Shown: positions 1-32,023 of the stretch, in pieces
Layout of the letters: each line of letters starts with the position of its first letter
Numbering within the stretch: the first letter of the stretch is position 1
DNA from: a virus
Virus record (IMG/VR): IMGVR_UViG_3300025892_000082
Coordinates: 1-32,023 of that record
Reading direction: 5' to 3' (one strand)
DNA: 32,023 nt
Position numbers and translations under genes: made by a program
The notes under the pieces: generated by a model
Database searches by the model: none
What the model was told of the DNA's origin: nothing
The model's input: the letters and a program-made list of their open reading frames with translations, nothing else

Positions 1-48
1 ATTTTTACAGTATTATATAAAACGTAGTGAACAAAAGAGGTGAAAGAT

Positions 49-387
49 ATGTCGAAGATGAGTAATTATGTTGTTGGTTTGATGGAAGATGGACTTTGGG
101 ATGAGCCAGATTATCCAGAACCCGACATCGAAGCGTATTATGAAGAATATTATAAAGAAAAACTTAGTGCCTTCAAATCTGCACTAAACCAGGCTATGAT
201 GATTTACGATTGTAGCTGGATTCCCGCCCTCAGAACCATGTACCAAGTCGAAAAAAAGGATGCAGAACCGTTTGATATTCAATCGGATGCATATTGTTAT
301 AGAAAATTAGAGAGTTATCTCTACGAATGGGAATTGGGCGAGGAAAAAACTGACGAAATATGTAAAAAATTCTTCTTTAGGGCTTGA
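49..387 (+). CDS. Hypothetical acidic protein
   Basis: Product of 112 residues with no family that I recognise. It is acidic and rich in aromatic residues (the stretch DEPDYPEPDIEAYYEEYY is conspicuous near the N terminus), and looks soluble with no signal peptide or membrane segment. The frame can be extended to a GTG at 40, but that GTG lies inside the Shine-Dalgarno stretch AAGAGG (35-40). The ATG at 49, eight bases after it, is the better start. The stop codon overlaps the -35 box of the next promoter. Function unknown; existence as a gene is well supported by the ribosome binding site and full-length frame. Confidence 0.7.
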   Translation: MSKMSNYVVGLMEDGLWDEPDYPEPDIEAYYEEYYKEKLSAFKSALNQAMMIYDCSWIPALRTMYQVEKKDAEPFDIQSDAYCYRKLESYLYEWELGEEKTDEICKKFFFRA

Positions 388-412
388 CATTCGCTCTAAA
401 ATGTATTATATT
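384..412 (+). promoter_or_regulatory. Sigma70-type early promoter
   Basis: TTGACA at 384-389 and TATATT at 407-412 with a 17-base spacer. It overlaps the stop codon of the preceding gene and lies 32 bases before the ATG at 445. It is a perfect -35 with a 5/6 -10, and is expected to be read by unmodified host RNA polymerase. Confidence 0.85.
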
Positions 413-444
413 ATATATGTAATCAATTGAGAGAGAAATAAATT

Positions 445-816
445 ATGGCTTATGTATCACAAGAAATGAAGAAATCACTTGCTCCTGCTATCAAAGCAGT
501 CCTTAAAGAGTTCGGTATGAAGGGCAGTATTTCTGTCAATAACCACTCAACTCTTTGCGTAAATATCAAAGCGGGTGAGATCGACTTCTCTGGGAACTAC
601 ACTCACGGTGATCGTTACATCCAAGTCAATGAGTACTGGATTGATGAACATTACGAAGGTGTTGCTAAGAAGTTCCTTAACAAGTTGTTAGCGGCAATGA
701 AAGGCCCTAACTACTTCAACAACGATGATGCAATGACTGACTATTTCCATAGATCACATTACACTGACATCAACGTTGGTAAGTGGAACCAACCTTACGA
801 ATTCACAGGAGTGTAG
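445..816 (+). CDS. Conserved phage protein of unknown function
   Basis: A 123-residue soluble protein. It resembles a family I remember as widespread in phages and some bacteria, with an N-terminal helical region, a strand-rich core (SISVNNHSTLCVNI) and a conserved C-terminal pattern ending in DYFHRSHYTDINVGKWNQPY. The family has no function I can name. It is the first gene behind the strong promoter at 384-412, has a purine-rich leader (GAGAGAG) about ten bases before the ATG, and uses more C-ending codons than its neighbours, which suggests high early expression. It is followed with no gap by the 54-residue gene at 817. A host-takeover role is possible but is only an inference from position. 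Confidence 0.75.
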   Translation: MAYVSQEMKKSLAPAIKAVLKEFGMKGSISVNNHSTLCVNIKAGEIDFSGNYTHGDRYIQVNEYWIDEHYEGVAKKFLNKLLAAMKGPNYFNNDDAMTDYFHRSHYTDINVGKWNQPYEFTGV

Positions 817-981
817 ATGTTTTTTGTTGAAGTGAAAGAAAGACTTAGTGAAGAAAAGTTTCGTTGGGAGGCACTAACGGAAGAGCAGGCATTAGATGTT
901 TTTGCAAAACTTAAGTCTGAAGGAAAAAAATACCAATCTTTAGAAGTTGGTGAAATGAAGGGGCATTTCGACTATAAGTAA
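817..981 (+). CDS. Small hypothetical protein (54 aa)
   Basis: Begins directly after the TAG of the preceding gene (stop 814-816, ATG 817-819), with the ribosome binding site AGGAG (807-811) inside that gene's end. The product (starts MFFVEVKERLSEEKF, ends GEMKGHFDYK) is charged, helical in the first half, and has no signal or membrane segment. Tight coupling and a good ribosome binding site support a real gene co-transcribed with the one before. Function unknown. Confidence 0.65.
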   Translation: MFFVEVKERLSEEKFRWEALTEEQALDVFAKLKSEGKKYQSLEVGEMKGHFDYK

Positions 982-1002
982 TATAGTTGGGGAGAATTAT
1001 AA

Positions 1003-1209
1003 ATGTCAAAAATACAAGAAAAAATAAAAACTCTTATGGATACTGTACAAGAGAGTTTAGAAAGTCAGCGACATATTGAGTCGCCAGAAGAGTTTATGAT
1101 TGAACTGGATAAAGTTGGACTTTACTTCAGTCACATGAACGATGAAGATCGTGATTACTATCAAGCGGCACAAATCGCTTTTGAAGAACAAAGGAAGTGG
1201 ACTATTTAA
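1003..1209 (+). CDS. Small hypothetical protein (68 aa)
   Basis: A 68-residue, mostly helical, charged protein (MSKIQEKIKTLMDTVQESL...). GGGGAG lies about ten bases upstream of the ATG. It stops one base before the next start codon, so it is probably in one operon with 445-1715. There is no recognisable domain. Confidence 0.65.
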   Translation: MSKIQEKIKTLMDTVQESLESQRHIESPEEFMIELDKVGLYFSHMNDEDRDYYQAAQIAFEEQRKWTI

Positions 1210-1210
1210 A

Positions 1211-1528
1211 ATGAAACTTGCAAATTTTGAAATGATTGAAAAGGATTACATGCCTGGCGGTTTCCAGTCATTATTATCCTTTGGTGAGCATCATCAATTG
1301 AGTGTTATTAGTGGTGAAGGTGCATATGGTTCGAAAAATGCTCCCTATGAGATCGCCGTATTCGTCAATGGAGAATTTGCAAATTTGCCTGGCATTATTG
1401 AAGATGATATTAAGGGACACTTGACAGAAGATGAAGTTGATACGATCATAAAAAAACTTCATACTATTACAAAAGAAATCCCTGTTCAAGCCAATTTGAT
1501 GGAGAGTTACAATGTCACAAATATCTGA
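1211..1528 (+). CDS. Hypothetical protein (105 aa)
   Basis: Starts at the ATG at 1211, one base after the TAA of the previous gene; the same frame is open upstream to 1142, but that extension lies inside the preceding gene. The product starts MKLANFEMIEKDYMPGG, has a beta-rich middle (SVISGEG...YEIAVFVNGEF) and a helical C terminus. It overlaps the next gene by 17 bases (1512-1528), typical of translational coupling in compact phage operons. No family recognised. Confidence 0.7.
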   Translation: MKLANFEMIEKDYMPGGFQSLLSFGEHHQLSVISGEGAYGSKNAPYEIAVFVNGEFANLPGIIEDDIKGHLTEDEVDTIIKKLHTITKEIPVQANLMESYNVTNI

Positions 1529-1715
1529 AGTAAAAAATAATATAGGTAGACTTTATTCTGTCGGGCTAGATTATGATTCTGCCAAGAAACAGTTTTTTGA
1601 GTCTGTGTATGAAAAGTTTTCTAAAGAAAAGTTGGAAACAATTTTTGATGAAGAGTGGAATAGATACGAACACATGTATTTTGCCAATTTAAGTTTCTTC
1701 AAGAAAGGAATTTAG
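1512..1715 (+). CDS. Small hypothetical protein (67 aa)
   Basis: A 67-residue charged, helix-rich product (MSQISEVKNNIGRLYSVGL...) whose ATG lies within the 3' end of the preceding gene behind GGAG. It is the last protein gene of the first small operon; a palindromic repeat and the tRNA-Arg follow. No domain recognised, no membrane segment. Confidence 0.65.
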   Translation: MSQISEVKNNIGRLYSVGLDYDSAKKQFFESVYEKFSKEKLETIFDEEWNRYEHMYFANLSFFKKGI

Positions 1716-1724
1716 ATGGACAAT

Positions 1725-1763
1725 ATGTTTCATATATGTTACAATGTTTCATATATGAAACAT
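1725..1763 (+). repeat. Palindrome and direct repeat before the tRNA cluster
   Basis: ATGTTTCATATATG occurs twice, at 1725-1738 and 1744-1757. The second copy is part of a perfect 20-base palindrome, ATGTTTCATATATGAAACAT (1744-1763). A third half-site, ATGAAACAT, lies at 1797-1805, just before the tRNA-Arg. The arrangement looks like a binding site for a dimeric regulator or an RNA-processing hairpin ahead of the tRNA genes. No protein that binds it can be named from this window. Confidence 0.6.
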
Positions 1764-1811
1764 TTATGGTACATTAATACTTGTAATGACTATTTTATGA
1801 AACATAGAAAT

Positions 1812-1888
1812 CTGCCCTTAGCTCAGCTGGATAGAGCAACAGCCTTCTAAGCTGTGGGTCGGGGGTTCGAATCCCTCAGGGCAGGCCA
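1812..1888 (+). tRNA. tRNA-Arg (anticodon TCT)
   Basis: Full cloverleaf. The acceptor stem is CTGCCCT with AGGGCAG, discriminator G, and CCA is encoded at 1886-1888. The D arm is GCTCAGCTGGATAGAGC. The anticodon stem ACAGC/GCTGT encloses loop CTTCTAA, giving TCT (reads AGA). The T arm is GGGGG-TTCGAAT-CCCTC. AGA is common in the AT-rich genes here, so supplementing host decoding is a likely role. Confidence 0.95.
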
Positions 1889-2122
1889 ATTAATATCGGG
1901 CGAGTCGGACGCTCGATTTTGTCGAGTGAGTAAAAACACGGTTAAGCCTGAAAACGACACTAAATAGAAGACTCAGGTGGGAAGTTGGAAATCCCTCATT
2001 AGAAACCAACAGAATTAAACAGGGGCGGGACAGTAGGAAGAGGCGACTAATGTATAAGAAAATAAAGCGGCCTAGCAACCCCTCAAACTGCGAAAAGTAA
2101 AACACCTACTGTCCCTTTTATT
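1889..2122 (+). ncRNA. Candidate structured RNA in the tRNA cluster (first)
   Basis: There is no plausible reading frame in about 230 bases, yet base pairing is strong. GGGACAGTAGG (2027-2037) pairs perfectly over 11 bases with CCTACTGTCCC (2105-2115), closing a roughly 65-base interior that contains GAGG/CCTC, and is followed by TTTTATT. Upstream, CTCGA-ttttg-TCGAG and GTTGG/CCAAC can form further hairpins. T4 carries two stable RNAs of unknown function among its tRNAs, so a comparable RNA here is plausible. It is not a tRNA and I do not recognise a known RNA family. Confidence 0.5.
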
Positions 2123-2135
2123 CGGAGTTACTATA

Positions 2136-2339
2136 ATGCAAGTATCACCAGTACCACCAGTAAGAATTGTGAGTGAATATGTTAGACAATTGAATGTCGG
2201 TGATAAGATTCATAACATTGTAGTAACGCACAAAGACTTTGGAGGCTCTGTTAGAGTTGAAGAAGTTTATAGAACATACGACAAAACTGGAAAGATTAGA
2301 ACAGTCGAACCAGTTAGTAAAGTTGATGTTGAAGTTTAG
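2136..2339 (+). CDS. Small hypothetical protein between tRNAs (67 aa)
   Basis: A 67-residue product (MQVSPVPPVRIVSEYVRQLN...) with CGGAG upstream of the ATG. Predicted mainly beta (GDKIHNIVVTHKDFGGSVRVEEVYRTYDK is split into short strands), possibly a small barrel. Its TAG is immediately followed by the first base of tRNA-Gly, so the mRNA and tRNA must be separated by processing. Family unknown. Confidence 0.65.
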   Translation: MQVSPVPPVRIVSEYVRQLNVGDKIHNIVVTHKDFGGSVRVEEVYRTYDKTGKIRTVEPVSKVDVEV

Positions 2340-2413
2340 GCGGATGTCGTATAATGGTATTACCTTAGCCTTCCAAGCTAATGACAGGGGTTCGATTCCC
2401 CTCATCCGCTCCA
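2340..2413 (+). tRNA. tRNA-Gly (anticodon TCC)
   Basis: The acceptor stem GCGGATG pairs with CATCCGC; discriminator T; CCA encoded at 2411-2413. The anticodon stem TTAGC/GCTAA encloses CTTCCAA, giving TCC (reads GGA). The T arm is AGGGG-TTCGATT-CCCCT. It begins on the base after the upstream stop codon. Confidence 0.95.
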
Positions 2414-2424
2414 AAAATAAAAAT

Positions 2425-2588
2425 CCAAGGTGACGGCCTATGGATTGTGGTGACTGAATAATCCCTTGCAAATGGGGATAAGGTAATGTCGAAGGAACTT
2501 AGCGGTTCGTCTTAGCGGATGCAGACAGGTATGAGTCCAGTTAGACAGGAAGTTTGTCAGTGACTCGTTGCAGGATCCTAACCCTGCC
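2425..2588 (+). ncRNA. Candidate structured RNA in the tRNA cluster (second)
   Basis: This non-coding stretch carries several successive hairpins: ATCCA...TGGAT with inner AGG/CCT; ATCCC-ttgcaaatg-GGGAT; GAGTC...GACTC enclosing GACA-ggaagtt-TGTC; and GCAGG-atcctaac-CCTGC. The density of short complementary stems is above what AT-rich spacer normally shows. Family not recognised; it could be one RNA with the adjoining long hairpin or a separate molecule. Confidence 0.4.
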
Positions 2589-2598
2589 CACACTAATA

Positions 2599-2690
2599 AA
2601 TTTCTAAGTACACATGAGAGTAGATGCACCCGCTTTCCTGTGCATAGGACAAGGGTTTGAAAGACTGCATGTCATGTGTATTTAAAAATT
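2599..2690 (+). ncRNA. Long imperfect hairpin before tRNA-Pro
   Basis: TACACATGA (2609-2617) pairs perfectly with TCATGTGTA (2672-2680), and flanking bases (AAG/TTT, AAATTT/AAATTT) extend the stem. Inside, ATGCAC (2624-2629) pairs with GTGCAT (2640-2645). The result is a branched hairpin of about 90 bases ending a few bases before tRNA-Pro. Either a stable small RNA or a processing signal for the tRNA precursor. Confidence 0.45.
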
Positions 2691-2693
2691 TAT

Positions 2694-2770
2694 CGGGGTA
2701 TAGCGCAGTCTGGTAGCGCATCTGCTTTGGGAGCAGAGGGTCGTTGGTTCGAATCCAGCTACCCCGACCA
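2694..2770 (+). tRNA. tRNA-Pro (anticodon TGG)
   Basis: The acceptor stem CGGGGTA pairs with TACCCCG; discriminator A; CCA encoded at 2768-2770. The anticodon stem TCTGC/GCAGA encloses TTTGGGA, giving TGG (reads CCA). D and T arms are normal. Confidence 0.95.
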
Positions 2771-2774
2771 ATTT

Positions 2775-2849
2775 GTGAGTGCGGCGGAATGGTTACGCAG
2801 CAGATTGCAAATCTGTATAATGCAGGTTCAAGTCCTGTCACTCACTCCA
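2775..2849 (+). tRNA. tRNA-Cys (anticodon GCA)
   Basis: The acceptor stem GTGAGTG pairs with CACTCAC; discriminator T; CCA encoded at 2847-2849. The anticodon stem GCAGA/TCTGT (one G-T pair) encloses TTGCAAA, giving GCA. The T arm is GCAGG-TTCAAGT-CCTGT. It lies four bases after tRNA-Pro, presumably in one transcript. Confidence 0.93.
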
Positions 2850-2860
2850 AGTAGGATTAT

Positions 2861-2936
2861 TCCCAGATAGCTCAGTTGGTAGAGCAAATGACTGTTAATC
2901 ATTGGGTCGGGGGTTCGAACCCCTCTCTGGGAGCCA
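2861..2936 (+). tRNA. tRNA-Asn (anticodon GTT)
   Basis: The acceptor stem TCCCAGA pairs with TCTGGGA; discriminator G; CCA encoded at 2934-2936. The anticodon stem AATGA/TCATT encloses CTGTTAA, giving GTT. The T arm is GGGGG-TTCGAAC-CCCTC. Confidence 0.95.
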
Positions 2937-2956
2937 AATAAAGAGTAGGATACTAA

Positions 2957-3499
2957 TTGAGTAATTTTAGATTTATAGAAAAGAACTTAGATGTAAGTAA
3001 AATATTACAACAGGTTCTTGACAACTCAGGCGACTGGAAGTATGTTAATAATTTAAAATCAGACGGCAAAGATGTTGGCGGTGACCTAGACCCATATGGA
3101 TTTTTACCTTTAGTTATGGCAGTTGTAAAGCCAGGAGAAAGTCCAAAGAATACAGAAAAAACTCAAAAGACCGAGCTCTATGATAAATATGATGAAGTTT
3201 CTAAATGGTTAAGAAGTCAAGGAATAACACAATTATCAAGAGCTGCATTTTTTAAGTTGGGTATTGATGAGTGGGTTGGTAAACATATAGATGAAGGAAC
3301 TTATTATTTGAGTAGGGATAGATATCATCTTTCTCTACAAGGCAGTTATGATTATGAAGTTGATGGTGAATGGCATACTATCGAGCCAGGCACTTTCTTC
3401 TGGTTTGATAATAAAAAATACCATCAGGCACATAATGTAGGTGATGTCGAAAGAATAACTTTTGTATTTGATGTACCCAAATCAGAAGACAATCCATAG
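2957..3499 (+). CDS. Aspartyl/asparaginyl beta-hydroxylase-like oxygenase
   Basis: A 180-residue protein with the cupin core of the Asp/Asn beta-hydroxylase family, 2-oxoglutarate/Fe(II) oxygenases that hydroxylate side chains of proteins. The signature part is residues 107-172. His110 in KHIDEG and RYHL (122-125) come first, then WFDNKKYH (149-156) and HNVGDVER (159-166). This matches the family order His...Arg-x-His-Leu...FDD-x3-His...ER; His110 and His156 are the likely iron ligands. It starts with TTG behind TAGGA, 20 bases after tRNA-Asn; no ATG fits. T4-like marine phages often carry a homologue. The substrate is unknown: a phage or host protein. Confidence 0.75.
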   Translation: MSNFRFIEKNLDVSKILQQVLDNSGDWKYVNNLKSDGKDVGGDLDPYGFLPLVMAVVKPGESPKNTEKTQKTELYDKYDEVSKWLRSQGITQLSRAAFFKLGIDEWVGKHIDEGTYYLSRDRYHLSLQGSYDYEVDGEWHTIEPGTFFWFDNKKYHQAHNVGDVERITFVFDVPKSEDNP

Positions 3500-3511
3500 T
3501 AAGGACACAAG

Positions 3512-3793
3512 ATGTATAAACCTCTACCAGAAGAAGTAACAATAAAAAAATCAGATATACATGGACTTGGTCTTTGGTGTGTAAAACCGATCAAAGAAGG
3601 AACAGAGATCGGAATTTCACATTTTTATTGGGGAGAAGAATTGCAAAGAACTCCATTGGGTGCTTTTTATAATCACTCTGATGAGCCGAATATAGTAAAG
3701 ATTAGAGAAGATAGTAGGTTCTTTATTGTTGCCACTAGAGATATTTGGCCAGGCGAAGAACTTACATGTCAATATACTTTTTATCAGTTGTAA
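3512..3793 (+). CDS. SET-domain protein (putative lysine methyltransferase)
   Basis: At 93 residues this is a minimal SET domain. Visible motifs in order are HGLGL (17-21), the N-terminal SET turn that binds S-adenosylmethionine; GAFYNHSDEPN (50-60), matching the NHS-x-x-PN knot; and GEELTCQY (81-88), with the likely catalytic Tyr88. SET enzymes transfer a methyl group from SAM to protein lysines; very small single-domain versions exist in viruses such as chlorella virus vSET. The N-terminal part between the motifs is short, so this is close to the minimum fold. It lies 12 bases after the hydroxylase-like gene, so the pair may form a protein-modifying operon. The target is unknown. Confidence 0.8.
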   Translation: MYKPLPEEVTIKKSDIHGLGLWCVKPIKEGTEIGISHFYWGEELQRTPLGAFYNHSDEPNIVKIREDSRFFIVATRDIWPGEELTCQYTFYQL

Positions 3794-3809
3794 AGGATGT
3801 ATATATATT

Positions 3810-3983
3810 ATGAGAATGGAAACAGCGAAGAAAAATTTTGATATTGATATTGCAGGAAATATACTTTTAAATAGTAGTCAGTCTCCCAAGGATTTGCAAA
3901 TTCAAAGTGGGGATACATATGCTGCAATGATAGTTGACGGAAAGCCCATTCTAATTAAATTAGAGTTAACTTTAAAAGAGTAG
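3810..3983 (+). CDS. Small hypothetical protein (57 aa)
   Basis: Starts at ATG 3810 behind AAGGATG (3793-3799); an upstream in-frame extension to 3726 would run through the SET gene and is not supported. The product (MRMETAKKNFDIDIAGNIL...) looks like a small beta-rich protein with alternating hydrophobic residues (YAAMIVDGKPILIKLEL). No family recognised. Nine bases separate it from the next gene. Confidence 0.6.
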   Translation: MRMETAKKNFDIDIAGNILLNSSQSPKDLQIQSGDTYAAMIVDGKPILIKLELTLKE

Positions 3984-3991
3984 GAATAGTT

Positions 3992-4189
3992 ATGTCACTT
4001 GGATTTAGAGACAAATACCAAAACATAGTTAAAAATTTAGTTAATAATGCTGACCAGTGTAGTCAACAATGGATGCTTACTGGAGATGCAGAATGGTATG
4101 AAGCATATAAGATGTATGTTAAAAAGGTATGCGAATTAAAGGAATGGATTAAAAAAAGAGAAAGTGAAATAGAGAATACGCCGGTATAG
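3992..4189 (+). CDS. Small hypothetical protein (65 aa)
   Basis: A 65-residue helical, charged product (MSLGFRDKYQNIVKNLVNN...). TAGGAATAG precedes the ATG. Its last codons and stop (4180-4189) overlap the first ten bases of tRNA-Thr, so maturing the tRNA from this transcript would cut the reading frame. No family recognised. Confidence 0.6.
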   Translation: MSLGFRDKYQNIVKNLVNNADQCSQQWMLTGDAEWYEAYKMYVKKVCELKEWIKKRESEIENTPV

Positions 4190-4256
4190 CTCAGTTGGTA
4201 GCAGCAATGGTTTTGTAAACCATAGGTCGGGAGTTCGAGTCTCTCTGCCGGCACCA
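4180..4256 (+). tRNA. tRNA-Thr (anticodon TGT)
   Basis: The acceptor stem GCCGGTA pairs with TGCCGGC; discriminator A; CCA encoded at 4254-4256. The anticodon stem ATGGT/ACCAT encloses TTTGTAA, giving TGT (reads ACA). The D arm is slightly irregular: GCTC faces GCAGC, leaving a three-pair stem with an enlarged loop. The 5' end overlaps the stop codon of the upstream gene. It lies about 1.2 kb away from the other five tRNAs. Confidence 0.9.
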
Positions 4257-4282
4257 TTAATACGAAGACTGTTGTATGTAAG

Positions 4283-4552
4283 ATGGAATCTAAAGAAAGA
4301 AAAATAATACTTCTGACTGATATAATAGAACAAAAAGTTCGAAAAGAAAAAGAGCTTGAATATTATCAACGAGAGTTAGAAAAATTAAATCATAAAATGT
4401 TTTTCATTCGCAAAGAAATCGATTTAACAAATTTTATAATAGATTTGATTGGAAGAGAAAAACTTATGGATATCCGTGAAGTTATTGATGACAAAGATGT
4501 AGAAAAATTGATTGGTAATGATAATGGCGAAGAAGACGGAAACGAAACCTAA
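4283..4552 (+). CDS. Coiled-coil hypothetical protein (89 aa)
   Basis: An 89-residue, highly charged protein. Residues about 15-55 (IEQKVRKEKELEYYQREL... EKLNHKM) have heptad-like spacing and should form a coiled coil; the C terminus is acidic (DNGEEDGNET). It ends inside the next gene, overlapping by 29 bases. Upstream there is no strong ribosome binding site, only a TGTAAGATGG context. Function unknown. Confidence 0.6.
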   Translation: MESKERKIILLTDIIEQKVRKEKELEYYQRELEKLNHKMFFIRKEIDLTNFIIDLIGREKLMDIREVIDDKDVEKLIGNDNGEEDGNET

Positions 4553-5189
4553 GCGCAAAAGAAGAACAAAGGCAGAAATGGAAGCCGCCCGAGCGGCCGA
4601 AACTCAATCCTCAAAACCAAAGCAAAAGAGGAAGCGTAGAGCTAAAGCAGAGATAGAGGCCGCTCGGGCAGCATCGTTACCACCAGAACCAAAATGGTAC
4701 GAGATTGGATATAAGGGCCCTAAACCAGCCCCTGCAAAACCAAAAAAGAAACCTCGCTCATATTCCCCACCCCCGCCCAGACAAAAGTTTGACACCAGTT
4801 TAATTGATGAACAAATAAAATTTCCTGGCCCATCTGGCGCAGAGTATGCAATTACTAAAGAAACAAAACATGGTAGACATGTATTATCTTGGGGAATAGA
4901 TGATTGGAGTATATTATATAATGCAAGATATAATGATACTGAAAAACATTGGAAATTTTATCTTGACTTATATAAAAAATCATGCGATAATGGTAAAAAT
5001 GTAAATACAAAAAAGGTGAAAAATAATGATAGAACAAATGCAACAACAAAGCCCAATATCAAATCTGGACGCACCAACACTAAAGGCAATCCTACAAGAA
5101 AGCCCGCAACGAGTGGTGTTCGAAAAGGCAGACGGAACTCTAAGAGTAATGCATTGCACGACAGACCCGAAGATCGTGCCGTGGCCTGA
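4524..5189 (+). CDS. Basic repeat-containing hypothetical protein
   Basis: A 221-residue, very basic protein. Near the N terminus the block KRKRRTKAEMEAARAAE is repeated as KRKRRAKAEIEAARAAS, separated by a Lys/Gln linker; this is followed by a Pro/Lys-rich linker (KPAPAKPKKKPRSYSPPPPR) and a folded-looking part (GAEYAITKETKHGRHVLSWGIDDW). The basic Lys-Arg-rich repeats suggest nucleic-acid binding. In-frame starts also exist at 4512 (TTG) and 4518 (ATG); 4524 is the most usual choice, but no start has a strong ribosome binding site. The last 55 or so residues overlap the next gene in another frame and are low-complexity, so the functional C terminus may be before about residue 168. Confidence 0.55.
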   Translation: MAKKTETKPKRKRRTKAEMEAARAAETQSSKPKQKRKRRAKAEIEAARAASLPPEPKWYEIGYKGPKPAPAKPKKKPRSYSPPPPRQKFDTSLIDEQIKFPGPSGAEYAITKETKHGRHVLSWGIDDWSILYNARYNDTEKHWKFYLDLYKKSCDNGKNVNTKKVKNNDRTNATTKPNIKSGRTNTKGNPTRKPATSGVRKGRRNSKSNALHDRPEDRAVA

Positions 5190-5322
5190 TAATCCAGTAG
5201 AAGTTGAAGGTTCGATTGCAAAAGAAAAAGACCCAAACCTTATTGTTGTTTGGGATTTAGAAAAAGAGGGATGGAGATCATTTCGTTTTGAAAGACTTAA
5301 AGAATATGGAGATTTAGATTAA
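5026..5322 (+). CDS. WYL_2/DUF2693-type Sm-like small protein
   Basis: A 98-residue protein with the pattern I associate with the T4-phage WYL_2 (DUF2693) family: a helix, then FEKADGTLRVMHCTTDPKIVP, then a strand pair ending VWDLEKEGWRSFRFERL. The family is predicted to have an Sm/SH3-like barrel; its role in phages is not established. The start ATG follows AAGGTG (5010-5015 region) at proper spacing. It overlaps the preceding basic protein by 164 bases, and its own TAA shares a base with the next ATG (TAATG). Confidence 0.65.
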   Translation: MIEQMQQQSPISNLDAPTLKAILQESPQRVVFEKADGTLRVMHCTTDPKIVPWPDNPVEVEGSIAKEKDPNLIVVWDLEKEGWRSFRFERLKEYGDLD

Positions 5323-5594
5323 TGGGTGGAAAATCAACAGGAAAGAATTATACATCTAAGGGTGAACGCCGAAGTGTATCACTGCAGAATAGAACTAAAA
5401 GATTAAAGGGTACTCTTGAACATGCAATTCGTCAGAGAGATGCCTGGCAAAAAGGAAAGAATGTAGTTCTTACAATTCCAAATCCAAATACTTCAGAAAC
5501 CAATAAACCTTTTATAAAGGTTAAGGCGAGTGAGGTATGGGGTGATTTTAGAAAGCAAAGAAAATTTATGATGAGAGGAGAACCAGCAGCATGA
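5322..5594 (+). CDS. Basic hypothetical protein (90 aa)
   Basis: A 90-residue, strongly basic protein (MGGKSTGKNYTSKGERRSVSLQNRTKRLKG...), probably nucleic-acid or structural-complex binding by charge, with C-terminal VWGDFRKQRKFMMRGEPAA. It is coupled by TAATG to the gene before and by ATGA to the peroxiredoxin gene after. I recall similar unannotated proteins in T4-like marine phages but can name no function. Confidence 0.65.
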   Translation: MGGKSTGKNYTSKGERRSVSLQNRTKRLKGTLEHAIRQRDAWQKGKNVVLTIPNPNTSETNKPFIKVKASEVWGDFRKQRKFMMRGEPAA

Positions 5595-6178
5595 TAGAAG
5601 GATTTACGCCACCTTGTGTGGTATTCAGAACTAGGGTCAGAGATGAATCAATCGAAGGCCCAAACCCATATCGTTGGGAAGATGTAACAAGTGATGAATT
5701 GTTTAAAGGCAAGAGAGTAGTTTTATTCAGTTTGCCTGGCGCATTTACACCTACCTGTTCTACATATCAATTGCCTGGTTTTGAAAGTAATTATTTAAAG
5801 ATTAAAGAATATGGTATTGACGAAGTGTACTGTATTTCGGTTAACGATGCATTTGTTATGAATGCATGGGCCAAAGCACAGGACATTCAACATGTAAAAG
5901 TTATTCCAGATGGTTCTGGAAACTTTACTCGATTTATGGGAATGTTAATTGGTAAAAACCATTTAGGCTTTGGTATGCGTAGTTGGAGATATATGTGTGT
6001 TATTAATGACGGCAAGATTGAACACTGGCGGCAAGAGGCAGGTATTAATAACGATGGAAGTGACGATGACCCATATGTTGAAACAACTCCAGAAAATATG
6101 GTGAGTTATCTAGACCAATATAATATGTGGAATGAAGTTAAACAACGAACCGCTATGGGCGATTATAAGGTTATTTGA
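5591..6178 (+). CDS. Peroxiredoxin (Prx5/AhpC-TSA type)
   Basis: A 195-residue thiol peroxidase that reduces H2O2 and organic peroxides. The catalytic motif PGAFTPTC (residues 49-56) holds the peroxidatic Cys56 and Thr53. A conserved Arg follows at about 136 in GFGMRSWRY. The segment KRVVLFSLPGAFTPTCSTYQ and the later YCISVNDAFVMNAWAK match the Prx5 subgroup. Length and motif order are complete. The gene lies in a tightly coupled operon (ATGA with the gene before, TGATG with the Mom-like gene after). A phage copy may protect replication from oxidative stress in sunlit water; that role is inference. Confidence 0.9.
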   Translation: MIEGFTPPCVVFRTRVRDESIEGPNPYRWEDVTSDELFKGKRVVLFSLPGAFTPTCSTYQLPGFESNYLKIKEYGIDEVYCISVNDAFVMNAWAKAQDIQHVKVIPDGSGNFTRFMGMLIGKNHLGFGMRSWRYMCVINDGKIEHWRQEAGINNDGSDDDPYVETTPENMVSYLDQYNMWNEVKQRTAMGDYKVI

Positions 6179-6975
6179 TGTACGACATAAGGCCCCTTCA
6201 TAAAAATAACGCTTCTGTATTTGTTGCAGAACGTCATTATTCTGCAGTTATGCCTCGACTAACTAAACATTATCTAGGGTTTCACTTAGATAATAAGTTA
6301 GTTGGGGTCTTAACTTTAGGGTGGGGAACTAATCCTATGGGAACAATTAAAAAAATGTTTCCAGATTTGACAACTTCTGATTACTTTGAGATTGGAAAGA
6401 TGTGTATGGATGATTCTATGCCAAGAAATTCTGAATCCCAAATGTTATCTCAAACAGTAAAGTGGATGCGTGAAAATACAGATGTAAAATATCTCTATAC
6501 TTGGGCAGACGGAATAGTTGGAAAGCCGGGATATGTTTACCAATCTGCAAACTTTCTTTATGGTGGTTTTATATGGTCTGATGTATATGTCTCTGAGACA
6601 GGCGAGAAGGTGCATTTTAGGACTATACAGAGGAAGATGAAGAAAGAGATGGGTAGAGATGATACGAAGTATGGCCCTCGACCAAATGACGCTAAAATGG
6701 GTGAAATGGGGTTTTCAAGAGTTTGGGGTAAACAGTTCAGATATATTTATCCACTGACTAAAAAAGATAGAAAGTATATGAATAAATATTCTACTTGTTG
6801 TTGGACAAATAAATATCCAAAGGATGAAAACTTGCAGTGGAAAATCAAACGGCCAGGCGAAACAGATTATGAGTGGTGCGATGATATGCCATTCACTCAT
6901 AGTAATGATATAAAACACAATAAGAGTAATATTGCAAGATATAAGGCAGATATTACGATTGACAATTTTTTTTAA
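6178..6975 (+). CDS. Mom-like DNA-modification protein (GNAT fold)
   Basis: A 265-residue protein resembling phage Mu Mom and relatives, GNAT-fold enzymes that modify adenine in phage DNA to block restriction. Features in order: RHYSAVMPRLTKHYLGF near residue 20; NKLVGVLTLGWGTNP, the central strands; FEIGKMCMDDSMPRNSESQ and a helix; then YLYTWADGIVGKPGYVYQSANF, matching the Mom pattern of an Ala-Asp followed by Gly-x-x-Tyr-Gln-Ala/Ser-x-Asn. The C-terminal 100 residues are unique and basic. ATG 6178 overlaps the peroxiredoxin stop; a TTG at 6175 is an alternative. A general GNAT acetyltransferase is the other possibility. Confidence 0.6.
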   Translation: MYDIRPLHKNNASVFVAERHYSAVMPRLTKHYLGFHLDNKLVGVLTLGWGTNPMGTIKKMFPDLTTSDYFEIGKMCMDDSMPRNSESQMLSQTVKWMRENTDVKYLYTWADGIVGKPGYVYQSANFLYGGFIWSDVYVSETGEKVHFRTIQRKMKKEMGRDDTKYGPRPNDAKMGEMGFSRVWGKQFRYIYPLTKKDRKYMNKYSTCCWTNKYPKDENLQWKIKRPGETDYEWCDDMPFTHSNDIKHNKSNIARYKADITIDNFF

Positions 6976-6988
6976 TAACCTATATAAT
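6959..6988 (+). promoter_or_regulatory. Sigma70-type promoter
   Basis: TTGACA at 6959-6964 and TATAAT at 6983-6988 with an 18-base spacer. Both boxes match the consensus exactly. It overlaps the end of the Mom-like gene and lies 13 bases before the ATG at 7002, so the leader would be very short. Confidence 0.75.
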
Positions 6989-7001
6989 TGTGGAGTATAT
7001 A

Positions 7002-7139
7002 ATGAAAAAGAGAAATGTAAATCAATTAAAAATTGCATTGCGTGATGCAAGGTCAAGGATGAAACAATATTACCAACGACAGGCGTATATAAACAGACAG
7101 AGGAAAATAAATCAGGAGATTAATAATGGAAGGCCATAA
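7002..7139 (+). CDS. Very small basic protein (45 aa)
   Basis: A 45-residue, Arg/Lys/Gln-rich helix (MKKRNVNQLKIALRDARSRM...). TGGAG lies eight bases before the ATG, directly behind a consensus promoter. It overlaps the next gene by 14 bases. Its composition suggests nucleic-acid or RNA-polymerase binding, as for many tiny early phage proteins, but no homologue is recognised. Confidence 0.6.
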   Translation: MKKRNVNQLKIALRDARSRMKQYYQRQAYINRQRKINQEINNGRP

Positions 7140-7668
7140 CTATAGTAAAAAATACACTTTTAATAGTGTACATAATGACGATGGTAAAGAAGATGTTGTT
7201 ACTTGTTCATTTGATGCGGCAGAGGCAACACTTGGTGAAGTGTTGGAGAAAATCGAAAACTTTTTGATCGCCTCAGGATTTGAATGGATTAAGAAAGGTG
7301 AAATTCAACATATCGATAGTGTGTTTGATAAAGACTATGATTCTACTGCAGGCGCAGAATTGTTTGATGAATATTCTTTAAGTGCAGAAGAAATGTATAA
7401 TAGACTTAATGGTTTAGATAATACTGCAAAAATTGTTGAATTTCCTAAAAAAGTACCTTCAGAAGACACCATAACACTAACTACTGGTTCTAATGATTTT
7501 CTTTTTTCGGGAGACTATGATATAAGTTCTGTTAAATTTAACAACATGGATATGACTGATGGTATGAGTTTTACCTTAGATACTTCTGATGTTTCATTTG
7601 GTGACTCATATAACGTATCTGTTACTTCAGATGACGTTACAATTAATTTTGAAGAAGAAAAGGATTAA
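7126..7668 (+). CDS. Acidic hypothetical protein (180 aa)
   Basis: A 180-residue acidic protein. The first 65 residues (YTFNSVHNDDGKEDVVTCSF..., then a helix ending FEWIKKGEIQHID) look like a small alpha/beta domain. The C-terminal half is beta-rich and Asp/Ser/Thr-rich (SGDYDISSVKFNNMDMTDG). CAGGAG precedes the ATG. It is three bases from the endolysin gene. No family recognised. Confidence 0.65.
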   Translation: MEGHNYSKKYTFNSVHNDDGKEDVVTCSFDAAEATLGEVLEKIENFLIASGFEWIKKGEIQHIDSVFDKDYDSTAGAELFDEYSLSAEEMYNRLNGLDNTAKIVEFPKKVPSEDTITLTTGSNDFLFSGDYDISSVKFNNMDMTDGMSFTLDTSDVSFGDSYNVSVTSDDVTINFEEEKD

Positions 7669-7671
7669 AAA

Positions 7672-8127
7672 ATGGCTTTTAAATTATCGAACAGATCACT
7701 TTCTAAATTAGAAGGTGTTAATGATGACATGGTTAGAGTTGTCAGCCGTGCCATCGAATTGACTGAGGTCGATTTTGGAGTGATCCAAGGGTTAAGAACT
7801 CTGGAAGAACAAAAGGCTTTAGTTGCTAAAGGTGCGAGTCAAACAATGAAGAGTAAGCATCTTGACGGACTTGCAGTAGACTTAATGGCTTATGTTGGAG
7901 GCCGTGGGGTCTGGGAACTCAATGTGTATGATGAAGTTGCCGATGCAATGAAGGCGGCCGCAATCGAAGAGGGTGTAGCACTCCGCTGGGGCGCAGCCTG
8001 GCACATTGATGACATTAGAGAGTGGGATGGTTCCATGGAAGATGCCATGAACGCCTACGTTGATTTAAGACGTTCTCAGGGAAGACGCCCATTTATTGAT
8101 GCTCCACACTTTGAGCTAATGGTATGA
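7672..8127 (+). CDS. Endolysin, M15-family peptidase
   Basis: A 151-residue VanY-like (peptidase M15) cell-wall hydrolase, the size of T5-type L-alanyl-D-glutamate endopeptidases. The metal-binding residues are visible: His63 and Asp70 in SKHLDGLAVDLMA (61-73), and Asp143/His146 in DAPHFEL (143-149). VIQGLRTLEEQ (38-48) is the usual N-terminal family motif. It lacks a signal peptide, so it needs a holin to reach the peptidoglycan. The two-helix membrane protein encoded next (ATGA overlap) would serve. It probably lyses the host at the end of infection. Confidence 0.9.
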   Translation: MAFKLSNRSLSKLEGVNDDMVRVVSRAIELTEVDFGVIQGLRTLEEQKALVAKGASQTMKSKHLDGLAVDLMAYVGGRGVWELNVYDEVADAMKAAAIEEGVALRWGAAWHIDDIREWDGSMEDAMNAYVDLRRSQGRRPFIDAPHFELMV

Positions 8128-8321
8128 ATTTAAAATGGGGGTATTTTTTAAGTATCCCCATGACTTCTTACTTTATCCTTCTATTCCTCTTAGGTTTATT
8201 TGGAAAAAGTTTAATGATATTTACACCAGAAAAAAATATAGTAATGTATGAGTTTTTTGGTGTTGTATTAATACATTATATTTTTTATATTATTTTTTGC
8301 TTGACAAAAAGAAAAGAATAG
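8124..8321 (+). CDS. Putative holin (two-helix membrane protein)
   Basis: A 65-residue protein with two hydrophobic segments, about residues 7-28 (FLSIPMTSYFILLFLLGLFG) and 40-58 (FFGVVLIHYIFYIIFCL), and a basic C terminus (TKRKE). The start overlaps the endolysin stop (ATGA), so translation is coupled. Two membrane segments, small size, positive tail and position next to an endolysin fit a class II holin, but no sequence motif defines holins. The last 21 bases carry the -35 box of the tmRNA promoter. Confidence 0.65.
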   Translation: MNLKWGYFLSIPMTSYFILLFLLGLFGKSLMIFTPEKNIVMYEFFGVVLIHYIFYIIFCLTKRKE

Positions 8322-8331
8322 TGTATAAATA
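8301..8331 (+). promoter_or_regulatory. Overlapping sigma70 and T4-type late promoter for tmRNA
   Basis: TTGACA at 8301-8306 and TATAAA at 8324-8329 with a 17-base spacer make a strong sigma70 promoter. The same -10 region reads TATAAATA (8324-8331), the exact T4 late-promoter octamer used by the gp55/gp33 system. Transcription would start near 8336, at the beginning of the tmRNA acceptor piece. Confidence 0.8.
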
Positions 8332-8399
8332 CAATTGTAATTGTTGATACGATTCAACATACATACTGGACTCGGGGGCAGTACCCGACAGCTCCACCA

Positions 8400-8463
8400 A
8401 AAACATACTAGTGTCCAGTTAAGTTTGGAACACATCTGATAAAGTGGCTAGTATGTTTTTGAT
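8400..8463 (+). other. Intervening segment removed from pre-tmRNA
   Basis: Between the CCA end (8399) and the 5' GGGG (8464). AAAAACATACTAG (8399-8411) pairs perfectly over 13 bases with CTAGTATGTTTTT (8448-8460), stacking on the acceptor stem. It is expected to be cut out by RNase P at the 5' GGGG and by exonucleases at the CCA, giving the two-piece RNA. Confidence 0.85.
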
Positions 8464-8548
8464 GGGGCTGAACTAGGATCGACAGGTGTGTAGAGATGAG
8501 AGTAGATTACCGTGTTGACCTACGATATTCGGTCAAACAAAACTAAAC

Positions 8549-8590
8549 GCAAACGATAACTTTGCACCTGAGTTTGCTCTAGCAGCATAA
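8549..8590 (+). other. tmRNA tag-peptide reading frame
   Basis: GCA AAC GAT AAC begins a 13-codon frame giving ANDNFAPEFALAA and stopping at TAA 8588-8590. The ANDN start and ALAA end are typical of alphaproteobacterial tags, where the C-terminal hydrophobic residues are recognised by ClpXP. Confidence 0.92.
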
Positions 8591-8656
8591 TCAGCGGGGT
8601 ATGGGCTCCACCTTGTTACCAAACGGGCCCGCAGTCATAGTAAAAGGATTTAATAA

Positions 8657-9004
8657 ATGACAAGGTTTTTATTTGGAGCCGCTTCGGCGGTTTTTTTATG
8701 TACATCTGCAATGGCAGAGGGAATTAGAGGCTATATAGATGGTGAAGTTGAATATAGTTTGGAAAATGAAAAATTCACATCCGAATTAGGATACACAACG
8801 GCGCTTCCACAAGGATTGGTTTTGCGTCCATGGGCAGATTTTTCATATGATCGTAACGTAGCATCAGATACAATTAATTTTGATGGTGTTAATTTGGGAA
8901 TTTCATATGCAGTATCTCCTGCACTTTCTCTTTACAGTAATATTAGTGCAGATCACGATTTTGAATACGAAGATACATCAGTAGGCGTTCGTTTTGCATT
9001 CTGA
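8657..9004 (+). CDS. Small secreted outer-membrane beta-barrel-like protein
   Basis: A 115-residue precursor with a clear signal peptide (MTRFLFGAASAVFLCTSAMA, cleavage predicted after Ala-Met-Ala at 18-20). The mature part of about 95 residues is all-beta, with alternating hydrophobic positions (GYIDGEVEYSLENEKFTSELGYTT split into strands) and ends in Phe (VGVRFAF), the usual C-terminal signature for outer-membrane assembly. It is too short for a porin but could be a small barrel. AAGGA lies nine bases before the ATG. Its signal-peptide codons double as the tmRNA terminator hairpin. Possible roles are surface exclusion or envelope change during lysis; neither is proved. Confidence 0.7.
   Translation: MTRFLFGAASAVFLCTSAMAEGIRGYIDGEVEYSLENEKFTSELGYTTALPQGLVLRPWADFSYDRNVASDTINFDGVNLGISYAVSPALSLYSNISADHDFEYEDTSVGVRFAF
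8677..8697 (+). terminator. Rho-independent terminator of the tmRNA, inside a CDS
   Basis: AGCCGC (8677-8682), TTCG tetraloop, GCGGTT (8687-8692), then a run of seven T (8691-8697). The stable UUCG-capped stem lies 37 bases after the tmRNA 3' region and within codons 7-14 of the next gene. Confidence 0.8.
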
Positions 9005-9083
9005 TTTTTATATTATATAATAAAGGTGACAACTTCCTATAAAGTTGCTAATTACACACATCACACATAAAAGGAGAAATATG

Positions 9084-9332
9084 ATGAGTAATAAAAATCC
9101 ATTTGAAATTAGACTAGAAGTTTTAAAAATGGCAAAGGATATGTCTGAACAAAGTTACCAAATGGCAATTGATACATATTGGCAAACTTTGAATGCGACT
9201 GCAGAGACATGGAACAAAAGTGTTGAGGAATTGGTTCAACATACACAACACATGAAACCAGAAATGCCTGCCCCTCAAGACATCATGAAAAAGGCTCAAG
9301 AGTTGTATACTTTTATTTCAACTAAAGAGTAA
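9084..9332 (+). CDS. Small helical hypothetical protein
   Basis: An 82-residue all-helical protein (MSNKNPFEIRLEVLKMAKDM...). AGGAG (9072-9076) lies seven bases from the ATG at 9084; an ATG at 9081 is an alternative, while the longer frame from 9045 has no ribosome binding site. Repeated Met, Gln and aromatic residues (YQMAIDTYWQTLNATAETWNK) recall phasin-like helical bundles, and I recall similar proteins in marine T4-like phages. It is a single-gene unit with a strong terminator right behind it, suggesting high, isolated expression. Confidence 0.7.
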   Translation: MSNKNPFEIRLEVLKMAKDMSEQSYQMAIDTYWQTLNATAETWNKSVEELVQHTQHMKPEMPAPQDIMKKAQELYTFISTKE

Positions 9333-9336
9333 TTTT

Positions 9337-9367
9337 AATGGGGGGGTGCAACGCCCTCCCATTTTTT
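9337..9367 (+). terminator. Rho-independent terminator
   Basis: AATGGGGGGG (9337-9346), loop TGCAACG, CCCTCCCATT (9354-9363), with six T (9362-9367). Ten pairs, one of them G-T. It lies four bases after the stop at 9332. Confidence 0.92.
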
Positions 9368-9511
9368 AAAAATGCGTGAAACGCAACGTTGTAGAGATGG
9401 TTAGAGATATATAATGATAGAGGTAATTTAACCTCTTTAAACCTTAACCAATGGAATGCTATTGTGAAAAATAGATTCACGCAAGAACTTATTATGGAGA
9501 AACAATAAATT

Positions 9512-9781
9512 ATGCCAAGATATGATTTTAAATGTAATAATTGTGAACATGAATATGAAGTTTGGTGTCGTATTGCTGAAAGAGAAGAACATTTAAATGG
9601 CTCTTGTCCCAACTGTAGTGTTACAGGAAAAATCCAACAATTTCTTACTGGTGCTCCAAGTATTGGAGATCCTATTCGCATGGGCAAACAAAAAGTTCCA
9701 CAATCATTTAAGGAGAATGTACTAGATAGAGTGGCAAAGATGCCGGGAGCAGTTAAAACAGAGTCTAAATTTAATATGTAA
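9512..9781 (+). CDS. FmdB-type zinc-ribbon protein
   Basis: An 89-residue protein opening with a zinc ribbon: CNNC (residues 8-11) and CPNC (32-35) bind one zinc. The MPRYDFKCNNCEHEYEV start is typical of the FmdB/CxxC regulatory family, which in bacteria often ends in a Ser-rich tail. Here the tail is basic and lacks Ser repeats. TGGAG precedes the ATG. Such proteins recur in T4-like marine phages near phoH; the ribbon may bind nucleic acid or RNA polymerase. The intergenic stretch before it (9368-9511) holds only a short hairpin AGAGGT/ACCTCT. Confidence 0.75.
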   Translation: MPRYDFKCNNCEHEYEVWCRIAEREEHLNGSCPNCSVTGKIQQFLTGAPSIGDPIRMGKQKVPQSFKENVLDRVAKMPGAVKTESKFNM

Positions 9782-9821
9782 TTTTTCACCGTAGATTCCG
9801 ACTTTCAGAGGAGCCTCAATA

Positions 9822-10538
9822 ATGAGTAGAAAAGTTAGGAAGGCAAAATTAAACAATAATAGTAGATTAATAGGGATTGACGCACGAACACAACTTAAAA
9901 ACATTACACCAATAACACCGGCACAAGAAGAAGTATTCGATGCCTTTTATGAAGATCATTTGTTTCTTCATGGAGTTGCAGGGACAGGAAAAACATATAT
10001 TTCTTTATACCTTGCACTAGATGAATTAATGAACAAATCTTCTAGTTATAGAGATATACAAATTATTAGAAGTGTTGTTCCGACAAGGGATATGGGTTTT
10101 CTGCCCGGCTCGGAAAAACAAAAACTTCAATCATACGAAACCCCATATAGAACCATAGTAAACGAATTATTTGAATGTGGCAGCGCATACGAAAGTTTAC
10201 GAAAAACTTCCCTCATAAATTTTAACTCGACATCTTACATAAGAGGTATGACCTTTTATGATAGTATTATTATTGTGGATGAATGCCAGAACATGAATTT
10301 TCATGAACTTGATTCTGTCATAACTAGAATAGGAGACAACTGTAAAATAATTTTCTGTGGAGACTTTAGACAGTCAGACTTTAAATGGAAAGATGAAAAA
10401 AATGGAATACTTGATTTTATGAGAATCATAAAAAGTATGGATCGTTTTTCTTTCATTGAGTTTATGCAACAAGATATTGTCAGAAGTCCTTTGGTAAAGT
10501 CCTATATAATTAATAAATTAGAATTAGGTTTTGCCTAA
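9822..10538 (+). CDS. phoH: PhoH-like ATPase
   Basis: A 238-residue P-loop ATPase of the PhoH family. Walker A is GVAGTGKT (51-58), Walker B IIIVDECQN (149-157), and the sensor region CGDFRQSDFK follows. A Q-like motif ITPAQEEVF (31-39) precedes Walker A. PhoH proteins are widely conserved in marine phages; bacterial versions belong to the phosphate regulon, and some act on RNA. GAGGAG precedes the ATG. It is followed after 12 bases by a small acidic protein, likely co-transcribed. No pho-box is evident upstream. Confidence 0.92.
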   Translation: MSRKVRKAKLNNNSRLIGIDARTQLKNITPITPAQEEVFDAFYEDHLFLHGVAGTGKTYISLYLALDELMNKSSSYRDIQIIRSVVPTRDMGFLPGSEKQKLQSYETPYRTIVNELFECGSAYESLRKTSLINFNSTSYIRGMTFYDSIIIVDECQNMNFHELDSVITRIGDNCKIIFCGDFRQSDFKWKDEKNGILDFMRIIKSMDRFSFIEFMQQDIVRSPLVKSYIINKLELGFA

Positions 10539-10550
10539 AGGAGACTCCAA

Positions 10551-10898
10551 ATGAAAAACATAATCGAAGCAAAAGATATTTTTTCTGCTAAAGTAAAATC
10601 TAAAAGTAATAACTTAGAAGATATAAAGTCGTTTATTAACTTAGGTGGTATGGATGAAGAATATGATGAGTCTATTGGAATGACAAATGAACTTCTTGAT
10701 GAATTTGTTTATATTATGACAGATAAGTATGGATTTGATTTGAGTAATAAAGCTCTTGTTGATGATTTAAGTTTTCTAGGGATTATACTGCAGGCCATAA
10801 TGGATAGACATTATGGTATTGAAAACGAAATAATACAGACTATTGATGAGGCGATAGAAGAAATTAAGTCGAGACATGAAAAAGAAGAAGTTTCATAA
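10551..10898 (+). CDS. Conserved hypothetical acidic protein (115 aa)
   Basis: A 115-residue acidic protein that is mostly helical in its second half (DLSFLGIILQAIMDRHYG, then a charged C-terminal helix). AAGGAG precedes the ATG, which lies 12 bases after phoH. I recall similar proteins next to phoH or replication genes in T4-like marine phages, without a function. It ends just before a strong promoter. Confidence 0.65.
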   Translation: MKNIIEAKDIFSAKVKSKSNNLEDIKSFINLGGMDEEYDESIGMTNELLDEFVYIMTDKYGFDLSNKALVDDLSFLGIILQAIMDRHYGIENEIIQTIDEAIEEIKSRHEKEEVS

Positions 10899-10904
10899 AA
10901 CTGC

Positions 10905-10933
10905 TTGACATGTCGAAGGATATTTGATATACT
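10905..10933 (+). promoter_or_regulatory. Sigma70-type promoter
   Basis: TTGACA at 10905-10910 and TATACT at 10928-10933, with a 17-base spacer. It lies 25 bases before the exonuclease ATG and directly after the preceding gene. The -35 is preceded by TGC, as at two other promoters in the window. Confidence 0.85.
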
Positions 10934-10958
10934 TTGATAAGTAAATTTGGAGTAATTT

Positions 10959-11627
10959 ATGTTTAAACATGTTGAATTGGATTTGCCTGAATTTTCACTT
11001 CGAAGTGAAACCCTTAAGTCTGGTACTAGGTATTACTACGATGAAAATGGCAACAAATATCCTTCTATAACAACTGTCATATCACATTTTTCTAAAAAAT
11101 CCATAATGGAGTGGAGAAAACGTGTAGGCGAAAAAGAAGCCAATAAAATCACTACCCAGGCTACGAGGAGAGGAACTTCTATTCATCAGTTGTGTGAAGA
11201 TTATATAAATAACATAGAAATAGATTATAATAAACTCATGCCGAATGATATAGAGATGTTTTTTACATTGAAAAAAACTCTCGATACTAGATTAGGTGAT
11301 GTATATGTTCAAGAGTGGCCAATGTATTCTGAACATTTAGGAATTGCAGGAAAATGTGATTGTATTGCATATTTTGATGGTAAACTTTCTCTAATTGATT
11401 TTAAAACATCAAGAAAGTCAATGCATCCAAATAAATTAGAGAACTACTTTAGACAGGCATCTGGTTATGCTGTTATGTTTGAAGAGCGAACAAAAATTCC
11501 TATAAATAATCTAGTAATCATTGCGGCAATTGATGACCAGAAAGATGCAGAAGTTTATACTTCTAAACGTGATAGTCATATCGATGGACTGATAGAAATG
11601 ATAACAGAATATAAAGCACAATTGTAG
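10959..11627 (+). CDS. PD-(D/E)XK exonuclease (RecB/Cas4-like)
   Basis: A 222-residue nuclease. Motifs in order: GTSIHQLCED (72-81) with His76; GIAGKCDCIAYF (128-139) with Asp134; LIDFKTSRK (145-153) with Asp147 and Lys149, the PD-(D/E)XK pair; and QASGY (166-170), the QxxxY helix typical of RecB and Cas4-like exonucleases. No cysteine cluster for an iron-sulfur centre is evident, unlike Cas4. It has its own strong promoter and lies among replication genes, so a role in recombination or DNA degradation fits. GGAG lies about eight bases before the ATG. Confidence 0.85.
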   Translation: MFKHVELDLPEFSLRSETLKSGTRYYYDENGNKYPSITTVISHFSKKSIMEWRKRVGEKEANKITTQATRRGTSIHQLCEDYINNIEIDYNKLMPNDIEMFFTLKKTLDTRLGDVYVQEWPMYSEHLGIAGKCDCIAYFDGKLSLIDFKTSRKSMHPNKLENYFRQASGYAVMFEERTKIPINNLVIIAAIDDQKDAEVYTSKRDSHIDGLIEMITEYKAQL

Positions 11628-11639
11628 GAAATAAAAAAC

Positions 11640-12431
11640 ATGGTTCAATATCTAAAAAGTAGTGCAAAAAGATATGTAGGAGTTCCCGACTATTTGGGGG
11701 TGATGTACGACTACAATACACGATCAAGAGCAGGGCATTTATTTATCGGCGGATTTAAAAGAAAGCCTGGAATTCGACCCAACGATATCGTACTATTTGA
11801 TGGAAATATAATTTTACCAGCGACCAACAATTATAGAGAAAAGGTTTTTTCGGTAAATCCTGCAACCACTATTAAATTTGAATATGAAAAAACAAATACT
11901 TTAGATCGAGTTAAATGTGGTATAATTCCATTAGATGAACCCGAAATTGGTGAAAGTATTAGTACTGCAAATAATTCCACTCATATATATCAAAATAACA
12001 CTGCCCAAGAACAAAGTATAAAAATATATTGTGATTATAAAGCAGCCGTGGATTCTAAGTTGAGATTTAGAATCACAGAAGTAATCTCTGATAATACTCC
12101 TGTTCGCAGTACGGAACTTTACACTAAAGGTAATTTATGTCCTGGCGCTCCACTTGGATGGCAAAGAATATTAAGATGGGATATTGATAAGATTCCAACT
12201 TTAGGATTCTCTTTGTCAGTGGGAAGGGAACTTGGTGAAAACGAGTTTATTTTCAGAGACTTTATAAATTCACAAAATAGTTATTTTAAGGTTTTGCCCA
12301 ATTATTTTTCAAAACAAGGGTCTAAAGTAGACTGCAGGGCAGACATAACTTTCGAAACGGAAGATGTAAGTGCTATGAATTTAGACCCAGTAGCACAAGT
12401 TGAAATCACAAGCATTATAGGGAGAATGTAA
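11640..12431 (+). CDS. Beta-rich hypothetical protein (263 aa)
   Basis: A 263-residue protein I cannot assign. It looks almost entirely beta (for example FKRKPGIRPNDIVLFDGN and the later STHIYQNNTAQEQSIKIY), is rich in Asn, Thr and Ile, and has no signal peptide or membrane segment. The composition is like that of virion decoration or fibre proteins. Its start has a modest leader (TAGGAAATAAAAAACATG). It is 12 bases after the exonuclease gene and shares its transcript; TATAAATA octamers lie inside that gene but may be chance. A structural role is only an inference. Confidence 0.6.
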   Translation: MVQYLKSSAKRYVGVPDYLGVMYDYNTRSRAGHLFIGGFKRKPGIRPNDIVLFDGNIILPATNNYREKVFSVNPATTIKFEYEKTNTLDRVKCGIIPLDEPEIGESISTANNSTHIYQNNTAQEQSIKIYCDYKAAVDSKLRFRITEVISDNTPVRSTELYTKGNLCPGAPLGWQRILRWDIDKIPTLGFSLSVGRELGENEFIFRDFINSQNSYFKVLPNYFSKQGSKVDCRADITFETEDVSAMNLDPVAQVEITSIIGRM

Positions 12432-12432
12432 T

Positions 12433-12594
12433 ATGATAAATTGGATTAAAGATAGATTAGCTGAAAGAACATCATGGGATGGTGGCGCACTTATTGCAAT
12501 GGGTGTTGTTGCACTGCTCTTTGATGGTTTGATTACATGGGCTGCATACGCAGCGATTGTCTACGGTCTTTGGACTATCTGGAAATCAGAATAA
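12433..12594 (+). CDS. Small membrane protein (53 aa)
   Basis: A 53-residue protein: charged amphipathic start (MINWIKDRLAERTSWDG), then a long hydrophobic stretch (GALIAMGVVALLFDGLITWA with AAYAAIVYGLWTIW), enough for one long or two short membrane helices, and a KSE end. ATG lies one base after the preceding stop, with GGAG just upstream. Very similar small proteins occur in T4-like marine phages, as far as I recall, without known function. The gene ends right before a perfect promoter. Confidence 0.75.
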   Translation: MINWIKDRLAERTSWDGGALIAMGVVALLFDGLITWAAYAAIVYGLWTIWKSE

Positions 12595-12598
12595 ACTA

Positions 12599-12627
12599 TT
12601 GACAAATTTTACGTTATAGAGTATAAT
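12599..12627 (+). promoter_or_regulatory. Perfect-consensus sigma70 promoter
   Basis: TTGACA at 12599-12604 and TATAAT at 12622-12627, 17 bases apart: exact consensus in both boxes and spacing. It drives gp33 and gp59 (ATG at 12673). Confidence 0.92.
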
Positions 12628-12672
12628 AGTAAATTATACGATGTAACGTAAATCTAAGGAGAATTTAATATA

Positions 12673-12897
12673 ATGTTGAAACTTAAGAGTTCAAAAGAAT
12701 TTAGTGAGGAGATAGAAAAACAAGTTTCTAAATTAAACAGTTCATATATTGATACAATCACATACTATTGTGAGAAGAACAATTTAGAAATAGAAAATGT
12801 AGTTTCTCTTTTGAGTCCTTTCATAAAAGAAAAAATTAAATACGAGGCAGAAGGACTGAACATGGTTCAGAAGTCTACAGAAAAATTGCCTCTATGA
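12673..12897 (+). CDS. 33: Late-transcription coactivator gp33
   Basis: A 74-residue helical protein. The part YIDTITYYCEKNNLEIENV followed by LLSPFIKEKIKYEAEGLN and the C-terminal basic-hydrophobic end matches gp33 of T4-like phages, which bridges host RNA polymerase to the sliding clamp so that gp55-directed late promoters are activated. The order gp33-gp59-gp32 is also that of T4. AAGGAG precedes the ATG, and the end overlaps the gp59 start by four bases (ATGA). Its presence fits the TATAAATA late promoters found in this window. T4 gp33 is longer (112 residues). Confidence 0.75.
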   Translation: MLKLKSSKEFSEEIEKQVSKLNSSYIDTITYYCEKNNLEIENVVSLLSPFIKEKIKYEAEGLNMVQKSTEKLPL

Positions 12898-13589
12898 TTA
12901 CCATGTCTGGAAAGAAGATAGATGACTTTGAGGCTTTTAAAATTTACCTTGCAATGAAAACTCATTTTAATAGTGAGTATGATTTTATAAAGTACAAAGG
13001 AAAAGTTTCCCCAAAGAAAGAAACCTATTATAACAGAAGAGACAGAAGAACTTTCGAAGAACTTTCCAGAAGGTTTGATAAAAAAAGTTTGGAAGAATTT
13101 TTACTTGCATTGTTCTTGAATGTAACAGAAAATGGTAATCTTGCTATTTCTCGTAATGAGTTTATGTGGACAGGAAATCTTTTAGATAAAGAATCTTACG
13201 ACACATATAAAAATTGGAAGAAAAGAATTCAAAGTATAAAGTATACGTTTACTAATGATTGTCATGTGTTGTTTACAAAGGCGTCTGAAGAAAATTTAGA
13301 GTTTAATTCCATATTTAAATCTATTGACAATGACTACCCATTTATTGTATTCTTAGAAAAACGTGGAGAACTTTCATTAGAAACTTTAATTATCTTTGAA
13401 AAGATTTTTGCTTTCGTAGATAAGGTCAAAATAAATGATACAACTTATTGGCCTATCTATACTAAGAAAGTAAAAGACTATATGTCTTTCTTAGACATAG
13501 ATGTTAATTATTATGTTAATGTTCTTAGGGACATATTGATTGATGATTATTATGAAGATTATGGTCAATTAATTAAAAAAACTAGTTGA
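12894..13589 (+). CDS. 59: Helicase loader gp59
   Basis: A 231-residue protein matching T4 gp59 (217 residues), the loader that places gp41 helicase on forks coated with gp32. Recognisable parts are GKKIDDFEAFKIYLAMKTHF, the NSEYDFIKYKGKVS segment, YNRRDRRTFEELSRRF, and the all-helical C-terminal half. The start shares four bases with the gp33 stop; a second Met at residue 4 is a possible start. The stop lies inside the -35 box of the gp32 promoter. Identification rests on both sequence pattern and the conserved 33-59-32 order. Confidence 0.88.
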   Translation: MITMSGKKIDDFEAFKIYLAMKTHFNSEYDFIKYKGKVSPKKETYYNRRDRRTFEELSRRFDKKSLEEFLLALFLNVTENGNLAISRNEFMWTGNLLDKESYDTYKNWKKRIQSIKYTFTNDCHVLFTKASEENLEFNSIFKSIDNDYPFIVFLEKRGELSLETLIIFEKIFAFVDKVKINDTTYWPIYTKKVKDYMSFLDIDVNYYVNVLRDILIDDYYEDYGQLIKKTS

Positions 13590-13614
13590 CAAACTTTGGA
13601 TAATATAGTATATT
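13586..13614 (+). promoter_or_regulatory. Sigma70-type promoter of gp32
   Basis: TTGACA at 13586-13591 and TATATT at 13609-13614, with a 17-base spacer. The -35 includes the gp59 stop codon. The leader to the ATG at 13657 is about 35 bases. Confidence 0.85.
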
Positions 13615-13656
13615 AGTACAAATACAAAACGCATATAACGTATAAAGGAGAAAATT

Positions 13657-14565
13657 ATGTCTTTTGCAAACCTTAAAAAAGGTCGCTCTAACTTTGCTCG
13701 CCTTGCGGAAGAGTTGGAAAAAACCCAATCCCCACAACAAACCACATCAAATATCGATGATCGATTTTGGAAACCAACTATTGGTAAAGATGGTAACAGT
13801 TATGCTGTAATTCGTTTCCTTCCCCCTGTAGATGGTGAAGATATTCCTTGGGTTCGTGTGTTCAATCATGGTTTTAAAGGCCCAGGCGGTTGGTTGATTG
13901 ATAACTGTCTTACTACAATCAACAAACAGTGTCCTGTTTGTGAGTCTAATACTGAACTATGGAGTACTGGTTCACAAGACAATCAAAACCTTGCCCGTGA
14001 TCGTAAACGTAAACTTAAGTTCCTTTCGAACATTTATGTTGTAAAAGATCCTGCAAACCCAGATAATGAAGGAAAAGTTTTTCTTTACTCATATGGTAAG
14101 AAAATCTTTGACAAGTTGAACGAGGCAATGAATCCTAATTTTGAAGATGAGTCTCGTTACAACCCATTTGATTTTTGGGATGGTGCCAACTTCAAACTGA
14201 AGTATCGCACTGTTGATGGTTATGGAAATTATGATAAGTCTGAATTCGATTCTCAAGAAGCACTTGCAGATGATGATTCAGAATTGGAAACAATCTATAA
14301 TCAACTATATTCATTGCAAGAGTTTGTAAGTGAAGAGAAGTTCAAGTCTTACGAACAACTCAAGGAACGCCTTGATCGTGTTCTTGGACTTCAACAGTCT
14401 GCAGTTTCAGTAGAAACAGATTTTGTTTCTGATGATTCTTCATACTACACTGAACCTACTCAGACTAAATCTGCGCCTGCGCCAGAACCAAAGTCTGTAC
14501 CATATAATGAAGATGAAGAAGATGATTCAATCTCTTACTTTGAACGTCTTGCAGATGAAAGTTAA
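13657..14565 (+). CDS. 32: Single-stranded DNA-binding protein gp32
   Basis: A 302-residue match to T4 gp32 (301 residues), which coats ssDNA during replication, recombination and repair. The basic N-terminal arm MSFANLKKGRSNFARL carries the cooperativity (LAST-like) region. The OB core begins near residue 36 (RFWKPTIGKDGNSYAVIRFLP). The zinc site is His71, Cys84, Cys92, Cys95, as in T4 H-C-C-C. The C-terminal tail is acidic (NEDEEDDSISYFERLADES), as needed for contacts with replication partners. It uses more C-ending codons than the neighbours and has AAGGAG eight bases upstream, indicating very high expression; a strong terminator follows. Confidence 0.97.
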   Translation: MSFANLKKGRSNFARLAEELEKTQSPQQTTSNIDDRFWKPTIGKDGNSYAVIRFLPPVDGEDIPWVRVFNHGFKGPGGWLIDNCLTTINKQCPVCESNTELWSTGSQDNQNLARDRKRKLKFLSNIYVVKDPANPDNEGKVFLYSYGKKIFDKLNEAMNPNFEDESRYNPFDFWDGANFKLKYRTVDGYGNYDKSEFDSQEALADDDSELETIYNQLYSLQEFVSEEKFKSYEQLKERLDRVLGLQQSAVSVETDFVSDDSSYYTEPTQTKSAPAPEPKSVPYNEDEEDDSISYFERLADES

Positions 14566-14683
14566 ACAGTTGGTGGCACTGAAGTGTTAGTGTAAGACAC
14601 AACACAGAGTCCATACAGGTAATAGAGGGTATACGACACACTCGGCCGCCATCTATTATCGCATACAAAGAACTGAGTGTGGG
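14566..14683 (+). other. Structured 3' untranslated stretch after gp32
   Basis: There is no convincing frame. Complementary segments include GTGTTAGTGT with ACACAACAC around a small loop (14586-14607 region), AATAGA with TCTATT, and CACACTC with GAGTGTG. It lies between the gp32 stop and the terminator at 14684. It may be a stability element of the gp32 mRNA or a small RNA released from it. Confidence 0.4.
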
Positions 14684-14717
14684 AAAGGGTAGGGAGAAAT
14701 CCTTGCCCTTTTTTTTA
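14684..14717 (+). terminator. Rho-independent terminator after gp32
   Basis: AAAGGGTAGGG (14684-14694) pairs with CCTTGCCCTTT (14701-14711), eleven pairs with two wobble pairs, loop AGAAAT, followed by T-rich TTTTTTATTTT. Confidence 0.9.
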
Positions 14718-14842
14718 TTTTAGATATGTTTAAATTACATAGCGAAAATGTGAAAATGACATAAGGGTTTTCTGCACTTGCGAAATAAATATTAGTGTCA
14801 GAATCACTGACATTTCACACATATCATACACAGGAGAATAAA

Positions 14843-14935
14843 ATGAGTGTCGAAGAAATTATTAAGAGTTTGAGTATTCTTACATTATCACTTACTATTG
14901 TGGCTGCAGTTATGTTTATGTCTATTTGGATTTAA
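14843..14935 (+). CDS. Tiny single-span membrane protein (30 aa)
   Basis: A 30-residue peptide, MSVEEIIKSL followed by a hydrophobic helix ending SIWI. CAGGAG lies nine bases before the ATG. An inverted repeat TGTCAG/CTGACA (14796-14812) and AATAAATA (14784-14791), one base off the late octamer, lie upstream and may control it. Such micro-proteins occur often in T4-like phages. The ribosome binding site supports it; function unknown. Confidence 0.6.
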   Translation: MSVEEIIKSLSILTLSLTIVAAVMFMSIWI

Positions 14936-14938
14936 AAG

Positions 14939-15052
14939 ATGTTTAAAAGAATTTTAGAAACTTTTGAACGTATTGGAAGAGCAAGAGCCGCACACGTTCT
15001 TGTACAGCAGGGTTTATACGAAGAAGCAAAAAGAGTTATGTGTAGGGACTGA
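14939..15052 (+). CDS. Tiny basic protein (37 aa)
   Basis: A 37-residue Arg-rich helix-turn-helix-like peptide (MFKRILETFERIGRARAAHV, then LVQQGLYEEAKRVM). It starts three bases after the preceding stop, so translation is probably coupled. I recall this pattern in marine T4-like phages, without function. It converges on the minus-strand tape-measure gene with only seven bases between the stop codons and no obvious bidirectional terminator. Confidence 0.6.
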   Translation: MFKRILETFERIGRARAAHVLVQQGLYEEAKRVMCRD

Positions 15053-15059
15053 AAGGTTC

Positions 15060-17609
15060 CTACCATGCACCTACTAGTGATAATCTAGCATCTCTTACAG
15101 CACCATCAGTATGTCTTACTTCTGGTTTTTGTTTAGGCATAATTGTCGAATTATTAGTTACATTATTCACCGTGTTTTGTTGTGGTGCATTAATAATATT
15201 TGCGGCCTGTTTCGCATCTGCTGTAGATTTATCCATAGCAACACTATCCATCATATTAGATGCTTGTAATTTTTTATTAGGAACGTCACTTGAGGCGGAG
15301 TTTGTGGACAATTTTTCAACATCATTTATTTCACGCAGTTTTTGATCCAGTCTATGCTCTGTTTTCTCTGCAGGGCTCATTGCATCCCATTCCTCTTTGG
15401 ACGGTTCTTTCATATTTGATGTATCTACTGAGACATTTAATTTGTCCAACTCACTCTGTAGTTTTTCCAATTCCGCAGCATCTTCTTCTCTACCCTTGGA
15501 ATCTCTCCCCCAATAAACATTCTCACCACTTTCACTTTTAGAAATTCTATCTTTTGCCTCTGCAATTTTTGCCTGTAGGTCTGCCTTTTGATCTTCAACA
15601 GTTACTTCTGGTACTGCACCTTCCTTACCATCAAATGCACCCATATCCTTTGCCATAAGTCCACCATCAATCGCCATTGACGCAGCAGTACCAAAGCCTG
15701 GAACTATACTAGTGAGTCCAGAAAGTACCTCTAGGCCTGCACCAGAGAAGTCTCCACTAAATGCTCTTTGAGCACCAAATCCTAACCCTGCAAGTAAACC
15801 AACGCCAGGGATCTTTTTCAATAAAGATTTTCCTAGTCCTTTACCAGCAGTTTTACCAGCTGTTGCAGCACCTTTTGCAGCAACACTTGCGGCGCCCTTT
15901 CCAGTTACTCTAGATGCCAGTCCACTTATTTTTGCACCAACGCCTTTTGCCGGCGCTGTTATTTTATCCATAACTGATGACATTTTTGGTGGTATAGAAA
16001 TATTTGGCATTTTTGGAAGATTATCTGATATTGCAGTACCAATACCTTTTATCCTATCAGGCATTGAAGACATTACATTGCTTGCTGCGCTTGCTGTTTT
16101 CATTGCTCCAGTTGCAGCAAGTCCTGCTACTGCACCACCACCAAGTTTCAGTGCATTTGCTCCAAATCTTTTAATTCCCCCCAATGCACCTCTTGCGGCA
16201 TTCAGTCCACCACCGACTAGACTTCTTGCTCTTCCTGTAATTCCAGATCCTGCATTCCTTACTAGATTACCAAGTCTACCAAATCTACCACCGCTTGCTC
16301 TATTTACTACTGAACCAACTCTTCCTAGACCACCTCTTACTGCTCCACCTACTCGTTCTCTAATTCCTTTTTTGGTCAGGGCAGCGGTACCCAATATCCC
16401 GGCAGTTGGGGTGACGGCATCTATTATTCCGCTTAAAAGACCACCACCTTCACCTGAAATTTCATCTAAGTTTCCAGTGTTTTCTGCAATCTGTTCGAGA
16501 AGTTTGATTTGTTTTTTCTCTAATTCTTGTTCTATTTTACTTTCTCTATTACCTTCTCTTTGATTTTCTAAATCTAATGGAGATGGATTGTCAGAAGTAT
16601 CCTGTAAGAATTTTAGAAGATTTACTACTTCTTCTAGATATGGACTGTTTTCTCCAAGTTGTTCTTTTACTTCATCTAATTTTGTTGCAGTAATTTGAGA
16701 AATTTCACTTGGAGCTGATGCCTCTTCTGTAGATAAACTTTGAACATTTTCAGATGGAGATGGAGATGGTATTGTAATATTTTCTCTATCATCTGATATT
16801 GGGGATTCTGATTGTGGGACAGATACTGGGGATTCTGACACATCAAGTCCATAACTTCTTTTAATAGACTCGATTTCATCTTCTCTTGCCTTGTTTGCAT
16901 CTTCTGCCTCTTTTGCAATCTTTGCCTGACGAATTATAGCATTCTTTTGTTCGTCAATAACTTCTTGTTCAGTAATACCTCTTGCAAGTGCTTGTGCTGC
17001 TACTTCTTCCGATGTTATATTTGCTCTTGAGATTGCTTCTTCATTTGATATTTGTGTTCTTAAAACAGAAAATTCTTCTTCTTCAATTTTTCTCTGTTCT
17101 ACAATTCTTCGTTGTCTCTCTTCTTCCTCTGCCTTATTTGCCTTCCTTGTTTCTCTGAATTGTTTAATTCTGTCACCAACAAATGATGCACCAAATGCTA
17201 ATAGTGGACTGCCACTCAATGCACCTGTAATAACTCCACCAATTCCACTAATTGAATTTTCTACTGTCTTTGTTGCAAGATCACCAATAGATTTTTTAAA
17301 TGTAGTGTTTTGTTTGATACTTTCTTGGGATGCTCTTAATATCTCTTGAAGTGCTTTCTTTTCTTGGTCAGTAGCACCTTCTAGTTGTGCCAAATCAGCA
17401 TCAAGAAGGTCAATCTTCTTTTTGGTTTCTTTGAATTCTTTTACAGACACACCTTCTTGCTGTCCAAGAATATCAGCAACTTCTGCAAGGGCCTGTCTAG
17501 CGGCGGCAGATTGCAACTGATCGGTTGCAGCGCCAAATGACGCAGACAATTCCTCTTGGTTTTGTCTGATAAGTTTTTCTGTTACCGCTTTTAGATCAGG
17601 ACTTGCCAT
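15060..17609 (-). CDS. Probable tail tape-measure protein
   Basis: An 849-residue protein, the largest of the minus-strand tail cluster. The order is: N-terminal coiled coils (about 1-265, rich in Glu, Lys, Gln); a Ser/Pro-rich linker (about 270-305); a long Gly/Ala-rich hydrophobic part (about 385-660) with segments such as GGGLNAARGALGGIKRFG and LAGLGFGAQRAF; then a charged region, an Asn-rich stretch (NTVNNVTNNSTI) and LSLVGAW at the end. Coiled coil plus central hydrophobic part is the usual tape-measure design that sets tail length and is ejected with DNA. The position after gp26-gp51 agrees with T4 gp29. No motif match to gp29 itself is claimed; a large hub-associated virion protein is the alternative. 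Confidence 0.65.
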   Translation of the reverse strand: MASPDLKAVTEKLIRQNQEELSASFGAATDQLQSAAARQALAEVADILGQQEGVSVKEFKETKKKIDLLDADLAQLEGATDQEKKALQEILRASQESIKQNTTFKKSIGDLATKTVENSISGIGGVITGALSGSPLLAFGASFVGDRIKQFRETRKANKAEEEERQRRIVEQRKIEEEEFSVLRTQISNEEAISRANITSEEVAAQALARGITEQEVIDEQKNAIIRQAKIAKEAEDANKAREDEIESIKRSYGLDVSESPVSVPQSESPISDDRENITIPSPSPSENVQSLSTEEASAPSEISQITATKLDEVKEQLGENSPYLEEVVNLLKFLQDTSDNPSPLDLENQREGNRESKIEQELEKKQIKLLEQIAENTGNLDEISGEGGGLLSGIIDAVTPTAGILGTAALTKKGIRERVGGAVRGGLGRVGSVVNRASGGRFGRLGNLVRNAGSGITGRARSLVGGGLNAARGALGGIKRFGANALKLGGGAVAGLAATGAMKTASAASNVMSSMPDRIKGIGTAISDNLPKMPNISIPPKMSSVMDKITAPAKGVGAKISGLASRVTGKGAASVAAKGAATAGKTAGKGLGKSLLKKIPGVGLLAGLGFGAQRAFSGDFSGAGLEVLSGLTSIVPGFGTAASMAIDGGLMAKDMGAFDGKEGAVPEVTVEDQKADLQAKIAEAKDRISKSESGENVYWGRDSKGREEDAAELEKLQSELDKLNVSVDTSNMKEPSKEEWDAMSPAEKTEHRLDQKLREINDVEKLSTNSASSDVPNKKLQASNMMDSVAMDKSTADAKQAANIINAPQQNTVNNVTNNSTIMPKQKPEVRHTDGAVRDARLSLVGAW

Positions 17610-17612
17610 TTA

Positions 17613-17942
17613 TTACTTCTTCTTATCTGAATATGCGTTGCCCGCAAAGAATGCGGCCACAATTGCAGCGACAGAAACGAAGTATGTTGCCGCCATGTCA
17701 CCCAGAATCTTTGATGCTTGATCCAATCCTGCAACTACTGCAATCACTACTGCGAAGGGATAGAGTAACATACCGAATAAAGAGAACCAGGCCATTTGAC
17801 GCATTGCATCTCTGCGAGCGTCAGCATCTTCTAGTTCTTTTCTTTTAAACTCAAGATACATCTTTTCTTCTTCTTTTGAAACCTTTCCATCTCCATTAGT
17901 ATCGGCGGGGTGATGTCCAGATGTTTTAATTTCTTCTTCCAT
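17613..17942 (-). CDS. EF-hand membrane protein of the tail cluster
   Basis: A 109-residue protein with a canonical 12-residue EF-hand calcium loop, DTNGDGKVSKEE (residues 14-25; ligands at Asp14, Asn16, Asp18, Val21 backbone, Glu25), followed by a charged helix and two membrane segments (about 48-72 and 84-103), ending DKKK. GAGGAG lies at perfect distance before the ATG, within the end of gp51. It lies between gp51 and the tape measure, so it is made with the tail proteins. A single EF-hand usually needs a partner, so a dimer is likely. Calcium-dependent insertion into the host membrane during ejection is possible, but inferred. Confidence 0.75.
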   Translation of the reverse strand: MEEEIKTSGHHPADTNGDGKVSKEEEKMYLEFKRKELEDADARRDAMRQMAWFSLFGMLLYPFAVVIAVVAGLDQASKILGDMAATYFVSVAAIVAAFFAGNAYSDKKK

Positions 17943-17943
17943 A

Positions 17944-18180
17944 TTAACTCCTCATTGCGTCTTTTCTACGCTTTTCTTCTTCTTTAATATAGTTTATCAA
18001 AAGATTTAAATATATCTCTCTTTCCCACGGTATCATATCTTCTAATTCACTCAAACTATATTTATGGTGCTGCATCAACGCAAAATTATTTCGATACATC
18101 GATGCAAGGGACTCATGATTTAAACTTAGGAAAAAAAATCGGTAATTCCTTTTACTTTCATCGATTTTTTCCATCCACAT
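17944..18180 (-). CDS. 51: Baseplate hub assembly protein gp51-like
   Basis: A 78-residue product at the position of T4 gene 51, directly after gene 26. The conserved-looking part is FFLSLNHESLASMYRNNF followed by HHKYSLSELEDMIPWEREI and a helical basic end. This Ser-x-x-Glu-Leu-x-x-Met-x-x-Trp-Glu-Arg pattern resembles the second half of tail-assembly chaperones. The ATG at 18180 has no ribosome binding site and lies 55 bases inside gp26, in the -1 frame relative to it; translation may instead come by frameshifting on a run of eight T. T4 gp51 catalyses hub assembly and is longer. Confidence 0.65.
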   Translation of the reverse strand: MWMEKIDESKRNYRFFFLSLNHESLASMYRNNFALMQHHKYSLSELEDMIPWEREIYLNLLINYIKEEEKRRKDAMRS

Positions 18181-18848
18181 TTTCTACAAACAATATTTAC
18201 ATCACACGCCGTTTCTGGCATTGTATTGAAAAAATTGTTAATAGATTCAAACTGTTGTTGTGTTAAATTCTCAACAAAAGTTTTTAATTCACTTTCTGAA
18301 TAATCAGACGCATTATATACTTCACTTCCATCAACGATCATGTCAATACAAGTAGCTACAACATCAATTACATCATCTACACTATCTGCAGTTAATACAG
18401 AATTTAAGATATTAAAATCTGGATACTTCATAATAATTTTAATATCTGACGTTAGATTCAATTCATTGGTGTGTCCTTCTTGATTTTCAATCTCTGCCTT
18501 TTCTAAGTCTAATGTGAAAGGAATTTGACAGCCCCCCTGCCCCGCTCCTTCTTCTGTACAATCTTCCCGATTGTAACTCAAACCAATTACGTTTCCAATA
18601 GACTTACTTCTAAGTTTGATGAAAATGTGTTCAATGTCAAATGTAGAAAGTTTATCAACATCTACATCAGATACTAAACAGTTTCCAATAATTTGTTTTA
18701 TCGCATCAATTTTTTCTTGTAACTCTTCTCCCTCTTGTGCCATCAGAAGAATTTTTTCTTCCTTGACCAAAAACGGACGAAATTTCACACTTTCATTTGT
18801 TGATGGTATAGTCAAATCATATGTTGGTGCATTAATTGTAGGTAACAT
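18126..18848 (-). CDS. 26: Baseplate hub assembly protein gp26
   Basis: A 240-residue match to T4 gp26 (208 residues), a hub assembly or chaperone protein. Recognisable parts are VKFRPFLVKEEKILLMAQEG, matching the gp26 N terminus, then LSTFDIEHIFIKLRSKSIGN and, near the end, CRKCGWKKSMKVKGITDFF, a two-cysteine knuckle followed by the G-x-x-DFF ending usual for this family. GAGGAT lies before the ATG. The last codons run GAT TTT TTT TCC TAA, a slippery T run that could send ribosomes into gp51. Confidence 0.85.
   Translation of the reverse strand: MLPTINAPTYDLTIPSTNESVKFRPFLVKEEKILLMAQEGEELQEKIDAIKQIIGNCLVSDVDVDKLSTFDIEHIFIKLRSKSIGNVIGLSYNREDCTEEGAGQGGCQIPFTLDLEKAEIENQEGHTNELNLTSDIKIIMKYPDFNILNSVLTADSVDDVIDVVATCIDMIVDGSEVYNASDYSESELKTFVENLTQQQFESINNFFNTMPETACDVNIVCRKCGWKKSMKVKGITDFFS
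18131..18138 (-). other. Candidate -1 ribosomal frameshift site gp26/gp51
   Basis: Eight T in a row on the minus strand, three codons before the gp26 stop. In the gp26 frame the heptamer T TTT TTT (18138-18132) is an ideal slippery sequence. A shift of -1 enters the gp51 frame (TTT TTT TTC CTA AGT). The gp51 start has no ribosome binding site. Confidence 0.55.
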
Positions 18849-18878
18849 ATTTTATCCTCTTCAAAAATAATTTAATCA

Positions 18879-19463
18879 TTATGGGCCAATGGTGAAACCT
18901 TCCCATCCTTTTAACAACTGTCTTACAAAATCTTTATTTGCAGCATATTCAGAACGATATTTTCTGTAGAACATTGTGATCTGACATTGTGCTGGTTCTT
19001 CGTTTGCATACGCATATTCGACAGGCCCTATGGTTATCGGAAATAGATTTTCAAATCTTACTTTGTGAACCTCTTTTCCTCTCTTATCAATTGTTAAAAA
19101 CTCTGCCATTGGTGCAACATAATCATTATAATATGAAATTTTGTGTGTATTAAAATCTATAACTTGGTGAAACCAATTTTCAAACCAATCTCTTTCATAT
19201 AAGTTTTCACTTAAATATACACTAAATGTCAATTGATCGTATGTAGTCGTATATGGAGCCATTCTTATTGGGCCATAAATTTTTGTTTCCGTTGTCGAAA
19301 TAGATTTCCCTGGCAAAGAAATAGATGGAATACGAAACTTTAAAAAATTGGTTTCACTTGGTAAATAACCAATATTAGGTGGTGTCAATCTAAGTTCATA
19401 TCGATTTGCCTGAGTAAGGCCCTGACTTCCTATATTTGCAATAAAATCATCTATTGACGCCAT
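18879..19463 (-). CDS. Tail-tube-fold protein (gp19/gp54-like)
   Basis: A 194-residue beta-rich protein. The pattern FLKFRIPSISLPGKSIST followed by IYGPIRMAPYTTTYDQLTFSVYLSENLYERDWFENWF, then a late FENLFPITIGPVEYAYANEEPAQ, is that of the T4 gp19/gp54/gp48 tube fold: N-terminal strands, a helix with Trp, and the strand pair after FP. The main tube protein gp19 normally lies near the sheath gene, so in this cluster a baseplate tube initiator such as gp54 is more likely. TAGGAGA is placed well before the ATG, inside the preceding gene's end. Confidence 0.65.
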   Translation of the reverse strand: MASIDDFIANIGSQGLTQANRYELRLTPPNIGYLPSETNFLKFRIPSISLPGKSISTTETKIYGPIRMAPYTTTYDQLTFSVYLSENLYERDWFENWFHQVIDFNTHKISYYNDYVAPMAEFLTIDKRGKEVHKVRFENLFPITIGPVEYAYANEEPAQCQITMFYRKYRSEYAANKDFVRQLLKGWEGFTIGP

Positions 19464-20039
19464 TTACGATCTCCTAGCAGAATCTGACCAAACTTTAGAA
19501 GCTGCGGCCTTTTTGAATTTTTGTACTGGTAAAAACAATGCGATGTCCCATTCATTTGCCTGAATTTTTACAAACTTTGATCTAACATGTGTAAATAAAT
19601 ATTTTTTAAGACAAGGTTTTATGACATTATATTTAGACAGACCTTTTAGAACATTATAAGATAATCTGAGTCTTGTTGTTGAATCATATCTTTTGTTCGA
19701 TGCAATTTCAGATAATGCATTCATTACAACGATTCTATTTCTTGGCGAAACATAGTGCAAGTTAATTCCAACAAACCCCCCAGATATTCTTTCTACCATA
19801 AAGATAAGTGGAAATTCATCGTAATATGGCAACTTCTTTGCATACTTAGGGTCATATTGATAACAATACATACTACCAATATTAGGTGTTGCTGCAGAAC
19901 GATCCCCATCGCCCAATAGGGATGCCCTTGTGACTCTCGTTTCTCTTGCCTTTTTTCTAAACCATTCCCTTGCTTTATCGGTATTTGGTCTAATGTTTCG
20001 AGCAGCGAGTCTATTTAATAGTGGTGTAAAGTCTGTCAT
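19464..20039 (-). CDS. Conserved T4-like structural-module protein (191 aa)
   Basis: A 191-residue basic protein. The part YYDEFPLIFMVERISGGFVGINLHYVSPRNR, then LSYNVLKGLSKYNVIKPCLKKYL and WDIALFLPVQKF...KVWSDSARR, is a pattern I recall from T4-like marine phages near gp4. In T4 the gene beside gene 4 is gene 2 (DNA end protector), so it may be its counterpart, but I cannot confirm that from sequence. No ribosome binding site is seen before the ATG; it stands 20 bases behind a late promoter octamer and may be read from a nearly leaderless transcript. Confidence 0.65.
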   Translation of the reverse strand: MTDFTPLLNRLAARNIRPNTDKAREWFRKKARETRVTRASLLGDGDRSAATPNIGSMYCYQYDPKYAKKLPYYDEFPLIFMVERISGGFVGINLHYVSPRNRIVVMNALSEIASNKRYDSTTRLRLSYNVLKGLSKYNVIKPCLKKYLFTHVRSKFVKIQANEWDIALFLPVQKFKKAAASKVWSDSARRS

Positions 20040-20059
20040 TCGTTTATGCCGTTTTTTAC

Positions 20060-20067
20060 TATTTATA
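20060..20067 (-). promoter_or_regulatory. T4-type late promoter, minus strand
   Basis: TATAAATA on the minus strand, the exact T4 late octamer, in the short gap between gp4 and the 191-residue gene. Transcription would start about 14 bases before the ATG at 20039 and cover the minus-strand tail cluster. Confidence 0.75.
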
Positions 20068-20072
20068 TCATT

Positions 20073-20564
20073 TTATTGAGCGAGTTGAACTTCTGTTAAA
20101 ATTTTAAATTCCCACTTCCTATCTTCGCAAAATTCTTTCGCATATTTCCACTTGGCCTCGTTAATACTCCATGTTTTCATTTCACTCAAATATCTTGGTG
20201 TAATCTTGGTTCGCTTTCTTGGGGGTTTGGTTTCTTTTTTTGGTTTTACTTCGATAACAATGGTTCTTGATTTATTTTCTTCTTGGATTCTTATTACAAA
20301 ATCTGGATAATACTTGTGTTGTTTTCTGTCCACTGGTGAAATGTAAGGTATTACTAATTCTTCGCTCGACCAGAAAGTGATTGCTTCGTTGTTGTCGCAA
20401 TACACCATAAACCTTCTTTCCCATGAAGAACGATATACAATGTTATTCACATTTCCTGCATATTTTTCTGGATTTACTGGTTTGTATTTTCCTCTATAAG
20501 TAAATCTTTTTCTCACTTCATAAAAACCTTTATAAATAGTACTAAAATATTTAGGAGCAAGCAT
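20073..20564 (-). CDS. 4: Head completion protein gp4 (TnsA-like nuclease fold)
   Basis: A 163-residue match to T4 gp4 (gp50), the head completion protein with an endonuclease-like fold. Features: GKYKPVNPEKYAGNVNNIVYRSSWERRFM, then FWSSEELVIPYISPVDRKQHKYYPDF, and IVIEVKPKKE. The Glu of SWERRFM, Asp of YYPDF and Glu-x-Lys of EVKPK match the PD-(D/E)XK residues. The ATG at 20564 is only three bases from the divergent gp48 start and has no ribosome binding site; a GTG at 20516 (VRKRFTYRG) preceded by AAAGG is a credible alternative that would avoid the overlap with the gp48 promoter. Confidence 0.88.
   Translation of the reverse strand: MLAPKYFSTIYKGFYEVRKRFTYRGKYKPVNPEKYAGNVNNIVYRSSWERRFMVYCDNNEAITFWSSEELVIPYISPVDRKQHKYYPDFVIRIQEENKSRTIVIEVKPKKETKPPRKRTKITPRYLSEMKTWSINEAKWKYAKEFCEDRKWEFKILTEVQLAQ
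20531..20538 (+). promoter_or_regulatory. T4-type late promoter, plus strand
   Basis: TATAAATA at 20531-20538, 30 bases before the gp48 ATG; AGGAG (20552-20556) lies between. It sits inside the N-terminal codons of the divergent gp4 frame as annotated. It should start the gp48-gp53-gp27-gp5-gp25-gp6 operon. Confidence 0.85.
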
Positions 20565-20567
20565 TTA

Positions 20568-21383
20568 ATGCCAGTAACAGACTCACCGACCGCTTGGATG
20601 CAACAGAGACAACAGGTTGCAGCAGGCGGGGAAACTTATATATATCCAATGTCATTGGACGAATTTGCTGAAAATATTCCAATGAGAGATTTTGTTAGAT
20701 TCACTGCATATAGAGGTGAACAGCCTGGATATACAACTATGCAGACAAGAGGAACTGCAGTCGAACTTGAGAAAATTGGTAGTGTTACTCTTCACCTTCC
20801 AGAAAATATTGAAAATTCAACAAAGTCCCAATTTGAAGGTGCAGACAGTGGCGCCTTGGGGGTTATGGGTTCTCAAATCGCCCCCGAAGATTCTTTTGGC
20901 GGGCAACTTTTCTTATCGGCAATGCAAAAAGTAGGAGCCCTTGCATTTGGTGGAGATGGTAATTTGCAGTCTCAAATTATTGGCGGCGTAGTTTCTGGTG
21001 CGAATAAACATATGTTATTCAGAGGAATTGATTTTAGGGCCTTCACCTATCAATATAGTATTCTTCCAAGGTCATCAAAAGAATCTATTGAAATTAATAA
21101 TATGATAAAATTTTTAAGAAAGAACATGCTCCCTGAAATGACAGGAGTAAATTTTTTCCAAGTTCCAAATACATTTACTGTTGAATATTACTTGGGTGGT
21201 AGGCCCGCCGAGTTTCTTCATAAAATTAAGCCATGCGTATTAACTGATTGTACGGTTAAATATGGTGGAAACGGTGCGTTTGCAACTTTCAACGAAACAG
21301 ACGCTCCTGCAGTTATTGAGTTAGCTCTGACTTTCCAAGAGATTCAGTTAGTAACATCTTCAGATGCAGCGGAGGGTTACTAA
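20568..21383 (+). CDS. 48: Baseplate tail-tube cap gp48
   Basis: A 271-residue protein matching the gp48/gp54 cap family that sits on the baseplate hub and starts the tail tube. The tube-like C-terminal domain is clear: FRAFTYQYSILPRSSKE, MIKFLRKNMLPEMT, NTFTVEYYLGG, HKIKPCVLTDCTVKYGGNG, then ALTFQEIQLVT. The middle holds Gly-rich membrane-like stretches (LFLSAMQKVGALAFGGDG) seen in this family. T4 gp48 is longer (364 residues). AGGAG lies 11 bases before the ATG; the stop shares a base with the next ATG. Confidence 0.82.
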   Translation: MPVTDSPTAWMQQRQQVAAGGETYIYPMSLDEFAENIPMRDFVRFTAYRGEQPGYTTMQTRGTAVELEKIGSVTLHLPENIENSTKSQFEGADSGALGVMGSQIAPEDSFGGQLFLSAMQKVGALAFGGDGNLQSQIIGGVVSGANKHMLFRGIDFRAFTYQYSILPRSSKESIEINNMIKFLRKNMLPEMTGVNFFQVPNTFTVEYYLGGRPAEFLHKIKPCVLTDCTVKYGGNGAFATFNETDAPAVIELALTFQEIQLVTSSDAAEGY

Positions 21384-22051
21384 TGTTTAATTATCTAGAG
21401 AAAATGAAATATGATTTGATGTTGGATGGAAAACCAAAAAAGGTAACTAATATCTTTCAAAATGCACATATCATAGAACAATACAGAGAAAATCCTCTTT
21501 CGCATTATGAGTATACTGTAAGAGATGAAGATACACCAGAAACAATTGCCCATTTATACTATGGCAGTCACACATATGGTTGGGTTATCTTATGGATGAA
21601 CGATATTGCAAATGTTTACGATAATTGGCCAATGACAAGTAGAACGTTACAAACTCACATCGAAACTGTTTATGGGGCTCCCGCTTATGCAGGGTCAAAT
21701 TTTTATCCAAGAATATTTAAAACTGGTGATTATATTTATGACACATTAGAACAAAAAGTTTTTGTCAGAAGAAATGCCAGATGGGAAATTGTACTCAATG
21801 ATTATTCTGCAAGCAATTTAAATGGATTGTCTATTGCAAGGAATATTCCTATTCATTATACTCATGATGTATTGGGACATAAAATATCTCCAGACACATA
21901 TAATCTCCTCACTCCACAAGACAAGAAAAAATATACAATCTATAATGCATATGATTATGAACACGATAAGAATGAAAAAAATAGAGTAATTAAATTACTA
22001 AGAGCAAATTTACTGAACGACTTTCTTTTGAACTTTGAAGAGGTTATTTAA
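21383..22051 (+). CDS. 53: Baseplate wedge protein gp53
   Basis: A 222-residue match to T4 gp53 (196 residues), a wedge protein. It contains the LysM-like part EYTVRDEDTPETIAHLYYG followed by YGWVILWMNDI, the most conserved gp53 block, and a C-terminal helix pair (NRVIKLLRANLLNDFLLNFEEVI) equal to the gp53 end. It overlaps gp48 and the next gene by a single base each (TAATG), so the operon is tightly coupled. Confidence 0.88.
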   Translation: MFNYLEKMKYDLMLDGKPKKVTNIFQNAHIIEQYRENPLSHYEYTVRDEDTPETIAHLYYGSHTYGWVILWMNDIANVYDNWPMTSRTLQTHIETVYGAPAYAGSNFYPRIFKTGDYIYDTLEQKVFVRRNARWEIVLNDYSASNLNGLSIARNIPIHYTHDVLGHKISPDTYNLLTPQDKKKYTIYNAYDYEHDKNEKNRVIKLLRANLLNDFLLNFEEVI

Positions 22052-23331
22052 TGTCAGATACGTTTAAGTTAGGTGATTACAATATTCGTAAATTCACTAT
22101 TCGTTCACATAACGGATTTGAATTAGACCTTAAAAGATATTTTACATCAATTCGCATTTTTGAAGATATACTATCGTCTAGTATTACGGCGACAGTTAGT
22201 TTTAAGGATGTAGAAGATATGTTAACTTTTATGCCAATTGTTGGGCAAGAAGAAGTTTCTTTAGATTTTGAAGTTCCAGATTGGAAAAATATTAAGTTGG
22301 ATTTCCTTGTTCATAAAATATCTGAACTAACAGATGATGAGGGAACTCAGACTTATAATTTAGAATTGATTTCAAAAGATTTTGCAAAAAATTTTGAAGA
22401 AAAGGTGTCGGAATATTTTCAAGGAAGTTCTACAGATATTGCACAAACCATTTTTTCAAGACTTGGTAGTTCAAAGAGTCTTTCTGTAGAATCAAGTAGT
22501 GACCAGTACAGTGGTGATAATGGATTGGTAATTCCAAATTATACTCCAATGAAAAGTATTTCATTTTTATGTAATAAAGCATTCAGTGAGACATATAAAA
22601 GTTCTTCGTATATGTTTTTTGAAACAACAAAAGAATATGTTATGAAACCGTTAGAAATGTTAACACAGGCAGAACCAAAGAATAAATTCATCGTTGGTGC
22701 ATACAAAAGTGCTGGGGCAAAAGAACTTGATGATATTTCAACAAATGTTGAAAATAAGAAAGTAATTAGTTTTAATTTTGATTCAAACTTCGATGTGCTT
22801 GGAAATATTACAAAGGGGTTTTATAATTCAGAAGTTTATGCTGTGGATTTACTAACACGACAGGTTAATAATTATACACACTCATATTGGGAAAATTCTG
22901 GAGACTACAAGTACTTGGACAGTAATACTTTTCAAGATACTACTGGTCAAGGAATGCAATATAAACCAAAAAACTTATATGTTGTTCCAGAAAGAGACTT
23001 GCAGGGTGGGAATCCTACATTCAATCAGGAAAAACTCTTTCTTCCAAGATTGTTTTATATGCAGTTGATGAAAAACATAAAAGTAACTATTACTGTTTTT
23101 GGAGATACTGATGTTTGTGCTGGAGATGTCTTAGAACTTGAAATGCCAATATATCAAAGAGATAACACAGGAAAAAACGAATATTATAGTGGAAAGTATT
23201 TAGTGTTTGCAATTAGACATAGAATTGAGGGTGGAAGATATCAAACTGACATTGAGTTGGTTAGAGATAGTATCGGACTTCCGTTACCAGCGGAACAGCC
23301 AACGCCTCCATCAGGTGGGAGTATACAATAA
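22051..23331 (+). CDS. 27: Baseplate hub protein gp27-like
   Basis: A 426-residue protein with the hub fold of T4 gp27 (391 residues). It opens with a strand-rich domain (FTIRSHNGFELDLKRYFTSIRIFEDI), has FLCNKAFSETYKSSSYMFFETTKEYVM in the middle, and ends in a barrel domain (VFGDTDVCAGDVLELEMP, then YLVFAIRHRIEGGRYQTDIELVRDSIG), all typical of hub proteins that form the trimer on which gp5 sits. Its place just before gp5 supports this. It overlaps both neighbours by one base. Confidence 0.85.
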   Translation: MSDTFKLGDYNIRKFTIRSHNGFELDLKRYFTSIRIFEDILSSSITATVSFKDVEDMLTFMPIVGQEEVSLDFEVPDWKNIKLDFLVHKISELTDDEGTQTYNLELISKDFAKNFEEKVSEYFQGSSTDIAQTIFSRLGSSKSLSVESSSDQYSGDNGLVIPNYTPMKSISFLCNKAFSETYKSSSYMFFETTKEYVMKPLEMLTQAEPKNKFIVGAYKSAGAKELDDISTNVENKKVISFNFDSNFDVLGNITKGFYNSEVYAVDLLTRQVNNYTHSYWENSGDYKYLDSNTFQDTTGQGMQYKPKNLYVVPERDLQGGNPTFNQEKLFLPRLFYMQLMKNIKVTITVFGDTDVCAGDVLELEMPIYQRDNTGKNEYYSGKYLVFAIRHRIEGGRYQTDIELVRDSIGLPLPAEQPTPPSGGSIQ

Positions 23332-25631
23332 TGGATATGAATATGTTTTCGGGTAGAGAAGGAATGGTTTGGTGGCAGGGGGTTATCGAAGACGTAAAAG
23401 ACCCAGAAGCTCTTGGCCGAGTAAAAGTTAGAATTATTGGATGGCATACTGCAGACAAGGCACTTCTTCCCACAGAAAAACTTCCATGGGCATCTCCAAT
23501 TATGCCCATAACTAGTTCGTCCACTGGTGGTGTCGGACAATCTCCAACGGGCGCTTTGCCTGGTGCATGGGTTATGGGATTTTTTAGAGATGGTGAACAG
23601 GGACAAGATCCTATAATTTTTGGAACAGTTTATGGTCGTCCCACAGAGGGTTCGGAAACAAATGCAGATGGAACATATCCTTCAGATAGTGGATCAGTAT
23701 TCGGTGGTTCTACTAAAAATGAGTCGGATGTTAATAGACTTGCAAGAGGTGTAAAGGATAGTACATCTAATACAAATGGTGGTGATGAAAACACATCTTC
23801 TTCTGGAAATGCAACTGAATGTGGAAAAGAAGTCAATCAGGATGGCGTATCGAGTGATAGAGAAAATAGAAAAAGACTTAGTAAGCTTACTACAAAGTCT
23901 GGAAAAACTGCTTGGGTTGCCACAGTATTCAAAGATCAATTTCAAGGATTCATTAATGAACTTGAGTCCACAGGATATGTTATTAAAAGTATTGGCGGAT
24001 ACGCATATCGAAAAAATGTAAACAATCCAAGTAGATTTAGTTATCATGCCAGTGGTGCTGCGATTGATATTAATCCTGCCGAGAACCCCAATGGGAATAC
24101 ACTGATAACAGATATGCCAGATGGTGTATCATCTATTGCCAGAAAGTATGGACTAGGTTGGGGAGGTGATTGGAATAGTGTTAAGGATGCAATGCACTTT
24201 AGTGCAGCATCTGGAGAAAGAGGTTCTACTCCCTTAAGACGAAATGGCATTGTTCCCGATCCAGCATCGGGTAGTCAGACTGAAAGTTCGTCTGGCGGCG
24301 GTACTGATAAGCCAGGAGAGAGTCAAGAATGTGATACCGTAACAACTAGTGAATCTGGAGCGACTTCTAGTAGGTCTGCAGACACTGCAGCTCAACAGCA
24401 AAGTCAGTCACCATCTGCAAGTGCATCACAATGGTCTGCTGGAAAATCTTATAATGAAGGTGATCTGGTAAAATCGCCACCATTAGAAGAGGGAGAAGAG
24501 TCTGGCGGGCCTCCATACACAATGCGTTCTGGAACTTTGGCAGCTGCCGAAGCACTTGGAATTAGTGCGATTGATCTCGCAACTGTGATGTCATATGAAA
24601 CTGGTGGTACACTTGACCCTCAAAAAAGAGGGCCTACTACTAAATGGGGTCAACATAGAGGACTTATTCAATTTGGAGAACCGCAGGCAAACCAATATGG
24701 CGTAGACTTCAGTACTCCACAGACAGCAATAGACACCCAACTTGGCCCAAGTGGTGCGGTAGTTAAGTATTTGCGAGATAAAGGTGTCAGGCCCGGCATG
24801 GGTAGACTAGAAGTTTATTCTGCAATCAATGCTGGTGGTATTGGAGAAAAGTATTATAGTCGTTCAGATACCGCAGCTGGCGGGGCGGCAGGGACTGTTA
24901 GAGATAAAGTAAACAATCAGATGGAAGGTCATGAAAGAAACGCCAGACGACTTCTGGCGGGTTCTAATGATAGTACATTTGTTCAACAAAAAACCTTTAT
25001 TGCGAAAAACTCTGGAACATCTGATACGGATGGCAACGGCCCAACTTCTGCAAGTTTAAAGGATGGTGATATTCTTTGGGAAGTATATGAAGATCCATTA
25101 CCAGAGGTAGATGATGCAGTGGAAGATGGCAGTGTGGTAGATGTGGATCAGTCTCCATCAACGTTCAATGCAAGCTCTGGAAACTCTTCATATGGACAGG
25201 ATACATACAACCCACGTTCTATTGTTGAAATGAAAAAAGAAAGTGCAGAAAGTACAGAATTATTTGATGAACCACCAACACCATATGCCGCAGAGTATCC
25301 ACATAATAAAGTGATATCTACTGAATCTGGGCATCATCAAGAATTTGATGACACGCCGGGGGCAGAAAGAATACATACATATCATAGATCTGGAACATTT
25401 GAAGAAATACATCCAGATGGTTCTGTAGTTACAAAGGTTGTTAAGGATAATTATGAAATTATCTTTGGTAATGATAATATTTACGTCAAGGGAACGATTA
25501 ATGTTGTTGTAGATGCAGATGTAAATATTAGAATAGGTGGTAATGTCGATGCAAAGGTTGGTGGAACAATTGATACTGAATCTGGTGGGAATACCACAAT
25601 AAAAGCACCAAACATTCATTTAAACCCATAA
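23331..25631 (+). CDS. 5: Baseplate hub/needle protein gp5 with two wall hydrolase domains
   Basis: A 766-residue cell-puncturing needle. Residues 1-105 are the gp5 OB domain (EDVKDPEALGRVKVRIIGWH, GFFRDGEQGQDPIIFGTVYG). About 180-310 is an M15 (VanY-like) peptidase: His239 and Asp246 in SYHASGAAIDINP, and Asp286-x-x-His289 in DAMHF. About 400-545 is a lysozyme/transglycosylase-like domain with Glu423 in MSYETGG and RGLIQFG. About 660-766 is the triple beta-helix (VVVDADVNIRIGGNVDAKVGG...). Ser/Gly-rich linkers join them. T4 gp5 (575 residues) has one T4-lysozyme domain instead. It should cut peptide and glycan bonds during DNA entry. Confidence 0.9.
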   Translation: MDMNMFSGREGMVWWQGVIEDVKDPEALGRVKVRIIGWHTADKALLPTEKLPWASPIMPITSSSTGGVGQSPTGALPGAWVMGFFRDGEQGQDPIIFGTVYGRPTEGSETNADGTYPSDSGSVFGGSTKNESDVNRLARGVKDSTSNTNGGDENTSSSGNATECGKEVNQDGVSSDRENRKRLSKLTTKSGKTAWVATVFKDQFQGFINELESTGYVIKSIGGYAYRKNVNNPSRFSYHASGAAIDINPAENPNGNTLITDMPDGVSSIARKYGLGWGGDWNSVKDAMHFSAASGERGSTPLRRNGIVPDPASGSQTESSSGGGTDKPGESQECDTVTTSESGATSSRSADTAAQQQSQSPSASASQWSAGKSYNEGDLVKSPPLEEGEESGGPPYTMRSGTLAAAEALGISAIDLATVMSYETGGTLDPQKRGPTTKWGQHRGLIQFGEPQANQYGVDFSTPQTAIDTQLGPSGAVVKYLRDKGVRPGMGRLEVYSAINAGGIGEKYYSRSDTAAGGAAGTVRDKVNNQMEGHERNARRLLAGSNDSTFVQQKTFIAKNSGTSDTDGNGPTSASLKDGDILWEVYEDPLPEVDDAVEDGSVVDVDQSPSTFNASSGNSSYGQDTYNPRSIVEMKKESAESTELFDEPPTPYAAEYPHNKVISTESGHHQEFDDTPGAERIHTYHRSGTFEEIHPDGSVVTKVVKDNYEIIFGNDNIYVKGTINVVVDADVNIRIGGNVDAKVGGTIDTESGGNTTIKAPNIHLNP

Positions 25632-25640
25632 GAGGAAGTC

Positions 25641-26156
25641 ATGTCAAATTTAAATAGTGCAACAGAAAGACTTGGGATACTACCATCTAAAAGAGATCAA
25701 TATATTGATTTTGATCTAACGTTTAGGCGAAATCCAGTCAGTGGAGATGTTTTAATCAAAAAAGATATAAGTTCAATAAATCAAAGTATTAAAAATATTT
25801 TATTGACTAATAAACTTGAAAAACCATTTCAACCAAGGTTTGGTGGAAATGTTTACAATACTTTATTTGATTTAATGACGAATTGGGATTATAGAGGTTC
25901 GCCGCATGACATAAATATGCAAGAAGAGATAAAACTTGCATTAAAAACCCATGAACCAAGGATAGTAGTTTCTGATGTTAATTTTTTCTCTAGGGAAAGA
26001 GTTCTGTCATCACTAAAAGGAATAAAGTCAGAAGAAGAAAGAATACGCCAGGCACAGTTAGTAGACAATAATACCTTAGAGATTAGTATAGTATACAACC
26101 TTCCTGCAACTGAAGAAGATATATCATTTCAATTTAGTATAAAAAGAGTACGATAA
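25641..26156 (+). CDS. 25: Baseplate wedge protein gp25
   Basis: A 171-residue member of the gp25/TssE family; T4 gp25 has 132 residues. The signature is KTHEPRIVV, with Glu-Pro-Arg at 105-107, the conserved core motif that holds sheath to baseplate. Upstream it has KPFQPRFGGNVYNTLFD, also conserved. AGAGGAAG precedes the ATG. One base separates it from gp6. Confidence 0.92.
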   Translation: MSNLNSATERLGILPSKRDQYIDFDLTFRRNPVSGDVLIKKDISSINQSIKNILLTNKLEKPFQPRFGGNVYNTLFDLMTNWDYRGSPHDINMQEEIKLALKTHEPRIVVSDVNFFSRERVLSSLKGIKSEEERIRQAQLVDNNTLEISIVYNLPATEEDISFQFSIKRVR

Positions 26157-28097
26157 ATGGCTAAAAACATAAACATATCAGATTTAAGTTTTGATGGAAT
26201 AAAAGACAATATCAAAAAATACATGGAGAACGATAAAGTTTTCAAAGATTATAACTTTGATGGTTCTGCATTGTCTAGCATACTCGACATACTATCATAT
26301 AATACCTATTATAACTCATATTATATGAATATGATTGCAAACGAAAGTTTTTTAGACACAGCAAGAATTCGTGAGAATGTTGTATCCAAGGCAAAGTTGT
26401 TGGGCTATACTCCACGTTCTAATAAGTCTGCAACCGCATTAGTTGCAGTAACATTTAAGATTATTAGAAAGAATAGGCCAGAAAGAGATTATCAATATAA
26501 CATATTAAGAATCGATAGACAACTTGCATTCTCTACTTCTATTGATAACGAATCTTTTGTTTTTGTTCCGAAGGTTTCTAGAACGATTACAAGGTCACGT
26601 TCTGCAGAAGAAAATGGGTCAAGAGCTCACTACTATACTATAAATGATTTAGAATTATTTCAAGGCCAACAAGTAGAAGAAAAGTTTGTTGTTGATATTA
26701 ATAATCCAAATCAAAAATTTATTTTATCAAACGAAAATGTAGATACCAATAATATTCAAGTTCTAGTACAGGCAAGTGCTGATGATGATGTTGTTACTGA
26801 ATTTCAATTAGCAACTGATACTACACCCCTTTCTGATATTTCGAAAACATATTTTCTTCAAGAATCTAAAGATATGAAATATGAAATATTTTTTGGTGAT
26901 GGTGTTCTTGGGGATGAAGTGGAAAATGGAAATATAATTACTATTCGTTATATTACAACAAAGGGCGCCAATGGAAATGGTATTACTGGAAGACTTACTG
27001 CGATTGCATTACCTAAAGGCGTAATCGTTGATACTGAAAATGTTCAGATTATTGGTGAGAGTTATGGTGGTGCTGACAGAGAAGATATTGAGTCTATTAA
27101 GTTCTTTGCACCAAGGACATTTGAAAGTCAGAACAGAGCAGTTACCGCTAGAGACTATAAGGCGATTGTTCCACAAATTTATCCAGAGGTAGACACAATG
27201 AATGTTTGGGGCGGGGAAGACAACGACCCTCCTGCATATGGTTCTGTATTTATGTCTATTAAACCGAATACTGGACTAATTCTTTCCACTCAAGAAAAAC
27301 AGTATATTTTAAATCAGTTAAAAAGTAATTATTCGGTTCTTACTCTTTCGCCTCAAATTATCGACCCTGATTATTTGAAATTGAAGATAACCACAAATGT
27401 AAAGTATAATGATGAGGCGACTTTATTAGATGAGTCATCTTTGAAAGAATCTGTAAGACAAAATATCATTTCTTATAATAATGAGTTTTTAACCGAATTT
27501 AATAGTTATTTTAGATATTCACAGTTTTTGTCTGCCATTGATAAAACCGATGATGCTGTTACAAATAATATTACAGAAATTTTGATGATTAATGAAAAAA
27601 CTCCAGTATATAATGGTGTTGCGTCATACACATTTAATTTTAATAATGCAATACGTCCTAATAGTTTGTATTCTAATGCATTTACTATTTCTGGTTCAAG
27701 TGACCCACATTATATTGAAGATGATGGATTGGGCGGATTGAGAATATATACATTAACTCCATTGTTCGCTAGAAAATATAATAATGTTTTGGGTGGAACT
27801 ATAAACTATGGAACTGGTAAAGTTGTTTTAAATGATATTCTGATTACAGGTATCATTGGTTCAACTGTTTTAGGTTTGGTTGCAGAACCAGAATCTAATG
27901 ATATATTTCCTGTTCGTAATCAAATTATCTTTATTGATTATGATGAACTTGATATTGTAATGATGCCTGATACAGATGAGTTCAATGAAAATTATGATAT
28001 CTCTTCTCAAAGAGTAGTTGTTACTAGATCTCTTAGAACAACATATAATACATCACAGGCAAGTATTACAAATGTAATATCTGATACTACAACATAA
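26157..28097 (+). CDS. 6: Baseplate wedge protein gp6
   Basis: A 646-residue match to T4 gp6 (660 residues), the wedge backbone of the baseplate. Strong parts are the N-terminal DGSALSSILDILSYNTYYNSYYMNM with ANESFLDTARIRENVV and KLLGYTPRS, and the middle FFGDGVLGDEVENGN, SYGGADREDIESIKFFAPRTFESQNRAVTARDYKAIV, which is the core conserved between gp6 and J-type baseplate proteins. It begins one base after gp25's stop. Confidence 0.93.
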   Translation: MAKNINISDLSFDGIKDNIKKYMENDKVFKDYNFDGSALSSILDILSYNTYYNSYYMNMIANESFLDTARIRENVVSKAKLLGYTPRSNKSATALVAVTFKIIRKNRPERDYQYNILRIDRQLAFSTSIDNESFVFVPKVSRTITRSRSAEENGSRAHYYTINDLELFQGQQVEEKFVVDINNPNQKFILSNENVDTNNIQVLVQASADDDVVTEFQLATDTTPLSDISKTYFLQESKDMKYEIFFGDGVLGDEVENGNIITIRYITTKGANGNGITGRLTAIALPKGVIVDTENVQIIGESYGGADREDIESIKFFAPRTFESQNRAVTARDYKAIVPQIYPEVDTMNVWGGEDNDPPAYGSVFMSIKPNTGLILSTQEKQYILNQLKSNYSVLTLSPQIIDPDYLKLKITTNVKYNDEATLLDESSLKESVRQNIISYNNEFLTEFNSYFRYSQFLSAIDKTDDAVTNNITEILMINEKTPVYNGVASYTFNFNNAIRPNSLYSNAFTISGSSDPHYIEDDGLGGLRIYTLTPLFARKYNNVLGGTINYGTGKVVLNDILITGIIGSTVLGLVAEPESNDIFPVRNQIIFIDYDELDIVMMPDTDEFNENYDISSQRVVVTRSLRTTYNTSQASITNVISDTTT

Positions 28098-28115
28098 GAG
28101 CAGAAGTTAAATTAA

Positions 28116-31100
28116 ATGGATAGAACTAATTTACAAAATATTGCATCTAGAATAAGAGAACAACTTCCTACTTATTTGAACAGTAGTGAGTATGATAACT
28201 TTGTTCGTTTTTTAGAATTATATTATGAATGGTTGGCATTAGATGACAATGTTAGTAATGTTACTGGAAAAATTACTTCCTTAACAGATTTAGATGAAAC
28301 TTTTGATGTGTTTGTACAAGAGTTTAAATCTGAACTCGCTGGTGCATGGCCAACCATTACTAAGATTAAAACAAATACTCAAATTGCAACTGCGATTTTG
28401 CAGGAATTAAATGATGGTGAAAATGCAGAAACATCTATAGATACTACTGCTGACCAAGAATTTTTTACCGATGGCCTTTCTGCAAAATATGTAATGGATT
28501 ATTTCAATCCGTTTTATTATTTTTCAGATCAAGATGTAGACACGAAAGTTACAAAGGTCAGAGTCTTTATAAATGATGTCAATTTTTCTGGAAGAGTTGG
28601 TGAATCTTTAACTGAAATTGTAGAGAATTTAATTCCCCCCAATGATGATCCATCTGCAAGTACTGGTGATTGGGTTGAATTGATTGAAGGGATTGACTAT
28701 AGACTTTTAGAAAATTCTATAATTTTACAAGACGAAGATAACAATCCGATCATTCATGATAATCGTGATATTATAAAAATCAGATTTTACTTGAGAACTT
28801 TTATAAACCCTGTTGCAGACGCAGATAGTGAATCGGCAATCCAAAAATTAGTCGAAGAAAGTGGAAAAGAAAAAACCAGATATACTAATGAAAGAAACTT
28901 TTTAAAGTTAATTAATAAGTTCTATAAACAAAAAGGTAGTGAAAGTTCCTACAAATTTTTGTTTAGGGCGTTGTTTAATGAAGATATAGAAATATATTAC
29001 CCAAAAGAGAACTTGTTAAAACCAAGTTCTAATACTTGGCAAACACTAACAAGTCTTAGGACTGTTCCGTATGAGGGGCCAATTAAGATTAATCAACCAC
29101 TGTTTATTGAAGGTATGTCTAGTGGTGCCACAGCAAGTATTGAATATTTCAATGATTATACTTTAAGTGACTATAAAGTTCGTGAATATGTAATTAGTTC
29201 AATCAATGGAGAATTTTCTAGTAAAGAAACTGTAATAATAAAACAAATAGATTCGTCCATTTATGAAGAAAGTTTATATGAGTGTGTCGTAGGATTTGAA
29301 ATAGAAAATCCTGGCGAAGATATGCCACGAAATTTGACACTGCAAAATAATTTATCTTCAAATGGTAGTGGTTATGGTTTTGCTGCAAAAATCGCACACA
29401 CTTCTTTCGGCCCAGTTGAAAATATCAAAATTGTTAATAATGGAGATCAGTATATTACTGGCGAAACAATTGAGTTTCAAAATGGCAACACATTGGGTTC
29501 ATATGCTATTGGTCAAATTAGTTCTATTCAATCCGTTAAAAATAATTTTAGTGTTTCATTTTTTCAAAACCCAGAAAGTTTAGAATATCCAGTCATGTCA
29601 TTTGATATTGGGCTTTCGGGGTTTGATTTTGGCCCTAGAGCACAAAATCCATCAGTTACGATTGAAAACATAGATTATCTCTATGATGATGTTTTTTATC
29701 TATACGATTATGAAGACATCTATAATAGAAAAATTACACATCAGGCCCAAACGTTTTTTGCGGCCGTCAAAGATTATAAGACTGGGGAGTTAAGTTCTAC
29801 TTATAGAAGTTCTATAACTCCAGTTGAAGAACCACCATTTATAATTACAAATTTAAATGAAGGTGATCCCACAGAATATAGATTAAGAACGGACTTGGAG
29901 TTTCAAGTTACATCTGTAAGTGAATTTGGTGGGATTACTGGAGTTGCAATTACAAATAACTTAGCAAGTCCAACTAATGTTTTCCCACAGGTTGCAGATG
30001 TAAGAAATCAAACCGCAACCTATCATCAAGGTAGAGGTGTGGGTGCGTTGTTTGATGTTGCATATCTTGATAATGTAATAACTTCTGTTACTTTAGGAAG
30101 TCAAGAAAGATCTAAACATTATGTTCCTGGCGATTTTATTAAAATTGACGGTGAACAATTTTATAATGGTGTATCTGGTGTTCACGATATCTTTATAAAA
30201 GTATTAACAGTCACAGGTGGCGCAGCCTACTTAAATCTAGACGCATCTTCATACACTACAACCTCTAGAATTGGTTCTGGTGCCGTGTGGGATATTGATA
30301 CAGACGAACCAACTTATCCGCAAAATCTTTCTGTTCTTTTGAGTGATGCAAACGCTCAAGGAAATTTATCACCAACCACGAATTATATTGTCGGTGATAA
30401 ATTTACAATTTTGGGTTCTGTTGTAGGTGGTACTGACGGAGAGAATGACATAACAATTACCGTTACACAAGTCAACGATGAAGGACGAATTGAAGATTTT
30501 GAAGTTTTTGCTAATCCAATAGGTGGACATATATCAACATTTGAAGTTTTAAATCCAACAACTCCGATGCCAGATGGATATTCATATTACTACGCACCAC
30601 AATATATCGCTTCTACTCAAAATGGCGGAACTTCTGGAACAGGTGCAATATTTAATTTCATTAGAAGAGATGGGACAACATATTATGTAACAAATCCTGC
30701 ATCAAGATTTAATGGAATTAACTATTCCGCTGGCGATTCAATTACAATAATTGGTAGTGAATTGGGGGGTGTTGATGGAATTAACGATCTAGTTTTTGAT
30801 GTAATTAAGATTGACGACAATGGTGGTATATTGCAGATTGGAAATATTAGTGGAACTGCTATTAATTCATCGCCAGAAAATCTAAACAAGAATGATAATT
30901 TAGTTAGTGTTATGTCTAATGGTTATGGTGCAACCTTTGATGTTAATATTAATAACGGAACATATACTGTTACGCCAAATCAACCAGGCGCCAATTATCT
31001 TGCAGGACAAAATTTTAAGATTAAAGGTTATAAGTTAGCACACCAATACTTAAAAGAAGGATTTAAAGCAGGACTTGCAAAGGTTGGAGATCACGCATTA

Positions 31101-32023
31101 TACACAGATTATGGATGGTTGAGAAGTGATAACATCGATCTAAAATTTGATGTCGAGTTAACCAACAAAGAACTAACAATCGACTTTTGGTATTTTAGAA
31201 AATCTATTTCTATTACAGATATAGATTCGCCCGGCGGCGTTATTTTTGCAATCAACAGTGAAGATGGTGGTACTCAACATTTAACCCTTTGGCAAAATTA
31301 TGATGGTACAATTGATTTAATTGATTCTTCTGGAAATGTACTTGGTGCAAGATCAGTTCCGTTTGGAGAGTGGAATCATATAGCGGTTTATTTTTCTAAC
31401 GATGGAACTTCTATCTATTTGAATGGACTATTAGAAAATACAATTCCTGGCGTCAATATGTTAAATTATAGTACAAACTCAAATTTCTATATTGGTGCAA
31501 GACAGATTGTAGATGGAAATTCTTTAGTAATTATGAATGATTATACTCTTGGTTTCTTTGGTGCATTCAGAATGACTAAAGGACAAAGATATGTTGCTAA
31601 TTATGAATCTAATATTACTTTAGAAGGAGATCCTGCAGCAGTCGAGGCGGCATTTGATGATTGGTATAGATTTTCACATTCTGGTGCATCATCATACCAA
31701 GCAATCCCCAGCGACTTGTCTGCATGGATTTATAACTCTAGTACAAATAGTATTGAATGTACTGCAAACACAGGTAGTTTTACTGGTTTTATTGGCACAA
31801 CTCCTGCAACAAACTTAGAATTTGAATCCGTCATGTCAAGTACTTCATCAGATGATGATACACTTGCGCTTATAGTTGGATTTGTGACTAATGGATTACA
31901 ACCTACAGACGCTGGATATAAAGAATATACTTTAAGTGCGGTCAGAAATATGGGCGGAACTACTCCTAATGTTGGTTGGGGAATAGTATATAATTATCTA
32001 CAAGATGATCAGATTGTTCTTCA
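28116..32023 (+). CDS. Large baseplate/tail-fibre protein with LamG-like domain (3' partial)
   Basis: An open frame of at least 1,302 codons running off the window. It begins MDRTNLQNIASRIREQLPTY. The first 350 residues have LELYYEWLALDD and KFYKQKGSESSYKFLFRALFNED, a pattern found in T4-like marine phages at the gp7 position. The middle is a series of beta-rich repeats with GxF/GxxY-type turns (GTGAIFNFIRRDG, GYGATFDVNINNG). Near residues 1015-1170 is a concanavalin/LamG-like domain (LTIDFWYF, GGVIFAINSEDGG, WNHIAVYFSNDGTSIYLNG, NSNFYIGARQ), suggesting glycan binding. T4 gp7 is shorter (1,032 residues), so wedge plus adhesin functions may be fused. Confidence 0.75.
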   Translation, partial: MDRTNLQNIASRIREQLPTYLNSSEYDNFVRFLELYYEWLALDDNVSNVTGKITSLTDLDETFDVFVQEFKSELAGAWPTITKIKTNTQIATAILQELNDGENAETSIDTTADQEFFTDGLSAKYVMDYFNPFYYFSDQDVDTKVTKVRVFINDVNFSGRVGESLTEIVENLIPPNDDPSASTGDWVELIEGIDYRLLENSIILQDEDNNPIIHDNRDIIKIRFYLRTFINPVADADSESAIQKLVEESGKEKTRYTNERNFLKLINKFYKQKGSESSYKFLFRALFNEDIEIYYPKENLLKPSSNTWQTLTSLRTVPYEGPIKINQPLFIEGMSSGATASIEYFNDYTLSDYKVREYVISSINGEFSSKETVIIKQIDSSIYEESLYECVVGFEIENPGEDMPRNLTLQNNLSSNGSGYGFAAKIAHTSFGPVENIKIVNNGDQYITGETIEFQNGNTLGSYAIGQISSIQSVKNNFSVSFFQNPESLEYPVMSFDIGLSGFDFGPRAQNPSVTIENIDYLYDDVFYLYDYEDIYNRKITHQAQTFFAAVKDYKTGELSSTYRSSITPVEEPPFIITNLNEGDPTEYRLRTDLEFQVTSVSEFGGITGVAITNNLASPTNVFPQVADVRNQTATYHQGRGVGALFDVAYLDNVITSVTLGSQERSKHYVPGDFIKIDGEQFYNGVSGVHDIFIKVLTVTGGAAYLNLDASSYTTTSRIGSGAVWDIDTDEPTYPQNLSVLLSDANAQGNLSPTTNYIVGDKFTILGSVVGGTDGENDITITVTQVNDEGRIEDFEVFANPIGGHISTFEVLNPTTPMPDGYSYYYAPQYIASTQNGGTSGTGAIFNFIRRDGTTYYVTNPASRFNGINYSAGDSITIIGSELGGVDGINDLVFDVIKIDDNGGILQIGNISGTAINSSPENLNKNDNLVSVMSNGYGATFDVNINNGTYTVTPNQPGANYLAGQNFKIKGYKLAHQYLKEGFKAGLAKVGDHALYTDYGWLRSDNIDLKFDVELTNKELTIDFWYFRKSISITDIDSPGGVIFAINSEDGGTQHLTLWQNYDGTIDLIDSSGNVLGARSVPFGEWNHIAVYFSNDGTSIYLNGLLENTIPGVNMLNYSTNSNFYIGARQIVDGNSLVIMNDYTLGFFGAFRMTKGQRYVANYESNITLEGDPAAVEAAFDDWYRFSHSGASSYQAIPSDLSAWIYNSSTNSIECTANTGSFTGFIGTTPATNLEFESVMSSTSSDDDTLALIVGFVTNGLQPTDAGYKEYTLSAVRNMGGTTPNVGWGIVYNYLQDDQIVL

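Follow-up and report, generated by a model that had tools for sequence, protein, structure and literature searches.

What does a SET-domain protein of only 93 residues, with a fold known chiefly from chromatin biology, do in the genome of a marine tailed phage? The question is raised by a gene on the plus strand of a 32,023-nucleotide stretch of viral DNA (IMG/VR record IMGVR_UViG_3300025892_000082), hereafter the window, which a sequence-only reading had described as a minimal SET methyltransferase whose place next to a hydroxylase-like gene suggested chemical modification of host or virion proteins. We examined the gene itself, its predicted structure, its relatives in viruses and bacteria, and the genes that surround them.

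A compact SET-domain gene and its predicted fold

The open reading frame starts with ATG and comprises 93 codons, encoding the protein MYKPLPEEVTIKKSDIHGLGLWCVKPIKEGTEIGISHFYWGEELQRTPLGAFYNHSDEPNIVKIREDSRFFIVATRDIWPGEELTCQYTFYQL. It is preceded by a ribosome-binding site that is found in identical form in a closely related locus (L006) despite a different upstream gene. The features considered below are the following, the conservation percentages being those of an alignment of 53 viral and cellular family members.

2957–3499, plus strand: hydroxylase-like gene directly upstream of SET (Pfam Asp_Arg_Hydrox, E = 1e-9, plus cupin)
3501–3505, plus strand: ribosome-binding site AAGGA, 6 nt 5' of the SET ATG (sequence reading)
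3512–3793, plus strand: stand-alone SET-domain gene, 93 aa, stop included (open reading frame, Pfam SET, AlphaFold2, Foldseek match to vSET 3kma)
3512–3529, plus strand: family signature MYKPLP, residues 1–6, outside the general SET motifs; Y2 and L5 invariant, P6 at least 90%
3560–3574, plus strand: SET motif I, HGLGL, residues 17–21, with the predicted SAM-binding loop G18-x-G20; G18 at least 90%, G20 invariant; aligned by profile to vSET
3611–3622, plus strand: family-specific G34-x-x-H37, found where other SET proteins usually have the SET-I insert; G34 invariant, H37 at least 90%
3647–3661, plus strand: family-specific RTPLG, residues 46–50, immediately before motif III; R46 and G50 invariant, T47 and L49 at least 90%
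3671–3691, plus strand: SET motif III, NHSDEPN, residues 54–60, predicted SAM binding; N54, H55 and N60 invariant; profile-aligned to NHSKDPN of vSET
3752–3775, plus strand: SET motif IV, GEELTCQY, residues 81–88, with the predicted catalytic Tyr Y88; E83 and Y88 invariant; Y88 aligns with chain position 105 of vSET
3782–3784, plus strand: Tyr 91, an aromatic residue at least 90% conserved in the flexible C-terminal end (pLDDT below 50 for residues 91–93), a possible active-site lid

The Pfam SET profile (PF00856) matches the protein with 46.1 bits against a cut-off of 22.4 (E = 7.4e-12), and the profile of PHROG 28741 aligns over its full length, residues 1–92 corresponding to positions 2–97 of 100 (E = 9.6e-21). 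A phmmer search of the PDB with the single sequence retrieved many SET domains, headed by MLL1 (1.4e-5), and the NCBIfam profiles gave sub-threshold matches only. An AlphaFold2 model computed with the 53-row family alignment, made up of sequences from the window and from retrieved loci, has a mean pLDDT of 92.7 and a pTM of 0.82, residues 91–93 being the sole segment below 50, and it contains a short helix at residues 48–52 in the RTPLG region. The best match of this model in the PDB, as found by Foldseek, is vSET of virus PBCV-1 (E = 1.6e-6; TM 0.77 by query length and 0.69), followed by MLL-type SET domains; among predicted viral structures the top matches already bear the name SET domain-containing, several of them from uncultured tailed phages. 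The family profile likewise aligns to vSET over its full length (E = 6e-9), and vSET becomes the top match, at 2e-9, when the profile is weighted towards cellular members. This alignment spans motif I through the Tyr at position 105 of vSET, which we take to be the catalytic residue of that enzyme.

In a narrower alignment of 38 viral sequences, Y2, L5, P6, S14, G18, G20, G34, H37, R46, T47, L49, G50, F52, N54, H55, N60, I78, E83, Y88 and Y91 are invariant; across the 53 viral and cellular members Y2, L5, S14, G20, G34, R46, G50, F52, N54, H55, N60, E83 and Y88 are. Because they are invariant in both alignments (G18, in the wider one, at 90% or above), the predicted SAM-binding and catalytic positions are seen to be kept, and the compact family is defined, beyond the general SET motifs, by additional invariant positions in the MYxPLP start, GxxH and RTPLGxF. 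Differences between the gene and its relatives are mostly synonymous: at 77–94% identity dN/dS is about 0.06–0.2 where dS was measurable (synonymous sites unsaturated), with a value of 0.47 for one very close pair. A chance open reading frame is ruled out by this selection together with the conservation, the fold and the Pfam SET match.

The profile match, the predicted beta fold, the GxG and NHxxxPN motifs and the catalytic Tyr place the protein in the SET-domain superfamily of class V SAM methyltransferases. The minimal SET methyltransferase proposed from the sequence is upheld, at the level of fold and motifs, by the Pfam match, the model, its resemblance to vSET and the intact motifs, and the structure prediction and family search that had been recommended as a check gave a confident model with vSET as its closest fold in the PDB. 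All three signatures named in that proposal do lie within the 93 residues, with the correction that the last reads GEEL-x-x-x-Y and not GEEL-x-x-Y.

Genomic settings in phages and bacteria

The window derives from a T4-like tailed phage, in agreement with the earlier description, as its gp6 matches baseplate wedge proteins of HTVC008M and of Methylophilales phage Melnitz. The SET gene lies about 22 kb from gp6, inside a tRNA array that runs Arg, Gly, Pro, Cys, Asn, hydroxylase-like gene, SET, two small open reading frames and tRNA-Thr. Elsewhere in the window, all on the plus strand, are a permuted two-piece tmRNA of alphaproteobacterial type at 8284–8681 with the tag ANDNFAPEFALAA (ARAGORN; Rfam RF04321, 129 bits, and RF01849, 121 bits), a tag that recurs, identical or almost so, in most relatives whose DNA reaches far enough; a gene for a Mom-like DNA-modification protein at 6175–6975 (Pfam Mom, E = 9e-49; PHROG 1384), which suggests that the phage DNA is modified; and a peroxiredoxin/redoxin gene at 5591–6178 (Pfam Redoxin, E = 5e-24; PHROG 2281).

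The hydroxylase-like gene and SET are on one strand with 12 nt between them. Within the closest clade of 15 sequences, window included, whose SET proteins are 85–100% identical, the hydroxylase-like gene stands between tRNA-Asn and SET in eight (the window, L001–L003, L008, L009, L013 and L014) and is missing from the other seven (L004–L007 and L010–L012), where tRNA-Asn adjoins SET. It is found nowhere in G001, a 129-kb record whose SET is 92% identical; it is present in G002 and absent from the shorter G003–G005, with the qualification that these records may be incomplete. Of 84 dereplicated viral groups, two have the genes side by side, and the named phages that carry the hydroxylase (Synechococcus and Limnohabitans phages) have no detectable SET copy, so that the two sets of named carriers are disjoint. 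The hydroxylase-like gene is an insertion at the tRNA-Asn/SET junction that is polymorphic among relatives.

Searches by tblastn of annotated phages returned eight records with a SET relative, from Pelagibacter phage Kolga, Prochlorococcus phages P-SSM7 and P-RSM6, Pseudoalteromonas phage PH1 and the single-cell virus AG-345-P14, with two records each for P-SSM7, P-RSM6 and PH1; in the four named isolates the gene is annotated merely as "hypothetical protein". In PH1 (L056, BOX07_gp49) the SET-like domain is one part of a protein of 276 aa encoded among the virion/ejection genes; it sits on a very long branch of the tree. In IMG/VR the protein query recovered 52 loci and an alignment query at least 590 stretches that were confirmed, and GTDB genomes yielded 207 bacterial stretches encoding relatives. 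The compact family is therefore widespread and conserved, mostly without a functional label, and common to hundreds of ocean viruses and SAR11 bacteria. Viral copies occupy many different genomic positions, with the upstream neighbour on the strand of SET in 76 of 81 cases. Among 150 flanking genes scanned, the commonest, each found in few members, encode DNA polymerase, primase/helicase, nucleotide kinases, thymidylate synthase, ribonucleotide reductase and endonucleases; gp25/gp6 genes adjoin SET in two cases, P-RSM6 and AG-345-P14, where SET is directly upstream of gp25.

In SAR11 the gene was detected in 21 of the 118 family members searched, the proteins being mostly 122–152 aa long, and it sits within taurine and glycine-betaine catabolic operons. 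One setting is a tauABC/tpa/ald taurine cluster, in which SET follows tpa and ald and precedes PhyH, a DMGDH-like oxidoreductase or both; in the other, SET lies among genes for a Rieske oxygenase, homocysteine S-methyltransferase, DMGDH-like protein, methyltransferase, M24/creatinase and APS-kinase-like protein (Pfam gave the names of PhyH and of the second group of genes, sequence reading those of tau, tpa and ald). The glycine-betaine-type operon of L073 and similar loci also holds genes resembling an Fe/2OG halogenase (HalD, E = 7e-12), APS kinase and a cytidylyltransferase, and in another SAR11 contig (L063) the domain lies in one open frame of 928 aa, either a gene fusion or an assembly artefact. 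A related branch occurs in 14 of 300 genomes sampled from the family Flavobacteriaceae. In two Bacteroidota genomes (L086 and L091) SET is apparently inside an arginine operon, argG-argC-SET-proC-argD-argF-argB-argE as named by sequence reading. We rejected this arrangement as a general clue, as it is confined to those two genomes and 13 other flavobacterial members form a variant branch (NHHE/NHHD) with no adjoining arg genes. In a tree of 91 members, with few columns and many unresolved forks, the SAR11 and flavobacterial groups stand apart from a large, mainly viral part; this tree of non-eukaryotic members does not show the direction of transfer. Nothing in the analysis supports a eukaryotic origin of the gene.

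Possible functions of the phage protein

The function that we favour, at somewhat better than even chances, is that of a compact methyltransferase of marine phages and bacteria, predicted to be competent, that acts most likely on a lysine of a host protein in an accessory capacity and not in virion assembly. SAM would be held in a pocket formed by the G18-x-G20 loop and N54-H55, while the nucleophile, most likely the amine of a host-protein lysine, would come in from the opposite face and be placed for methyl transfer by Y88. With neither a SET-I helix insert nor a post-SET zinc region, the substrate cleft would probably be completed by YxPLP, by G34-H37 and R46-T47-x-L-G, and by Tyr 91. What the analysis shows is the predicted fold, the motifs, their conservation, the selection, the distribution and the genomic settings; we infer enzyme activity, specificity for lysine, a host target and a time of action. 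In favour of this reading, characterised compact SET enzymes such as vSET (by the name of its PDB entry) and Go1-SET (PMC3980110) are protein-lysine methyltransferases.

The SET fold supports a methyltransferase and does not specify its substrate, as is clear from BurB of Burkholderia thailandensis, a stand-alone SET protein of 172 aa that methylates free methionine to S-methylmethionine (PMC12542666). The main rival to a protein lysine, given this precedent and the SAR11 operons, is therefore a metabolic target: the phage gene might be an auxiliary metabolic gene whose product methylates an amine, an amino acid or a sulfur/sulfonate osmolyte in the manner of BurB, which we regard as a real possibility, though a distinctly less probable one. 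The very short SET-I region, which may leave no usual peptide cleft, would suit a small substrate, and the two osmolyte operons of SAR11 and the arginine-biosynthesis operon of the two Bacteroidota genomes are in line with it. Yet no match named BurB appeared when the PDB was searched with the sequence of the SET protein and the family profiles, BurB is a considerably longer protein, osmolyte genes are not near the phage copies, and the enzymes of these operons could equally be the substrate. A bolder version, to which we give still less credence, would make the whole MYxPLP family a phage-spread metabolic methyltransferase that acts on a small osmolyte or amine, or on an enzyme that takes part in breaking down osmolytes, in marine bacteria of the SAR11 type, and by which phages redirect the pathway during infection.

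Other accounts are less probable. Methylation of a virion protein such as a baseplate component, one of the targets suggested by the sequence-only reading, would fit the copies directly upstream of gp25 and the PH1 domain, which belongs to a protein of the internal-virion/portal gene region. It is nonetheless weakly disfavoured, and in our estimate improbable, since the contexts apart from those two cases are mainly replication and nucleotide-metabolism genes and the window copy is in a tRNA array far from gp6. The link that the sequence-only reading drew to the Asp/Arg-hydroxylase-like neighbour, if taken as joint modification of a single protein by the two, draws on the close spacing of the genes on one strand and on the persistence of the pair in eight contigs; the patchy adjacency among relatives and the disjoint named carriers make such a functional pair very unlikely, and as a general rule it is rejected by the seven close relatives and the G001 record that do without the hydroxylase. 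Least probable of all is a catalytically dead fold retained for binding: the small size of the protein might suggest it, but even distant members keep the SAM-binding and catalytic residues unchanged or almost so. The preferred reading remains host-directed methylation of a protein lysine, with metabolite methylation as its principal competitor.

Relation to known SET systems

Phage SET domains as such are already known, tailed-phage proteins being so named in UniProt. In the literature searched, which excluded most subscription journals, we found nothing relevant on SET proteins in cyanophages, pelagiphages or viral auxiliary genes, no description of the compact family, its spread or its SAR11 setting, and no SET enzyme of a tailed phage whose target had been demonstrated. 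Members of the family are encoded by hundreds of marine viral contigs and by SAR11, which ranks with the most abundant bacteria of the ocean; if the proteins are active, methylation of proteins or metabolites would join the means that phages use against their hosts, and the taurine and betaine operons of SAR11 offer a testable way in. The view that SET enzymes are mainly eukaryotic, voiced in the first interpretation, is out of date: SET genes occur commonly in bacteria as well as archaea, the archaeal Go1-SET being a compact protein-lysine methyltransferase (PMC3980110), and BurB acts on a free amino acid (PMC12542666).

PHROG 28741, a phage family with no functional name, appears from the sequence match to be an existing database entry of the compact family. 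The SET proteins of uncultured Caudovirales in UniProt/BFVD (among them A0A218ML49, A0A6J5PTS6 and A0A6J5L8Y2) have the same fold, by which they were likened to ours, but are longer or multidomain (128–971 aa) and 24–31% identical. With BurB the phage protein shares the organisation of a stand-alone SET-domain enzyme, at little more than half the length. The SET domains of MLL/KMT2, histone H3 methyltransferases according to their PDB names, align well in motifs III and IV (E down to 5e-11), although they are larger and carry more inserted sequence between motifs I and III. The closest counterpart is vSET (PBCV-1 A612L; PDB 1n3j/3kma), a histone H3-Lys27 methyltransferase of 119 aa that is likewise a stand-alone viral SET protein and whose alignment to the phage protein takes in almost the whole length and every motif. 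The phage protein differs in lacking most of what lies between motifs I and III, in its own MYxPLP and RTPLG signatures and in its limited identity to vSET (24% in the fold alignment). Where a vSET-like histone methyltransferase would have a eukaryotic host and histone H3, we find a T4-like tailed phage, a tmRNA of alphaproteobacterial type and a bacterial host without histones. With 93 residues against the 119 of vSET, the phage protein, if active, would be a useful model of the minimal needs of the SET fold.

Follow-up and report, generated by a model that had tools for sequence, protein, structure and literature searches.

A complete two-piece tmRNA gene in a T4-like phage contig, and a phage-owned tmRNA lineage that probably carries protein genes between its halves

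The window – the whole 32,023-base stretch of DNA analysed here, a virus record (G000) – is a contig of a marine T4-like phage and carries, at 8337–8633 on the plus strand, a complete circularly permuted (two-piece) tmRNA gene, the one tmRNA in the record. The gene is probably part of a long-standing lineage of permuted tmRNAs owned by phages, with changes that the sampled bacterial genes do not show. In that lineage, the spacer between the halves would have come to carry small protein genes (for HNH and homing endonucleases, DUF6356 and DUF2061 proteins and short membrane proteins), so that a single transcript would act as mRNA and as tmRNA precursor alike, and in one class pseudoknot 1 (PK1) would have been lost. 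The window itself holds a plain member of this lineage, with a hairpin for a spacer.

A complete permuted tmRNA had been proposed here in a first-pass annotation, with a covariance-model search of the permuted form as the suggested check. Two Rfam models, both far above their cutoffs, bear the proposal out – RF04321 (tmRNA_permuted; 129.2 bits over 8337–8590, full model, Rfam cutoff 47) and RF01849 (alpha_tmRNA; 121.1 bits over 8284–8633, Rfam cutoff 50) – as does ARAGORN, which calls a permuted tmRNA with the tag ANDNFAPEFALAA at 8306–8681. The 3′ tRNA half comes first, and the 5′ half and tag follow it, the order running from the CCA end at 8399 through a spacer to GGGGCTG (from 8464) and on to the tag frame (Table 1). 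The seven-pair acceptor stem with its G3–U70 wobble (GGGGCTG/CAGCTCC), the T arm, the CCA and the tag frame are all present as first described, together with a helix 2 that joins the two pieces, an alanine resume codon and a hydrophobic LAA-type tag end, no identity element being lost; the 20-mer spanning resume codon and tag has 0 expected occurrences in shuffled window sequence. For helix 2, the pairing originally proposed stands and its extent does not, as an outer part (8337–8342/8505–8510) adds to it. PK1 reads as an H-type pseudoknot (8511–8514/8521–8524 and 8515–8520/8531–8536).

Table 1. Features at the tmRNA locus, in window coordinates
Feature	Position	Strand	Description	Basis
Composite promoter (predicted)	8301–8331	+	−35 TTGACA (8301–8306), 17-nt spacer, TATAAATA (8324–8331)	11/12 match
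Acceptor piece	8337–8399	+	Ends in CCA; 5′ end (8337) inferred from model start and promoter position	RF04321; T-stem covariation 82/82
Intervening segment	8400–8463	+	64 nt, putatively removed from the mature RNA	Fold; ORF shuffles
Coding piece	8464–8633	+	tRNA-like 5′ half GGGGCTGAACTAGGATCGAC, helix 2 5′ strand, PK1, tag, 3′ structured tail; 3′ end (8633) taken from RF01849	RF01849, RF04321; acceptor and helix 2 covariation
PK1	8511–8536	+	S1 CGTG/TACG, S2 TTGACC/GGTCAA	Read from sequence
Tag frame	8549–8590	+	Resume codon GCA, ANDNFAPEFALAA, stop TAA	ARAGORN
Terminator-like hairpin	8675–8701	+	GGAGCCGCTTCGGCGG then T7, within the start of ORF 8657–9004	

The window's spacer holds no protein gene, its longest ORF being 10 codons, a length equalled by 79% of shuffles. 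It forms instead a hairpin whose perfect 14-bp stem (8398–8411/8448–8461) includes the end of the acceptor piece and is stacked on the acceptor stem; the segment 8378–8475 folds at −38.0 kcal/mol. miRNA matches to this spacer were weak, far below cutoffs, and were rejected as chance matches to a hairpin.

The pairing of the RNA is kept across diverged phages. In phage copies chosen without pairing as a criterion, the T stem pairs in 82 of 82 at all five positions, with up to four pair types, and 516 of 525 acceptor-stem cells are paired, against a mean of 454 and a maximum of 469 with shuffled partners; the G3–U pair is kept in 74 of 75 relatives. Among 53 phage relatives, the outer part of helix 2 pairs in at least 43 at every position and in all 53 at some, each column showing several pair types; helix 2 columns with 53 of 53 pairing reach up to five. 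Compensatory changes (A–T to G–C and others) also occur in S2 of PK1, where at least four of the five pairs form in 35 of 52 aligned rows, the remaining rows having a different or differently aligned PK1. Since compensatory changes in the acceptor stem, T stem and helix 2 across diverged phages signify selection on the RNA, the window-type tmRNA is, by this comparative evidence, a maintained RNA.

The T4-like setting, also suggested at first pass, is upheld by core replication and structural genes. The contig encodes gp32 (phrog_224, 5e-110; its matches among phage records are T4-like, cyanophages first), a gp59 N domain (Pfam, 2e-10), and tail tube, baseplate hub and head closure proteins. 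PhoH and endolysin genes adjoin the tmRNA, and the gene order runs tmRNA, PhoH, PDDEXK, a gp33-like frame (called by eye), gp59, gp32. No SmpB gene was found on the 32-kb contig, so that host SmpB is presumably used, unless one is encoded in the part of the genome that the contig lacks. Elsewhere on the contig, 6175–6975 encodes a Mom-family protein (Pfam, 9e-49), probably for DNA base modification, and near a tRNA cluster lie genes for a SET-domain protein and an aspartyl/asparaginyl hydroxylase-like protein (3512–3793 and 2957–3499).

As permuted tmRNA is typical of alphaproteobacteria, a host contig, or a host gene misassembled into a phage, had to be considered, a doubt that the first-pass annotation itself had raised. 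Two sibling contigs make an assembly error unlikely: L021, which comes from a different metagenome, matches the window at 99.85% identity along 11.6 kb and is identical throughout 8251–8750, tmRNA included, and L090, 96.9% identical, ends inside the gene and holds its coding half. As, moreover, the nearest relatives of the window tmRNA in trees are those of other virus contigs (the phages L111 and L059), the phage origin is upheld and such an error is exceedingly improbable.

Relatives were gathered and parsed by a 20-base resume/tag motif, because ARAGORN missed many, calling 46 of 121 loci. In one scan the motif occurred in at least 120 IMG/VR contig stretches; in bacterial and archaeal genomes it occurred in 14 stretches among 84,980 genomes, some of them protein-coding or phage-like. 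Since the phages had been collected by tag motif and the bacteria by class, the tree was redone without the tag, and the phage tmRNAs still fell on one side of a branch from 44 alphaproteobacterial tmRNAs (91/97; with the tag, the bacterial tmRNAs were set apart at 100/99), within a resolution limited by short sequence and motif-based sampling. The trees thus point to a phage-owned lineage, and a recent capture from the sampled hosts is not supported. The tag points to no particular host, as a degenerate pattern of ANDNFAPEF had no match in the 84,980 genomes, nor does the alphaproteobacterial type of the RNA fix it, since phage Melnitz, with a tmRNA of the same type, infects a gammaproteobacterium. 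One permuted tmRNA that groups with the phages, L128, comes from a nominal Euryarchaeota genome (PBDU01000009.1) and is accompanied by a gp59-like helicase loader (31% identity, 2e-31); the contig looks like a misbinned T4-like phage, which may matter for how permuted tmRNAs reported from archaea are read.

The same evidence speaks to the idea that the gene is a passenger, an unused host ssrA gained by recombination or by imprecise excision of a prophage. ssrA is indeed a frequent integration site, with fragments found in prophages (PMC9004378), but here the gene is complete, shows long-term covariation and belongs to a phage-specific lineage; the same gene block recurs in diverged phages; and T4-like genes surround the tmRNA, with no integrase seen among the annotated window ORFs. 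We consider a passenger very unlikely.

The upstream region, too, suggests a gene with expression of its own. The TATAAATA element fits both a sigma-70-type −10 (TATAAA) and the T4 late-promoter consensus (the latter as used in PMC9004378), and a match as good as that of the composite promoter is attained by 1% of shuffles of the same stretch; a stock promoter scan accepts only −10 elements that end in T and therefore passes over it. Among 84 distinct phage tmRNA upstream regions (the window included), 52 have sigma-70 matches of at least 10/12, mostly at about the same distance, and 35 contain TATAAATA. This conservation of position of a sigma-70 and late-type promoter implies that the tmRNA gene is probably expressed on purpose, and the predicted promoter would perhaps act both early and late in infection. 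The role of the downstream terminator-like hairpin is unsure, as other family members compared have no obvious equivalent. The ORF in which it lies, directly 3′ of the tmRNA, is a small frame with a signal-peptide-like start, and a similar frame occupies the same place in 19 tmRNA loci. Another small and probably helical protein is encoded at 9045–9332, and at or near the tmRNA in L025, L034, L045, L051, L088, L102 and L114; it was considered as a possible tmRNA partner, and family searches gave no known family.

Taken together, the gene most likely represents a working, phage-owned two-piece tmRNA. The phage promoter would give one precursor RNA, in which the spacer hairpin may place the tRNA-like ends side by side for cutting; the 64-nt hairpin would be excised by host RNase P along with host enzymes that process tRNA 3′ ends, and the resulting acceptor and coding RNAs would be joined by the acceptor stem and helix 2. 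Host alanyl-tRNA synthetase, SmpB and EF-Tu could then use the phage tmRNA, freeing ribosomes stalled on broken mRNAs – of which many are produced when a T4-like phage breaks down the DNA and RNA of its host – and tagging the fragments with ANDNFAPEFALAA for host proteases. We infer transcription, cleavage, charging, tagging and benefit to the phage from sequence. Hosts already own a tmRNA, so that the phage gene is a second copy, which counts against its being a working tmRNA.

The phage RNA might alternatively draw SmpB, EF-Tu or stalled ribosomes off the host tmRNA, or attach a tag of another kind, thereby weakening host quality control or steering host proteins selectively into proteolysis for recycling. 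Selective tagging of host proteins has been proposed for Melnitz (PMC9004378), and expression in E. coli of a tmRNA-like RNA of mycobacteriophage DS6A that has no CDS leads to inhibition of host tmRNA, according to the passage of PMC11915505 that cites this work. In contrast to that inhibitor, the window RNA retains its tag frame intact, with ALAA at the end – LAA being a ClpX signal (PMC3968760) – and its sequence bears no sign of lost function. Competition with host tmRNA is on these grounds rather unlikely, and the working tmRNA remains the preferred reading.

Where the wider lineage departs from the sampled bacterial genes is, first, in the spacer. Phage spacers measure 8 to 514 nt (median 78.5), those of 36 bacterial rows 5–47 nt, with one of 105 nt. 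Sixty phage spacers reach 60 nt or more, and in 20 of these the ORF exceeds in length those of 95% of shuffles (3 expected); several spacer ORFs are preceded by a Shine–Dalgarno-like site. Protein-coding frames between the halves are seen in L003, L017, L020, L025, L031, L036, L039, L045, L048, L056, L074, L092, L109, L111, L115 and L202 (Melnitz), whose 142-nt spacer has an open frame after GGAG. The products include an HNH endonuclease in L074/L089 (phrog_2255, 2e-25), a homing endonuclease in L109 (phrog_655, 1e-11), a DUF6356 protein in L036/L082 (5e-12, above cutoff) and a DUF2061-like protein in L048/L056 (just below cutoff). Judged by substitution patterns, several phage spacer ORFs are under purifying selection: the L036/L082 pair differs by 8 silent and 0 replacement changes and L045/L114 by 3 and 0, while L045/L067 gives pS 0.71 and pN 0.13, and L039/L092 gives pS 0.82 and pN 0.27. 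A few short spacer ORFs (of the L018/L084 type) show no purifying selection and may not be genes. For permuted spacers, a tRNA gene and a repeat have been mentioned, and homing endonuclease genes only in intron form (PMC11915505); in the searchable non-subscription literature, we found no report of protein genes between permuted tmRNA halves.

The second departure concerns PK1, which is present in the window. The stretch between 5′ end and resume codon, 83–90 nt in 36 of 36 bacterial rows, takes three ranges in 86 unique phage genes: 79–88 nt in 54, 58–65 nt in 5 and 47–48 nt in 27. Members of the shortest class (among them L009, L025, L029, L031, L036, L039, L058, L069, L075, L095, L098, L099 and L116) keep helix 2, with 20–26 of 26 pairing per column, yet only about twelve bases separate the end of this helix from the resume codon, which leaves no room for PK1. 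Those tested score 72–96 bits against the Rfam permuted models, above cutoff. A search for the PK1-less form in 385 alphaproteobacterial genomes gave only four pattern matches, apparently chance or unrelated sequence, and we did not find a phage class of this kind described in the searchable literature. An engineered E. coli tmRNA in which single-stranded RNA replaces PK1 still tags (PMC4236655), and the PK1-less phage RNAs could thus work as well.

A phage-borne ribosome-rescue RNA suggests that phage production is held back by stalled ribosomes, and that the rescue system of the host does not suffice during infection. The family also offers natural material on whether PK1 is needed, as the 47–48 nt class seems to do without it, and bears on the use of a permuted gene, whose spacer can hold protein genes while the mature RNA stays unbroken. 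The window's type of promoter and an open spacer frame both occur in Melnitz, a cultured phage, where they are accessible to bench tests.

Two-piece tmRNAs of phages have been known since 2022, when one was described in the T4-like marine phage Melnitz, a count over phage genomes gave 53 such structures, of which 50 were marine or aquatic, and the functions that the first-pass annotation was to suggest were proposed (PMC9004378); 79 phage tmRNA sequences were listed in 2025 (PMC11915505). With this record, and with the many IMG/VR stretches that carry the motif, the novelty at first ascribed to the window gene does not hold.

Known tmRNAs of three sorts resemble it most closely. The Methylophilales phage Melnitz (MZ577097.1) and pelagimyophages, Mosig for example (PMC9004378), are likewise T4-like and have permuted tmRNAs of the alphaproteobacterial type; Melnitz further shares with the window the TTGACA-N17-TATAAATA promoter and the block of PhoH, PDDEXK nuclease, gp33, gp59 and gp32 genes. 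However, its ssrA lies between the PDDEXK gene and gp33, whereas the window tmRNA precedes PhoH; its tag is ANDNYVPVDYALAA rather than ANDNFAPEFALAA; its 142-nt spacer with an ORF contrasts with the window's 64 nt without one; and it has a reported glutamine riboswitch, which was looked for and not found at the window locus. Caulobacter-type alphaproteobacterial tmRNAs (RF01849) agree with the window in gene order, tRNA-like domain, helix 2, PK1, GCA resume codon and a tag of the form ANDN..LAA, although the 44 sampled alphaproteobacterial permuted tmRNAs form a branch separate from its phage group. Unannotated permuted tmRNAs that match Rfam tmRNA_permuted above cutoff also occur in Sinorhizobium phage Phosso (PV764938.1, L122; tag ANDNVSTKVALAA) and Ruegeria phage vB_RpoS-V10 (MH015255.1, L123; tag ANINNAPMEMAIAA), whose genomes are, as far as seen, of other kinds than that of the window phage; in vB_RpoS-V10, a GOLLD RNA lies directly 5′ of the permuted tmRNA (2345–2778 and 2949–3340). 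The window tmRNA is thus of a kind already known, to which it adds one member.
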